Assembly (NCBI GenBank): GCA_003563005.1
Contig: PWTC01000080.1
Coordinates: 1 to 36,776 of the forward strand
Reading direction: 5' to 3'
From: Candidatus Acetothermia bacterium
Lineage (GTDB): Bacteria; Bipolaricaulota; Bipolaricaulia; Bipolaricaulales; Bipolaricaulaceae
Length of the DNA stretch: 36,776 nt
The position numbers and the translations under genes were made by a program. This document shows, in pieces, positions 1 to 36,776 of the stretch (position 1 is its first letter; every line of letters begins with the position of its first letter). The notes below the pieces were generated by a model. The model was not told where the DNA came from and searched no databases. It saw nothing but the letters and a program-made list of their open reading frames with translations.

Positions 1-251
1 CCCCCCAGGGCGACCAGCGCCGCCAGGCCGAGGACGGGGAGGTTGCCCGCGAGCACGAACCGTGCGGTGTCCAGGCTCAACGGGGAGACCGCAAGCTCGG
101 AGAAGAACAGCGCTGGGAGTGCGAAGAAGTAGACATACGCGTTGAGTACGCGCTCGTCGCCCTGTCCCAGTAGCCCGCGGCGTCGTGCCCACGCACCGAG
201 CGCCATGAGGACGAGAACCGGGACCGCGGCCGTGAGCCCGAAGCCTCCCAT
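1..251 (-). CDS. AEC-family (auxin efflux carrier-like) permease, N-terminal fragment
   Basis: The gene starts at an ATG at 251 and runs off the left edge, so only about 83 residues are visible. They begin MGGFGLTAAVPVLVLMALGAWARRR, shown here in short: MGGFGLTAAVPVLVL, then a basic stretch, then LNAYVYFFALPALFF and a further hydrophobic run. The 'lnxyvyxxalPAlfF' pattern is typical of Mem_trans/AEC permeases, which are inner-membrane transporters of organic anions such as malate. The start lies 10 bp downstream of the LiaF-like gene stop on the same strand, with only a distant AGGAG, so it is probably cotranscribed. Substrate cannot be told from this fragment. The family call rests on the N-terminal pattern alone. 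Confidence 0.6.
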   Translation of the reverse strand, partial: MGGFGLTAAVPVLVLMALGAWARRRGLLGQGDERVLNAYVYFFALPALFFSELAVSPLSLDTARFVLAGNLPVLGLAALVALG

Positions 252-261
252 CGTCCGCGGT

Positions 262-1158
262 TCAGCGCTCCTGTTCGACGATCACGGTCGCCCCTTGGGC
301 CCGCAGGATGAGTTCTGCCGTCACCGTAGCCTCGCCGTAGTCGGGGGCCAGCCAGCCGTCCTCGGTGGCGAGGAAGCTCTCGGGCACACGCACTTTCTCG
401 GGCACGCCGTCGAGGCGCAGGTGGAGAGCGATCGGAGGGCGGACGCGCACCGTCAGGTGCGCGTGCTCGGCGTCCACCGAGCCGCGAAGCGGCGTGGAGG
501 TCGGAAGTTCCACGATGGCCTCTCCGCCTCCCAGGGCGAGGTGCAGTTCGACCACGCGCAGGGGGGAGAGCTCCAGGCTCGTGTGGCCTCCGGCGGCCTT
601 CACCGTCAGCCGCAGCGGGATGGAGGGTGTCAGGGAGATCTGCCAATCGAGCCCGTCGCGTCGGAATGGCCATGGGGGGGGCGAGGCGCCGCGGGCCTGC
701 AGGGAAACATAGGCGCCCGAGGCCTCGATCGTCGTCGTCTTGCGGAGTGTCTCGTGCCAGCCCAACGTGAACTTCCCTCCGACCAGGGTCTCCGCATCCC
801 GACCAGGGGAGAGGACGAGCCGCCAGGGTCGCTCGGTGGCCAGGACGACCTCCGCCGCCGGCGCATCGCCCAGCGGCATCGAGAATCTCTCGATTCTCGA
901 CCCCCACCCGAGGTGGGCGCCCGATTGGAACCAGAAGAACGCGCCGAGGCCCAAGGCTGCGAGCACGATCAGGGCGACGATGGCGCTCCCCAGGCGCCGG
1001 CTGAAGAGGAGGTCAAGTCCCAACAGGATGACCAGTGCGGGCCACCAGGTTCGTAAGATATCACCGAAGTTCCAGTCCAGCACGCCAAGGTTGCGCATGA
1101 GAAGAAGCACGCCCAGCAGGACGAGCACTACTGGGAACAGAAGGCCACGTGTGCGCAC
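262..1158 (-). CDS. LiaI/LiaF-like membrane protein with C-terminal beta-rich domain
   Basis: This is a 298-residue protein with a GTG start at 1158, preceded by GGAGG at good spacing. Three hydrophobic segments (about residues 7-24, 37-53 and 58-78) with the paired pattern 'LLGVLLLMRNLGVL' and 'WWPALVILLGLDLLF' match the LiaI-LiaF-like transmembrane region (DUF5668 type). Residues from about 90 to the end are soluble and beta-rich, with repeated short strands resembling the LiaF C-terminal / DUF4097 'toast-rack' fold. It lies 4 bp after the pspC stop, so the two are translated from one message. Members of this family usually sense or damp cell-envelope stress. That role here is inferred from family and neighbour. 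Confidence 0.7.
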   Translation of the reverse strand: MRTRGLLFPVVLVLLGVLLLMRNLGVLDWNFGDILRTWWPALVILLGLDLLFSRRLGSAIVALIVLAALGLGAFFWFQSGAHLGWGSRIERFSMPLGDAPAAEVVLATERPWRLVLSPGRDAETLVGGKFTLGWHETLRKTTTIEASGAYVSLQARGASPPPWPFRRDGLDWQISLTPSIPLRLTVKAAGGHTSLELSPLRVVELHLALGGGEAIVELPTSTPLRGSVDAEHAHLTVRVRPPIALHLRLDGVPEKVRVPESFLATEDGWLAPDYGEATVTAELILRAQGATVIVEQER

Positions 1159-1162
1159 GGCT

Positions 1163-1633
1163 CTACCTCCTCCGTCCCTGCCGAAGGAGTAGGGCGAGTC
1201 CGATCAAGATGAGCACCACGGGCCAGACGACGCCCCAGCGAATCCACCACAGGGCCGGGAGTCCTAGATTATGCAGGAGTACGACCGCGCCTATGGCCAC
1301 GAGAGCGATCCCGATGGCCAGCGCAACCCAGGCGTCGTTCGGTCGATCGGCGTTGCGGACACGTTCGCTGAGCTCACGTGCCTTGGCTGCGATCTCCTGC
1401 GCTCCTTCCTCGAGCCTCTGCTCAGCGGGGGAAGGTTGTGCTCCCTCCTGGGGGACGAGCAGCCATAGAGCAAGGTACACGAGCAGCCCGGTGCCGCTTG
1501 CCAGGAGGAGAAGGAGGAACACGAGACGGACGATGTTGGCGTCGACACCCAGGTACGCCCCCAAACCGCCGCATACCCCGCCGAGGATCGCGTCACTGCG
1601 GCTTCGATATAGCTTCCGTTTCTTCTCTTCCAT
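1163..1633 (-). CDS. PspC-domain envelope stress protein
   Basis: The chosen start is the ATG at 1633, which has GGAGG five bases upstream. An open frame continues further 5' but looks non-coding. The product is 156 residues. Residues 7-62 are a PspC domain: a basic start (KKRKLYRSR), then GGVCGGLGAYLGVD and a long transmembrane helix ending in LLVPQEG. A charged, probably helical linker (66-95) leads to two more hydrophobic segments (about 100-120 and 130-150) that resemble the LiaI-type pair in the next gene. PspC proteins act in the cytoplasmic membrane as stress sensors or partners of PspA. No pspA is seen in the window. Confidence 0.8.
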   Translation of the reverse strand: MEEKKRKLYRSRSDAILGGVCGGLGAYLGVDANIVRLVFLLLLLASGTGLLVYLALWLLVPQEGAQPSPAEQRLEEGAQEIAAKARELSERVRNADRPNDAWVALAIGIALVAIGAVVLLHNLGLPALWWIRWGVVWPVVLILIGLALLLRQGRRR

Positions 1634-1724
1634 GGGAACCTCCGTGCTGATTGCCTGTGGACAAGTGTACCCGCTGCGGGCCGACTTTCGGCCCTTGCAG
1701 GGCAGCCGAGAGACCACGCCCCGA

Positions 1725-1835
1725 GGGGGTCAGATCTTGAATTGCGGTGTTCAAACAAGAGAGTCTAGTGGTCCAATGATGCGCAAGTCATCTCGTTGCA
1801 GCATTTCACACACCGCAATTCAAGACCTGACCCCC
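1725..1835. repeat. Imperfect 26-bp inverted repeat, REP/RAYT-like palindromic element
   Basis: The left arm (1725-1750) begins GGGGGTCAGATCTTGAATTG and the right arm (1810-1835), read on the other strand, is the same 26 bases with one difference (A to G at the tenth base). The arms enclose 59 bp. The 'GGGGTCAG(A/G)TCTTGAATTG' core resembles sequences I know from repeats tied to REP-associated tyrosine transposases. No transposase lies beside it, so it looks like a solitary non-autonomous copy. It sits between divergent genes (pspC and the ydcF-like gene). A separate perfect 7-bp hairpin (GGGCCGA/TCGGCCC) lies at 1678-1694. Confidence 0.75.
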
Positions 1836-1907
1836 TTGGAAGTGGGGGGGTTGTCGGGGTGGGGGTCGGCGGCTAAGGTGGGCGAGCATCGGGAGGTGGG
1901 GCAAGCG

Positions 1908-2645
1908 GTGTATGCACTCGTCGATCCGCTGGCGGTGGCGCTCGTGGCGCTGGCCGGGGCGACTATCTGGGCCTGGCTGCGGCGTCAGGCGTTGGGAGCC
2001 TGTCTCACCCTGATCCTGTTCGCGCTGTGTTTCCTCAGCATGGGACCGAGTGCCGACCTCGTGCTCAGGCCGCTGGAGCAGGCGTATCCACCGCTGCACA
2101 TCCCGCCGGCCCGACCTGTGGCCGCGGTGGTCGTCCTCACAGGGGGCGAGGGCTGGACCCCTGAGCGACCCATCACGAGCGCGCTGTCGACCTCGAGCAC
2201 GGACCGGTTGATCGAAGGGATTCGGCTCTGGCGGGAACTGGACGGGGCGGTTCCTCTGCTCTTCGTGGGAGGCATCGGCTCTGGTGCGGGGCGTGCCGAG
2301 GCGCCGCTCATGGCGCAGGCGGCGCGGGCGCTGGGTGTGCCTGCCGACGCGCTCCGGTGGGAGGCAGCCTCGAGGAACACATTCGAGAACGCACTCGCGG
2401 TGCGTGAACTGCTCGGAGATGCGCCGTTTGTGCTCGTCACCAGCGCGTTCCACATGCCACGCGCCATGGCGGTGTTCGTGCACCTCGGCCTCAGCGCTGT
2501 GCCCGCGCCTTGTGGCCACGCGGCCCGGCTGGTGCACAGCGCTTGGGACTTCGTCCCCTCTTCCCAGACGCTCTGGCGCTCGGCCCAGGCACTCCGGGAG
2601 CATGTGGCGCTCGTCTGGTACCGGATGCGCCACTTGAGGGACTGA
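1908..2645 (+). CDS. YdcF/ElyC-like (DUF218) membrane protein
   Basis: This is a protein of about 245 residues with hydrophobic segments near the N-terminus followed by a DUF218 domain. Visible family motifs are 'VAAVVVLTGGEGW', 'EAPLMAQAARALGVP', 'EAASRNTFENA' and 'VTSAFHMPRAMAVF'. The start is uncertain. GTG 1908 has GGGAGGTGG upstream, while GTG 1896 and GTG 1878 are in the same frame and the first in-frame ATG (2040) would cut away the membrane segment. DUF218 proteins of the ElyC/SanA/YdcF group are linked to peptidoglycan precursor or envelope maintenance, but their chemistry is poorly known. The gene begins about 70 bp after the inverted repeat at 1725-1835. Confidence 0.75.
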   Translation: MYALVDPLAVALVALAGATIWAWLRRQALGACLTLILFALCFLSMGPSADLVLRPLEQAYPPLHIPPARPVAAVVVLTGGEGWTPERPITSALSTSSTDRLIEGIRLWRELDGAVPLLFVGGIGSGAGRAEAPLMAQAARALGVPADALRWEAASRNTFENALAVRELLGDAPFVLVTSAFHMPRAMAVFVHLGLSAVPAPCGHAARLVHSAWDFVPSSQTLWRSAQALREHVALVWYRMRHLRD

Positions 2646-2696
2646 GCGGTGGGGCCGAACGTGTGCCCCAGGTAGAATGGCCCGAGGAGGTAAGCC

Positions 2697-2927
2697 ATGT
2701 GTCTTGCTGTTCCGCTCAAGATCGTCGCTGTGGAGGGGAACGTGGCCACCGTGGACACGGGTGCCGTGCGGGCCCGCGCCCGGCTTGATGCGCTGGGGGA
2801 GGACGTGGAGGTTGGTGACTACGTACTCGTCCACGCGGGTTTTGCCATCCGGCGGCTCGACCCCGACGATGCCCAAGAAACCCTCCAGCTCTTCGACGAG
2901 ATGCTCGCGTCCGATGAGGGAGGCTGA
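2697..2927 (+). CDS. hypC: Hydrogenase maturation chaperone HypC
   Basis: The product is 76 residues with the diagnostic MCLAVP start, in which Cys2 carries the Fe(CN)2CO precursor. It is a small beta-barrel chaperone that, with HypD, passes the iron centre to the large subunit of NiFe hydrogenase in the cytoplasm. Length fits the family. The ATG has AGGAGG seven bases upstream, and a TAGAAT at 2673-2678 could be the -10 of the hyp promoter, though no good -35 is visible. The gene overlaps hypD by 14 bp, so hypC-hypD-hypE form one operon. Confidence 0.95.
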   Translation: MCLAVPLKIVAVEGNVATVDTGAVRARARLDALGEDVEVGDYVLVHAGFAIRRLDPDDAQETLQLFDEMLASDEGG

Positions 2928-4008
2928 TCGTCTCGCACTGCGGGACCCGGCCCGCGCCCGGGCCTTCGCCGAACGGCTGAGGTCCCTGCGGCCGGATCGC
3001 CTCGTGCGGATCGTCCACGTGTGCGGCACGCACGAGATCGCCATCTCCGAGCATGGTCTGCGCTCCCTCCTTCCTGAGGGCGTCGAGGTGCTCGAGGGAC
3101 CTGGTTGTCCTGTCTGTGTGACTTCGACCCGGGATCTGGACCGAGCGGTCAAGATTGCCCTTCAGGGAGCGATCGTGTGTGCCTTCGGCGACATGTTGCG
3201 TGTGCCCGGCACGGACCTCACGCTGGAAGAAGCCCGCGGGCTCGGCGCCGATGTGCGTACCGTGCTCTCGGCGGCCGACGCGGTGGAGGTGGCGTGGGCA
3301 AACCCCGAGCGCCAGGTCATATTCTTCGCCGTGGGGTTCGAGACCACAGCGCCGGGGACGGCGGCGGTGATCTTGGACGCGCCTCCACCGAACTTCTCCG
3401 TGCTTGCCGCGCATAAGCTGATCCCCCCCGCCCTGGAGACGCTGATGGAGCTGCCCGATGTTCAGGTCGACGGGTTTCTCGCTCCGGGGCACGTGTCCAC
3501 GATCATCGGAGCCGGGGCGTACGAGGCGCTCGTGCGCCGGCACCGAGTGCCGGTGGTGGTGGCGGGGTTCGAACCCCTGGACGTGCTCTACGGCATCGTC
3601 CTCTTGCTGCAGCAACTCCGTCAGGGACGGGCTGAAGTCGAGAACGCCTATCCACGTGCGGTGACCGAGGAGGGGAACGCCCGCGCTCTTGCGCTGATCG
3701 AGGCAGCCTTCGAGGTTGGACCGGCGCGGTGGCGCGGCATAGGGAACTTGCCCGCATCAGGCCTCGACATCCGTGCCGAGCACGCGACGTGCGACGCGGT
3801 ACAGCGTTTCGAGGTGCGCGTTGAGGAAGGAGACGAGACCCCGCCGGGATGCCGGTGTGCCGACGTGCTCGTGGCCCGTGCGACACCTGCGGACTGCCCG
3901 CTCTTTGGAACGGCGTGCACACCGGTGGCCCCGGTCGGTCCGTGCATGGTGGGCAGCGAAGGGGCCTGCCAGGTGTGGTATCGGTATGGAGGGAGGCCGA
4001 CGCTGTGA
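2914..4008 (+). CDS. hypD: Hydrogenase maturation protein HypD
   Basis: This 364-residue iron-sulfur protein is the scaffold on which the Fe(CN)2CO moiety of NiFe hydrogenases is built together with HypC and HypE. Key residues visible are Cys37 in HVCGTHE, Cys65 and Cys68 in GPGCPVCVT, and the C-terminal [4Fe-4S] region with GCRC, ADCPLFGTACTP and GPCMVGSEGAC. The ATG at 2914 lies inside the end of hypC and gives a family-typical length. The frame stays open further upstream, but that part is only hypC in another frame. All expected cysteines are present. Confidence 0.95.
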   Translation: MREADRLALRDPARARAFAERLRSLRPDRLVRIVHVCGTHEIAISEHGLRSLLPEGVEVLEGPGCPVCVTSTRDLDRAVKIALQGAIVCAFGDMLRVPGTDLTLEEARGLGADVRTVLSAADAVEVAWANPERQVIFFAVGFETTAPGTAAVILDAPPPNFSVLAAHKLIPPALETLMELPDVQVDGFLAPGHVSTIIGAGAYEALVRRHRVPVVVAGFEPLDVLYGIVLLLQQLRQGRAEVENAYPRAVTEEGNARALALIEAAFEVGPARWRGIGNLPASGLDIRAEHATCDAVQRFEVRVEEGDETPPGCRCADVLVARATPADCPLFGTACTPVAPVGPCMVGSEGACQVWYRYGGRPTL

Positions 4009-5030
4009 GCCGTCACGCCTCGGAGCACGTCGTCGGCCTGCACGGCGCGGGAGGCGAGGTGATGGGGGAGCTCATCCGGGAGCTTGTACTGCCACGCTTT
4101 CGCGTGCGCGCCGCCGGTCCCGTCGGCCTTGACGCCCTGGACGACGGCGCCGTGCTCACGCCTCCTCCAGGAGAACTCGTGATCACCACCGATAGCCATG
4201 TGGTCAAGCCGCTCTTCTTTCCCGGGGGCGACATCGGACGCCTGGCTGCATGCGGTGCGGTGAACGACCTGGCGGTGATGGGAGCCCGCCCGTGGGTGTG
4301 CACGCTGGCGCTAGTGCTCGAGGAGGGTTTCCCGCTCCGCGACCTTCGCACCATTGTGAACTCCTGTGCTGAGGTACTGTCCGAGCTCGGTGTCGCCCTG
4401 GTGGCCGGGGACACGAAGGTCATGGGGCGTGGTGAGGTGGACGGGTTGGTGATCAACACCACCGGGCTCGGCGTGGCCGCACGGGTGGTCACCGACAGTG
4501 GGCTCCGGTCGGGCGATCGGATCGTGGTCACGGGTCCGGTGGGCGACCACGGGATGGCGCTCATGGCGGCGCGCGCCGAGCTCAAACTCGAGGGGGGGCT
4601 CGCAAGCGACGTGGCGCCGGTGTGGTCGCTGGTTGCCCGGGCGCTGGCGGTGGGCGGGATCACCGCCATGAAGGACCCGACGCGTGGTGGCCTCGCCGCT
4701 GCGCTCAACGAGATGGCCCGGAAGGCAGGCGTGGGAATCGAGATCGAAGGGGCTGCCGTGCCCGTCCGGTCGGACGTGCGCGGGTTGGCCGAACTCCTGG
4801 GGATCGATCCTTGGCAGGTGGCCTGTGAGGGACGAGTCGTCCTTGGCGTGCATCCGGACACGGTACAGGGTGTCGTCGAGGCGCTGCGGGCGGATCCACA
4901 GGGGCTCGATGCGGTCGTCATCGGAGTGGTCACCGACGCGTATGCCGGCAGGGTCATCGTGGACACGGGGGTGGGGGGGCGCCGCTTTCTCGATATGCCA
5001 CTCGGCGATCCCGTGCCGCGGATCTGCTGA
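4005..5030 (+). CDS. hypE: Hydrogenase maturation protein HypE (carbamoyl dehydratase)
   Basis: The product is 341 residues, PurM/ThiL-like. HypE carries a carbamoyl group on its C-terminal cysteine and dehydrates it with ATP to a thiocyanate, the source of the cyanide ligands. The final residues PRIC, with Cys341, are the family hallmark. N-terminal LHGAGGEVMGELI and the ATP-site motifs GGDIGRLAACGAVNDLAVMG and MKDPTRGGLA are intact. The GTG start at 4005 overlaps the hypD stop by four bases (GTGA) and has GGAGGGAGG upstream. HypF, HypA, HypB and hydrogenase subunits are not in the window. Confidence 0.95.
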   Translation: MSRHASEHVVGLHGAGGEVMGELIRELVLPRFRVRAAGPVGLDALDDGAVLTPPPGELVITTDSHVVKPLFFPGGDIGRLAACGAVNDLAVMGARPWVCTLALVLEEGFPLRDLRTIVNSCAEVLSELGVALVAGDTKVMGRGEVDGLVINTTGLGVAARVVTDSGLRSGDRIVVTGPVGDHGMALMAARAELKLEGGLASDVAPVWSLVARALAVGGITAMKDPTRGGLAAALNEMARKAGVGIEIEGAAVPVRSDVRGLAELLGIDPWQVACEGRVVLGVHPDTVQGVVEALRADPQGLDAVVIGVVTDAYAGRVIVDTGVGGRRFLDMPLGDPVPRIC

Positions 5031-5042
5031 CCCGGAGGGAGT

Positions 5043-5837
5043 TCAGCGGCCTTCGGGTGGAGCTGCGGCTCCCTCGAGGGGGAAGTCGAGGGTGAGGCCG
5101 TCGGTGGCGGCGACGACCGGGATGCCTGTGGCCTCGCTGGCCTGTTCGGCCAGCCGCCGTGGGCCGGCGCGCAGCATGGTCGTGCCGAAGTGTGTGAGCA
5201 CCGCGCAGCGCGGGCGCGCGGCCCGGATCAGCTCCACCGCCTCGGGGAACGCCAGATGGTCGACATCGGGGTTCCACGCATGCCGCACCACGTTGAGGAC
5301 GAGCACGTCACAGCCGGAGTAGTGTACCTCCGCCTCTGCGCGGCATCGGCCGTCGACGACGAACCCGATGCGGCCCTCGTTGCCCTCGAAGACGAGTCCG
5401 AAGGTTATGACGGCGTGGTGATGTCGGACGGGCTGGAGGCGGATCGAGGCGATCGTCTGCGGTTGCGCCTCCCGAAGGATGTCGATGTGCGCCAGCATCG
5501 GCCGGACGTAGCGGAGGACGACGGGATCGTCCCCGTGAAGCGCATCGTCCGGGGCGAGCAGGGCGCCGCGGGGGCGCGCACGGCCGCCGCACATGGCTTC
5601 GACCATCACGTTCACGTCTCCGGCGTGGTCGAGATGCCTGTGGGAGAGCACGATCGCCGCCAATCGCTCGGGCATCAGCGGCGGACGGGCGCGGCGAGCC
5701 CGTAGCAGTGTCCCCGGCCCGGGGTCGATGAGGATCTCGATTTCGTCGAGGCAGAGCCACGTGCCAGCCGAGTAGCGAAGCTGGCGCAGCATCGCGAACC
5801 GAGCACCTGCGGTGCCGAGGAACTTCACCCAGCCCAT
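5043..5837 (-). CDS. MBL-fold metal-dependent hydrolase
   Basis: This 264-residue protein has a metallo-beta-lactamase fold. The metal motif HxHxDH is seen as SHRHLDHAGD (His66, His68, Asp70, His71), followed by the later ligand regions VRHHHAV, FVVDGRC and LTHFG near the C-terminus. The pattern resembles the RNase Z / PhnP / YycJ-like hydrolases, but I cannot assign a substrate. The ATG at 5837 lies five bases after the recR stop without a clear Shine-Dalgarno, so translation is probably coupled. It is the last gene of the dnaX-ybaB-recR unit and converges on hypE with only 12 bp between stops. Confidence 0.8.
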   Translation of the reverse strand: MGWVKFLGTAGARFAMLRQLRYSAGTWLCLDEIEILIDPGPGTLLRARRARPPLMPERLAAIVLSHRHLDHAGDVNVMVEAMCGGRARPRGALLAPDDALHGDDPVVLRYVRPMLAHIDILREAQPQTIASIRLQPVRHHHAVITFGLVFEGNEGRIGFVVDGRCRAEAEVHYSGCDVLVLNVVRHAWNPDVDHLAFPEAVELIRAARPRCAVLTHFGTTMLRAGPRRLAEQASEATGIPVVAATDGLTLDFPLEGAAAPPEGR

Positions 5838-5842
5838 GGGCG

Positions 5843-6430
5843 CTATAGGGGTACCCGGCCGCGGAAGGCGCGGCCCAAGGTGATCTCGTCCGCGGACTCC
5901 AAGTCGCGTCCTGCAGGTACCCCTTGGGCTATCTGGGTGACGCGCACGCCCAGGGGCTTGAGCTTGCGCAGAAGGTGCATTGCGGTCAGTTCTCCTTCCA
6001 GTCTGGGCTCGAGGGCAAGGATGATCTCCTGCACACCTTCGTTCGCCACGCGCGCCAGCAGCGGATCCACGGAGAGGTCCTCCGCCTCCACCCCCGACGA
6101 AGGGGAGACCAGCCCTCCCAGCACGTGGTACAGACCACGGTATTCGCCCGTCCTTTCGATGTGGCCGATCTCCCACGGTCGCGCCACCACGCAGAGGGCC
6201 GAGGCTTCGCGCTGCGGATCGGCGCAGATAGGGCACAGGTCGCGTTCGGCGAAGTTCCCGCAACGATCGCAGGTGTGGATCCTCTCGTGTAGCGCTCCGA
6301 TCACCTCGGCCAGCCGTGCGGCATGATCGGGCTTGGCAAGGAGGTAGAACGCTATGCGCTCTGCCGATCGGCGCCCGATGGCCGGCAGACGCGTCAGCGC
6401 TGCAAGCAGCTCCTCCAGCGGCGCGATCAA
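5843..6430 (-). CDS. recR: Recombination mediator protein RecR
   Basis: The product is 195 residues. RecR works with RecO (and RecF) to load RecA onto SSB-coated single-stranded DNA. The N-terminal helix-hairpin-helix motif is RLPAIGRRSAERIAF, followed by a four-cysteine zinc finger (Cys54, 57, 66, 69; CDRCGNF and LCPIC) and a Toprim domain. The start is a TTG at 6430 that overlaps the ybaB stop as TTGA, with little Shine-Dalgarno. The order dnaX-ybaB-recR is a widely conserved bacterial arrangement and supports the call. Confidence 0.95.
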   Translation of the reverse strand: MIAPLEELLAALTRLPAIGRRSAERIAFYLLAKPDHAARLAEVIGALHERIHTCDRCGNFAERDLCPICADPQREASALCVVARPWEIGHIERTGEYRGLYHVLGGLVSPSSGVEAEDLSVDPLLARVANEGVQEIILALEPRLEGELTAMHLLRKLKPLGVRVTQIAQGVPAGRDLESADEITLGRAFRGRVPL

Positions 6431-6747
6431 GGGACGAGTCCCGGGGGAAGGCCGCCGGTGAGATCGGCCATCATGGCGCTCGCCTGCTCCTTGGCCTGGG
6501 TCTGAGCTTCCCGTACAGCGGCGAGGATCATGTCCTGCAGCATCTCCACATCCCCTGGATCCACGACCTCGGGGGCGAGGGAGAGTTCCAAGAGCTCACC
6601 ATTCCCGGTGACCACGGCGCGCACCATGCCGCCCCCTGACGAGGCCTCGACCCTGAGTTCGGCAATCTTCTGCTGCCGTTCGGCCAGCTCGCTCTGCAAT
6701 CTCTGTGCCTGTTGCATGAGCTGACGCATGTCCCCCATTCCTCTCAT
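6427..6747 (-). CDS. ybaB: YbaB/EbfC family nucleoid-associated protein
   Basis: This 106-residue protein has the YbaB form: an N-terminal coiled helix rich in Gln, Arg and Glu (LMQQAQRLQSELAERQQKI), a central sheet with SSGGGMVRAVVTGNGELLEL, and a C-terminal helix. Family members bind DNA as dimers and are encoded beside dnaX and recR. The ATG at 6747 overlaps the dnaX stop as ATGA and has AAGGAG at good spacing. A second in-frame ATG lies nine bases on. No unusual residues were noted. Confidence 0.93.
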   Translation of the reverse strand: MRGMGDMRQLMQQAQRLQSELAERQQKIAELRVEASSGGGMVRAVVTGNGELLELSLAPEVVDPGDVEMLQDMILAAVREAQTQAKEQASAMMADLTGGLPPGLVP

Positions 6748-8249
6748 GTGTGCTCCTTTTCTACGACCTTTCCCTCGAGCATCTCAGCCGCGAGCCGTGC
6801 CGACTCTTCCAGTGTCAGCGCCTCGCGCCCCTCTCCTTCCCATTCCACGTGCACAGTGAGCAGTCCTTCGAAATACACCTGGACCATGCGTTCCATGTAC
6901 GCCCGTTCCGTCGGGGCCTGCAGGGCCTCGTAGTGGTAGCGGCACTCGGAAGGCAGTCGTATCCAGAGCACACCGTCCACGAACGAGGTCTGGGCCGGAG
7001 CCAGGAACGCGGCGATGGAGACGCGATCCTGAGCGCATGCGGCGAGCATCGCTTCCCAAGGATCGTCGGGCCGCTCTGCGGGTCCCCCCGCGGTGCCCGG
7101 AGGCTGTGCACGCGCCTCCTCGACCGCGACGCCTCCTGGGCTCGCCTCGACGCTGGTCGGTGCCTTGGAGACGGGCGGCGACGGCGCGTGGGCGCCGTTC
7201 GCAGATGGCGCCTCGCCCGAGGCGGCAGGCCTTGGCGGCCCACACAGCTCCAGCACAGCCAGTTCGACGTGGATCGAGCGGGAGACGGCGCGAGGAAGCT
7301 CCGCTCGAACCTCGATCAGCCGCCGTGCGATGGGTATCAGTTCAGAGTTTCCGGCGATGACCCTATCGCGGGCGCGCACTGCAGCCTCGTCCAGGAACAC
7401 ACCGATGTCCCTCCCTTTTCGGGCTTGCATGCCCAGAGCCGAGAGGGCCGCGGTCGCGTCTTGTTCCAAGAGTGCCGTGACGAACCGGTCCACGTCCTCA
7501 GCTCTCGGCAGCCCGAGCAATTGGACGACCGATTCCTCGGAGACCGAACCGACGTGGGCCAGCTGTTCCAGCACGACCAGGGCGTCCCGCAGCGCACCAC
7601 CGCTGCGGCGGGCAATGAGGCGCCCGGCTGCCTCGTCCAGCTTCAACCCCTCCTCCTCGGCGATCTTGAGAAGAAGCTCGCTGATGAGCTCCTCGGAGAT
7701 CGGGGAGAGCTCGAACGCCTGACACCGGGAAATGACGGTCGCCGGCACCTTGTGGGCCTCGGTCGTGGCGAAGACGAACAGGGCATGCGCGGGCGGCTCC
7801 TCGAGCGTCTTGAGGAGCGCGTTGAAGGCCTCTCCGGTGAGCATGTGGATCTCGTCGATGATGTACACCTTGCGGCGCGAGCCGGCCGGGAGATAGGTGA
7901 CCTGCTCGCGCAATTGGCGGATCTGGTCGATGCCGCGGTTCGACGCACCGTCGATCTCCACCACGTCGAGTGACCGGCCCTCTAGGATGCGCAGGCAGCT
8001 CTCACAGCGGTTGCACGGCTCGCCGTCATCGAGCGCGGTGCAGTTGACTGCACGGGCGAGGATACGGGCGAGGGTGGTCTTGCCGATGCCACGCTGGCCG
8101 GAGAGGAGGTAGGCGTGCGCGGTGCGCCCCTGCGCGACGGCGCGGCGGAGCGTCTCCACGACCAGCTCTTGGCCCACCACGTCCGAGAACCGCTGGGGGC
8201 GCCAGCGGCGATACAGGGACAGCCCTTCGGGACGCGTCGGATGGTTCAT
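6744..8249 (-). CDS. dnaX: DNA polymerase III subunit gamma/tau
   Basis: The 501-residue product is the clamp-loader ATPase of the replicative polymerase. Walker A is GQRGIGKT (51-58), the zinc-binding cysteines are Cys70, 79, 82 and 85 (CNRCESC), Walker B is IIDEIH (130-135), and the sensor region reads FATTEAHKVPATVISRC. A low-complexity Pro/Ala linker (about 335-390) leads to a short C-terminal domain. I saw no slippery A-run of the kind that makes a gamma form in E. coli. The start has GGAGGAG upstream and its own promoter candidate. It heads the dnaX-ybaB-recR-MBL unit. Confidence 0.95.
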   Translation of the reverse strand: MNHPTRPEGLSLYRRWRPQRFSDVVGQELVVETLRRAVAQGRTAHAYLLSGQRGIGKTTLARILARAVNCTALDDGEPCNRCESCLRILEGRSLDVVEIDGASNRGIDQIRQLREQVTYLPAGSRRKVYIIDEIHMLTGEAFNALLKTLEEPPAHALFVFATTEAHKVPATVISRCQAFELSPISEELISELLLKIAEEEGLKLDEAAGRLIARRSGGALRDALVVLEQLAHVGSVSEESVVQLLGLPRAEDVDRFVTALLEQDATAALSALGMQARKGRDIGVFLDEAAVRARDRVIAGNSELIPIARRLIEVRAELPRAVSRSIHVELAVLELCGPPRPAASGEAPSANGAHAPSPPVSKAPTSVEASPGGVAVEEARAQPPGTAGGPAERPDDPWEAMLAACAQDRVSIAAFLAPAQTSFVDGVLWIRLPSECRYHYEALQAPTERAYMERMVQVYFEGLLTVHVEWEGEGREALTLEESARLAAEMLEGKVVEKEHT

Positions 8250-8266
8250 CTATGCTCCTCCGGAGA

Positions 8267-8294
8267 AGGATACGGCATCCGGCGCGCGCGGCAA
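8267..8294 (-). promoter_or_regulatory. Candidate sigma-70-type promoter for dnaX
   Basis: On the minus strand TTGCCG (8289-8294) and TATCCT (8267-8272) are 16 bp apart, 18 bp upstream of the dnaX start at 8249. This leaves room for the GGAGGAG ribosome site in a short leader. The -10 is a moderate match. Confidence 0.5.
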
Positions 8295-8313
8295 ACGGTT
8301 TCCTAAGACGGGC

Positions 8314-9420
8314 TTACAGACCTGAGGGAAGGGACAGGCGCACAGAACCCTTGAGCTGTGCCAGTCCGACGGTGTCGAGGGACATGTGCGTCGATAGCTC
8401 CACACTGGCAGACACGTGAACGCGAAAGCCTAGATCGAGGCGACTCCAGGTCAAGATGGGAGGCCCTTGTTGAAGGAACAGGATGGAGTAGGCCGTGCCG
8501 AAGTCCCGCAGTAGCTGCACCGAGAGGCGCACACGATGAGGGTCATCGAGAAGATCGTACTCCCCCAGGTCGATGACCAGTTCGATGTGCGCGCCCGGTG
8601 GGCCCCCCTCCAGTACGATGCCCTCGAGAAGTACGCTGTGAAGGACGAGCGGTGGGCTCCAGAGCACGTCGAAGTAGAGGACGAGGCAGCCGGCAGCGAT
8701 GCGCAGTTCGGGCCAGACGCGGAGCGTGTTGCCGTGCGGAGCGAATTCCTGTTCCAGTTTGATCACCAGCCAGCCCAACGGGACCTCACCGGAGAGAAGC
8801 GCGGACTGGAAACCCCACGGCCATGTGAGGACCGTTTCCAGGCGCCACATGTGCAGCCACAGTGCGAGCTCCGCCTCGCGGAAGTCGAGCCCCCATGCTC
8901 CCATGCCTGGCGTGAACTCACCTTCCGCAGTTCGCCAGTAGCCCGGACGGCTCAGAGACAGGTTCGTTCGTGACGCTCCGAGGTCGATGGAGGCCGACCA
9001 ACCTGCGGGGTACTCCTCGGGCCATCCGATGCGCAGCCAACTGCCCCAACTGAGAACGCCCGATCCGTCGGCGTCGGCCCACACCAAGACGCTCCGCGCG
9101 GTGTGCCCACCAGCGGCGACGCCGAACTCGACCTGCACATACCGTAGCTGCGAGTCCCCCGGATCCCACCAGGTGCGCCATCCGCCTGCCAGGCCGCTGC
9201 CGGAGAACATGGCCGTCCCCCCTGCCCACACCGGATTTTCCGCCTCGCCGAGGGCGGCGAGCCCGAGCTGTGCGGGGCCGAGGGAGAGCTCTCCGTGAAG
9301 ATCCCAACCCGGGAGTAGGCCAGGTTCCCAGATGAACCCCATGAAGGCGGTGGCTTCGGTGGCCGCAGCCGCCGTCCCCAGGCAGCACACCAAGATCAGT
9401 GTTAGCCTTACTGTGCTCAT
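8314..9420 (-). CDS. Predicted exported beta-rich protein, unknown function
   Basis: This protein has 368 residues and no domain I recognise. It starts with a signal peptide (MSTVRLTLILVCCLGTAAAA, then TEATAFMGF) and continues as alternating amphipathic strands rich in Trp, Gly and Leu, with short turns such as WADADGSG. This suggests a secreted or outer-membrane beta protein. The ATG at 9420 is chosen because the signal peptide begins there. The frame stays open upstream, but that part is antisense to trmY. There is no Shine-Dalgarno. It resembles in style the exported proteins at 12135-12872, 17692-18195 and 20674-21777. Confidence 0.6.
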   Translation of the reverse strand: MSTVRLTLILVCCLGTAAAATEATAFMGFIWEPGLLPGWDLHGELSLGPAQLGLAALGEAENPVWAGGTAMFSGSGLAGGWRTWWDPGDSQLRYVQVEFGVAAGGHTARSVLVWADADGSGVLSWGSWLRIGWPEEYPAGWSASIDLGASRTNLSLSRPGYWRTAEGEFTPGMGAWGLDFREAELALWLHMWRLETVLTWPWGFQSALLSGEVPLGWLVIKLEQEFAPHGNTLRVWPELRIAAGCLVLYFDVLWSPPLVLHSVLLEGIVLEGGPPGAHIELVIDLGEYDLLDDPHRVRLSVQLLRDFGTAYSILFLQQGPPILTWSRLDLGFRVHVSASVELSTHMSLDTVGLAQLKGSVRLSLPSGL

Positions 9421-9486
9421 GCGTACTGGGAGCCTAGCAGGTGCACGGTCGCGCCCGACCGGCATGTGTCCGACGCCGGTGCCCTG

Positions 9487-9516
9487 TTGGTCCCCGCCTG
9501 ACGGGCCAAGTACCAT
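9487..9516 (+). promoter_or_regulatory. Promoter for trmY, probably giving a leaderless transcript
   Basis: TTGGTC (9487-9492) and TACCAT (9511-9516) are 18 bp apart. The -10 ends six bases before the trmY ATG at 9523, and there is no Shine-Dalgarno, so transcription would begin at or next to the start codon. Confidence 0.5.
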
Positions 9517-9522
9517 CGTCGT

Positions 9523-10122
9523 ATGCGCACCTTCGTCGTCGTGAGCCACACAGCGCCGCTGGAAGGGGACTTCTCCTTGTCGGACCTTCCGGGTGGGGCA
9601 GGGAGGATCGACATCCTGTGCCGTTGCGCTACGGAGGCGTTTCTCCTTTCCCATGGGATACGCAAGGACGTGCGGTTGATCTTCGCCATCCGGGACCAGC
9701 TGATCATCACCCTTGAGGGCGCCTGGCTCCGGCATCTCAACCCCGACGAGCGCTCGACTGCGGCACTCTTGCGCAAGGCGATCAGCCGCGGCGCAGGGCT
9801 CGGACCGGGAGAAGTGGCGCGCTCCACGAGTGGCATCACCGTACGCGCCGGTGGCCTGAACGACGTCATCGCCGAACTCGGCGAGGCGGGGAGGCAACCC
9901 TACCTCCTCGAAGAGGAGGGTCTGCTCCTGCGACGGGCGGAGCTCACCCCGGGCGCGGCTTTCGTGCTGTCGGATCACCGGGATTTCGAGCCGGAGGAGC
10001 GCGCGCTACTGGATACATGTCCTCGGCTGTCCGTGGGGCCGCGATCCCTCCACGGTCATCAGTGTATTACGTTGGTACACTCCGAACTGGATCTGAGGGA
10101 GGCAGGATGGACAGATGGGTGA
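9523..10122 (+). CDS. trmY: TrmY-like tRNA pseudouridine-54 N1-methyltransferase
   Basis: The product is 199 residues and resembles the TrmY (DUF358, SPOUT) family along its length. The N-terminal part reads MRTFVVVSH, FSLSDLPGGAGRIDILCRC and AFLLSHGIRKDV; the middle has LRHLNPDERSTAALLRKAI; the C-terminal SAM-binding knot has LSVGPRSLHGHQCITLVH. TrmY methylates pseudouridine 54 of tRNA to m1-psi. It is mainly archaeal and known from few bacteria. No pseudouridine synthase of the Pus10 type is seen here. The gene overlaps the next one by 16 bp. Family assignment is firm; the substrate in this organism is inferred. Confidence 0.8.
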   Translation: MRTFVVVSHTAPLEGDFSLSDLPGGAGRIDILCRCATEAFLLSHGIRKDVRLIFAIRDQLIITLEGAWLRHLNPDERSTAALLRKAISRGAGLGPGEVARSTSGITVRAGGLNDVIAELGEAGRQPYLLEEEGLLLRRAELTPGAAFVLSDHRDFEPEERALLDTCPRLSVGPRSLHGHQCITLVHSELDLREAGWTDG

Positions 10123-10355
10123 CGCTTTTCGCAGCCATCGGGGAGGTCGAGGCGAACCTCGTGGCGGGGTTTCTCGCGGGTGAAGGCATCGAGGTCCAGT
10201 TCCGCACGCATGTGCCGCCGTCCGTCTACCCGGTGACGGCCGACGGCCTGGCGGAGGTGCAAGTGCTCGTCCCGGAAGCGCAACTCGAGCAGGCACGGGC
10301 CGCGCTCGAGGCCTACCGGCAGGCGCCCGATGACAGGGCGGACGAGGGCAGTTAG
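10107..10355 (+). CDS. DUF2007-like small protein
   Basis: This is an 82-residue protein. The pattern WVTLFAAIGEVEANLVAGFLAGEGIEVQ followed later by VQVLVPEAQLEQARAAL matches the small DUF2007 ('putative signal transducing') fold, a ferredoxin-like domain of unknown role. The ATG at 10107 has GAGGGAGGCAGG just upstream, and the gene starts inside the end of trmY, so it is in the same operon. A longer frame opens at 10017 but lies within trmY. Acidic C-terminal tail. Confidence 0.7.
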   Translation: MDRWVTLFAAIGEVEANLVAGFLAGEGIEVQFRTHVPPSVYPVTADGLAEVQVLVPEAQLEQARAALEAYRQAPDDRADEGS

Positions 10356-10369
10356 TCCGCCGTTCCCGA

Positions 10370-11014
10370 ATGGATAGACATACACTGGCCGAGCAGCGCG
10401 CCTCGCTTGTGCAATCCCTGCACCGTGAAGGGATACACGATGAGCGGGTGCTGGCTGCCATGGGACGTGTGCCACGGCACGCCTTCGTACCGCCCGACTT
10501 GGCGCCCTGGGCCTACGAGGACCGCCCGCTTCCCATAGGCGGAGGGCAGACCATCTCACAGCCCTTCATCGTCGCCCTGTCCGCGCAGGTGCTCGAGGTC
10601 ACCCCCGGCGATCGCGTGCTTGAGGTGGGCACGGGCTCGGGGTACCAGGCGGCGGTGCTGGCTGAACTCGGTGCACGTGTGTACACGGTCGAGCGATTGC
10701 CAGAGCTCTCCGAGACGGCGGCGAAACTGCTCGCCTCCCTCGGGTATACGGACATCGCGTTTCGGGTCGCCGACGGCACCAAGGGCTGGCCGGAGGAGGC
10801 GCCCTTCTCAGGGATCGTGGTGACCGCGGCGGCGCCGGACATCCCTCGTTCGCTGGTGAGGCAACTTGTGGAAGGGGGCAGGATGGTGATTCCTGTCGGG
10901 CCTCGCGCGTATCAGCAGCTCGTCCTGGTACGTCTGGAGGGGGGCGAGCCTGTGGAATCCGTGCTCTGTCCCTGTACGTTCGTGCCGCTCATCGGGGAGG
11001 AGGGATGGCGTTGA
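10370..11014 (+). CDS. pcm: Protein-L-isoaspartate O-methyltransferase
   Basis: The 214-residue enzyme repairs isomerised Asp/Asn residues in aged proteins by SAM-dependent methylation. Family motifs are RVPRHAFVP, GGGQTISQPFIVALS (substrate loop) and motif I EVGTGSGYQAAVLAEL at about 85-100, then VVTAAAPDIP and GGRMVIPVG. All expected parts are present. The ATG at 10370 has no Shine-Dalgarno and lies 15 bp after the DUF2007 stop. The end overlaps the threonine aldolase start by 10 bp, so the four genes from trmY onward are probably one message. Confidence 0.93.
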   Translation: MDRHTLAEQRASLVQSLHREGIHDERVLAAMGRVPRHAFVPPDLAPWAYEDRPLPIGGGQTISQPFIVALSAQVLEVTPGDRVLEVGTGSGYQAAVLAELGARVYTVERLPELSETAAKLLASLGYTDIAFRVADGTKGWPEEAPFSGIVVTAAAPDIPRSLVRQLVEGGRMVIPVGPRAYQQLVLVRLEGGEPVESVLCPCTFVPLIGEEGWR

Positions 11015-12051
11015 TCGATCTCAGGTCGGACACGGTGACCCGTCCCACTCCCGCCATGCGAGCGGCGATGGCCGCAGCGGCGGTGGGGGACGATGTCTAC
11101 GGAGAGGATCCGACCACGCGCGCCCTGGAGGACATGGCTGCACGGCTCATGGGGATGGAAGCAGCCCTGTTCGTCCCCTCGGGAACCATGGGCAACCAGA
11201 TCGCGGTGGCCTGTCATACCAACCCCGGGGACGAGGTGCTGCTGGAGGCCTCGTCGCACATCCTGCAGGTTGAACTGGGCATGATGGCGCGCTTTTCGGG
11301 GGTCATGCCCCATCCCCTCGTAGGGGTGGACGGCGCGTTCACCGCCCGGCAGGTGGAGGAAGCGGTTCGCCCTGATGTCTACTACTTGGCACCGACGGGC
11401 CTGGTCTGTGTGGAGAACACGCACAATGCCGCAGGCGGAACGGTCTGGCCCCGTGCGCGCGTGGAGGCGGTCGTCGCTGCGGCACACGCCTGCGGGGTGC
11501 CGGTCCACGTGGACGGGGCCCGGATCCTCAACGCGCAGGCCGCCACCGGTGTCGCCGCCCGAGAGCTCCTTGCCGGCGCGGATTCGGTGATGTTCTGCCT
11601 GTCCAAAGGACTGGGCTGTCCGGTGGGTTCTCTCCTGTGCGGCTCGAGGCGCTTCGTCAAGTCCGCCCGACGTGTGCGCAAGGCGCTTGGCGGAGGTATG
11701 CGCCAGGTCGGCATCCTCGCCGCGGCGGGTCTCTACGCTCTGGAGCACCATGTGGAGCGGCTGGCCGACGACCACGTCAATGCGCGCGTGCTCGCAGAAG
11801 AGCTGGGCGGTCTTGCTGGACTGCGGATCTCCCCTCCCCAGACGAACATCGTGCTGCTCGAGCTTACCGGAGATGTGGCCGCGGCGGACGTCTGCGCACG
11901 CCTGCGGGCCCGCGGCGTGCTCGCTTCCCCGGCGGGAGCCGGAGCCGATCGACGTAGAATCCGTATGGTGACGCATTTGGACGTCGATCGCGCCTCTGTG
12001 CTTAGGACAGCTGACCTGGTGGCGCAGGAACTCCGCGCCCCAGGAGTGTGA
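11005..12051 (+). CDS. ltaE: Low-specificity L-threonine aldolase
   Basis: The 348-residue PLP enzyme splits L-threonine or allo-threonine to glycine and acetaldehyde. The N-terminus MALIDLRSDTVTRPTPAMR is typical. PLP-site features are FVPSGTMGNQIA, the HVDGAR motif (168-173) and Lys201 in CLSKGLGCPVGS, where the cofactor would form its Schiff base. Length fits the family. The ATG has GGAGGAGGG upstream. It is the last gene of the trmY-DUF2007-pcm unit. Substrate preference (L- or L-allo) cannot be read here. Confidence 0.92.
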   Translation: MALIDLRSDTVTRPTPAMRAAMAAAAVGDDVYGEDPTTRALEDMAARLMGMEAALFVPSGTMGNQIAVACHTNPGDEVLLEASSHILQVELGMMARFSGVMPHPLVGVDGAFTARQVEEAVRPDVYYLAPTGLVCVENTHNAAGGTVWPRARVEAVVAAAHACGVPVHVDGARILNAQAATGVAARELLAGADSVMFCLSKGLGCPVGSLLCGSRRFVKSARRVRKALGGGMRQVGILAAAGLYALEHHVERLADDHVNARVLAEELGGLAGLRISPPQTNIVLLELTGDVAAADVCARLRARGVLASPAGAGADRRRIRMVTHLDVDRASVLRTADLVAQELRAPGV

Positions 12052-12134
12052 CAAACCCCCCTCCCGCGCGTCGGCCCTGTCCTCGTGAACTCCCCCGCAG
12101 GGGCGTAGCCTGCGTCACGAGGGAGGCGAACGTG

Positions 12135-12872
12135 ATGCGCACCATCCTGCTTGTTGTGTTGCTAGGGGTGACCCTTCCCGCGAGCGCACTCACGCTCACG
12201 GTCGGTTCGACGGGCCAATGGCACATGGCTGTCCAGGCGGACATCAACACCTTTGTCATCCTTGCCAACGCAACGATCGGTTATGTGAACGCACGCGCGG
12301 ACGTCGAGGGAAGCATCTCGCTGATGACCCCCCTCCGAGGGGGGCCCGGAGTGAGCCTGCGACAGTCGATCGGCGGCGTCTTCTCCTTGGGAGGGCAGTT
12401 GCTGATGTTGCGGGACGGCACGCACACCTCCGGCACGTGGAGCCAGGGAGCCCAGAGCTATGAGGTGGAACTGGACATCGACGTGGGCCTCCTGGGCGGG
12501 CTGATCGAGGTGAGCCTGGCGGCCTTCGACGGCGTCGTCGAGCTCTCGGCGGCCGGAGGATGGGCGGCCGCCTGGGTGCGCTACACGGGGGCCTTCGCAC
12601 TTCCCGGGGGATGGGAACTCCCGTTCCAGCCGCGGACGGGCGAGGCGGTGTACCGTGCTTCCAGTTTCCTGGGTCAGGTCGCGGTACGCGTGAGCTTGCC
12701 CATTCGCCCTGGGTTCAACGTGGGAACGGAAGCCGGGCTGCGGTATGCCGCGTTTGGGGTGCCGCAGGCGGAAGGTGTGGCGATGGATCTCGACCGGGAT
12801 GGAGCAGGCGATCGTCTGGACATGAGCGGCCTGTGGATCGGATTGACGATCTCGGTTGCGTTTGCACTGTAG
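12135..12872 (+). CDS. Predicted exported beta-barrel-like protein, unknown function
   Basis: This protein is 245 residues with a signal peptide (MRTILLVVLLGVTLPASA, cleavage before LTLTVGS) and then repeated amphipathic strands rich in Gly and Val. It ends LWIGLTISVAFAL. A short acidic loop, DLDRDGAGDRLD, lies near the end and resembles a calcium-binding turn. No family is recognised. The ATG at 12135 follows GAGGGAGG by about eight bases; a GTG directly before it is also possible. It precedes the three PKD lipoproteins on the same strand and may be expressed with them. Confidence 0.6.
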   Translation: MRTILLVVLLGVTLPASALTLTVGSTGQWHMAVQADINTFVILANATIGYVNARADVEGSISLMTPLRGGPGVSLRQSIGGVFSLGGQLLMLRDGTHTSGTWSQGAQSYEVELDIDVGLLGGLIEVSLAAFDGVVELSAAGGWAAAWVRYTGAFALPGGWELPFQPRTGEAVYRASSFLGQVAVRVSLPIRPGFNVGTEAGLRYAAFGVPQAEGVAMDLDRDGAGDRLDMSGLWIGLTISVAFAL

Positions 12873-12893
12873 GACCTGCGAGAGGAGGTGGGT

Positions 12894-13520
12894 ATGCGAG
12901 ACAGAAGGTTGCTCATGACGGGCACGTTCTTGGTGGGCGCTCTGGTCTTGATCCTTGCCGGTTGCACGAACAACTGGAGGTCGAGCCCGCCGCGTGCCCT
13001 GTTTGCCGTGCGCCCGGCCGAGGGCGAGGCGCCGCTCAACGTGACGTTCGATGGCTCGCTGTCGGTGGACCAAGGGGCGAAGATCGTGGAGTACGTATGG
13101 GAGTTCGGCGACGGGTCGCGCGCAGTGGGTCCGATCGTGTCGCACACCTATACGCGGGGCGGGACCTATAAAGTGAACCTGCGCGTGTTCGATGCGGCAG
13201 GCCAGTCGGACGAGCGCAGCACCGAGCTGCGCGTCCACCATCCCAAGCCGACCGCGGCGTTCAAATTCGCCCCGCAACGTCCTGCTACCGGCGAGACGAT
13301 CTGGTTCGATGCCAGCGATTCCTCGAGTCCCAACGGGCGTATCGTCGACTACCGGTGGTCGTTCGGGGACGGGGAGTGGTCGTCCGAGGGACCGGAGGTG
13401 CAGCACATGTACTGGTCGGGCATGACATACCCCGTGACCCTGACGATTACGGATGAGGTGGGGCAGAAGGACACCGTGACCCACAAGATCGAGGTCGTTG
13501 GAGGTACCCCATGCCGGTGA
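12894..13520 (+). CDS. PKD-repeat lipoprotein (first of three)
   Basis: The product is 208 residues. A lipoprotein signal ends in LILAGC with the lipidated Cys at residue 24. Two PKD domains follow, each with the family core: YVWEFGDGS with HTYTRGGTYKVNLRV in the first, and YRWSFGDGEW with QHMYWSGMTYPVTLTI in the second. PKD domains are Ig-like surface modules used in binding or spacing. No catalytic domain is attached. The ATG at 12894 has AGGAGG five bases upstream; a GTG at 12888 overlaps that site and is less likely. It overlaps the next PKD gene by 10 bp. Confidence 0.85.
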   Translation: MRDRRLLMTGTFLVGALVLILAGCTNNWRSSPPRALFAVRPAEGEAPLNVTFDGSLSVDQGAKIVEYVWEFGDGSRAVGPIVSHTYTRGGTYKVNLRVFDAAGQSDERSTELRVHHPKPTAAFKFAPQRPATGETIWFDASDSSSPNGRIVDYRWSFGDGEWSSEGPEVQHMYWSGMTYPVTLTITDEVGQKDTVTHKIEVVGGTPCR

Positions 13521-14152
13521 GAGGCAAGCGCTGGCGCCGAGGGGGGATCCTGGCGCTGCTGGCCCTCGTGGTCGGCCTGGCCGGTTGCCTTCCCGACCGG
13601 ACGCAGACCGGCACCATGGCGGTCATCCGGGCGGAACCCAGCCAGGGCCTGGCTCCCTTGGACGTGAGCTTCGATGCAGGTGCCTCCAGGGATCCCCAGG
13701 GGGAGATCACCGAGTGGCTATGGGACTTCGGAGACGGCTCGGGGGTCGTATCGGGGCGCAGTGTGGAACATACGTTCTCCGTGCCAGGTGTGTACGTCGT
13801 GACCCTGGTCGTCGTCGGGGAGTCGGGCGTGGGGCGCGATAACATGACCATCCGCACGGTCAACAATCCCCCCACGGCACGGATCTCCTTTCAGCCACGC
13901 GATCCTTTCGAGGATGAGCTCATCATCTTCGATGGCTCGGGATCTTCCGATATCGACGGTGAGATCGTCGAATGGGACTGGGAGTTCGGTGACGGCGCTT
14001 CTGGATCAGGCGAATACGCGACGCACACCTACGACTCGCCCGGGGACTACCGGGTGCGCCTCACGGTCCGTGACGACCAGGGCGCCGAGGATACCACGTG
14101 GGCCAACGTGAACGTCCGGCCGTGTCCGGGCGGAAACTGCGGACGCAGGTAG
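13511..14152 (+). CDS. PKD-repeat lipoprotein (second of three)
   Basis: The product is 213 residues with a basic N-region and lipobox VVGLAGC (Cys26). Two PKD repeats are seen: EWLWDFGDGSG with HTFSVPGVYVVTLVV, and EWDWEFGDGASG with HTYDSPGDYRVRLTV. The tail PCPGGNCGRR holds two extra cysteines. The start overlaps the end of the first PKD gene, so both come from one message. A hairpin at 14176-14200 lies just after the stop. Likely anchored at the envelope surface; ligand unknown. Confidence 0.85.
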   Translation: MPVRGKRWRRGGILALLALVVGLAGCLPDRTQTGTMAVIRAEPSQGLAPLDVSFDAGASRDPQGEITEWLWDFGDGSGVVSGRSVEHTFSVPGVYVVTLVVVGESGVGRDNMTIRTVNNPPTARISFQPRDPFEDELIIFDGSGSSDIDGEIVEWDWEFGDGASGSGEYATHTYDSPGDYRVRLTVRDDQGAEDTTWANVNVRPCPGGNCGRR

Positions 14153-14175
14153 CGAGAGCCCGCTTCCGCGTGCGG

Positions 14176-14200
14176 CGAGGGGCGCTCGGAGCGCCCCTCG
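14176..14200 (+). terminator. Strong GC hairpin after the second PKD gene, probable terminator
   Basis: CGAGGGGCGC (14176-14185) pairs perfectly with GCGCCCCTCG (14191-14200) around the loop TCGGA, 23 bp after the stop at 14152. The following CTTCTGG is only weakly T-rich, so it may pause or end transcription inefficiently. Confidence 0.6.
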
Positions 14201-14229
14201 CTTCTGGTGGTGGTGGCAAATGGAGCGCA

Positions 14230-14235
14230 TATACT
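14230..14235 (+). promoter_or_regulatory. Candidate -10 box for the third PKD gene
   Basis: TATACT ends eight bases before the ATG at 14244, which has no Shine-Dalgarno. No clear -35 is seen. It lies right after the hairpin at 14176-14200, which suggests a new transcription start, possibly leaderless. Confidence 0.4.
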
Positions 14236-14243
14236 TGCAGGCT

Positions 14244-14885
14244 ATGAGAACGAAATTCGTGTTGCTGGCTATGTTGGTCTTGAGCATCGCTCTGGCGAGC
14301 TGCACGCGGCCCCCTGGACTGCAGGCAGTCATCCGGACGCAACCGCAGTCGGGCCGGGGACCCTACCCGCTCGAGGTGACGTTCGACGCCTCCGCGTCCC
14401 ACGGGGAGGCGATCTCCAGGTACGTCTGGGACCTGGGCAAACGTGAGAACGGGCACCACGAAGGCGCCGCCGAGGGGATGATCGTGCGCCACACGTATAC
14501 GGTGCCCGGGAAGTACACCGTCTACCTCACAGTGCGCGATGAGACGGGCAACACTGCGCAGACTTCCAGGACGATCGATGTACGCTCGCTCCCACCCGTC
14601 GCCCGCTTTGAGGTCCCCACACTGAACGCCGGCACGGTGCCGGCCAAGAGACGCGTCGAGTTCGACGCGAGCGCCTCCTATGATCCCGACGGCTCGGTTG
14701 AGTGGTATCACTGGGACTTCGGTGACGGATCCGCGATCGTCTCCACGCGCCAGCCCACGGTGAGCCACACGTACACCATGGTCGGCTGGACCACGGTGCG
14801 GCTGATCGTCGAGGACGACTTCGGGGACGAGTCCCCGCCGGAGACCCTGACCTTTCAAGTGCTCGCGCCCTGCTGTGGCGGGTGA
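14244..14885 (+). CDS. PKD-repeat lipoprotein (third of three)
   Basis: From the ATG at 14244 the product is 213 residues with a clean lipoprotein signal MRTKFVLLAMLVLSIALASC (Cys20). An ATG at 14220 is in frame but would put extra residues before the signal and would overlap the -10 box. Two PKD-like repeats follow. The first is altered (RYVWDLGKRENG in place of WDFGDG), with HTYTVPGKYTVYLTV. The second is canonical (WYHWDFGDGSA, HTYTMVGWTTVRLIV). The tail LAPCCGG has two cysteines. Its end overlaps the endonuclease V fusion gene by 11 bp, tying that repair gene to this message. Confidence 0.82.
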   Translation: MRTKFVLLAMLVLSIALASCTRPPGLQAVIRTQPQSGRGPYPLEVTFDASASHGEAISRYVWDLGKRENGHHEGAAEGMIVRHTYTVPGKYTVYLTVRDETGNTAQTSRTIDVRSLPPVARFEVPTLNAGTVPAKRRVEFDASASYDPDGSVEWYHWDFGDGSAIVSTRQPTVSHTYTMVGWTTVRLIVEDDFGDESPPETLTFQVLAPCCGG

Positions 14886-15837
14886 GCTGAGCGCACCGGA
14901 TCTCGTCGGGTACGCGGAGCGCCTGATCCGGTCCGTCCCTCCTGGGCGCGTGACGACGTTCCGCGCCCTGGCGGATGCGCTCGGGGATCGCAGCGCCGCG
15001 CGCTTCGTCGGTGCCTGGATCGCTGAGCTGGAGGCGCGCGGTGCGCCCGTCCACCGCGTCGTGTACGCCTCGGGGGAGGCGGGCCGCTCGGAGTTCGGCG
15101 ACAGCGCCGCCGCCCTCGCTCAGCTCAGGGCAGAGGGTGTACGGATCGTGGGGCAGGGCGTGGAGCCGCTTGAGGCGTACTTCTTCTGGGACTTCCCGGA
15201 TGACCGTCCCCTGGCACGCCTGCGGGAGGAACAGGAGGAGATCGCCGCGCGCGTGCAGCTGGAGCCGCTGGGGGAGATCGAATCCATCGCGGGCTTGGAC
15301 ATCGGATTTCGTGACGGTAGGGCCGTCGGCGTGTACTGCCTGTGCGGTTCGGATGGCGAACTCCTGGACTACGTGTGGGTGGAGGAGGAGGTCCGCTTCC
15401 CCTACGTCTCAGGCTACCTTAGCTGGCGGGAGCTGCCCTTGCATCTGGCGGCCGTCCGGAGGGCACATCAAGCCGGCCTTGCTGCCGATGTCCTTCTGGT
15501 AGACGGAAACGGAATCCTCCACCCCAGGAGGGCGGGCATCGCATCCCATCTTGGGGTGTTCGTCGATCATCCGACCGTTGGCGTGGCCAAGCGCCGTCTC
15601 TGCGGAGAGGTGAACACCGCAGGGATGGTGCTCGGCGAGTGGCGCCCGGTGGTGATGGGGGACGAGACGGTGGCCGGCGCCCTGCGGACAGGGAGGAATC
15701 AGACCCTGTTCGTGTCTCCGGGGCACCGCGCCGATGTCACCACGTCCCTGGCGCTGGTCTCGGACCTCACCCGGGGCGGGGTGCACCCCCCGCCGATACG
15801 CTGGGCCCACGAGCTCGCCGCGGAGGCCCTGGCCTGA
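14875..15837 (+). CDS. nfi: Alkyltransferase-like (Cys-less) domain fused to endonuclease V
   Basis: The product is 320 residues with two domains. Residues about 10-75 look like the DNA-binding domain of O6-alkylguanine-DNA alkyltransferase: IRSVPPGRVTTFRALADALG, ARFVGAWI and PVHRVVYASGEAG. The usual PCHRV reads PVHRV (Val59), so the methyl-acceptor Cys is gone, as in Atl proteins. Residues about 110-320 are endonuclease V, which nicks DNA beside deaminated bases such as inosine. Asp142 (AGLDIGF), Glu186 (LSWRELP), Asp210 and His216 (VDGNGILHP) match its catalytic residues. A fusion with an active alkyltransferase is known from Ferroplasma. The GTG start at 14875 overlaps the PKD gene. Confidence 0.88.
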   Translation: MAGELSAPDLVGYAERLIRSVPPGRVTTFRALADALGDRSAARFVGAWIAELEARGAPVHRVVYASGEAGRSEFGDSAAALAQLRAEGVRIVGQGVEPLEAYFFWDFPDDRPLARLREEQEEIAARVQLEPLGEIESIAGLDIGFRDGRAVGVYCLCGSDGELLDYVWVEEEVRFPYVSGYLSWRELPLHLAAVRRAHQAGLAADVLLVDGNGILHPRRAGIASHLGVFVDHPTVGVAKRRLCGEVNTAGMVLGEWRPVVMGDETVAGALRTGRNQTLFVSPGHRADVTTSLALVSDLTRGGVHPPPIRWAHELAAEALA

Positions 15838-15877
15838 GGGTGCAGTTGCGTCTCACGTTCTGTCTGCCTCGAGATGG

Positions 15878-17554
<1,677 letters not shown>

Positions 17555-17631
17555 GATCCCCTCCTGGTGCAAGGGATGGTAAGAAAGGCGCCGCAAGAGG
17601 ACAAGCACCGTGGCGCGCCAGTGCGAGTTTG

Positions 17632-17660
17632 TTGGCGTCACAGGCGAGCAGTGCTAGAAT
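17632..17660 (+). promoter_or_regulatory. Sigma-70-type promoter for the small exported protein
   Basis: TTGGCG (17632-17637) and TAGAAT (17655-17660) are separated by exactly 17 bp. The predicted start leaves a leader of about 25 bases with AAGGAGG before the ATG at 17692. Confidence 0.7.
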
Positions 17661-17691
17661 GCCGCACTTGCGTGACTTAAGGAGGCACAAC

Positions 17692-18195
17692 ATGGCGCGT
17701 AGGGTGGTCGCGGCGGTTCTGGTGCTCTGTTTGCTGTCGTTCCCTGTGTGGGCGGACGATGACGACAAGGCTAGTCCCCAGACGACGTTGGGGGTCGGCG
17801 GCGTGTTCTTCACCGGCATCATGGGGGGGACGCCGGGGTTTGATGTCTTCGCTCAGTTCCCGCTCGGGGACGTTCTGGCAGCGCGAGCGAATCTCACGAT
17901 GCTGCTGGCCGTACAGGGTGTGTATCTTGTGCTCGTCGAGGGCACGGGCATCCTCCGTTTTGGGGGCGAGGGGTTTACGCCCTACGTCGGCGCCGGGGCC
18001 GGGCTGTTCATGGTGCTGGCGACGGCCATCGGGCAAGCGCAGGCCTTGATCACCTTCAACATGGTGGGCGGCGCTGAGCTTCCCTTGGGGGACCAGTTCG
18101 GGGTATTCGGCCAGGTGAGACTCATGGGGGTCATGGACCCCCCGCTCATCGACATGTTCTTCGGTCCCTCGGTGGGCATCTACATCAGGTTCTGA
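17692..18195 (+). CDS. Small outer-membrane beta-barrel-like protein
   Basis: This is a 167-residue protein with a signal peptide (MARRVVAAVLVLCLLSFPVWA, cleaved before DDDDKASP) and a mature part of Gly-rich amphipathic strands, for example FTPYVGAGAGLFMVL and FGVFGQVRLMGVM. It ends in IYIRF; a terminal Phe is common in proteins inserted in an outer membrane. No named family is certain. It has its own promoter and AAGGAGG site, and a strong terminator follows, so it is a single-gene unit. It supports, but does not prove, a diderm envelope. Confidence 0.65.
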   Translation: MARRVVAAVLVLCLLSFPVWADDDDKASPQTTLGVGGVFFTGIMGGTPGFDVFAQFPLGDVLAARANLTMLLAVQGVYLVLVEGTGILRFGGEGFTPYVGAGAGLFMVLATAIGQAQALITFNMVGGAELPLGDQFGVFGQVRLMGVMDPPLIDMFFGPSVGIYIRF

Positions 18196-18221
18196 GGCTC
18201 GAGTGCACGAGCATCACATGT

Positions 18222-18251
18222 GACGCGCACCCCTCTCGAGGGGTGCGCGTC
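18222..18251 (+). terminator. Rho-independent-type terminator after the exported protein gene
   Basis: GACGCGCACCCC (18222-18233) pairs perfectly with GGGGTGCGCGTC (18240-18251) around a six-base loop, followed by CTTT. It lies 26 bp after the stop at 18195. The stem is strong; the T-run is short. Confidence 0.75.
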
Positions 18252-18305
18252 CTTTGGCGATGAGCCCCTGGGTCGGGTGTCCTTCCTCGTGCGGCTGCGA
18301 GCCCC

Positions 18306-18311
18306 TACCCT
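18306..18311 (+). promoter_or_regulatory. Candidate -10 box for murE, possibly leaderless
   Basis: TACCCT ends six bases before the murE ATG at 18318. No Shine-Dalgarno is visible, and the -35 position (TTCCTC, 17 bp upstream) is a weak match. The spacing is the same as at trmY. Confidence 0.35.
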
Positions 18312-18317
18312 CTGCTC

Positions 18318-19760
18318 ATGAAGAACCTGGGAGAGCTGCTCCCCGACCTCGCCGCCGACTGGGCTCGGCTGCCGATCAGCGGGATAAGCTGGGACTCGCG
18401 CCGGGTCGAGCCAGGGGACCTCTTCTTCGCATTGCCGGGACGCACGACCGACGGGAAGCGCTACGCTGCCGATGCGGCGGCGCGGGGCGCGGTGGCGGTC
18501 GCGGGCGAGGAGGGTGCACCGGATCTACAGGTTCCCTACCTGGGTGTCCCGTGTGCGCGGAAAGCGATGGCGCACGCGGCGGCGGCCTTCTACGGCCATC
18601 CCTCGCGGCACCTTGAAGCGATCGGAGTCACCGGCACGAACGGGAAGACCACCGTCGTCCATCTGCTGGGCCAGCTCCTCCCGGGCTGCGAGACGCTGAC
18701 CACGGTGCGCATGGAGCGGGAGGGCCTCTCGTGCGTCACCACGCCGGAGGCGCCGGATCTCCAGCGGCTTCTCGCCACGGCGCTCAAGAAGGGGAGACAG
18801 CACTTCGCATTCGAGGCTTCCTCGATCGGGATCGTCCAGAAGCGGGTCACGGGCACGGAGCTCGCTGCTGCCGTGTTCACCGGGCTGGGGCGGGACCACC
18901 TTGACTTCCATGGCGACGAGGAGGCTTACTTCGCAGCGAAGCTTCAGCTGTTCGCGCTTGTGCGAAGGGGTGGCGTTGCGGTGGTCAACGCCGACGATCC
19001 GCGTGCGGACCGTGTGCGTGGGGCTTTCGTGGGCACCACCGTCGACTACGGGCTCCGCGGTGGGGCATTCACAGCGCGAGATCTCGTCCTCGGTGTGTCC
19101 AGTGCAGCGTTCGAGCTGGTGACCCCCGAGGGGAGCGCCTCGGTCCGCCTGCCGTTCCCAGGCCGACACAACGTCTGCAATGCCCTGGCGGCGGCCGCGA
19201 CGGCCTGGGCGCTCGGAGTCGAGAGCGACACGCTCTTGGAGCGGCTATCCCGGGCGAGACTTCCGCCGGGAAGGTACAGCCTCTTCCGTTTTCCTACGGG
19301 AGCTCAGGTGGTGGTGGATTACGCGCACACACCCGAGGCCTTGGAAGCCATGCTGGCGTCCCTGCGTCCTGGTGCGCGTCGCCTCGTGTGCGTATTCGGC
19401 GCACCTGGCGAGTGCGATCCGGGCAAGCGACCACTGATGGGCCGCGCGGTAGGGAGTTGGGCAGATGGAGCGATCATCACCTCGGACAACCCCAAGTCCG
19501 AGGACCCCGCGACCATCGCCACCGAGATCGCCGGAGGGCTGAAGGCGACGAGAGTGGAGGTCACGATCGAACCCGACCGGGCTGCGGCCATCCGCCGCGC
19601 CGTCGCCATGGTCGGCCCGGGGGACACGGTGCTGGTGGCGGGCAAAGGACATGAACGGGTGCAGCTGACCCGGGACGGGCCAGTACCGCACTGCGACCTG
19701 GATGTGATCCGCACGCTCAGCTGGTCGCTTGGTCGAAGCGTGAGCAGGAGCCCGACCTAG
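18318..19760 (+). CDS. murE: MurE-type UDP-MurNAc-tripeptide ligase
   Basis: This 480-residue Mur ligase adds the third amino acid to the peptidoglycan stem peptide using ATP. Visible features are SWDSRRVEPGDLFFALPG at the N-terminus, the ATP loop GTNGKTT (106-112), TTPEAPDLQRLL, the region with carbamylated Lys208 (YFAAKLQLF), HNVCNALAA and VVDYAHTPEALEAML. The amino-acid motif is DNPK (390-393) where DAP-adding enzymes have DNPR, so the substrate may differ. GECDPGKRP replaces the usual GGDRDxGKRP. No other mur gene is nearby. Its stop overlaps the coaE stop on the shared CTAG. Confidence 0.85.
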   Translation: MKNLGELLPDLAADWARLPISGISWDSRRVEPGDLFFALPGRTTDGKRYAADAAARGAVAVAGEEGAPDLQVPYLGVPCARKAMAHAAAAFYGHPSRHLEAIGVTGTNGKTTVVHLLGQLLPGCETLTTVRMEREGLSCVTTPEAPDLQRLLATALKKGRQHFAFEASSIGIVQKRVTGTELAAAVFTGLGRDHLDFHGDEEAYFAAKLQLFALVRRGGVAVVNADDPRADRVRGAFVGTTVDYGLRGGAFTARDLVLGVSSAAFELVTPEGSASVRLPFPGRHNVCNALAAAATAWALGVESDTLLERLSRARLPPGRYSLFRFPTGAQVVVDYAHTPEALEAMLASLRPGARRLVCVFGAPGECDPGKRPLMGRAVGSWADGAIITSDNPKSEDPATIATEIAGGLKATRVEVTIEPDRAAAIRRAVAMVGPGDTVLVAGKGHERVQLTRDGPVPHCDLDVIRTLSWSLGRSVSRSPT

Positions 19761-20371
19761 GGAGCGCTATCCGCGCCCACGGCTTCACGGACGATGGACA
19801 GCACGCGCTGCGCCGCATGGGCCGGCGTCCCACAAGTCTCCACAGCGTACACGTTGCCCGCAAGCGGCGGGGACAGATCCCGTTGGGCGTGGAATCTGGC
19901 CTCCACTTGCTCCCAGGGGACTCCTGCGTCCAGGAGGCGTCTCCTTCGGACGTCCTCGGGTGCGTGGAGCCAGACGAAGAGGTCGAACATGGCGCGATCG
20001 ACGTGAGGTGACGAGAGGAGCAGCGCGCCCTCGACGAGCGCGAGCCGGGCTCCCGCTTGGGCGTGGTGCTCAATGGCTCGGCGGACTGCCTTCATGACGT
20101 GGGGGTGGACGATCGCCTCCAGATCCCCCTTTGCGTCGGGATCCCGAAGGCAGAGCTCGGCAAGCCGTGCACGGTCCACTGCCCCGTTGGGGTCGAGGAT
20201 CTCCTCTCCGAAGCGAGCCAGCAGTTGCACATAGGCAGGACCGCCGGGCCGGTAGGTCCTCCATGCCAGTTCATCGCAGTTCACGTGGGCTATCCCTTGG
20301 CGCCGCGCCAACATGCGACACACGGCGGACTTCCCCGAACCGGCTGGGCCGGCCACCCCCACGACGATCAA
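19757..20371 (-). CDS. coaE: Dephospho-CoA kinase
   Basis: The 204-residue P-loop kinase phosphorylates dephospho-CoA, the last step of coenzyme A synthesis. The Walker A motif is GPAGSGKS (8-15). HVNCDELAWRTY follows, then LEAIVHPHV, LVEGALLL (near the usual 'vPLL' position) and the lid arginines RRRRLLDAG. The start is a TTG at 20371, with GGAAGGGGG upstream; an in-frame GTG three codons on is the alternative. The last residues (VGADSAP) converge on murE with a four-base overlap. It has its own promoter at 20417-20445. Confidence 0.9.
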   Translation of the reverse strand: MIVVGVAGPAGSGKSAVCRMLARRQGIAHVNCDELAWRTYRPGGPAYVQLLARFGEEILDPNGAVDRARLAELCLRDPDAKGDLEAIVHPHVMKAVRRAIEHHAQAGARLALVEGALLLSSPHVDRAMFDLFVWLHAPEDVRRRRLLDAGVPWEQVEARFHAQRDLSPPLAGNVYAVETCGTPAHAAQRVLSIVREAVGADSAP

Positions 20372-20416
20372 GCGGACTGCCCCCTTCCATCAACAGGATC
20401 GAACATATCGCGCCCG

Positions 20417-20445
20417 ATGATAGAATCTGACGGGTCTCTCGCCAA
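20417..20445 (-). promoter_or_regulatory. Sigma-70-type promoter for coaE
   Basis: On the minus strand TTGGCG (20440-20445) and TATCAT (20417-20422) are 17 bp apart. The expected start leaves a leader of about 40 bases carrying GGAAGGGGG before the TTG at 20371. Confidence 0.65.
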
Positions 20446-20673
20446 CCCGCGGCTGGCCCCCTTGACAGGAGGGTTGTCGTGTCGTATCTGGATAGTGTGG
20501 CTCGCCCGCGGCGGGCCGTTTTTGTTGGCCGGGGGCGCATCCCCTGGCGAGCAAAGCGTGGCTTTCGAGCAGTCTTCGCGGCAGCGCAGCTCCCCGGCTG
20601 AGAGTCGAGTACTGTCGACCCTGTATAATGGGTAAGCAGGATAGGTACGCCTGTGCTGCAAAAGGAGGTTGGC
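20446..20673 (+). other. Intergenic region with hairpins, a TTGACA and a short T-run
   Basis: With the coaE promoter this is the only gap near 300 bp. It holds TTGACA (20462-20467) with a poor -10 (TATCTG) 17 bp on; a hairpin GCCCG/CGGGC (20504-20516) followed by TTTTT (20519-20523), which looks like an intrinsic terminator; a 7-bp stem GCTCGCC/GGCGAGC (20500-20506 with 20546-20552) that competes with it; and small hairpins GGGG/CCCC, AAAGC/GCTTT and GTCGA/TCGAC further on. TATAAT at 20624-20629 is probably the -10 for the exported gene at 20674, without a clear -35. I do not recognise a known RNA family, and the short open frame from 20417 does not look like a protein. Confidence 0.4.
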
Positions 20674-21777
20674 ATGAACAAGTTGGGATCCGTTTTTCTG
20701 TTGCTGATGGCGTGTACACCGGCGCTTCTCTTCGCCTCGCCGCTCTCCCTCTGTGACTACCGTGCACCGGAGACATCGATCACGAACGCACGGATGTCCT
20801 TCTCGTACCTCTACTCCGAGAGCGCCTTCGATCTGGAAGACGTGGTGAGCGAAGGACGGCTGCAGATCGACTTCGGAAGCATCTACGACACGCGCGCGTT
20901 CGGGTACACCCTCTCGGCGATGGGCGAGCTGTCCCTCCGGGACCTGCGACCCCAGGAGGGGATCGCCCAATCCACCGGCACGCTGCGCTACTACCTGCTC
21001 GAGGAGCAGCCGCTCTTCGGCTTCGGTGGCTATGACGCCAGCTTGACGGTGGGCGAGCCGCTCGAACTCGATCTCGATCTGGGCGTAGGCTACGGGCGGT
21101 TTTCCGATGTCACGCCGCTGGCCAAGGCGATGCGAATCCAGAGGCTCTTGCTCACGCGTGAGGTGCTGACGGAGCGCTTGCCCGACGATGTCCTCCTGAC
21201 TGTGGCCGAGGAGATCGGCCGCAGGATCGAGTACGAGACCGTGGAAGAACTGGTTGGCGTGTTGGTGGATGAGATCGAGGACGCCGTCGGTGTTCAGGTG
21301 GACGCGCGCTCGGTGTTGGCGATGGAGGATATCGTCGTCGCCACGGGCGACAAGCGCTTCTGTGGTTGGGCGGTCCAGGCGGGCCTCGGCTATCCGGTGC
21401 TTGTGCCGGAGGGTCAGGAACAGAATCTCCTGTTGACTGCCAGAGCAGACCTCGCCCTGGCACCGGAGCCGGGATCTCAGATCCTGCTGGGGGCACGCCT
21501 TTCAGGCCCCCTGAACATCCTTGAGCAGCGTGTGGTTTCGCTCTCGGCTTCCTATGAGTACGCCATGGGACCGGGGAGTACGCTGTTTGCGCGGGCGACC
21601 GCCCGGCGCACGCAGCGGCCTGACGTGGATCCGGTGGACACCATGTCCGCCTCGCTGCGGGTCAACTTCTTCGTGGGCGAGATGGCCGTTGGCGTGGAGA
21701 TGGCGATCGCGCGTCCCGCAGGGGCGGAGCGCCTCTCGAAGAAACTGAGCGTCTCCATGTCGATGAAGCTCCTCTAG
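20674..21777 (+). CDS. Predicted exported protein, unknown function
   Basis: This 367-residue protein starts with a signal peptide (MNKLGSVFLLLMACTPALLFA, then SPLSLCDYRAPE). Beta-rich stretches with alternating polarity lie at both ends (for example FGYTLSAMGELSLRDL and LLLTARADLALAPE). A central region of about 80 residues (LTREVLTERLPDDVLL through VDEIEDAVGVQVDARSVL) is strongly acidic and helical. The C-terminal strands end VSMSMKLL. It could be a barrel with a helical insert, but no family is recognised. AAAGGAGG precedes the ATG. It shares a terminator with the convergent CPBP gene. Confidence 0.6.
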   Translation: MNKLGSVFLLLMACTPALLFASPLSLCDYRAPETSITNARMSFSYLYSESAFDLEDVVSEGRLQIDFGSIYDTRAFGYTLSAMGELSLRDLRPQEGIAQSTGTLRYYLLEEQPLFGFGGYDASLTVGEPLELDLDLGVGYGRFSDVTPLAKAMRIQRLLLTREVLTERLPDDVLLTVAEEIGRRIEYETVEELVGVLVDEIEDAVGVQVDARSVLAMEDIVVATGDKRFCGWAVQAGLGYPVLVPEGQEQNLLLTARADLALAPEPGSQILLGARLSGPLNILEQRVVSLSASYEYAMGPGSTLFARATARRTQRPDVDPVDTMSASLRVNFFVGEMAVGVEMAIARPAGAERLSKKLSVSMSMKLL

Positions 21778-21809
21778 CGAATACACCGGCGGAAGGACAG
21801 ACCTGAAGT

Positions 21810-21842
21810 GCCGGGGGCTCAGCTTTGGAGCGGGCCCCCGGC
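21810..21842. terminator. Shared hairpin between convergent genes
   Basis: GCCGGGGGC (21810-21818) pairs with GCCCCCGGC (21834-21842) around a 15-base loop. It lies 32 bp after the exported gene and overlaps the last codons of the CPBP gene, so it may end transcription from both sides. Confidence 0.55.
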
Positions 21843-22709
21843 GCTCTCTTCATGGCTTGTCCGCTCTTGAGCACCCTCGGGGTGGCGGCGCCTGATCCGG
21901 GTGCAGAGGAAGACGGCCAGCGCGACGAGGCCGACTCCCAGGATGGCGGCGGAGGCGAGGTCGCCGGGTCCGAGGGAGGGCGCGGGCGTGGCCGGATCCG
22001 CAGAGCGCATGCTGAGCACGGCCATGAGGTTCCCCAATGCGTGGGCGATCACCGCCGGCCCGATCGTCTCGGACACGTGCCTGAGATACCCCAAGGCAAG
22101 GCCTCCGATGAACACCCCGATCGCCTGATAAGGTTCGACGTGCACCAAGGCGAAGAGAAGCGTGGCGAAGACCACCCCGACCACCGGCCCGTGGGCACGG
22201 GTCAGCCCCGGCTGGATCGCGCCCCTGAAGGCGAGCTCCTCGAAGACCGCCGGCACGAGAACCAACGCCACCAGCAGTGAAGCGAGCGGGAGGTCGGCGA
22301 TCTCGCCTGCGAATTCCAGGTACTGCTCGGGGGTGACCGGGAGCAGCCAAAGAAGCGTGTTCTGGAGAAGATTTGCGCCGAACACGAACAGAACCGTTGG
22401 GATCAGAAACCGAAGCGTGGCACGCAGGGCGTCACGAGGCCCGAGGGTGGCGCCTCGGGCGTAGCGACGGCCGATGCTCCAGACCGCCAGCGAGGCGACC
22501 GCGATCCCCGATGCGAGCACCCACAGCCATGCGCGAGCGTGCTCCCCGGTGAACACGTCCGGGTCCCTGGGACCTTCGACCAGGCCGACGATCAGCCCTC
22601 CGAGGAGCCCGACGCCGACGTTGATGCCCACGAACAGCGCCGCGAGCCCCAGGGCCTTCCACCAGAGAAGCCTTCGAGCCGCTTGAGCGTGAGTCTCCAT
22701 AGCACTCAT
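21819..22709 (-). CDS. CPBP-family intramembrane metalloprotease
   Basis: The product is about 296 residues with several transmembrane helices. The Abi/CAAX protease motifs are visible: FEELAFRGAIQ (the EExxxR motif), a later ALVHVEPYQA (FxxxH-like motif) and a third His in IAHALGNL. Family members cleave proteins or peptides within the membrane, and some confer bacteriocin immunity; the substrate here is unknown. The ATG at 22709 (MSAMETHAQ) is preferred over an upstream in-frame start at 22754, though neither has a good Shine-Dalgarno. The C-terminus is charged. Confidence 0.82.
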   Translation of the reverse strand: MSAMETHAQAARRLLWWKALGLAALFVGINVGVGLLGGLIVGLVEGPRDPDVFTGEHARAWLWVLASGIAVASLAVWSIGRRYARGATLGPRDALRATLRFLIPTVLFVFGANLLQNTLLWLLPVTPEQYLEFAGEIADLPLASLLVALVLVPAVFEELAFRGAIQPGLTRAHGPVVGVVFATLLFALVHVEPYQAIGVFIGGLALGYLRHVSETIGPAVIAHALGNLMAVLSMRSADPATPAPSLGPGDLASAAILGVGLVALAVFLCTRIRRRHPEGAQERTSHEESAGGPLQS

Positions 22710-22832
22710 ACCGTGCGCGGGGAACACGTTACTACGCGAGTGAAAGCACGTCAAAGTCGTAGGAGACAGGTGGATGCAATCCAGCGCAGGAGCGCGTGGC
22801 TTGACTGGGAGGATGAGGATGGTGCGTTTGAC

Positions 22833-22880
22833 GGCGGGGGAGAGAGAACCCCCACCACGTCCTCCTTACGTGGCAGGAGG
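22833..22880 (-). terminator. Two hairpins downstream of nifU
   Basis: On the minus strand, 20 bases after the nifU stop, CCTCCT/AGGAGG (22861-22866 with 22875-22880) is followed by an 8-bp stem with one G-T pair (22833-22840 with 22849-22856). Neither has a T-run, so they are weak terminator candidates. The rest of 22710-22900 shows nothing else I can name. Confidence 0.4.
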
Positions 22881-22900
22881 GCCTGTGGGTAGTGTGCGTA

Positions 22901-23404
22901 CTATTGAGACGAACCGGTCTGCTCACCCTCGGCCTCGAGCAGGTTCTGGTAACGCTTGTCGAGGGTGGCCATCTCCTTGGCCACGCGCTCGTGCCGCTTG
23001 GCGAGGGCTTCGGGGATCTCGCGGCCCCGTTCGGTCAGGTAGGCGTAGATGGCCTCGTTCAGCGCATCGGCGGCGAGCGCCGAGCAGTGCATCTTAATGG
23101 GGGGTAGCCCTCCGAGCTGCTCGGCCGCGTCACGGTTCGTGATCGTGACCGCTTCCTCGAGCGTCTTGCCCTTGGCGATCTCCGAGACCATGGAGGATGT
23201 GGCGATGGCGGCCGTGCAGCCGAACGTTTCCCATGAGACGTCGGTGATGATCTCGCGCCCGTCTCCGTCAGGCTCCACCTTGATGTAGAACCACATGACA
23301 TCCCCACAGGCGACCCGTCCCACCCGCCCCACCGCGGAGGGGTCGTCCATCTTCCCCATGTTGCGAGGATTGCGGAAGTGATCCATGACGCGGTCAGTGT
23401 ACAC
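22901..23404 (-). CDS. nifU: NifU/IscU-like iron-sulfur cluster scaffold
   Basis: The product is about 167 residues. It begins MYTDRVMDHFRNPRNMG, the usual IscU/NifU start, and carries the three cluster ligands Cys33 (VACGD, with Asp35), Cys63 (TFGCTAA) and Cys107 (KMHCSAL). A charged helical tail of about 40 residues extends past the core. The start is taken as GTG 23404 on homology; GTG 23413, three codons earlier, is also possible. It overlaps the end of nifS and is the second gene of that operon. It receives sulfur from NifS and assembles [Fe-S] clusters. Confidence 0.92.
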   Translation of the reverse strand: MYTDRVMDHFRNPRNMGKMDDPSAVGRVGRVACGDVMWFYIKVEPDGDGREIITDVSWETFGCTAAIATSSMVSEIAKGKTLEEAVTITNRDAAEQLGGLPPIKMHCSALAADALNEAIYAYLTERGREIPEALAKRHERVAKEMATLDKRYQNLLEAEGEQTGSSQ

Positions 23405-24560
23405 GGCGATCACCTACCTTGAAGGGCGAGAAAGCTCGCAGGGCCTCCACCGCGCCCGGGAGATGCTCCAAGAAAGCCTCGATCTCCTCGGGGGTCGTCC
23501 CTCGTCCAGTGCTGACGCGCAGGCTTCCGTGGATCGTGGACATGGGCACACCGATGGCTCTGAGCACGTGGCTCGGTTCGAGATCGGGAGAGGAACATGC
23601 GGATCCGGTGGACACGGCTACACCGAGCTCGTCGAGCTTGAGCACCAGCCCCTCGCCCTCGATGGCCTCGAAGCTGAAGTTGGCGATGTGGGGCAGGCTC
23701 TCGGTTGGGTGACCGTTGAGGCGCGTGCCGGGGATCCCGGCGACGCCTTCGATGAGGCGCGCGCGGAACCCTCGTAGGCGCGTTGCGAGTTTCTCCATCT
23801 CGGAGAAGGCGATCTCCGTGGCCGCGCCGAGACCGACGATGCTGGGGACGTTCTCTGTGCCGCTGCGGCGCCCCCCCTCGTGGCCTCCGCCGTGCAAGAG
23901 CGGGACCAGCTTGACGCCACGCCGCACGTACAGGAACCCCACACCTTTGGGGCCATGGAGCTTGTGCGCCGACACGGAGAGAAGGTCTACACTGTCCATA
24001 GGAAGCGGCACCTTGCCGAACGCCTGCACCGCATCCGTGTGGAAGAGGACCCCCCGCTCCCGACACATGGTACCGATTTCCTGGATCGGCTGGAGGGTTC
24101 CAATCTCGTTGTTCCCAGCCATGATCGAGACGAGCAGCGTGTCCTCCCGGAGAGCCTGTCGGACGGCGTCCACATCGACCCGGCCGGCGGCATCGACATC
24201 AAGAACCGTTACCGGGAAGCCCTGCGATTGGAGCCACTGGGCGGTGTGGAGGACTGCGTGGTGTTCGATCGCTGTGGTGATGATGTGGCGCCTCTCCTCC
24301 GAGGCAAAGGCCGCACCGATGAGGGCAAGGTTGTTGGCCTCCGTGGCACCTGCGGTGAACACGATCTCCTTCGTGTTCGCGCCGAGGTGCATGGCGATGG
24401 TCTCCCTGCTGTGCTCGACGGCGGCGCGTGCTTCACGGCCGAGCGCATGCAAGCTCGAGGGATTCCCAAAACGGTCTCCCATGTAGGGTTCCATGGCCGC
24501 CACGACCTCGGGGGCCACCCGGGTGGTCGCGCTGTGGTCGAGGTAGATAGGGCGCGTCAT
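23394..24560 (-). CDS. nifS: Cysteine desulfurase (NifS/IscS type)
   Basis: The 388-residue PLP enzyme takes sulfur from cysteine and hands it to the NifU-like scaffold. Motifs are IYLDHSATT at the start, TAGATEANNLA, HTDAVQAFGK, the PLP lysine Lys200 in SAHKLHGPKG, RSGTENVP, and the catalytic Cys322 in STGSACSSPD. The ATG at 24560 has AGGTGA at good spacing. The NifS/IscS distinction is by neighbour, not by sequence. A promoter overlapped by an inverted repeat (24574-24602) lies just upstream, so expression is probably repressed when clusters are sufficient. Confidence 0.94.
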   Translation of the reverse strand: MTRPIYLDHSATTRVAPEVVAAMEPYMGDRFGNPSSLHALGREARAAVEHSRETIAMHLGANTKEIVFTAGATEANNLALIGAAFASEERRHIITTAIEHHAVLHTAQWLQSQGFPVTVLDVDAAGRVDVDAVRQALREDTLLVSIMAGNNEIGTLQPIQEIGTMCRERGVLFHTDAVQAFGKVPLPMDSVDLLSVSAHKLHGPKGVGFLYVRRGVKLVPLLHGGGHEGGRRSGTENVPSIVGLGAATEIAFSEMEKLATRLRGFRARLIEGVAGIPGTRLNGHPTESLPHIANFSFEAIEGEGLVLKLDELGVAVSTGSACSSPDLEPSHVLRAIGVPMSTIHGSLRVSTGRGTTPEEIEAFLEHLPGAVEALRAFSPFKVGDRRVH

Positions 24561-24573
24561 CGTGGATCACCTG

Positions 24574-24606
24574 CCATACATTACCTCTGATGTCCTATAT
24601 GGTCAA
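24574..24606 (-). promoter_or_regulatory. nifS promoter overlapped by an operator-like inverted repeat
   Basis: On the minus strand TTGACC (24601-24606) and TAATGT (24578-24583) are 17 bp apart. The same stretch holds an outer repeat CCATA (24574-24578) with TATGG (24598-24602) and an inner near-repeat ACATTA / TGATGT (24578-24583 with 24588-24593). A repressor bound here would block RNA polymerase. Confidence 0.5.
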
Positions 24607-24710
24607 GCTGGCGCCTGCAACAGGGAAGCCCCATCGGCTGCGGTGGAATTACATGCATGGCGATTCTCGCAGCGAGGTGGGCTTCGCCTGGGCACAGATA
24701 CTCCCACCGG

Positions 24711-24896
24711 CTACGCCTTCTTCTCCTCCCGGTTCAGATACTGGATGATGGCCTCCACCACCATGTAGTTCACCGATCGGTCCTTCTTCTGGCCCAGTTT
24801 CCGCAGGCGTTCGATCACGTTCTTGTCCGCCTTCTTCTGCGGGATGTAGATAGAGATCTTGTCCAGCGGCTTGGGTGACTGTTGGCTCCTAGGCAT
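24711..24896 (-). CDS. Small ribbon-helix-helix-like DNA-binding protein
   Basis: This 61-residue protein has the length and pattern of a CopG/MetJ-type ribbon-helix-helix regulator: a strand KISIYIPQ, then helix NVIERLRKLGQKK, a turn DRSVNYM and helix VVEAIIQYLNREEKKA. It is very basic. The ATG at 24896 has AGGGGGGA upstream. The frame stays open further 5' but with unlikely sequence. It lies upstream of nifS on the same strand, with about 150 bp and a separate promoter between them. Its target is unknown; the nifS operator is one candidate. Confidence 0.7.
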   Translation of the reverse strand: MPRSQQSPKPLDKISIYIPQKKADKNVIERLRKLGQKKDRSVNYMVVEAIIQYLNREEKKA

Positions 24897-24957
24897 GGTT
24901 ATCCCCCCTTTGCCCCCATCATAGACCATGCGCGTTTGTGGGACCAGCGTTGAAACA

Positions 24958-24989
24958 GACGGGCCGGCGCGTCTTTCGGCCGGCCCGTC
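24958..24989 (-). terminator. Terminator of the zinc-ribbon gene
   Basis: GACGGGCCGGC (24958-24968) and GCCGGCCCGTC (24979-24989) form an 11-bp perfect stem with a 10-base loop, about 20 bases after the stop at 25011. On the minus strand it is followed by TGTTTC. Confidence 0.65.
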
Positions 24990-25010
24990 CACAGAACGCT
25001 GGGCGGATGC

Positions 25011-25193
25011 CTACCGTCGGCCGAACGACGACCGTGGACCCTTCGGCGGCCGACGCTTGCGCGCGCAGTCGCTGCAGTACACGGGCCGGTCGTTCTTCGG
25101 CTCGAACGGAAGTTCCTTGATATCTGCGCTGCACTCTGCGCAGCGAAGCCCGAGGTGACTCACGTCGTGCATGCTCTTCCGGAACTCTGCCAT
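25011..25193 (-). CDS. Small CxxC-x18-CxxC zinc-ribbon protein
   Basis: The product is 60 residues, with Cys18, Cys21, Cys40 and Cys43 in RCAECSADIKELPF and RPVYCSDCARKRRPP. The spacing and the 'ELPFEPKNDRPVYC' stretch resemble the CxxC-x17-CxxC small zinc-binding proteins of anaerobic and thermophilic bacteria, here with an 18-residue spacer. The basic tail (RKRRPPKGPRSS) suggests nucleic-acid contact. AAGGAG precedes the ATG. Function unknown. It is a single-gene unit facing away from the pyr promoter. Confidence 0.7.
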   Translation of the reverse strand: MAEFRKSMHDVSHLGLRCAECSADIKELPFEPKNDRPVYCSDCARKRRPPKGPRSSFGRR

Positions 25194-25294
25194 TCCCTCT
25201 CCTTGAGTCCTTTGTGCTCAGGCGGCCAGCGAGGCGCTCACCGCGGCACGTTGTACGCACTGTACACCACCGGAGGAGGTGGCGCTAGCGCGCG

Positions 25295-25323
25295 TTGCCC
25301 CGCCGCCTCGGGTAAGGTATACT
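25295..25323 (+). promoter_or_regulatory. Sigma-70-type promoter of the pyr operon
   Basis: TTGCCC (25295-25300) and TATACT (25318-25323) are exactly 17 bp apart. Transcription would begin near 25330, within CTCCGGTGAGC, and run about 80 bases to the attenuator. Confidence 0.7.
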
Positions 25324-25344
25324 ATCACTCCGGTGAGCGAGGGG

Positions 25345-25411
25345 GTTCATCGGACGTGAACGTGAGAGCGGAACGACATGAGGCGGCCCCGACGGCGGGG
25401 TCTCTTTTTTT
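25345..25411 (+). promoter_or_regulatory. pyr operon leader with intrinsic-terminator attenuator
   Basis: GGCCCCG (25385-25391) pairs with CGGGGTC (25396-25402, one G-T) around ACGG, followed by TC and seven T (25405-25411): a classical terminator placed between the promoter and pyrK. An earlier hairpin GTTCA/TGAAC (25345-25349 with 25357-25361) could be part of a switch. An open frame from GTG 25356 runs through the hairpin in frame with pyrK, so translation of the leader could melt it. Confidence 0.65.
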
Positions 25412-26126
25412 GTGGCGCCAGGCCCGGGTGATCCGCGTGGAGGGTGCCGGAGGCTATGCGGTGGTGGAGATCGCGGTCGCATCGCCGCTCTCCCCTCCCG
25501 AGCCGGGGCAGTTCGTGATGGTACGGCTTCCCGGTGGTCCCGTGCTCCCCAGGCCCATCTCCGTGCTCTCCGGGGACGGGGCGATGCTCTCCTTCCTTAT
25601 CAAGATCGACGGGGAGGTCCGACGCAGGCTGGGTACAGCTCGGGCGGGACAGCCTCTCGAGGTCCGGGGCCCCTACGGGCGGTCGTACGCCTCCGTGCTG
25701 GCGCCGGACCGCAGGTACTTCCTCGTGGGGGGTGGCAGCGGCATCGCCCCCTTGTGCTTCCTCCAGCAGAGACGTCCCGACCTGGTCTCGCATGCGGTGC
25801 TGGGTGTCCGCAACGGTGCGGTGCGTGCGCTGCTTCCCGGTGTACAGCTCATCGCCGAAGACGAGAGGGACGGAACGGCATCGGCCCGCGCGCTGCGCTT
25901 CTTGGCCGAGGAGGAAGGCGTGCTCGCCTGTGGGCCGAAAGGGATGCTTGACGCCCTGGTCCACCCCCTCCGGGGTCGTGCGGGGGTGTACTTCGTGATC
26001 GAGGAGCGTATGGCCTGCGGGATCGGCGCATGCCAAGGCTGCTCGGTGCTGGGCGCAGCGGGGGCGCTCTGCGTGTGTCGTGACGGGCCGGCCTTCCCCC
26101 TCGAGGAGCTCGCATGGCCCGCCTAG
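25410..26126 (+). CDS. pyrK: Dihydroorotate dehydrogenase electron-transfer subunit PyrK
   Basis: From TTG 25410 the product is 238 residues. PyrK carries FAD and a [2Fe-2S] cluster and passes electrons from dihydroorotate, via PyrD, to NAD. Seen are PGQFVMVRLPGG (33-43), the FAD motif PRPISVLSG, the NAD-site motif GGGSGIAPLCFL (107-118), CGPKGML, and cluster ligands Cys203, 208 and 211 with Cys221 or Cys223. The start is uncertain: TTG 25410 overlaps the terminator T-run, GTG 25428 is the next, and GTG 25356 upstream would make the hairpin coding. The end overlaps pyrD by 13 bp. Confidence 0.88.
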   Translation: MWRQARVIRVEGAGGYAVVEIAVASPLSPPEPGQFVMVRLPGGPVLPRPISVLSGDGAMLSFLIKIDGEVRRRLGTARAGQPLEVRGPYGRSYASVLAPDRRYFLVGGGSGIAPLCFLQQRRPDLVSHAVLGVRNGAVRALLPGVQLIAEDERDGTASARALRFLAEEEGVLACGPKGMLDALVHPLRGRAGVYFVIEERMACGIGACQGCSVLGAAGALCVCRDGPAFPLEELAWPA

Positions 26127-27046
26127 AACTCGGGCGGCTGGGCGTTGCCTTCGCCGGTCCGGTGGTGCTGGCGTCGGGACCGGTGGGTTTTGGTCTTGAG
26201 CTGGCCAGCGTCGGAGATATGGGGCGGCTGGGAGCGCTGACGACGAAAACCATCACGCGGCTTCCGCGTGCCGGCAACCCCGCGCCGCGCTTGGCGGACG
26301 CACCCGCGGGGACGCTCAACTCGGTCGGGCTGACCAATCCCGGACTGGAGGCATTCCGGGAGCGGATCCTTCCGAAACTACAGGATCTCGGAACCCGGAT
26401 CATCGTCAGCTTCGCCGCAGCGGACGAAGAGGAGGCGGGGTGGATCGCCCAGGAGCTGGGTCGAACTGAGGGGATCGATGCACTGGAGCTGAACCTCTCC
26501 TGTCCGAATGTCGAAGGAACACGGCCGGCGCTCGAGGCGGGGATGACCTTCCGCTGGGTACGCGCCTGCACGGACCAGACCTTGCCGCTGCTCGCCAAGC
26601 TCTCCCCGGACTCGCAGGACATCGTGGGCGTGGCCGAGGCGGCACTGCGGGGCGGGGCGGCTGGCCTCACGGTGGGCAACACGATCCAGGGGACGCGGAT
26701 CGACTGGAACACCGGCCTTCCCGTGTTCGCGCGGGTGTTCGGAGGGCTCTCCGGCCCGGCGCTGCTCCCGGTGGCCTTGGCCAAGGTGTTCGCGCTGCGT
26801 GCGGCGCTCCCCGGTGTTCCCATTGTGGGGACGGGCGGGGTGACCTCTCTGGGGGCGATGCTGGAGATGGCCATGGCCGGAGCCGACCTCGTCGGGGTGG
26901 GCACAGGGGCCATGGTCGACCCGGACCTGCCCTGGAGGCTGACGGCGGAGCTCGAGACATGGCTTGTGGGGCGGGAGATCGCTCGCTACGAGACGATTAT
27001 CTCCTGTGCCCATCGCGGAGGATTGGCGGTGGTACATGGAACGTAG
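26114..27046 (+). CDS. pyrD: Dihydroorotate dehydrogenase, class 1B catalytic subunit
   Basis: The 310-residue FMN enzyme oxidises dihydroorotate to orotate. Motifs are VVLASGPVGFG, TTKTITRLPRAGNPAPR, GTLNSVGLTNPG, the active-site Cys130 in LELNLSCPNVEG (Cys is typical of class 1), LAKLSPD, GLTVGNTIQG and GTGGVTSLGAMLEM. Together with PyrK it forms the NAD-dependent class 1B complex in the cytoplasm, common in anaerobes. The ATG lies within the end of pyrK, so synthesis is coupled. No unusual residues. Confidence 0.94.
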   Translation: MARLELGRLGVAFAGPVVLASGPVGFGLELASVGDMGRLGALTTKTITRLPRAGNPAPRLADAPAGTLNSVGLTNPGLEAFRERILPKLQDLGTRIIVSFAAADEEEAGWIAQELGRTEGIDALELNLSCPNVEGTRPALEAGMTFRWVRACTDQTLPLLAKLSPDSQDIVGVAEAALRGGAAGLTVGNTIQGTRIDWNTGLPVFARVFGGLSGPALLPVALAKVFALRAALPGVPIVGTGGVTSLGAMLEMAMAGADLVGVGTGAMVDPDLPWRLTAELETWLVGREIARYETIISCAHRGGLAVVHGT

Positions 27047-27791
27047 ACCGACAGTAGGAGTGTGTGTAGGGCTGGACCCGCATCCGAGTCTGGTACCTGG
27101 AGGGCCGCGGGCGGTGCTCGCGAGACTGGAGCAGGTGGTGATCGCCACGGCGCCGTACGCGGTGGCGTTCAAGCCGAACCTGGCGTTCTACGAGGCGATG
27201 GGCAGCGTGGGCTGGCGCGTGCTTGGCCGCGTGATCCGTCGGATACGATCCGAGTCGCCGCGGGCCATGGTGATCCTGGACGGAAAGCGCGGGGACATCG
27301 GTTCCAGTACGGCAGCCTATGCGCGGGCTGGAGTCGCACTGGACGGCGATGCGATCACGGTGAGCCCGTTCATGGGGCCAGAGGCCGCTGAGCCTTTTCT
27401 CGAGGCGGGGATGTTCGCCTTCCTGGTGGCGGCGCCCACGAGCCTCCGTAGCGGGCGCATGCTCGACCACGGGGAGCCCCCCCTGTACCTGGAGGTGGGA
27501 CGGATGGCCATCGAACTCGACGCGGCTCACGGCGGGCGGGTTGGGCTAGTGGTCGGCGCGACCCGGCCGGACCGTGCGGCGCGCTTGCACGGTCTGAGCC
27601 CTGCCCTTCCGTGGCTCGTGCCGGGTGTCGGGGCCCAAGGGGGCGAGCTGAGCACGCTTAGGCAGGCGGCGCCGGGGCACCTGTTGCTCGTGAACGCCTC
27701 CCGTTCCATCCTTGGGGCGGCCGACCCTGGGCTGGCAGCGCGTGAGCTGGCCGCGTGCGTGCATGGCGCGCAAGGAGGTACAGATGTGTGA
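27006..27791 (+). CDS. pyrF: Orotidine 5'-phosphate decarboxylase (type 2)
   Basis: From GTG 27006 the product is 261 residues. It makes UMP from OMP. The catalytic motif is LDGKRGDIGSSTAAYA (Asp92, Lys94, Asp97), with AFKPNLAFYE before it and VGATRPDRA and LVPGVGAQGG after it, the type 2 pattern. I chose GTG 27006 because PIAEDWRWYMERR then matches the N-terminal helix of this type. ATG 27036 has a slightly better ribosome site (GGTGGT) but would drop that helix. Either start overlaps the end of pyrD. Confidence 0.9.
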   Translation: MPIAEDWRWYMERRPTVGVCVGLDPHPSLVPGGPRAVLARLEQVVIATAPYAVAFKPNLAFYEAMGSVGWRVLGRVIRRIRSESPRAMVILDGKRGDIGSSTAAYARAGVALDGDAITVSPFMGPEAAEPFLEAGMFAFLVAAPTSLRSGRMLDHGEPPLYLEVGRMAIELDAAHGGRVGLVVGATRPDRAARLHGLSPALPWLVPGVGAQGGELSTLRQAAPGHLLLVNASRSILGAADPGLAARELAACVHGAQGGTDV

Positions 27792-28359
27792 GAACCTGCG
27801 CACGCTGTTCGTCTCCACGGGTGCGATCCTGGAGGGGCACTTCCGACTCTCGTCCGGGATGCACAGCACAGCCTACATCCAGTGCGCCAAGGTGCTCGAG
27901 CATCCCGACCACGCCGAGCGGTTGGGAGCGGCCCTGGCCTCTCGCCTTGGGGACCTGACCGTGGATCGGGTGGTGGCCCCTCCGATGGGCGGCGTGCTGA
28001 TCGGTCACGAGGTGGCCCGCAGCCTGCGCGTGCCCTTCCTCTTCCCCGAGAGGGATGCGGAAGGAGAACTCACCTTGCGGCGTGGGTTCACCCTGCGTCG
28101 GGGCGAACGGGTGCTGGTGGTCGAGGACGTGATCACGACCGGCCGGACGACCGTGGAGGTGTTAGAGCTGATCCACACAAGGGGCGCCAAGCCGGTGGGA
28201 CTTGCGGCCCTCGTCGACCGGTCCGGCGGTGCCCTCATCGGAGGATTCCGCCCGCATGCGCTGATCGAGATGGACCTTCCGCTCTACGCTCCCGAAGCCT
28301 GCCCTCTGTGCGCACAGGGCATCCCGGCAGTGCGCCCCGGGAGCCGACAGCAAAGCTGA
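27784..28359 (+). CDS. pyrE: Orotate phosphoribosyltransferase
   Basis: The 191-residue enzyme joins orotate and PRPP to OMP. The PRPP-binding loop is VLVVEDVITTGRTT (about 110-123). FRLSSGMHSTAYIQCAKVL and APPMGGVLIGHEVAR are typical of the pyrE group common in Thermus and Deinococcus-like lineages. The ATG has AAGGAGG upstream and lies inside the end of pyrF. It is the last gene of pyrK-pyrD-pyrF-pyrE. The C-terminus holds a CPLC pair. Confidence 0.93.
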   Translation: MCENLRTLFVSTGAILEGHFRLSSGMHSTAYIQCAKVLEHPDHAERLGAALASRLGDLTVDRVVAPPMGGVLIGHEVARSLRVPFLFPERDAEGELTLRRGFTLRRGERVLVVEDVITTGRTTVEVLELIHTRGAKPVGLAALVDRSGGALIGGFRPHALIEMDLPLYAPEACPLCAQGIPAVRPGSRQQS

Positions 28360-28400
28360 GCCTTGCGGAGGCGTGCAAGGAAACGCCACAATGCCCCTGT

Positions 28401-28419
28401 ATGGCGCCGTAGGCGCCAT
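28401..28419. repeat. Perfect short inverted repeat between pyrE and the helicase gene
   Basis: ATGGCGCC and GGCGCCAT, eight bases each, flank GTA. Without a T-run it is a poor terminator. A possible TTGCGG / CACAAT promoter (28363-28392) would place it at the 5' end of the helicase message. Confidence 0.5.
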
Positions 28420-28429
28420 GTGGATGCCG

Positions 28430-30460
28430 ATGAACACAGTTGAAGGGCGACTCCCGTGGCTTGATGATCTGAACCCCGAGCAACGTGCCGCCGTGACCCA
28501 TGAGGGCGGCCCGCTGCTCGTGGTCGCCGGCGCGGGGACGGGCAAGACGCGCACGCTCGCCTACCGGGTTGCGTACTTGGTGGCCACGGGCGTGGATCCT
28601 TCACGCATCCTGCTTCTCACCTTCACCCGTCGGGCCGCTCAGGAGATGGTCGCCCGTGCGGCGGCGGTCCTGGCGCGCAGCGGGCTGTCGGTGGGGACGG
28701 TGTGGGGAGGGACGTTCCACTCCGTCGGGCACCGCATCTTGCGTATCTACGGGGCTGTAGCGGGACTGTCGGAGGACTTCACCGTGCTCGATCGGGGCGA
28801 CGCCGAGGACCTGATGGCACTCCTGGTACAGGAGCTGGAACTGCGCGATGCGGACCGGCGTTTCCCGCGCAAGTCGACCTGTCTTGATATCTACTCACGA
28901 TGCGTTAACGCGGGCGATGCGCTGGAGGACGTGCTGGTGCGCCAGTTCCCGTGGTGCGCCGAGTGGGAAGGCGAGCTGCGATCCTTGTTCCGCCACTACG
29001 AGGAACGCAAGCAAGGCCGTCGGGTCCTGGATCTCGACGATCTCCTGCTCTACTGGGCTGAGCTCGTGACGGATTCCGCGGTCGCGGACAAAATCGCCGA
29101 TAGGTTCGAGCATATCCTGGTCGACGAATACCAGGACACGAACAGAGTCCAGGCCCGTATCCTCCGAGGGATGCGACGGACACGCCCCGGCCTCACGGTC
29201 GTCGGGGACGACGCGCAGAGCATCTACAGCTTCCGCGCTGCCGAGGTGCGCAACATGCTTGACTTCCCAGGTGAGTTCGCCGGGACGACCGTACTCCCCC
29301 TGGAGCGGAACTACCGCTCTGTCCAGCCCATCCTTGCCACCACGAACCTCCTCATCGCCCAGGCGACACAGCGGTACACGAAGGATCTATGGAGCGCCCG
29401 GGGCGATGGAGCCCGGCCTGTCCTCCTCACGTGCGCCGACGAGGCCGATCAAGATCGGCAGGTCATCGAGCGCGTGCTGCAGCACCACGCCCGCGGGGTC
29501 CCCCTGCACGCCCAGGCGGTGTTGTTCCGCGCCGCGCACCTCTCGGCGACGCTCGAGCTCGAGCTTGGGCGCCGTGGCATACCGTTCCGCAAGTACGGCG
29601 GGCTACGCTTCCTCGAGGTGGCCCACGTCAAGGACGCGCTTGCCTTTCTGCGCGTGGCCGAGAACCCGATGGACGAGATGGCCTGGTTTCGGGTGCTCCA
29701 GCTGCTGGAGCGGGTGGGGCCCGTCACGGTAAGGCGCGCCATGGGGCACCTCGCCGAGCACGGCCATGACCCTTCGGCGATCGCCTCACTGAAGGCGCCC
29801 GGCGGCGCGCGGGAGGGCCTCGAACGGCTGGGGGCGCTGCTGGGCGAGCTGCGCGCCGTGCCCGAGCTGGCGCCGGCCGAGCAGCTCGAGCGTGTGCGGG
29901 CCTTCTACGGCCCCATGCTCGGCAGGCTCTACGAGAACCCCGAGGCCCGGGGGCGCGACCTGGAGAGCCTGATTTGGATCGCCTCTGGTTACGGCCGTCG
30001 CCGCGAGTTCCTGGTGGATCTCCAGCTGGACCCACCGAACTCCACCAGCGATCTTGCTGGCCCCCCACACAAGGACGAGGACTGGCTCGTCCTATCCACC
30101 ATCCACTCCGCGAAGGGCTGCGAGTGGGATGTGGTGTACGTGATCCACGCTGCCGACGGCTTTCTCCCCTCGGACATGGCGTGCGGCACGCCGGAGGAGA
30201 TCGAGGAGGAGCTCAGGCTCACCTATGTGGCGCTCACCCGGGCTCGTGATCATCTCCATGTAATGTGGCCGCTCCGCTACCATACCCGCCGCGCCGGCTT
30301 CCGTGCCCAGCACAGCTATGCACAACTGTGTCGGTTCTTCACGCCTCCGGTTCTGGCGACGATGGAATGTGTCGCGAGTGCGCCGCCTCCGGAAGAACGC
30401 GAGCACCTCATCGACATCGATGAGGATATCACCGCGCGCGCTCGTCGTCGTTGGGACTAG
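28430..30460 (+). CDS. UvrD/PcrA/Rep-like superfamily 1 DNA helicase
   Basis: From ATG 28430 the product is 676 residues. It has the SF1A helicase motifs: Q-motif LNPEQRAAV, Walker A AGAGTGKTR (33-41), TFTRRAAQEM, GTFHSVGHRIL, motif II VDEYQDTN, VVGDDAQSIYSFRAA, LERNYRS, VLSTIHSAKGCEWDVVYVI and VALTRARDHLHV. Such enzymes unwind DNA 3'-5' in repair. Several in-frame ATGs (28391, 28418, 28424, 28430) are possible; the last gives the usual distance to the Q-motif, whereas 28391 has AAGGAA but would translate the inverted repeat. No nuclease domain is attached. Confidence 0.92.
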   Translation: MNTVEGRLPWLDDLNPEQRAAVTHEGGPLLVVAGAGTGKTRTLAYRVAYLVATGVDPSRILLLTFTRRAAQEMVARAAAVLARSGLSVGTVWGGTFHSVGHRILRIYGAVAGLSEDFTVLDRGDAEDLMALLVQELELRDADRRFPRKSTCLDIYSRCVNAGDALEDVLVRQFPWCAEWEGELRSLFRHYEERKQGRRVLDLDDLLLYWAELVTDSAVADKIADRFEHILVDEYQDTNRVQARILRGMRRTRPGLTVVGDDAQSIYSFRAAEVRNMLDFPGEFAGTTVLPLERNYRSVQPILATTNLLIAQATQRYTKDLWSARGDGARPVLLTCADEADQDRQVIERVLQHHARGVPLHAQAVLFRAAHLSATLELELGRRGIPFRKYGGLRFLEVAHVKDALAFLRVAENPMDEMAWFRVLQLLERVGPVTVRRAMGHLAEHGHDPSAIASLKAPGGAREGLERLGALLGELRAVPELAPAEQLERVRAFYGPMLGRLYENPEARGRDLESLIWIASGYGRRREFLVDLQLDPPNSTSDLAGPPHKDEDWLVLSTIHSAKGCEWDVVYVIHAADGFLPSDMACGTPEEIEEELRLTYVALTRARDHLHVMWPLRYHTRRAGFRAQHSYAQLCRFFTPPVLATMECVASAPPPEEREHLIDIDEDITARARRRWD

Positions 30461-30470
30461 AGACGGGTGC

Positions 30471-32264
30471 TCAGTCTACGGTAAGCGTTTTGCTTAGGTT
30501 GCGCGGGAAGTCGGGATCGATGCCCAAGCGAACGCTGAGCTGGTAGCTGGCAAGCTGCAGTGGGAGCACCGCCAGGAGTGCCGTGACCTCCGGCTCGGCT
30601 TGGGGAAGCTGGATAAGGTGGTGCACGTTGGCCGCGAGCAGGGCATCGGGGGCGGCTACAGCTACGGCCACACCTCCGCGGCAGGTGACCTCGCTCACGT
30701 GGCTGACCACCATCGGCGCGTCGCCCGGGGCACAGACGAACAACACTGGATACCCCTCATGCACCGCCGAGAGCGGCCCGTGCTTGAACTCAGAGCTCAG
30801 CATCCCCTCGCAGTGGATGTACGTGACCTCCTTGAGCTTCAACGCCCCTTCCAGGGCGATCCCCAGAGTGAGGCCGTAGCCCAGCGTGTAGGACTCCGCG
30901 AGCGGCGCCAGAAGATCGGCGATGGTGTCCACGCCAGCGCTCGTGGTGCGCAGCGTCTCCTCGATGAGCTCGGGAAACCCCTCCCAGCGGATGGGGGTGC
31001 CTCCGTGGCGCAGCCGATCCGCGAGCCACATGAAGAGCAGTGCCTGGTTCAGGAACGTCTTCGTGGCCGGGACGCTCGTCTCATAGCCGCAGACGAGCGG
31101 GAGGTAGCGGTCGCAGGCGTGCATGAGTGAGCTGCCGATCACGTTGAGGACGCCAAGCATACGTGCCCCTGTGCCCCGCGCCCCTTTGAGTGCGCTGAGG
31201 ACATCCTTGGTCTCGCCGCTCTGGCTCACCCACACCACGACATCACGCGGGGAGAGCGTGTGGGCCAGGGTTTCACGGAACTGGGGGGCGAGCGCGGCGA
31301 CCGCTGGGATGCCGGCCAGCCGGTTGAGGGACGCCGCCCCAAGCAGGCACGCGTGGTAGCTGGTCCCACACCCCACGAGGTACAAACGTCGTGCTGTCCG
31401 AATCTCTTCCAGGAACCCCGCCACTTCGGTGGACGCTTCCAGGTAGTGCAGGAGGTCACGGGCCCGACGCGGTTGCTCGTGGATCTCCTTGAGCATGAAG
31501 TGCGCGTGACCTCCCTTCTGGGCCGCCTCGACGTCCCACTCGACCGTCTCCGGGGCGCGCTCGACCGGGACGCCGTCCTCGATTCGCCGTATCTCGACGC
31601 GGTCCCACCGTAGGATGACCATCTCCCCGTCCTCCAGGCGCACCACGCGTTGGGTGAGCGGCAGGAGGCTTGGCAGGTCCGATGAGATGTAGGTCGCGTC
31701 GTCTCCCAGGCCGGCGGCCAGCCCTGAGCCCTGCTTGACCGCGTAGAGCGTGTCGTCGTCGATAGAGCCGATGACGAAGGCGTAGTCGCCCTCGAGATCT
31801 CGCGTCGCTAGGCGGACAGCCTCCTCCATGGGGTGTCCGCGGTCGACGTAGCGCTCGACTGCATGCACGCAGGACTCCCCGTCGTTCGTGCCTCGCACGG
31901 TCATGCCTTCGGCGAGGAACGCTTCCCGCAGTTGGACGTTGTTGACGATGTTGCCGTTGTGGGCTCCGACGAGGTCGCCGTCGGAGTCAAGGTGAGGCTG
32001 GGCGTTCTCGTGGGAGGGGGCACCAAAGGTGGCCCATCTGAGCTGCACCATGCCTCGGCGGCCGCGGAGTTCTGCGAGACGGAGCCGCTCGTTGACGTCG
32101 TCGACTCGACCTACATCCTTGCGGAGATCGACCGTGCCGTCATCCGCTACGGTCGCGCAGCCGACCGAGTCATAGCCTCGATAGGCGAGCCGGCGGCCTG
32201 CCTCGACGAGGAGCTCGCCGAGCAGCCGTTCATCACGTGCCACCACCCCGAAGATCCCGCACAT
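30471..32264 (-). CDS. glmS: Glutamine-fructose-6-phosphate aminotransferase, variant glutaminase site
   Basis: The 597-residue enzyme makes glucosamine-6-phosphate for cell-wall precursors. The N-terminal MCGIFGVV with Cys2 as nucleophile, two SIS domains (about 280-410 and 450-590; GCGTSYHACL, VSQSGETKDV, EGMLSSEFKHGPL) and the tail PRNLSKTLTVD are all present. The glutamine pocket differs from the common form: RWATF replaces RWATHG (Phe80), and NAQPH replaces NAHPH (Gln89). This looks like a subfamily I recall from other anaerobic lineages. GGAGGGG precedes the ATG, and TACAAT at 32286-32291 is a likely -10. Confidence 0.92.
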   Translation of the reverse strand: MCGIFGVVARDERLLGELLVEAGRRLAYRGYDSVGCATVADDGTVDLRKDVGRVDDVNERLRLAELRGRRGMVQLRWATFGAPSHENAQPHLDSDGDLVGAHNGNIVNNVQLREAFLAEGMTVRGTNDGESCVHAVERYVDRGHPMEEAVRLATRDLEGDYAFVIGSIDDDTLYAVKQGSGLAAGLGDDATYISSDLPSLLPLTQRVVRLEDGEMVILRWDRVEIRRIEDGVPVERAPETVEWDVEAAQKGGHAHFMLKEIHEQPRRARDLLHYLEASTEVAGFLEEIRTARRLYLVGCGTSYHACLLGAASLNRLAGIPAVAALAPQFRETLAHTLSPRDVVVWVSQSGETKDVLSALKGARGTGARMLGVLNVIGSSLMHACDRYLPLVCGYETSVPATKTFLNQALLFMWLADRLRHGGTPIRWEGFPELIEETLRTTSAGVDTIADLLAPLAESYTLGYGLTLGIALEGALKLKEVTYIHCEGMLSSEFKHGPLSAVHEGYPVLFVCAPGDAPMVVSHVSEVTCRGGVAVAVAAPDALLAANVHHLIQLPQAEPEVTALLAVLPLQLASYQLSVRLGIDPDFPRNLSKTLTVD

Positions 32265-32333
32265 GGACCCCTCCTCGAAAGGGCGATTGTACGACAGACC
32301 GTAACGAGCTTCCGGTTTGAGCCCCGGCGGCCC

Positions 32334-33131
32334 TCACACGGCGAAGGAGAGGAAGGCCAACAGGTCTAGGTATGCCTCGCAGGCGAAGCGGACGCCGTGG
32401 CTCCCCGACGCCTGAGCCCCCGGGTAGAACGAGGCCCGGTAGGCATGTGCGTGGTGCCTGAACGTGGCCTCGCAAAGGAACATGGACGGCAGCGTGAGCA
32501 GGCAGCGATCGACGTCACCGGCCAGGGCATGCCGCACACCCTCGGCGATCCCCTTCCGGGCTCGTTCGGGGTGTAAGGAGACCACAGAGTCACCCACGCC
32601 ACGCAGGCTGGCCCAGGTGACGATCCCCGGATTCACCTCGCGCACGTGTTCGCAGAGAGCGGCGTCGCCCGAAACGAACGGAACGGGAACGCCTACCGAC
32701 GCCGCGGCGTAGGCGTTGACCAGGAACTCCGAGGCAGGCAGGCCGTTGAGCAGCAGGCTCGACAGCCGTCCGGAGAATGTGTGTGCCAGAGGGTTCCCGT
32801 CCGAGCCTGCGCCTGCGTGGTATCCCAGCAGCAGCAGCGCGTCGAAGGAGTTGTCCAGCTCCTGGACCATGCTGAACGGGTGGCCGCTCCAGCCACGCAC
32901 CAGAGACACCTCCTCCGGCAGCGTCTCGGCATCCAAGTTGCGCCCGTTGCCGTGTGCGTCCTTCACCCAGATCTCGTCCGCGCCGGCGTCCAGACAGGCG
33001 CGGCAAGCTGCCGCGACCTCGCGGGTCATCCGTTCCCGGAAGGGGGCGTACTCCTGGCTGCTTGCCTTGGTCTCGTCCCAGTGTGCGATGCCGGCTACCC
33101 CTTCGATGTCCGCGCTGATGTAGATTTTCAT
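32334..33131 (-). CDS. dppA: M55-family D-aminopeptidase (DppA-like)
   Basis: The 265-residue zinc peptidase resembles Bacillus DppA, which cleaves D-Ala-containing dipeptides. Metal ligands of the family are at their usual places: Asp8 and Glu10 (SADIEGVAGI), His60 (KDAHGNGRN), His105 (GYHAGAGS) and Glu135 (SEFLVNAY). The N-terminus MKIYISADIEGVAG is diagnostic. GGAGGAG precedes the ATG. It lies 69 bp upstream of glmS on the same strand, and both act in cell-wall sugar or peptide turnover. No dipeptide transporter genes are nearby. Confidence 0.93.
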   Translation of the reverse strand: MKIYISADIEGVAGIAHWDETKASSQEYAPFRERMTREVAAACRACLDAGADEIWVKDAHGNGRNLDAETLPEEVSLVRGWSGHPFSMVQELDNSFDALLLLGYHAGAGSDGNPLAHTFSGRLSSLLLNGLPASEFLVNAYAAASVGVPVPFVSGDAALCEHVREVNPGIVTWASLRGVGDSVVSLHPERARKGIAEGVRHALAGDVDRCLLTLPSMFLCEATFRHHAHAYRASFYPGAQASGSHGVRFACEAYLDLLAFLSFAV

Positions 33132-33199
33132 GCGTCTCCTCCTTCAGGCTCGATCATACCGCAGCCCAGCATCGGGGGGGGACACACGGACGGGACCGC

Positions 33200-33205
33200 T
33201 ATAAT
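33200..33205 (+). promoter_or_regulatory. -10 box of the rubredoxin operon
   Basis: A perfect TATAAT lies 30 bp upstream of the rubredoxin start. No clear -35 is seen (GGGACA at 33179-33184 is only 15 bp away), so an activator or a GC-rich control region may be involved. Confidence 0.5.
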
Positions 33206-33235
33206 GGCCGACCCGAGGAGGGGAGGTGAATGGAG

Positions 33236-33397
33236 ATGAGCAAATGGGAGTGCACGGTGTGTGGATGGATCTACGATCCGACGGTAGGCGATCCCACCCA
33301 AGGGATCCAGCCTGGGACGCCGTTCGACGAGTTGCCGGAGTCCTGGGTCTGCCCAGAGTGCGGCGCCCCGAAGGACATGTTCGAGGAGCTGGGGTAG
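33236..33397 (+). CDS. Rubredoxin
   Basis: This 53-residue protein reads [18 protein letters not shown] at the start, then [19 protein letters not shown] and [16 protein letters not shown]. The two CxxCG pairs bind a single iron. It carries one electron from the flavoprotein encoded next to it to rubrerythrin and superoxide reductase. An ATG at 33230 would add two residues; ATG 33236 matches homologues, and the site GAGGAGGGGAGG serves either. Only three bases separate it from the reductase gene, so the two are cotranscribed. Confidence 0.97.
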
Positions 33398-33400
33398 CGC

Positions 33401-34579
33401 ATGCGTTTCCTGGTCGCCGGGGGAGGCGTCGCCGGTGTCACGGCAGCCCAACGGCTGCGCACGGCCGCGCCCAATGCGGCGGTTACGCTGCTCGATGCCG
33501 AGTCGGTGCCGTATTACCTGCGGCCCGGGCTGATCGATGTGATCGCCGGCAGGAAGACGCTGTCGGCGATCACACCCTTCTCACGCGGCTGGTTCCGCGA
33601 TCACGAGATCGACTACCGACTGGCGGCTTCCGTCACTGAGCTCGATCTGATACGGAGAGGGGTGAAGCTGGACTCTGGGGACCGGTTCACCTATGACAGG
33701 CTGTTGCTCGCGCTCGGGGCGGAGGCCGCCTGTCCGCGCTTCCCCGGGGCTCCGCGCGCGGAGCTCTTCACCCTGCGCAGCGCTTTGGATGCGAATGAGA
33801 TCGTCGCCCGAGCGGCGCTGTCGCGTCACGCCGTCGTGGTCGGCGGGGGATGGCTCGGCCTGGAGACGGCGCGTGCGCTGCAGACGCGCGGGCTGCGAGT
33901 CGCGGTCGTGGAGCGCGAACCGCGCCTCCTTCCACGACAACTGGACGACGAGGGCTCGGCCGTGTTGGCTTCTGTGCTGGGAAGGTTCGGGATCGCATTG
34001 CACGCAGGTGTCGCGGGACTGGAACTGGTGGGGCGAGGACCGCTGGATAGTGTAGTGCTTTCGACAGGGGAGCGGCTGCCGGCGGAACTGGCCGTTGTGG
34101 CTGCCGGGATTCGCTGCCGCTCGACGCTGCCGGCACAAGCTGGTCTGGATGTTGCCCGCGGGGTCCGCGTCGATGCGTTCGTGAATACCTCCGACTGTTC
34201 CGTGTTCGCAGCCGGGGATGTGGCTGAGTGGGAAGGTCGCGTCTACGGGACCGTCGCCGCTGCGCGCGAGCAGGGGATGGTCGCGGCGGCGAACATGCAC
34301 GAGCGGGGCTCGGCGGAATACCGTGGCACGATCCCCTCCAACCGACTGAAGGTGCTGGGTGTGGATCTCGTGTGTGCGGGCGACACCCAGCCCGAGGGGG
34401 GGCCGCTGACCGAGCATCGGTTCTCCGATCGCGAGGTCGGGAGCTACCGTAAGCTCGTACTGTACCCGGATGGGCGCATCGCAGGTTCGGTCGCGCTCGG
34501 CGCTGGCGCAGTCGAGTTCGGCGCCCTGGTGGATCGCCCTGAGCCGGTCGGAGATCCTGAGGCTTTGCTACTCGGCTGA
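33401..34579 (+). CDS. FAD-dependent NADH:rubredoxin reductase-like protein
   Basis: This 392-residue flavoprotein belongs to the pyridine-nucleotide disulfide oxidoreductase fold. The FAD motif is AGGGVAGVTAAQRL (6-19), the NAD motif is VVVGGGWLGLETARAL (about 144-160), and VFAAGDVAEW is the second FAD contact. YYLRPGLIDVIAG is like nitrite reductase and NADH:rubredoxin reductase (Nror) groups. Directly after a rubredoxin gene, the role of reducing rubredoxin with NADH is the best reading. No redox-active CxxxxC is present, as expected for this group. Confidence 0.85.
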   Translation: MRFLVAGGGVAGVTAAQRLRTAAPNAAVTLLDAESVPYYLRPGLIDVIAGRKTLSAITPFSRGWFRDHEIDYRLAASVTELDLIRRGVKLDSGDRFTYDRLLLALGAEAACPRFPGAPRAELFTLRSALDANEIVARAALSRHAVVVGGGWLGLETARALQTRGLRVAVVEREPRLLPRQLDDEGSAVLASVLGRFGIALHAGVAGLELVGRGPLDSVVLSTGERLPAELAVVAAGIRCRSTLPAQAGLDVARGVRVDAFVNTSDCSVFAAGDVAEWEGRVYGTVAAAREQGMVAAANMHERGSAEYRGTIPSNRLKVLGVDLVCAGDTQPEGGPLTEHRFSDREVGSYRKLVLYPDGRIAGSVALGAGAVEFGALVDRPEPVGDPEALLLG

Positions 34580-34620
34580 CTAGGGCCTCCAGGTGTCGAC
34601 CGGGTGTCCCTCGGCAAGGG

Positions 34621-34649
34621 TTGGACGGAGGCGCGAGGTTGGCTATAAT
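34621..34649 (+). promoter_or_regulatory. Near-consensus promoter of the perR gene
   Basis: TTGGAC (34621-34626) and TATAAT (34644-34649) are exactly 17 bp apart. The expected start, near 34656, falls on or next to in-frame ATG codons at 34654 and 34663, so the message would have no leader or only a few bases. Confidence 0.75.
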
Positions 34650-34662
34650 GCAAATGAGAAAC

Positions 34663-35067
34663 ATGAGCAAGAACTGGCGCTGGACACGGCAACGACGTAG
34701 TGTACTTGAGGCGCTGCGCGAGATGGAGGACCACCCCACCGCTGAGAGTGTGTACCGCATGCTCCGTGACCGGGGGGAGGCCATCAGTCTGGCGACGGTG
34801 TACCGAACGCTCAGGGCATTGGCCGACGATCGGGAGGCTCGGGCACTCTACGGCGCGGGGGCGGATCGGTTCGACGGGCGCACTGGGCCCCACTACCACT
34901 TCGTGTGCACCACCTGTGGGCGGATCATCGATCTGGCGATTCCCTATATGGACGAGCTTGACAGGTCGAAACTCAGCGCTGACGTGGAGGTGCATGGTCA
35001 CGAACTCACGTTCCGTGGGCGATGTGGCGCCTGTTCTGGATCCGAGGAGGGATCAAGCGATGCATAG
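34663..35067 (+). CDS. perR: PerR/Fur-family peroxide-responsive regulator
   Basis: From ATG 34663 the product is 134 residues. The winged-helix part has TRQRRSVLEAL and LATVYRTLRALAD. The structural zinc site is Cys82 and Cys85 (FVCTTCG) with Cys121 and Cys124 (RCGAC). His24, Asp71, His77, His79 and Asp90 fall at the positions of the PerR metal sensor site. Start codons at 34648 and 34654 are also in frame. The gene's own promoter overlaps its start, so any operator for self-control should lie near 34621-34660. It is followed directly by rubrerythrin, overlapping by eight bases. Confidence 0.85.
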   Translation: MSKNWRWTRQRRSVLEALREMEDHPTAESVYRMLRDRGEAISLATVYRTLRALADDREARALYGAGADRFDGRTGPHYHFVCTTCGRIIDLAIPYMDELDRSKLSADVEVHGHELTFRGRCGACSGSEEGSSDA

Positions 35068-35563
35068 GATGACGGAGACCAATCTCAAGGACGCGTTCGC
35101 CGGCGAATCCCAAGCCCACATGAAGTACCTGTTGTTCGCAGATGTGGCTGAAGGCGAAGGCAGGCCCAACCTGGCACGGCTGTTCCGGGCGATCGCGCAC
35201 GCAGAGCGCGTGCACGCGGCGAACCACCTCCGCGAGCTTGGGGGGATCGGGGACAGCGTTGCCAACCTGGGGGTGGCGATCGGCGGGGAGACCTTTGAGG
35301 TCGACGACATGTACCCCGCCTACCATGCGGTGGCCAAGCTACAAGGGGAGACGGGAGCGGTGCGCTCTACCCACTACGCGCTTGAGGCAGAGCGGATCCA
35401 TGCTGGCATGTACGAGCGGGCACGTGGCGTGCTTCAAGGGGGAAGCGATCTGACGTTGGGTGACGTGCACATCTGCTCGGTGTGCGGCTACACGGTCGAG
35501 GGAGAGGCCCCGGAGAACTGCCCCGTGTGCGGGGCGTCGCGGGCGAAGTTCATCGCGTACTAG
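35060..35563 (+). CDS. Rubrerythrin
   Basis: The 167-residue protein has a ferritin-like di-iron domain (Glu16 in GESQAHMKY; Glu49 and His52 in HAERVH; EAERIH at 109-114) and a C-terminal rubredoxin-like iron site (Cys139 and Cys142 in CSVCGY; Cys154 and Cys157 in CPVCGA). It reduces hydrogen peroxide to water with electrons from rubredoxin, encoded upstream. The ATG at 35060 has GAGGAGGGA upstream and overlaps the perR stop. Length is slightly shorter than classic rubrerythrins (about 190). Confidence 0.95.
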   Translation: MHRMTETNLKDAFAGESQAHMKYLLFADVAEGEGRPNLARLFRAIAHAERVHAANHLRELGGIGDSVANLGVAIGGETFEVDDMYPAYHAVAKLQGETGAVRSTHYALEAERIHAGMYERARGVLQGGSDLTLGDVHICSVCGYTVEGEAPENCPVCGASRAKFIAY

Positions 35564-35577
35564 CAGAGGAGGTAGAG

Positions 35578-36051
35578 ATGGGAGAGAAGGCAAGAGAGTT
35601 GGCAGGTAAGAACGTGGAGAAGGTCTTGGAAGAACTCAACCGCGCGTATGCGGACGAGTGGCTCGCTTTCTACCAGTACTGGGTCACAGCCAAAGTGCTC
35701 GAGGGTAGGTTCGCAGGACACGTGGCCGGAGAACTCAAGCGCTTGGCCATGGAGGAACTGGAGCACGCTGATGAGCTCGCCGATCGCATCGTGCAGCTCG
35801 GCGGACGGCCGCTGGCTCACCCCAAGCACTGGCTAGAGCGCTCCACCTGTGGCTACAAGGAACCCGCGCAGGATGCTCGGGATCTCGACGCGGCCATCCG
35901 AGCCACCATCGACGGGGAGCGGTGTGCGATCTCCGTGTACAGGAAGCTCGCCGACATGACCCGCGAGAGCGACTATGTCACGTTCCAGCTCATCCAGCAC
36001 ATCCTCGAGGAGGAACTGGAGCACGAGGACACGTTCGAGAATCTGCTCTGA
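35578..36051 (+). CDS. DPSL/thioferritin-like ferritin-family protein
   Basis: The product is 157 residues, a four-helix ferritin-like protein with di-iron ligands Glu27 (DEWLA), Glu60 and His63 (EELEH), Glu114 (DGERC) and Glu146 and His149 (ELEHE). Two cysteines, Cys91 and Cys116, are 25 positions apart; this matches my memory of the Cys pair in Dps-like (DPSL) 'thioferritins' of Sulfolobus, where it sits by the di-iron site. Such cages use peroxide to oxidise iron. AGAGGAGG precedes the ATG at 35578. The neighbours fit peroxide defence. Confidence 0.82.
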   Translation: MGEKARELAGKNVEKVLEELNRAYADEWLAFYQYWVTAKVLEGRFAGHVAGELKRLAMEELEHADELADRIVQLGGRPLAHPKHWLERSTCGYKEPAQDARDLDAAIRATIDGERCAISVYRKLADMTRESDYVTFQLIQHILEEELEHEDTFENLL

Positions 36052-36079
36052 CTGCACTGCGTAACGAAAGGAGTGCCTC

Positions 36080-36724
36080 ATGGAACATACGATGCCTTTG
36101 ATCGGAGATCGTTTCCCAGACGTCGAGGTTCAATCCACGCACGGTAAGTTGTCCCTCCCTGAGCAGTACAAGGGGAAGTGGTTCGTCTTGTTCTCGCACC
36201 CGGCGGACTTCACCCCTGTGTGCACAACGGAGTTCGTCGCCTTTCAGAAGCGCTATGACACCTTCAAGAGCCTGAATACTGAGTTGCTAGGCCTTTCGAT
36301 CGACCAGGTGTTCTCACACATCAAGTGGGTGGACTGGATCCGCGACACCCTGAACGTCGAGATCCAGTTCCCCATCATCGCGGACACAGGGAAACTGGCC
36401 GAGACCCTGGGCATGATCCATCCCAACAAGGGTGCCAGCACGGTGCGTGCGGTGTTCATCGTGGATCCCAAGGGGATCGTGCGCGCCATCCTCTACTACC
36501 CGATGGAAATCGGGCGGAACATGGACGAGATCGTCCGTATGATCAGGGCGTTCCAGACCGCTGAGCAGCACAAGGTTGCTGTGCCGGCGGGGTGGCCGGA
36601 GAACGAGCTGATCGGCGACTCGGTCATCATCCCGCCGCCGGGCGACATCAAGACAGCCCGGGAGCGGACGAAAGAGCACACGTGTTACGATTGGTGGTTC
36701 TGCCACAAGAAGCTAGGAGGTTAG
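36080..36724 (+). CDS. Peroxiredoxin (Prx6/AhpC-type, archaeal-like)
   Basis: This 214-residue thiol peroxidase has the catalytic Cys48 in [12 protein letters not shown] and the long C-terminal arm of the Prx6 group. PSITADTG is seen as [15 protein letters not shown]. Two extra cysteines near the end, Cys202 and Cys208 in [12 protein letters not shown], could act as resolving residues, as in archaeal members. It reduces peroxides. AAAGGAG precedes the ATG at 36080, 28 bp after the DPSL stop. An ATG at 36092 is a less likely start. Confidence 0.94.
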
Positions 36725-36726
36725 CC

Positions 36727-36776
36727 ATGCGCATTTCCGAGAAGATCCAGAGTGCGGACTGGCAGAAGGAGAAGCA
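36727..36776 (+). CDS. Superoxide reductase (desulfoferrodoxin/neelaredoxin), N-terminal fragment
   Basis: Only 16 residues are visible before the window ends: MRISEKIQSADWQKEK. The 'IQSADWxxEKH' start is typical of the one-iron superoxide reductases, which reduce superoxide to peroxide using rubredoxin. GGAGG precedes the ATG, which follows the peroxiredoxin stop by two bases. The place in a rubredoxin and rubrerythrin cluster supports the call. Metal ligands lie beyond the window. Confidence 0.75.
   Translation, partial: MRISEKIQSADWQKEK

Follow-up and report, generated by a model that had tools for sequence, protein, structure and literature searches.

A cysteine-less alkyltransferase-like domain fused to endonuclease V in Bipolaricaulota: a candidate lesion-recognition nuclease

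Introduction

What can an alkyltransferase fold contribute to a repair nuclease once its methyl-accepting cysteine is gone? The question is raised by a locus in Candidatus Acetothermia bacterium, within contig PWTC01000080.1, of which the whole 36,776-nucleotide stretch analysed here is referred to as the window; the corresponding genome is a 1.40 Mb assembly. The window encodes a protein in which an O6-alkylguanine alkyltransferase (AGT)-derived domain lies N-terminal to endonuclease V (EndoV) in a single chain, and in which valine occupies the position of the acceptor Cys. Because it has no acceptor Cys, the N-terminal domain (N-domain) cannot take over alkyl groups. The reading favoured here, at a probability of about 0.55, is that this domain would serve as a lesion- or DNA-recognition module resembling the alkyltransferase-like (ATL) proteins and feeding an active EndoV nick, the whole forming a two-domain DNA-repair nuclease.

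Results

Architecture of the fusion protein

Translation and Pfam analysis establish the fusion open reading frame that an earlier note on this DNA had placed at 14875–15837, and both its coordinates and its description are right. The EndoV residues are matched by alignment with the T. maritima EndoV structure 2w35. The features of the gene, in order, are:

14875..15837, plus strand: fusion gene, Cys-less AGT/ATL-like domain plus endonuclease V (320 aa, GTG start; full-length relatives found)
14923..15141, plus strand: AGT DNA-binding domain PF01035, residues 17–89 (Pfam 43.7 bits, E 2.5e-11, curated cut-off 27)
14959..14961, plus strand: F29, at the position of the base-flipping Tyr (Atl1 Y25) in the alignment; among 57, 42 have Y, 14 have F and 1 has H
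15001..15003, plus strand: R43, at the Arg-finger position by alignment (Atl1 R39); retained by 22/33 same-family members
15046..15060, plus strand: PVHRV motif, which reads PCHRV in active AGTs; no variation at H60 or R61 within the window's family
15049..15051, plus strand: codon of V59, the methyl-acceptor position by alignment (active AGTs have Cys here, canonical ATLs have Trp)
15085..15087, plus strand: R71, one alignment column away from R69 of Atl1, a loop residue that contacts the lesion; basic (R/K) in 33/33 same-family members
15238..15810, plus strand: endonuclease V domain PF04493, residues 122–312 (Pfam 172.9 bits, E 8.4e-51, cut-off 23.4)
15298..15300, plus strand: D142, EndoV catalytic (T. 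maritima D43 by alignment); invariant in 99 fusions
15403..15405, plus strand: Y177, PYxxx wedge motif (T. maritima Y80 by alignment); invariant in 99 fusions
15430..15432, plus strand: E186, EndoV catalytic (T. maritima E89 by alignment); invariant in 99 fusions
15502..15504, plus strand: D210, EndoV catalytic (T. maritima D110 by alignment); invariant in 99 fusions
15589..15591, plus strand: K239, EndoV active site (T. maritima K139); present in 98/99 fusions, with one alignment gap
15808..15810, plus strand: H312, in the alignment column of T. maritima H214; phylum B fusions and E. coli EndoV have Asp here

Both DNA-binding motifs named in the earlier note are present in the N-domain: PGRVTTF, with Phe at the base-flipping Tyr, and ARFVG, containing the Arg finger R43. 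The domain carries the winged helix-turn-helix of AGTs as judged by PF01035 and R43, though Phe replaces Tyr; the Cys in PCHRV that marks an AGT or Ogt is missing, the motif reading PVHRV. The nuclease half, as had also been claimed, retains all catalytic residues, and the five active-site positions are intact in 98–99 of 99 fusions from two phyla. By its D-E-D site (with K and H/D) and its PYxxx wedge, the predicted protein is an endonuclease V, with an RNase H-like fold expected from the family match. The T. maritima and E. coli endonucleases V (nfi) share all of these catalytic positions, but they are stand-alone proteins that lack the AGT-derived N-terminal domain.

Fold and kinship of the N-terminal domain

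The AF2 model of the N-domain, built on a three-sequence alignment, is of low-to-moderate confidence (pLDDT 62). In a Foldseek search of the PDB with this model, ATL structures fill the first three places (3gx4, 3gva and 2kif) and AGTs come next, with a probability of 1.00 and query TM values of 0.55–0.70. Since the E-values are 1e-3 and above, weight is placed on the agreement among the best matches, and the predicted structure accords with the AGT/ATL fold that the earlier note had assumed. The full-length AlphaFold model, also from three sequences, is poor (pLDDT 42) and is no basis for active-site orientation.

In a tree of 107 alignment columns with long branches, 57 fusion domains from the window's own phylum, Bipolaricaulota (phylum A), form a separate clade (98/97 support), apart from 31 Ogts and 19 stand-alone Trp-type ATLs of the same phylum, each of the three groups having 97–98% support. 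The N-domain is thus distinct from both the ATL and the Ogt of the phylum, and the tree does not support its derivation from either. S. pombe Atl1 and V. parahaemolyticus ATL resemble the window domain in fold, in the absence of the acceptor Cys, in the helix-turn-helix and in the retained PxHRV frame; unlike the fusion, they have an acceptor Trp, stand alone and pass lesions to nucleotide excision repair. The window protein shows the AGT fold without the acceptor Cys (in the pLDDT 62 model), whereas its acceptor residue is Val, Trp being found only in 5 of 42 fusions of a second phylum (phylum B), and its clade does not group with the known ATLs. Acceptor residue and tree both set the domain apart from the canonical ATLs, with which it shares the lack of Cys.

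Occurrence and gene neighbourhood

The genomes surveyed are mostly draft assemblies. Among 100 phylum A genomes, the fusion is found in 34 of the 40 that belong to the window's family, one copy ending at a contig edge; six further families carry it and two do not. About 290 genomes of other bacterial groups yield a single full fusion (in genome G234), whose phylum is phylum B, the second phylum carrying fusions. That phylum has 11 fusions in 294 genomes, and 39 of 170 genomes in the family of G234 encode one, a fortieth match being EndoV only. Within the genomes sampled, the AGT-EndoV fusion is a conserved feature of two bacterial groups and seldom occurs outside them. A scan of public contigs yields two close relatives and no more, and a search of viral contigs found no relative.

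The fusion gene is immediately preceded by genes of a different kind:

12888-14885, plus strand: three consecutive PKD-domain genes with lipobox-like N-termini, the last one overlapping the fusion
14220..14885, plus strand: PKD-domain protein with a lipobox-like N-terminus, directly upstream; overlaps the fusion ORF by 11 nt

From this overlap, the PKD-domain gene at 14220..14885 is probably co-transcribed with the fusion. Of the loci examined, all 15 from the same family show this adjacency and none from other families does; the placement of a probable surface lipoprotein beside a repair enzyme may be mere operon inertia.

Residue at the acceptor position

Tabulation of the acceptor residue in two-domain homologues, a check proposed in the earlier note, extends the reported change of PCHRV to PVHRV to the whole family. 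The 33 aligned same-family fusions have V in 26 (one as PVHRI), A in three, and S, G, L and I in one each, with Cys in none. Because Cys is absent from all 33, sequencing error and chance are ruled out as the source of PVHRV, as is a lone mutant. A conserved Cys elsewhere in the same-family N-domains was also looked for and none was found, 28 of the 33 having no Cys at all, so that an alternative acceptor Cys is rejected for the window's family. It is most improbable that alkyl transfer persists through another nucleophile, such as C243 of the EndoV domain: this residue is invariant in 33/33 same-family members, but it sits in the other domain, is common among EndoVs (it is also in E. coli EndoV, RLCG), and 28/33 N-domains are themselves without Cys. 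In the S. solfataricus OGT, substitution of Ala or Leu for Cys keeps the fold, and the C119A form binds O6-methylguanine DNA (PMC4605297), so that the replacement is compatible with the fold and, for Ala, also with lesion binding.

Outside the window's family the position is mixed. Other phylum A families contribute 14 fusions with Cys (PCHRV, PCYKV, PCWRV/PCWKV, LCYKV) and 10 with Ser, and the 42 phylum B fusions have Cys (23), Trp (5), Ala (4), Thr (4), Val (3), Ser (2) or Arg (1), the PWHRV and PWFRV forms among them being the canonical ATL signature. Across the fusion tree the acceptor Cys is replaced by V, A, S, T, G, I, L, R or W. When label changes are counted on the tree built from 98 full-length fusions, the presence or absence of Cys requires at least 8 changes, of which at least 5 are forced by well-supported branches, and three are needed within phylum A alone; because the root of this tree is not fixed, some of these switches could be gains rather than losses of Cys.

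The surroundings of the acceptor also vary. In Cys-bearing phylum A fusions from several families (L039, L040, L042-L044, L047, L049, L051, L054), Tyr or Trp replaces the His after Cys (PCYKV, PCWRV), making alkyl transfer by these proteins itself uncertain. Fusions of family f4 (L048, L052, L108-L113) have an acceptor Ser, most with a Cys two residues earlier (for example DCPSYRV). The phylum B Cys-bearing fusions L136-L138, L141-L143, L157, L161, L162 and L166-L172 often show H-x-H-x-x-C-x-C-H-R around the acceptor. In phylum B a Cys at position −2 accompanies the acceptor Cys in 21/23 fusions, against 2/19 without it (kinship not corrected), and this pairing hints at a possible metal site or disulphide.

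Co-occurrence with a separate alkyltransferase

The genome of the window also encodes a PCHRV Ogt, which groups with the Ogts of the same family. Within phylum A, an Ogt accompanies the Cys-less fusion in 38 of 43 genomes and the Cys fusion in 4 of 14 (Fisher p = 5e-5, kinship not corrected), and the five Cys-less-fusion genomes in which none was seen are 61–87% complete assemblies, so that the missing Ogt can be a matter of incompleteness. Every one of the 19 phylum B genomes that carry a Cys-less fusion also has a separate PCHRV protein. Where no separate AGT was found (17 genomes), the fusion has Cys in 12, namely ten of phylum A together with G712 and G713 of phylum B, and the other five genomes are incomplete. 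This correlation fits a division of labour in which a fusion that is the sole AGT retains its Cys, which is dispensable elsewhere. Since Cys is apparently lost only where another gene supplies alkyl transfer, the joined domain probably finds damage for EndoV and does not itself repair it. Several phylum A genomes (L086-L103) encode three AGT-fold proteins, namely an Ogt (PCHRV), a Trp-type ATL (PWHRV/PWQRV) and the fusion. UvrA is encoded in the window's genome, a point counted in favour of the ATL-like reading.

Loss of Cys in lineages with a separate AGT, its repeated and independent occurrence, and the disappearance of the Arg finger from some members could also be expected of a degenerating N-domain, the remnant of a bifunctional AGT-EndoV that was once active, and tolerated since Ogt took over. 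That explanation is unlikely in view of the selection acting on the domain. In close pairs, N-domain dN/dS is mostly 0.05–0.2, similar to that of the EndoV domain, with a maximum of 0.46 in one pair, and these values disfavour decay. Mean within-family identity is 63% for the N-domain and 65% for EndoV, and no N-domain-deleted member is seen among the same-family matches. H60, R61 and E87 are invariant in 33/33 same-family members. Together, the similar purifying selection on both domains and these invariant residues indicate that the N-domain is used.

The Arg finger is replaced by P, A or G in 11/33 same-family members; such replacement would be expected to weaken base flipping and counts against lesion recognition, and the absence of the finger from one third of the family suggests that the bound lesion may have drifted. 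The main rival, a possible but doubtful one, builds on this variation: the former AGT domain would sense no lesion and would serve to bind or scan DNA, giving EndoV higher affinity and processivity on its customary deaminated substrates inosine, xanthine and uracil. Variation at the acceptor (V, A, S, G, I, L) alongside retention of the residues that support the fold is what such a module would allow, and PMC10779285 relays the speculation that EndoV contacts in an archaeal fusion speed movement along DNA. It accounts less readily for the invariance of the PxHRV His and Arg and of the Glu: in AGTs these residues surround the lesion pocket, and mere anchoring could do without them, though they may be structural. 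For recognition of a lesion, the alignment offers a lead in R71, which lies near Atl1 R69, a residue that touches the flipped base (PMC10779285).

Discussion

Proposed role of the fusion

As a lesion-recognition nuclease, the protein would work as follows. Its N-terminal domain, presumably descended from an alkyltransferase fold, would use the retained helix-turn-helix, the H/R of PxHRV and the Glu to bind DNA like an ATL, to flip or sense a modified base and to hold it. The EndoV domain would then nick the same strand 3' of the bound lesion, if the two domains are coupled, and the nick would start excision repair, alkyl removal being left to the separate PCHRV alkyltransferase (Ogt). Candidate lesions are O6-alkylguanine, a deaminated base, or both. 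Two points count against this ATL-like reading: the aligned acceptor residue is mostly aliphatic, unlike the Trp of studied ATLs, and studied ATLs have no nuclease of their own but hand lesions to nucleotide excision repair. A more far-reaching version is put forward tentatively, as a possible but less likely reading: lesion-triggered incision within one protein, in which the disarmed AGT domain would flip and hold O6-alkylguanine (or something similar) and deliver it to EndoV for an adjacent nick. Alkylated bases would then have an excision route that needs neither alkyl transfer nor UvrABC, evolved several times by Cys loss once a second AGT was present.

Relation to known systems

The earlier note rightly pointed to an active alkyltransferase-EndoV fusion from Ferroplasma acidarmanus (AGTendoV; Kanugula et al. 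2005, as relayed in PMC10779285). Compared by the description given there, that enzyme likewise joins the C-terminal part of an AGT to EndoV, but it is archaeal and active, whereas the window fusion is bacterial and Cys-less. The further suggestion that no Cys-less fusion had been described does not hold, since the same 2023 review reports archaea with an ATL-EndoV fusion (Tubbs et al. 2009) and repeats a speculation that its EndoV acts like XPG. The archaeal ATL-EndoV is the closest precedent, sharing a Cys-less AGT-like domain and EndoV; as far as that description goes, the window family differs in being bacterial, in having mostly Val and in its Cys-bearing sister proteins. With both fusions in the literature, the architecture and the idea are already known. 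What appears new, being absent from the literature searched, is the bacterial family, its aliphatic and other non-Trp acceptors, the recurrence of the loss in two phyla and its association with the presence of a second AGT.

Significance

The occurrence of Cys and Cys-less forms of one fusion in related bacteria constitutes a natural experiment in the passage from a suicide alkyltransferase to a damage sensor, and the switch between the two forms has happened several times and goes together with a second alkyltransferase in the genome. Should the sensor truly direct EndoV, the family would provide a direct link between the recognition of alkylation and incision, a link until now only proposed, for the archaeal ATL-EndoV and for ATLs acting through UvrA/XPG.
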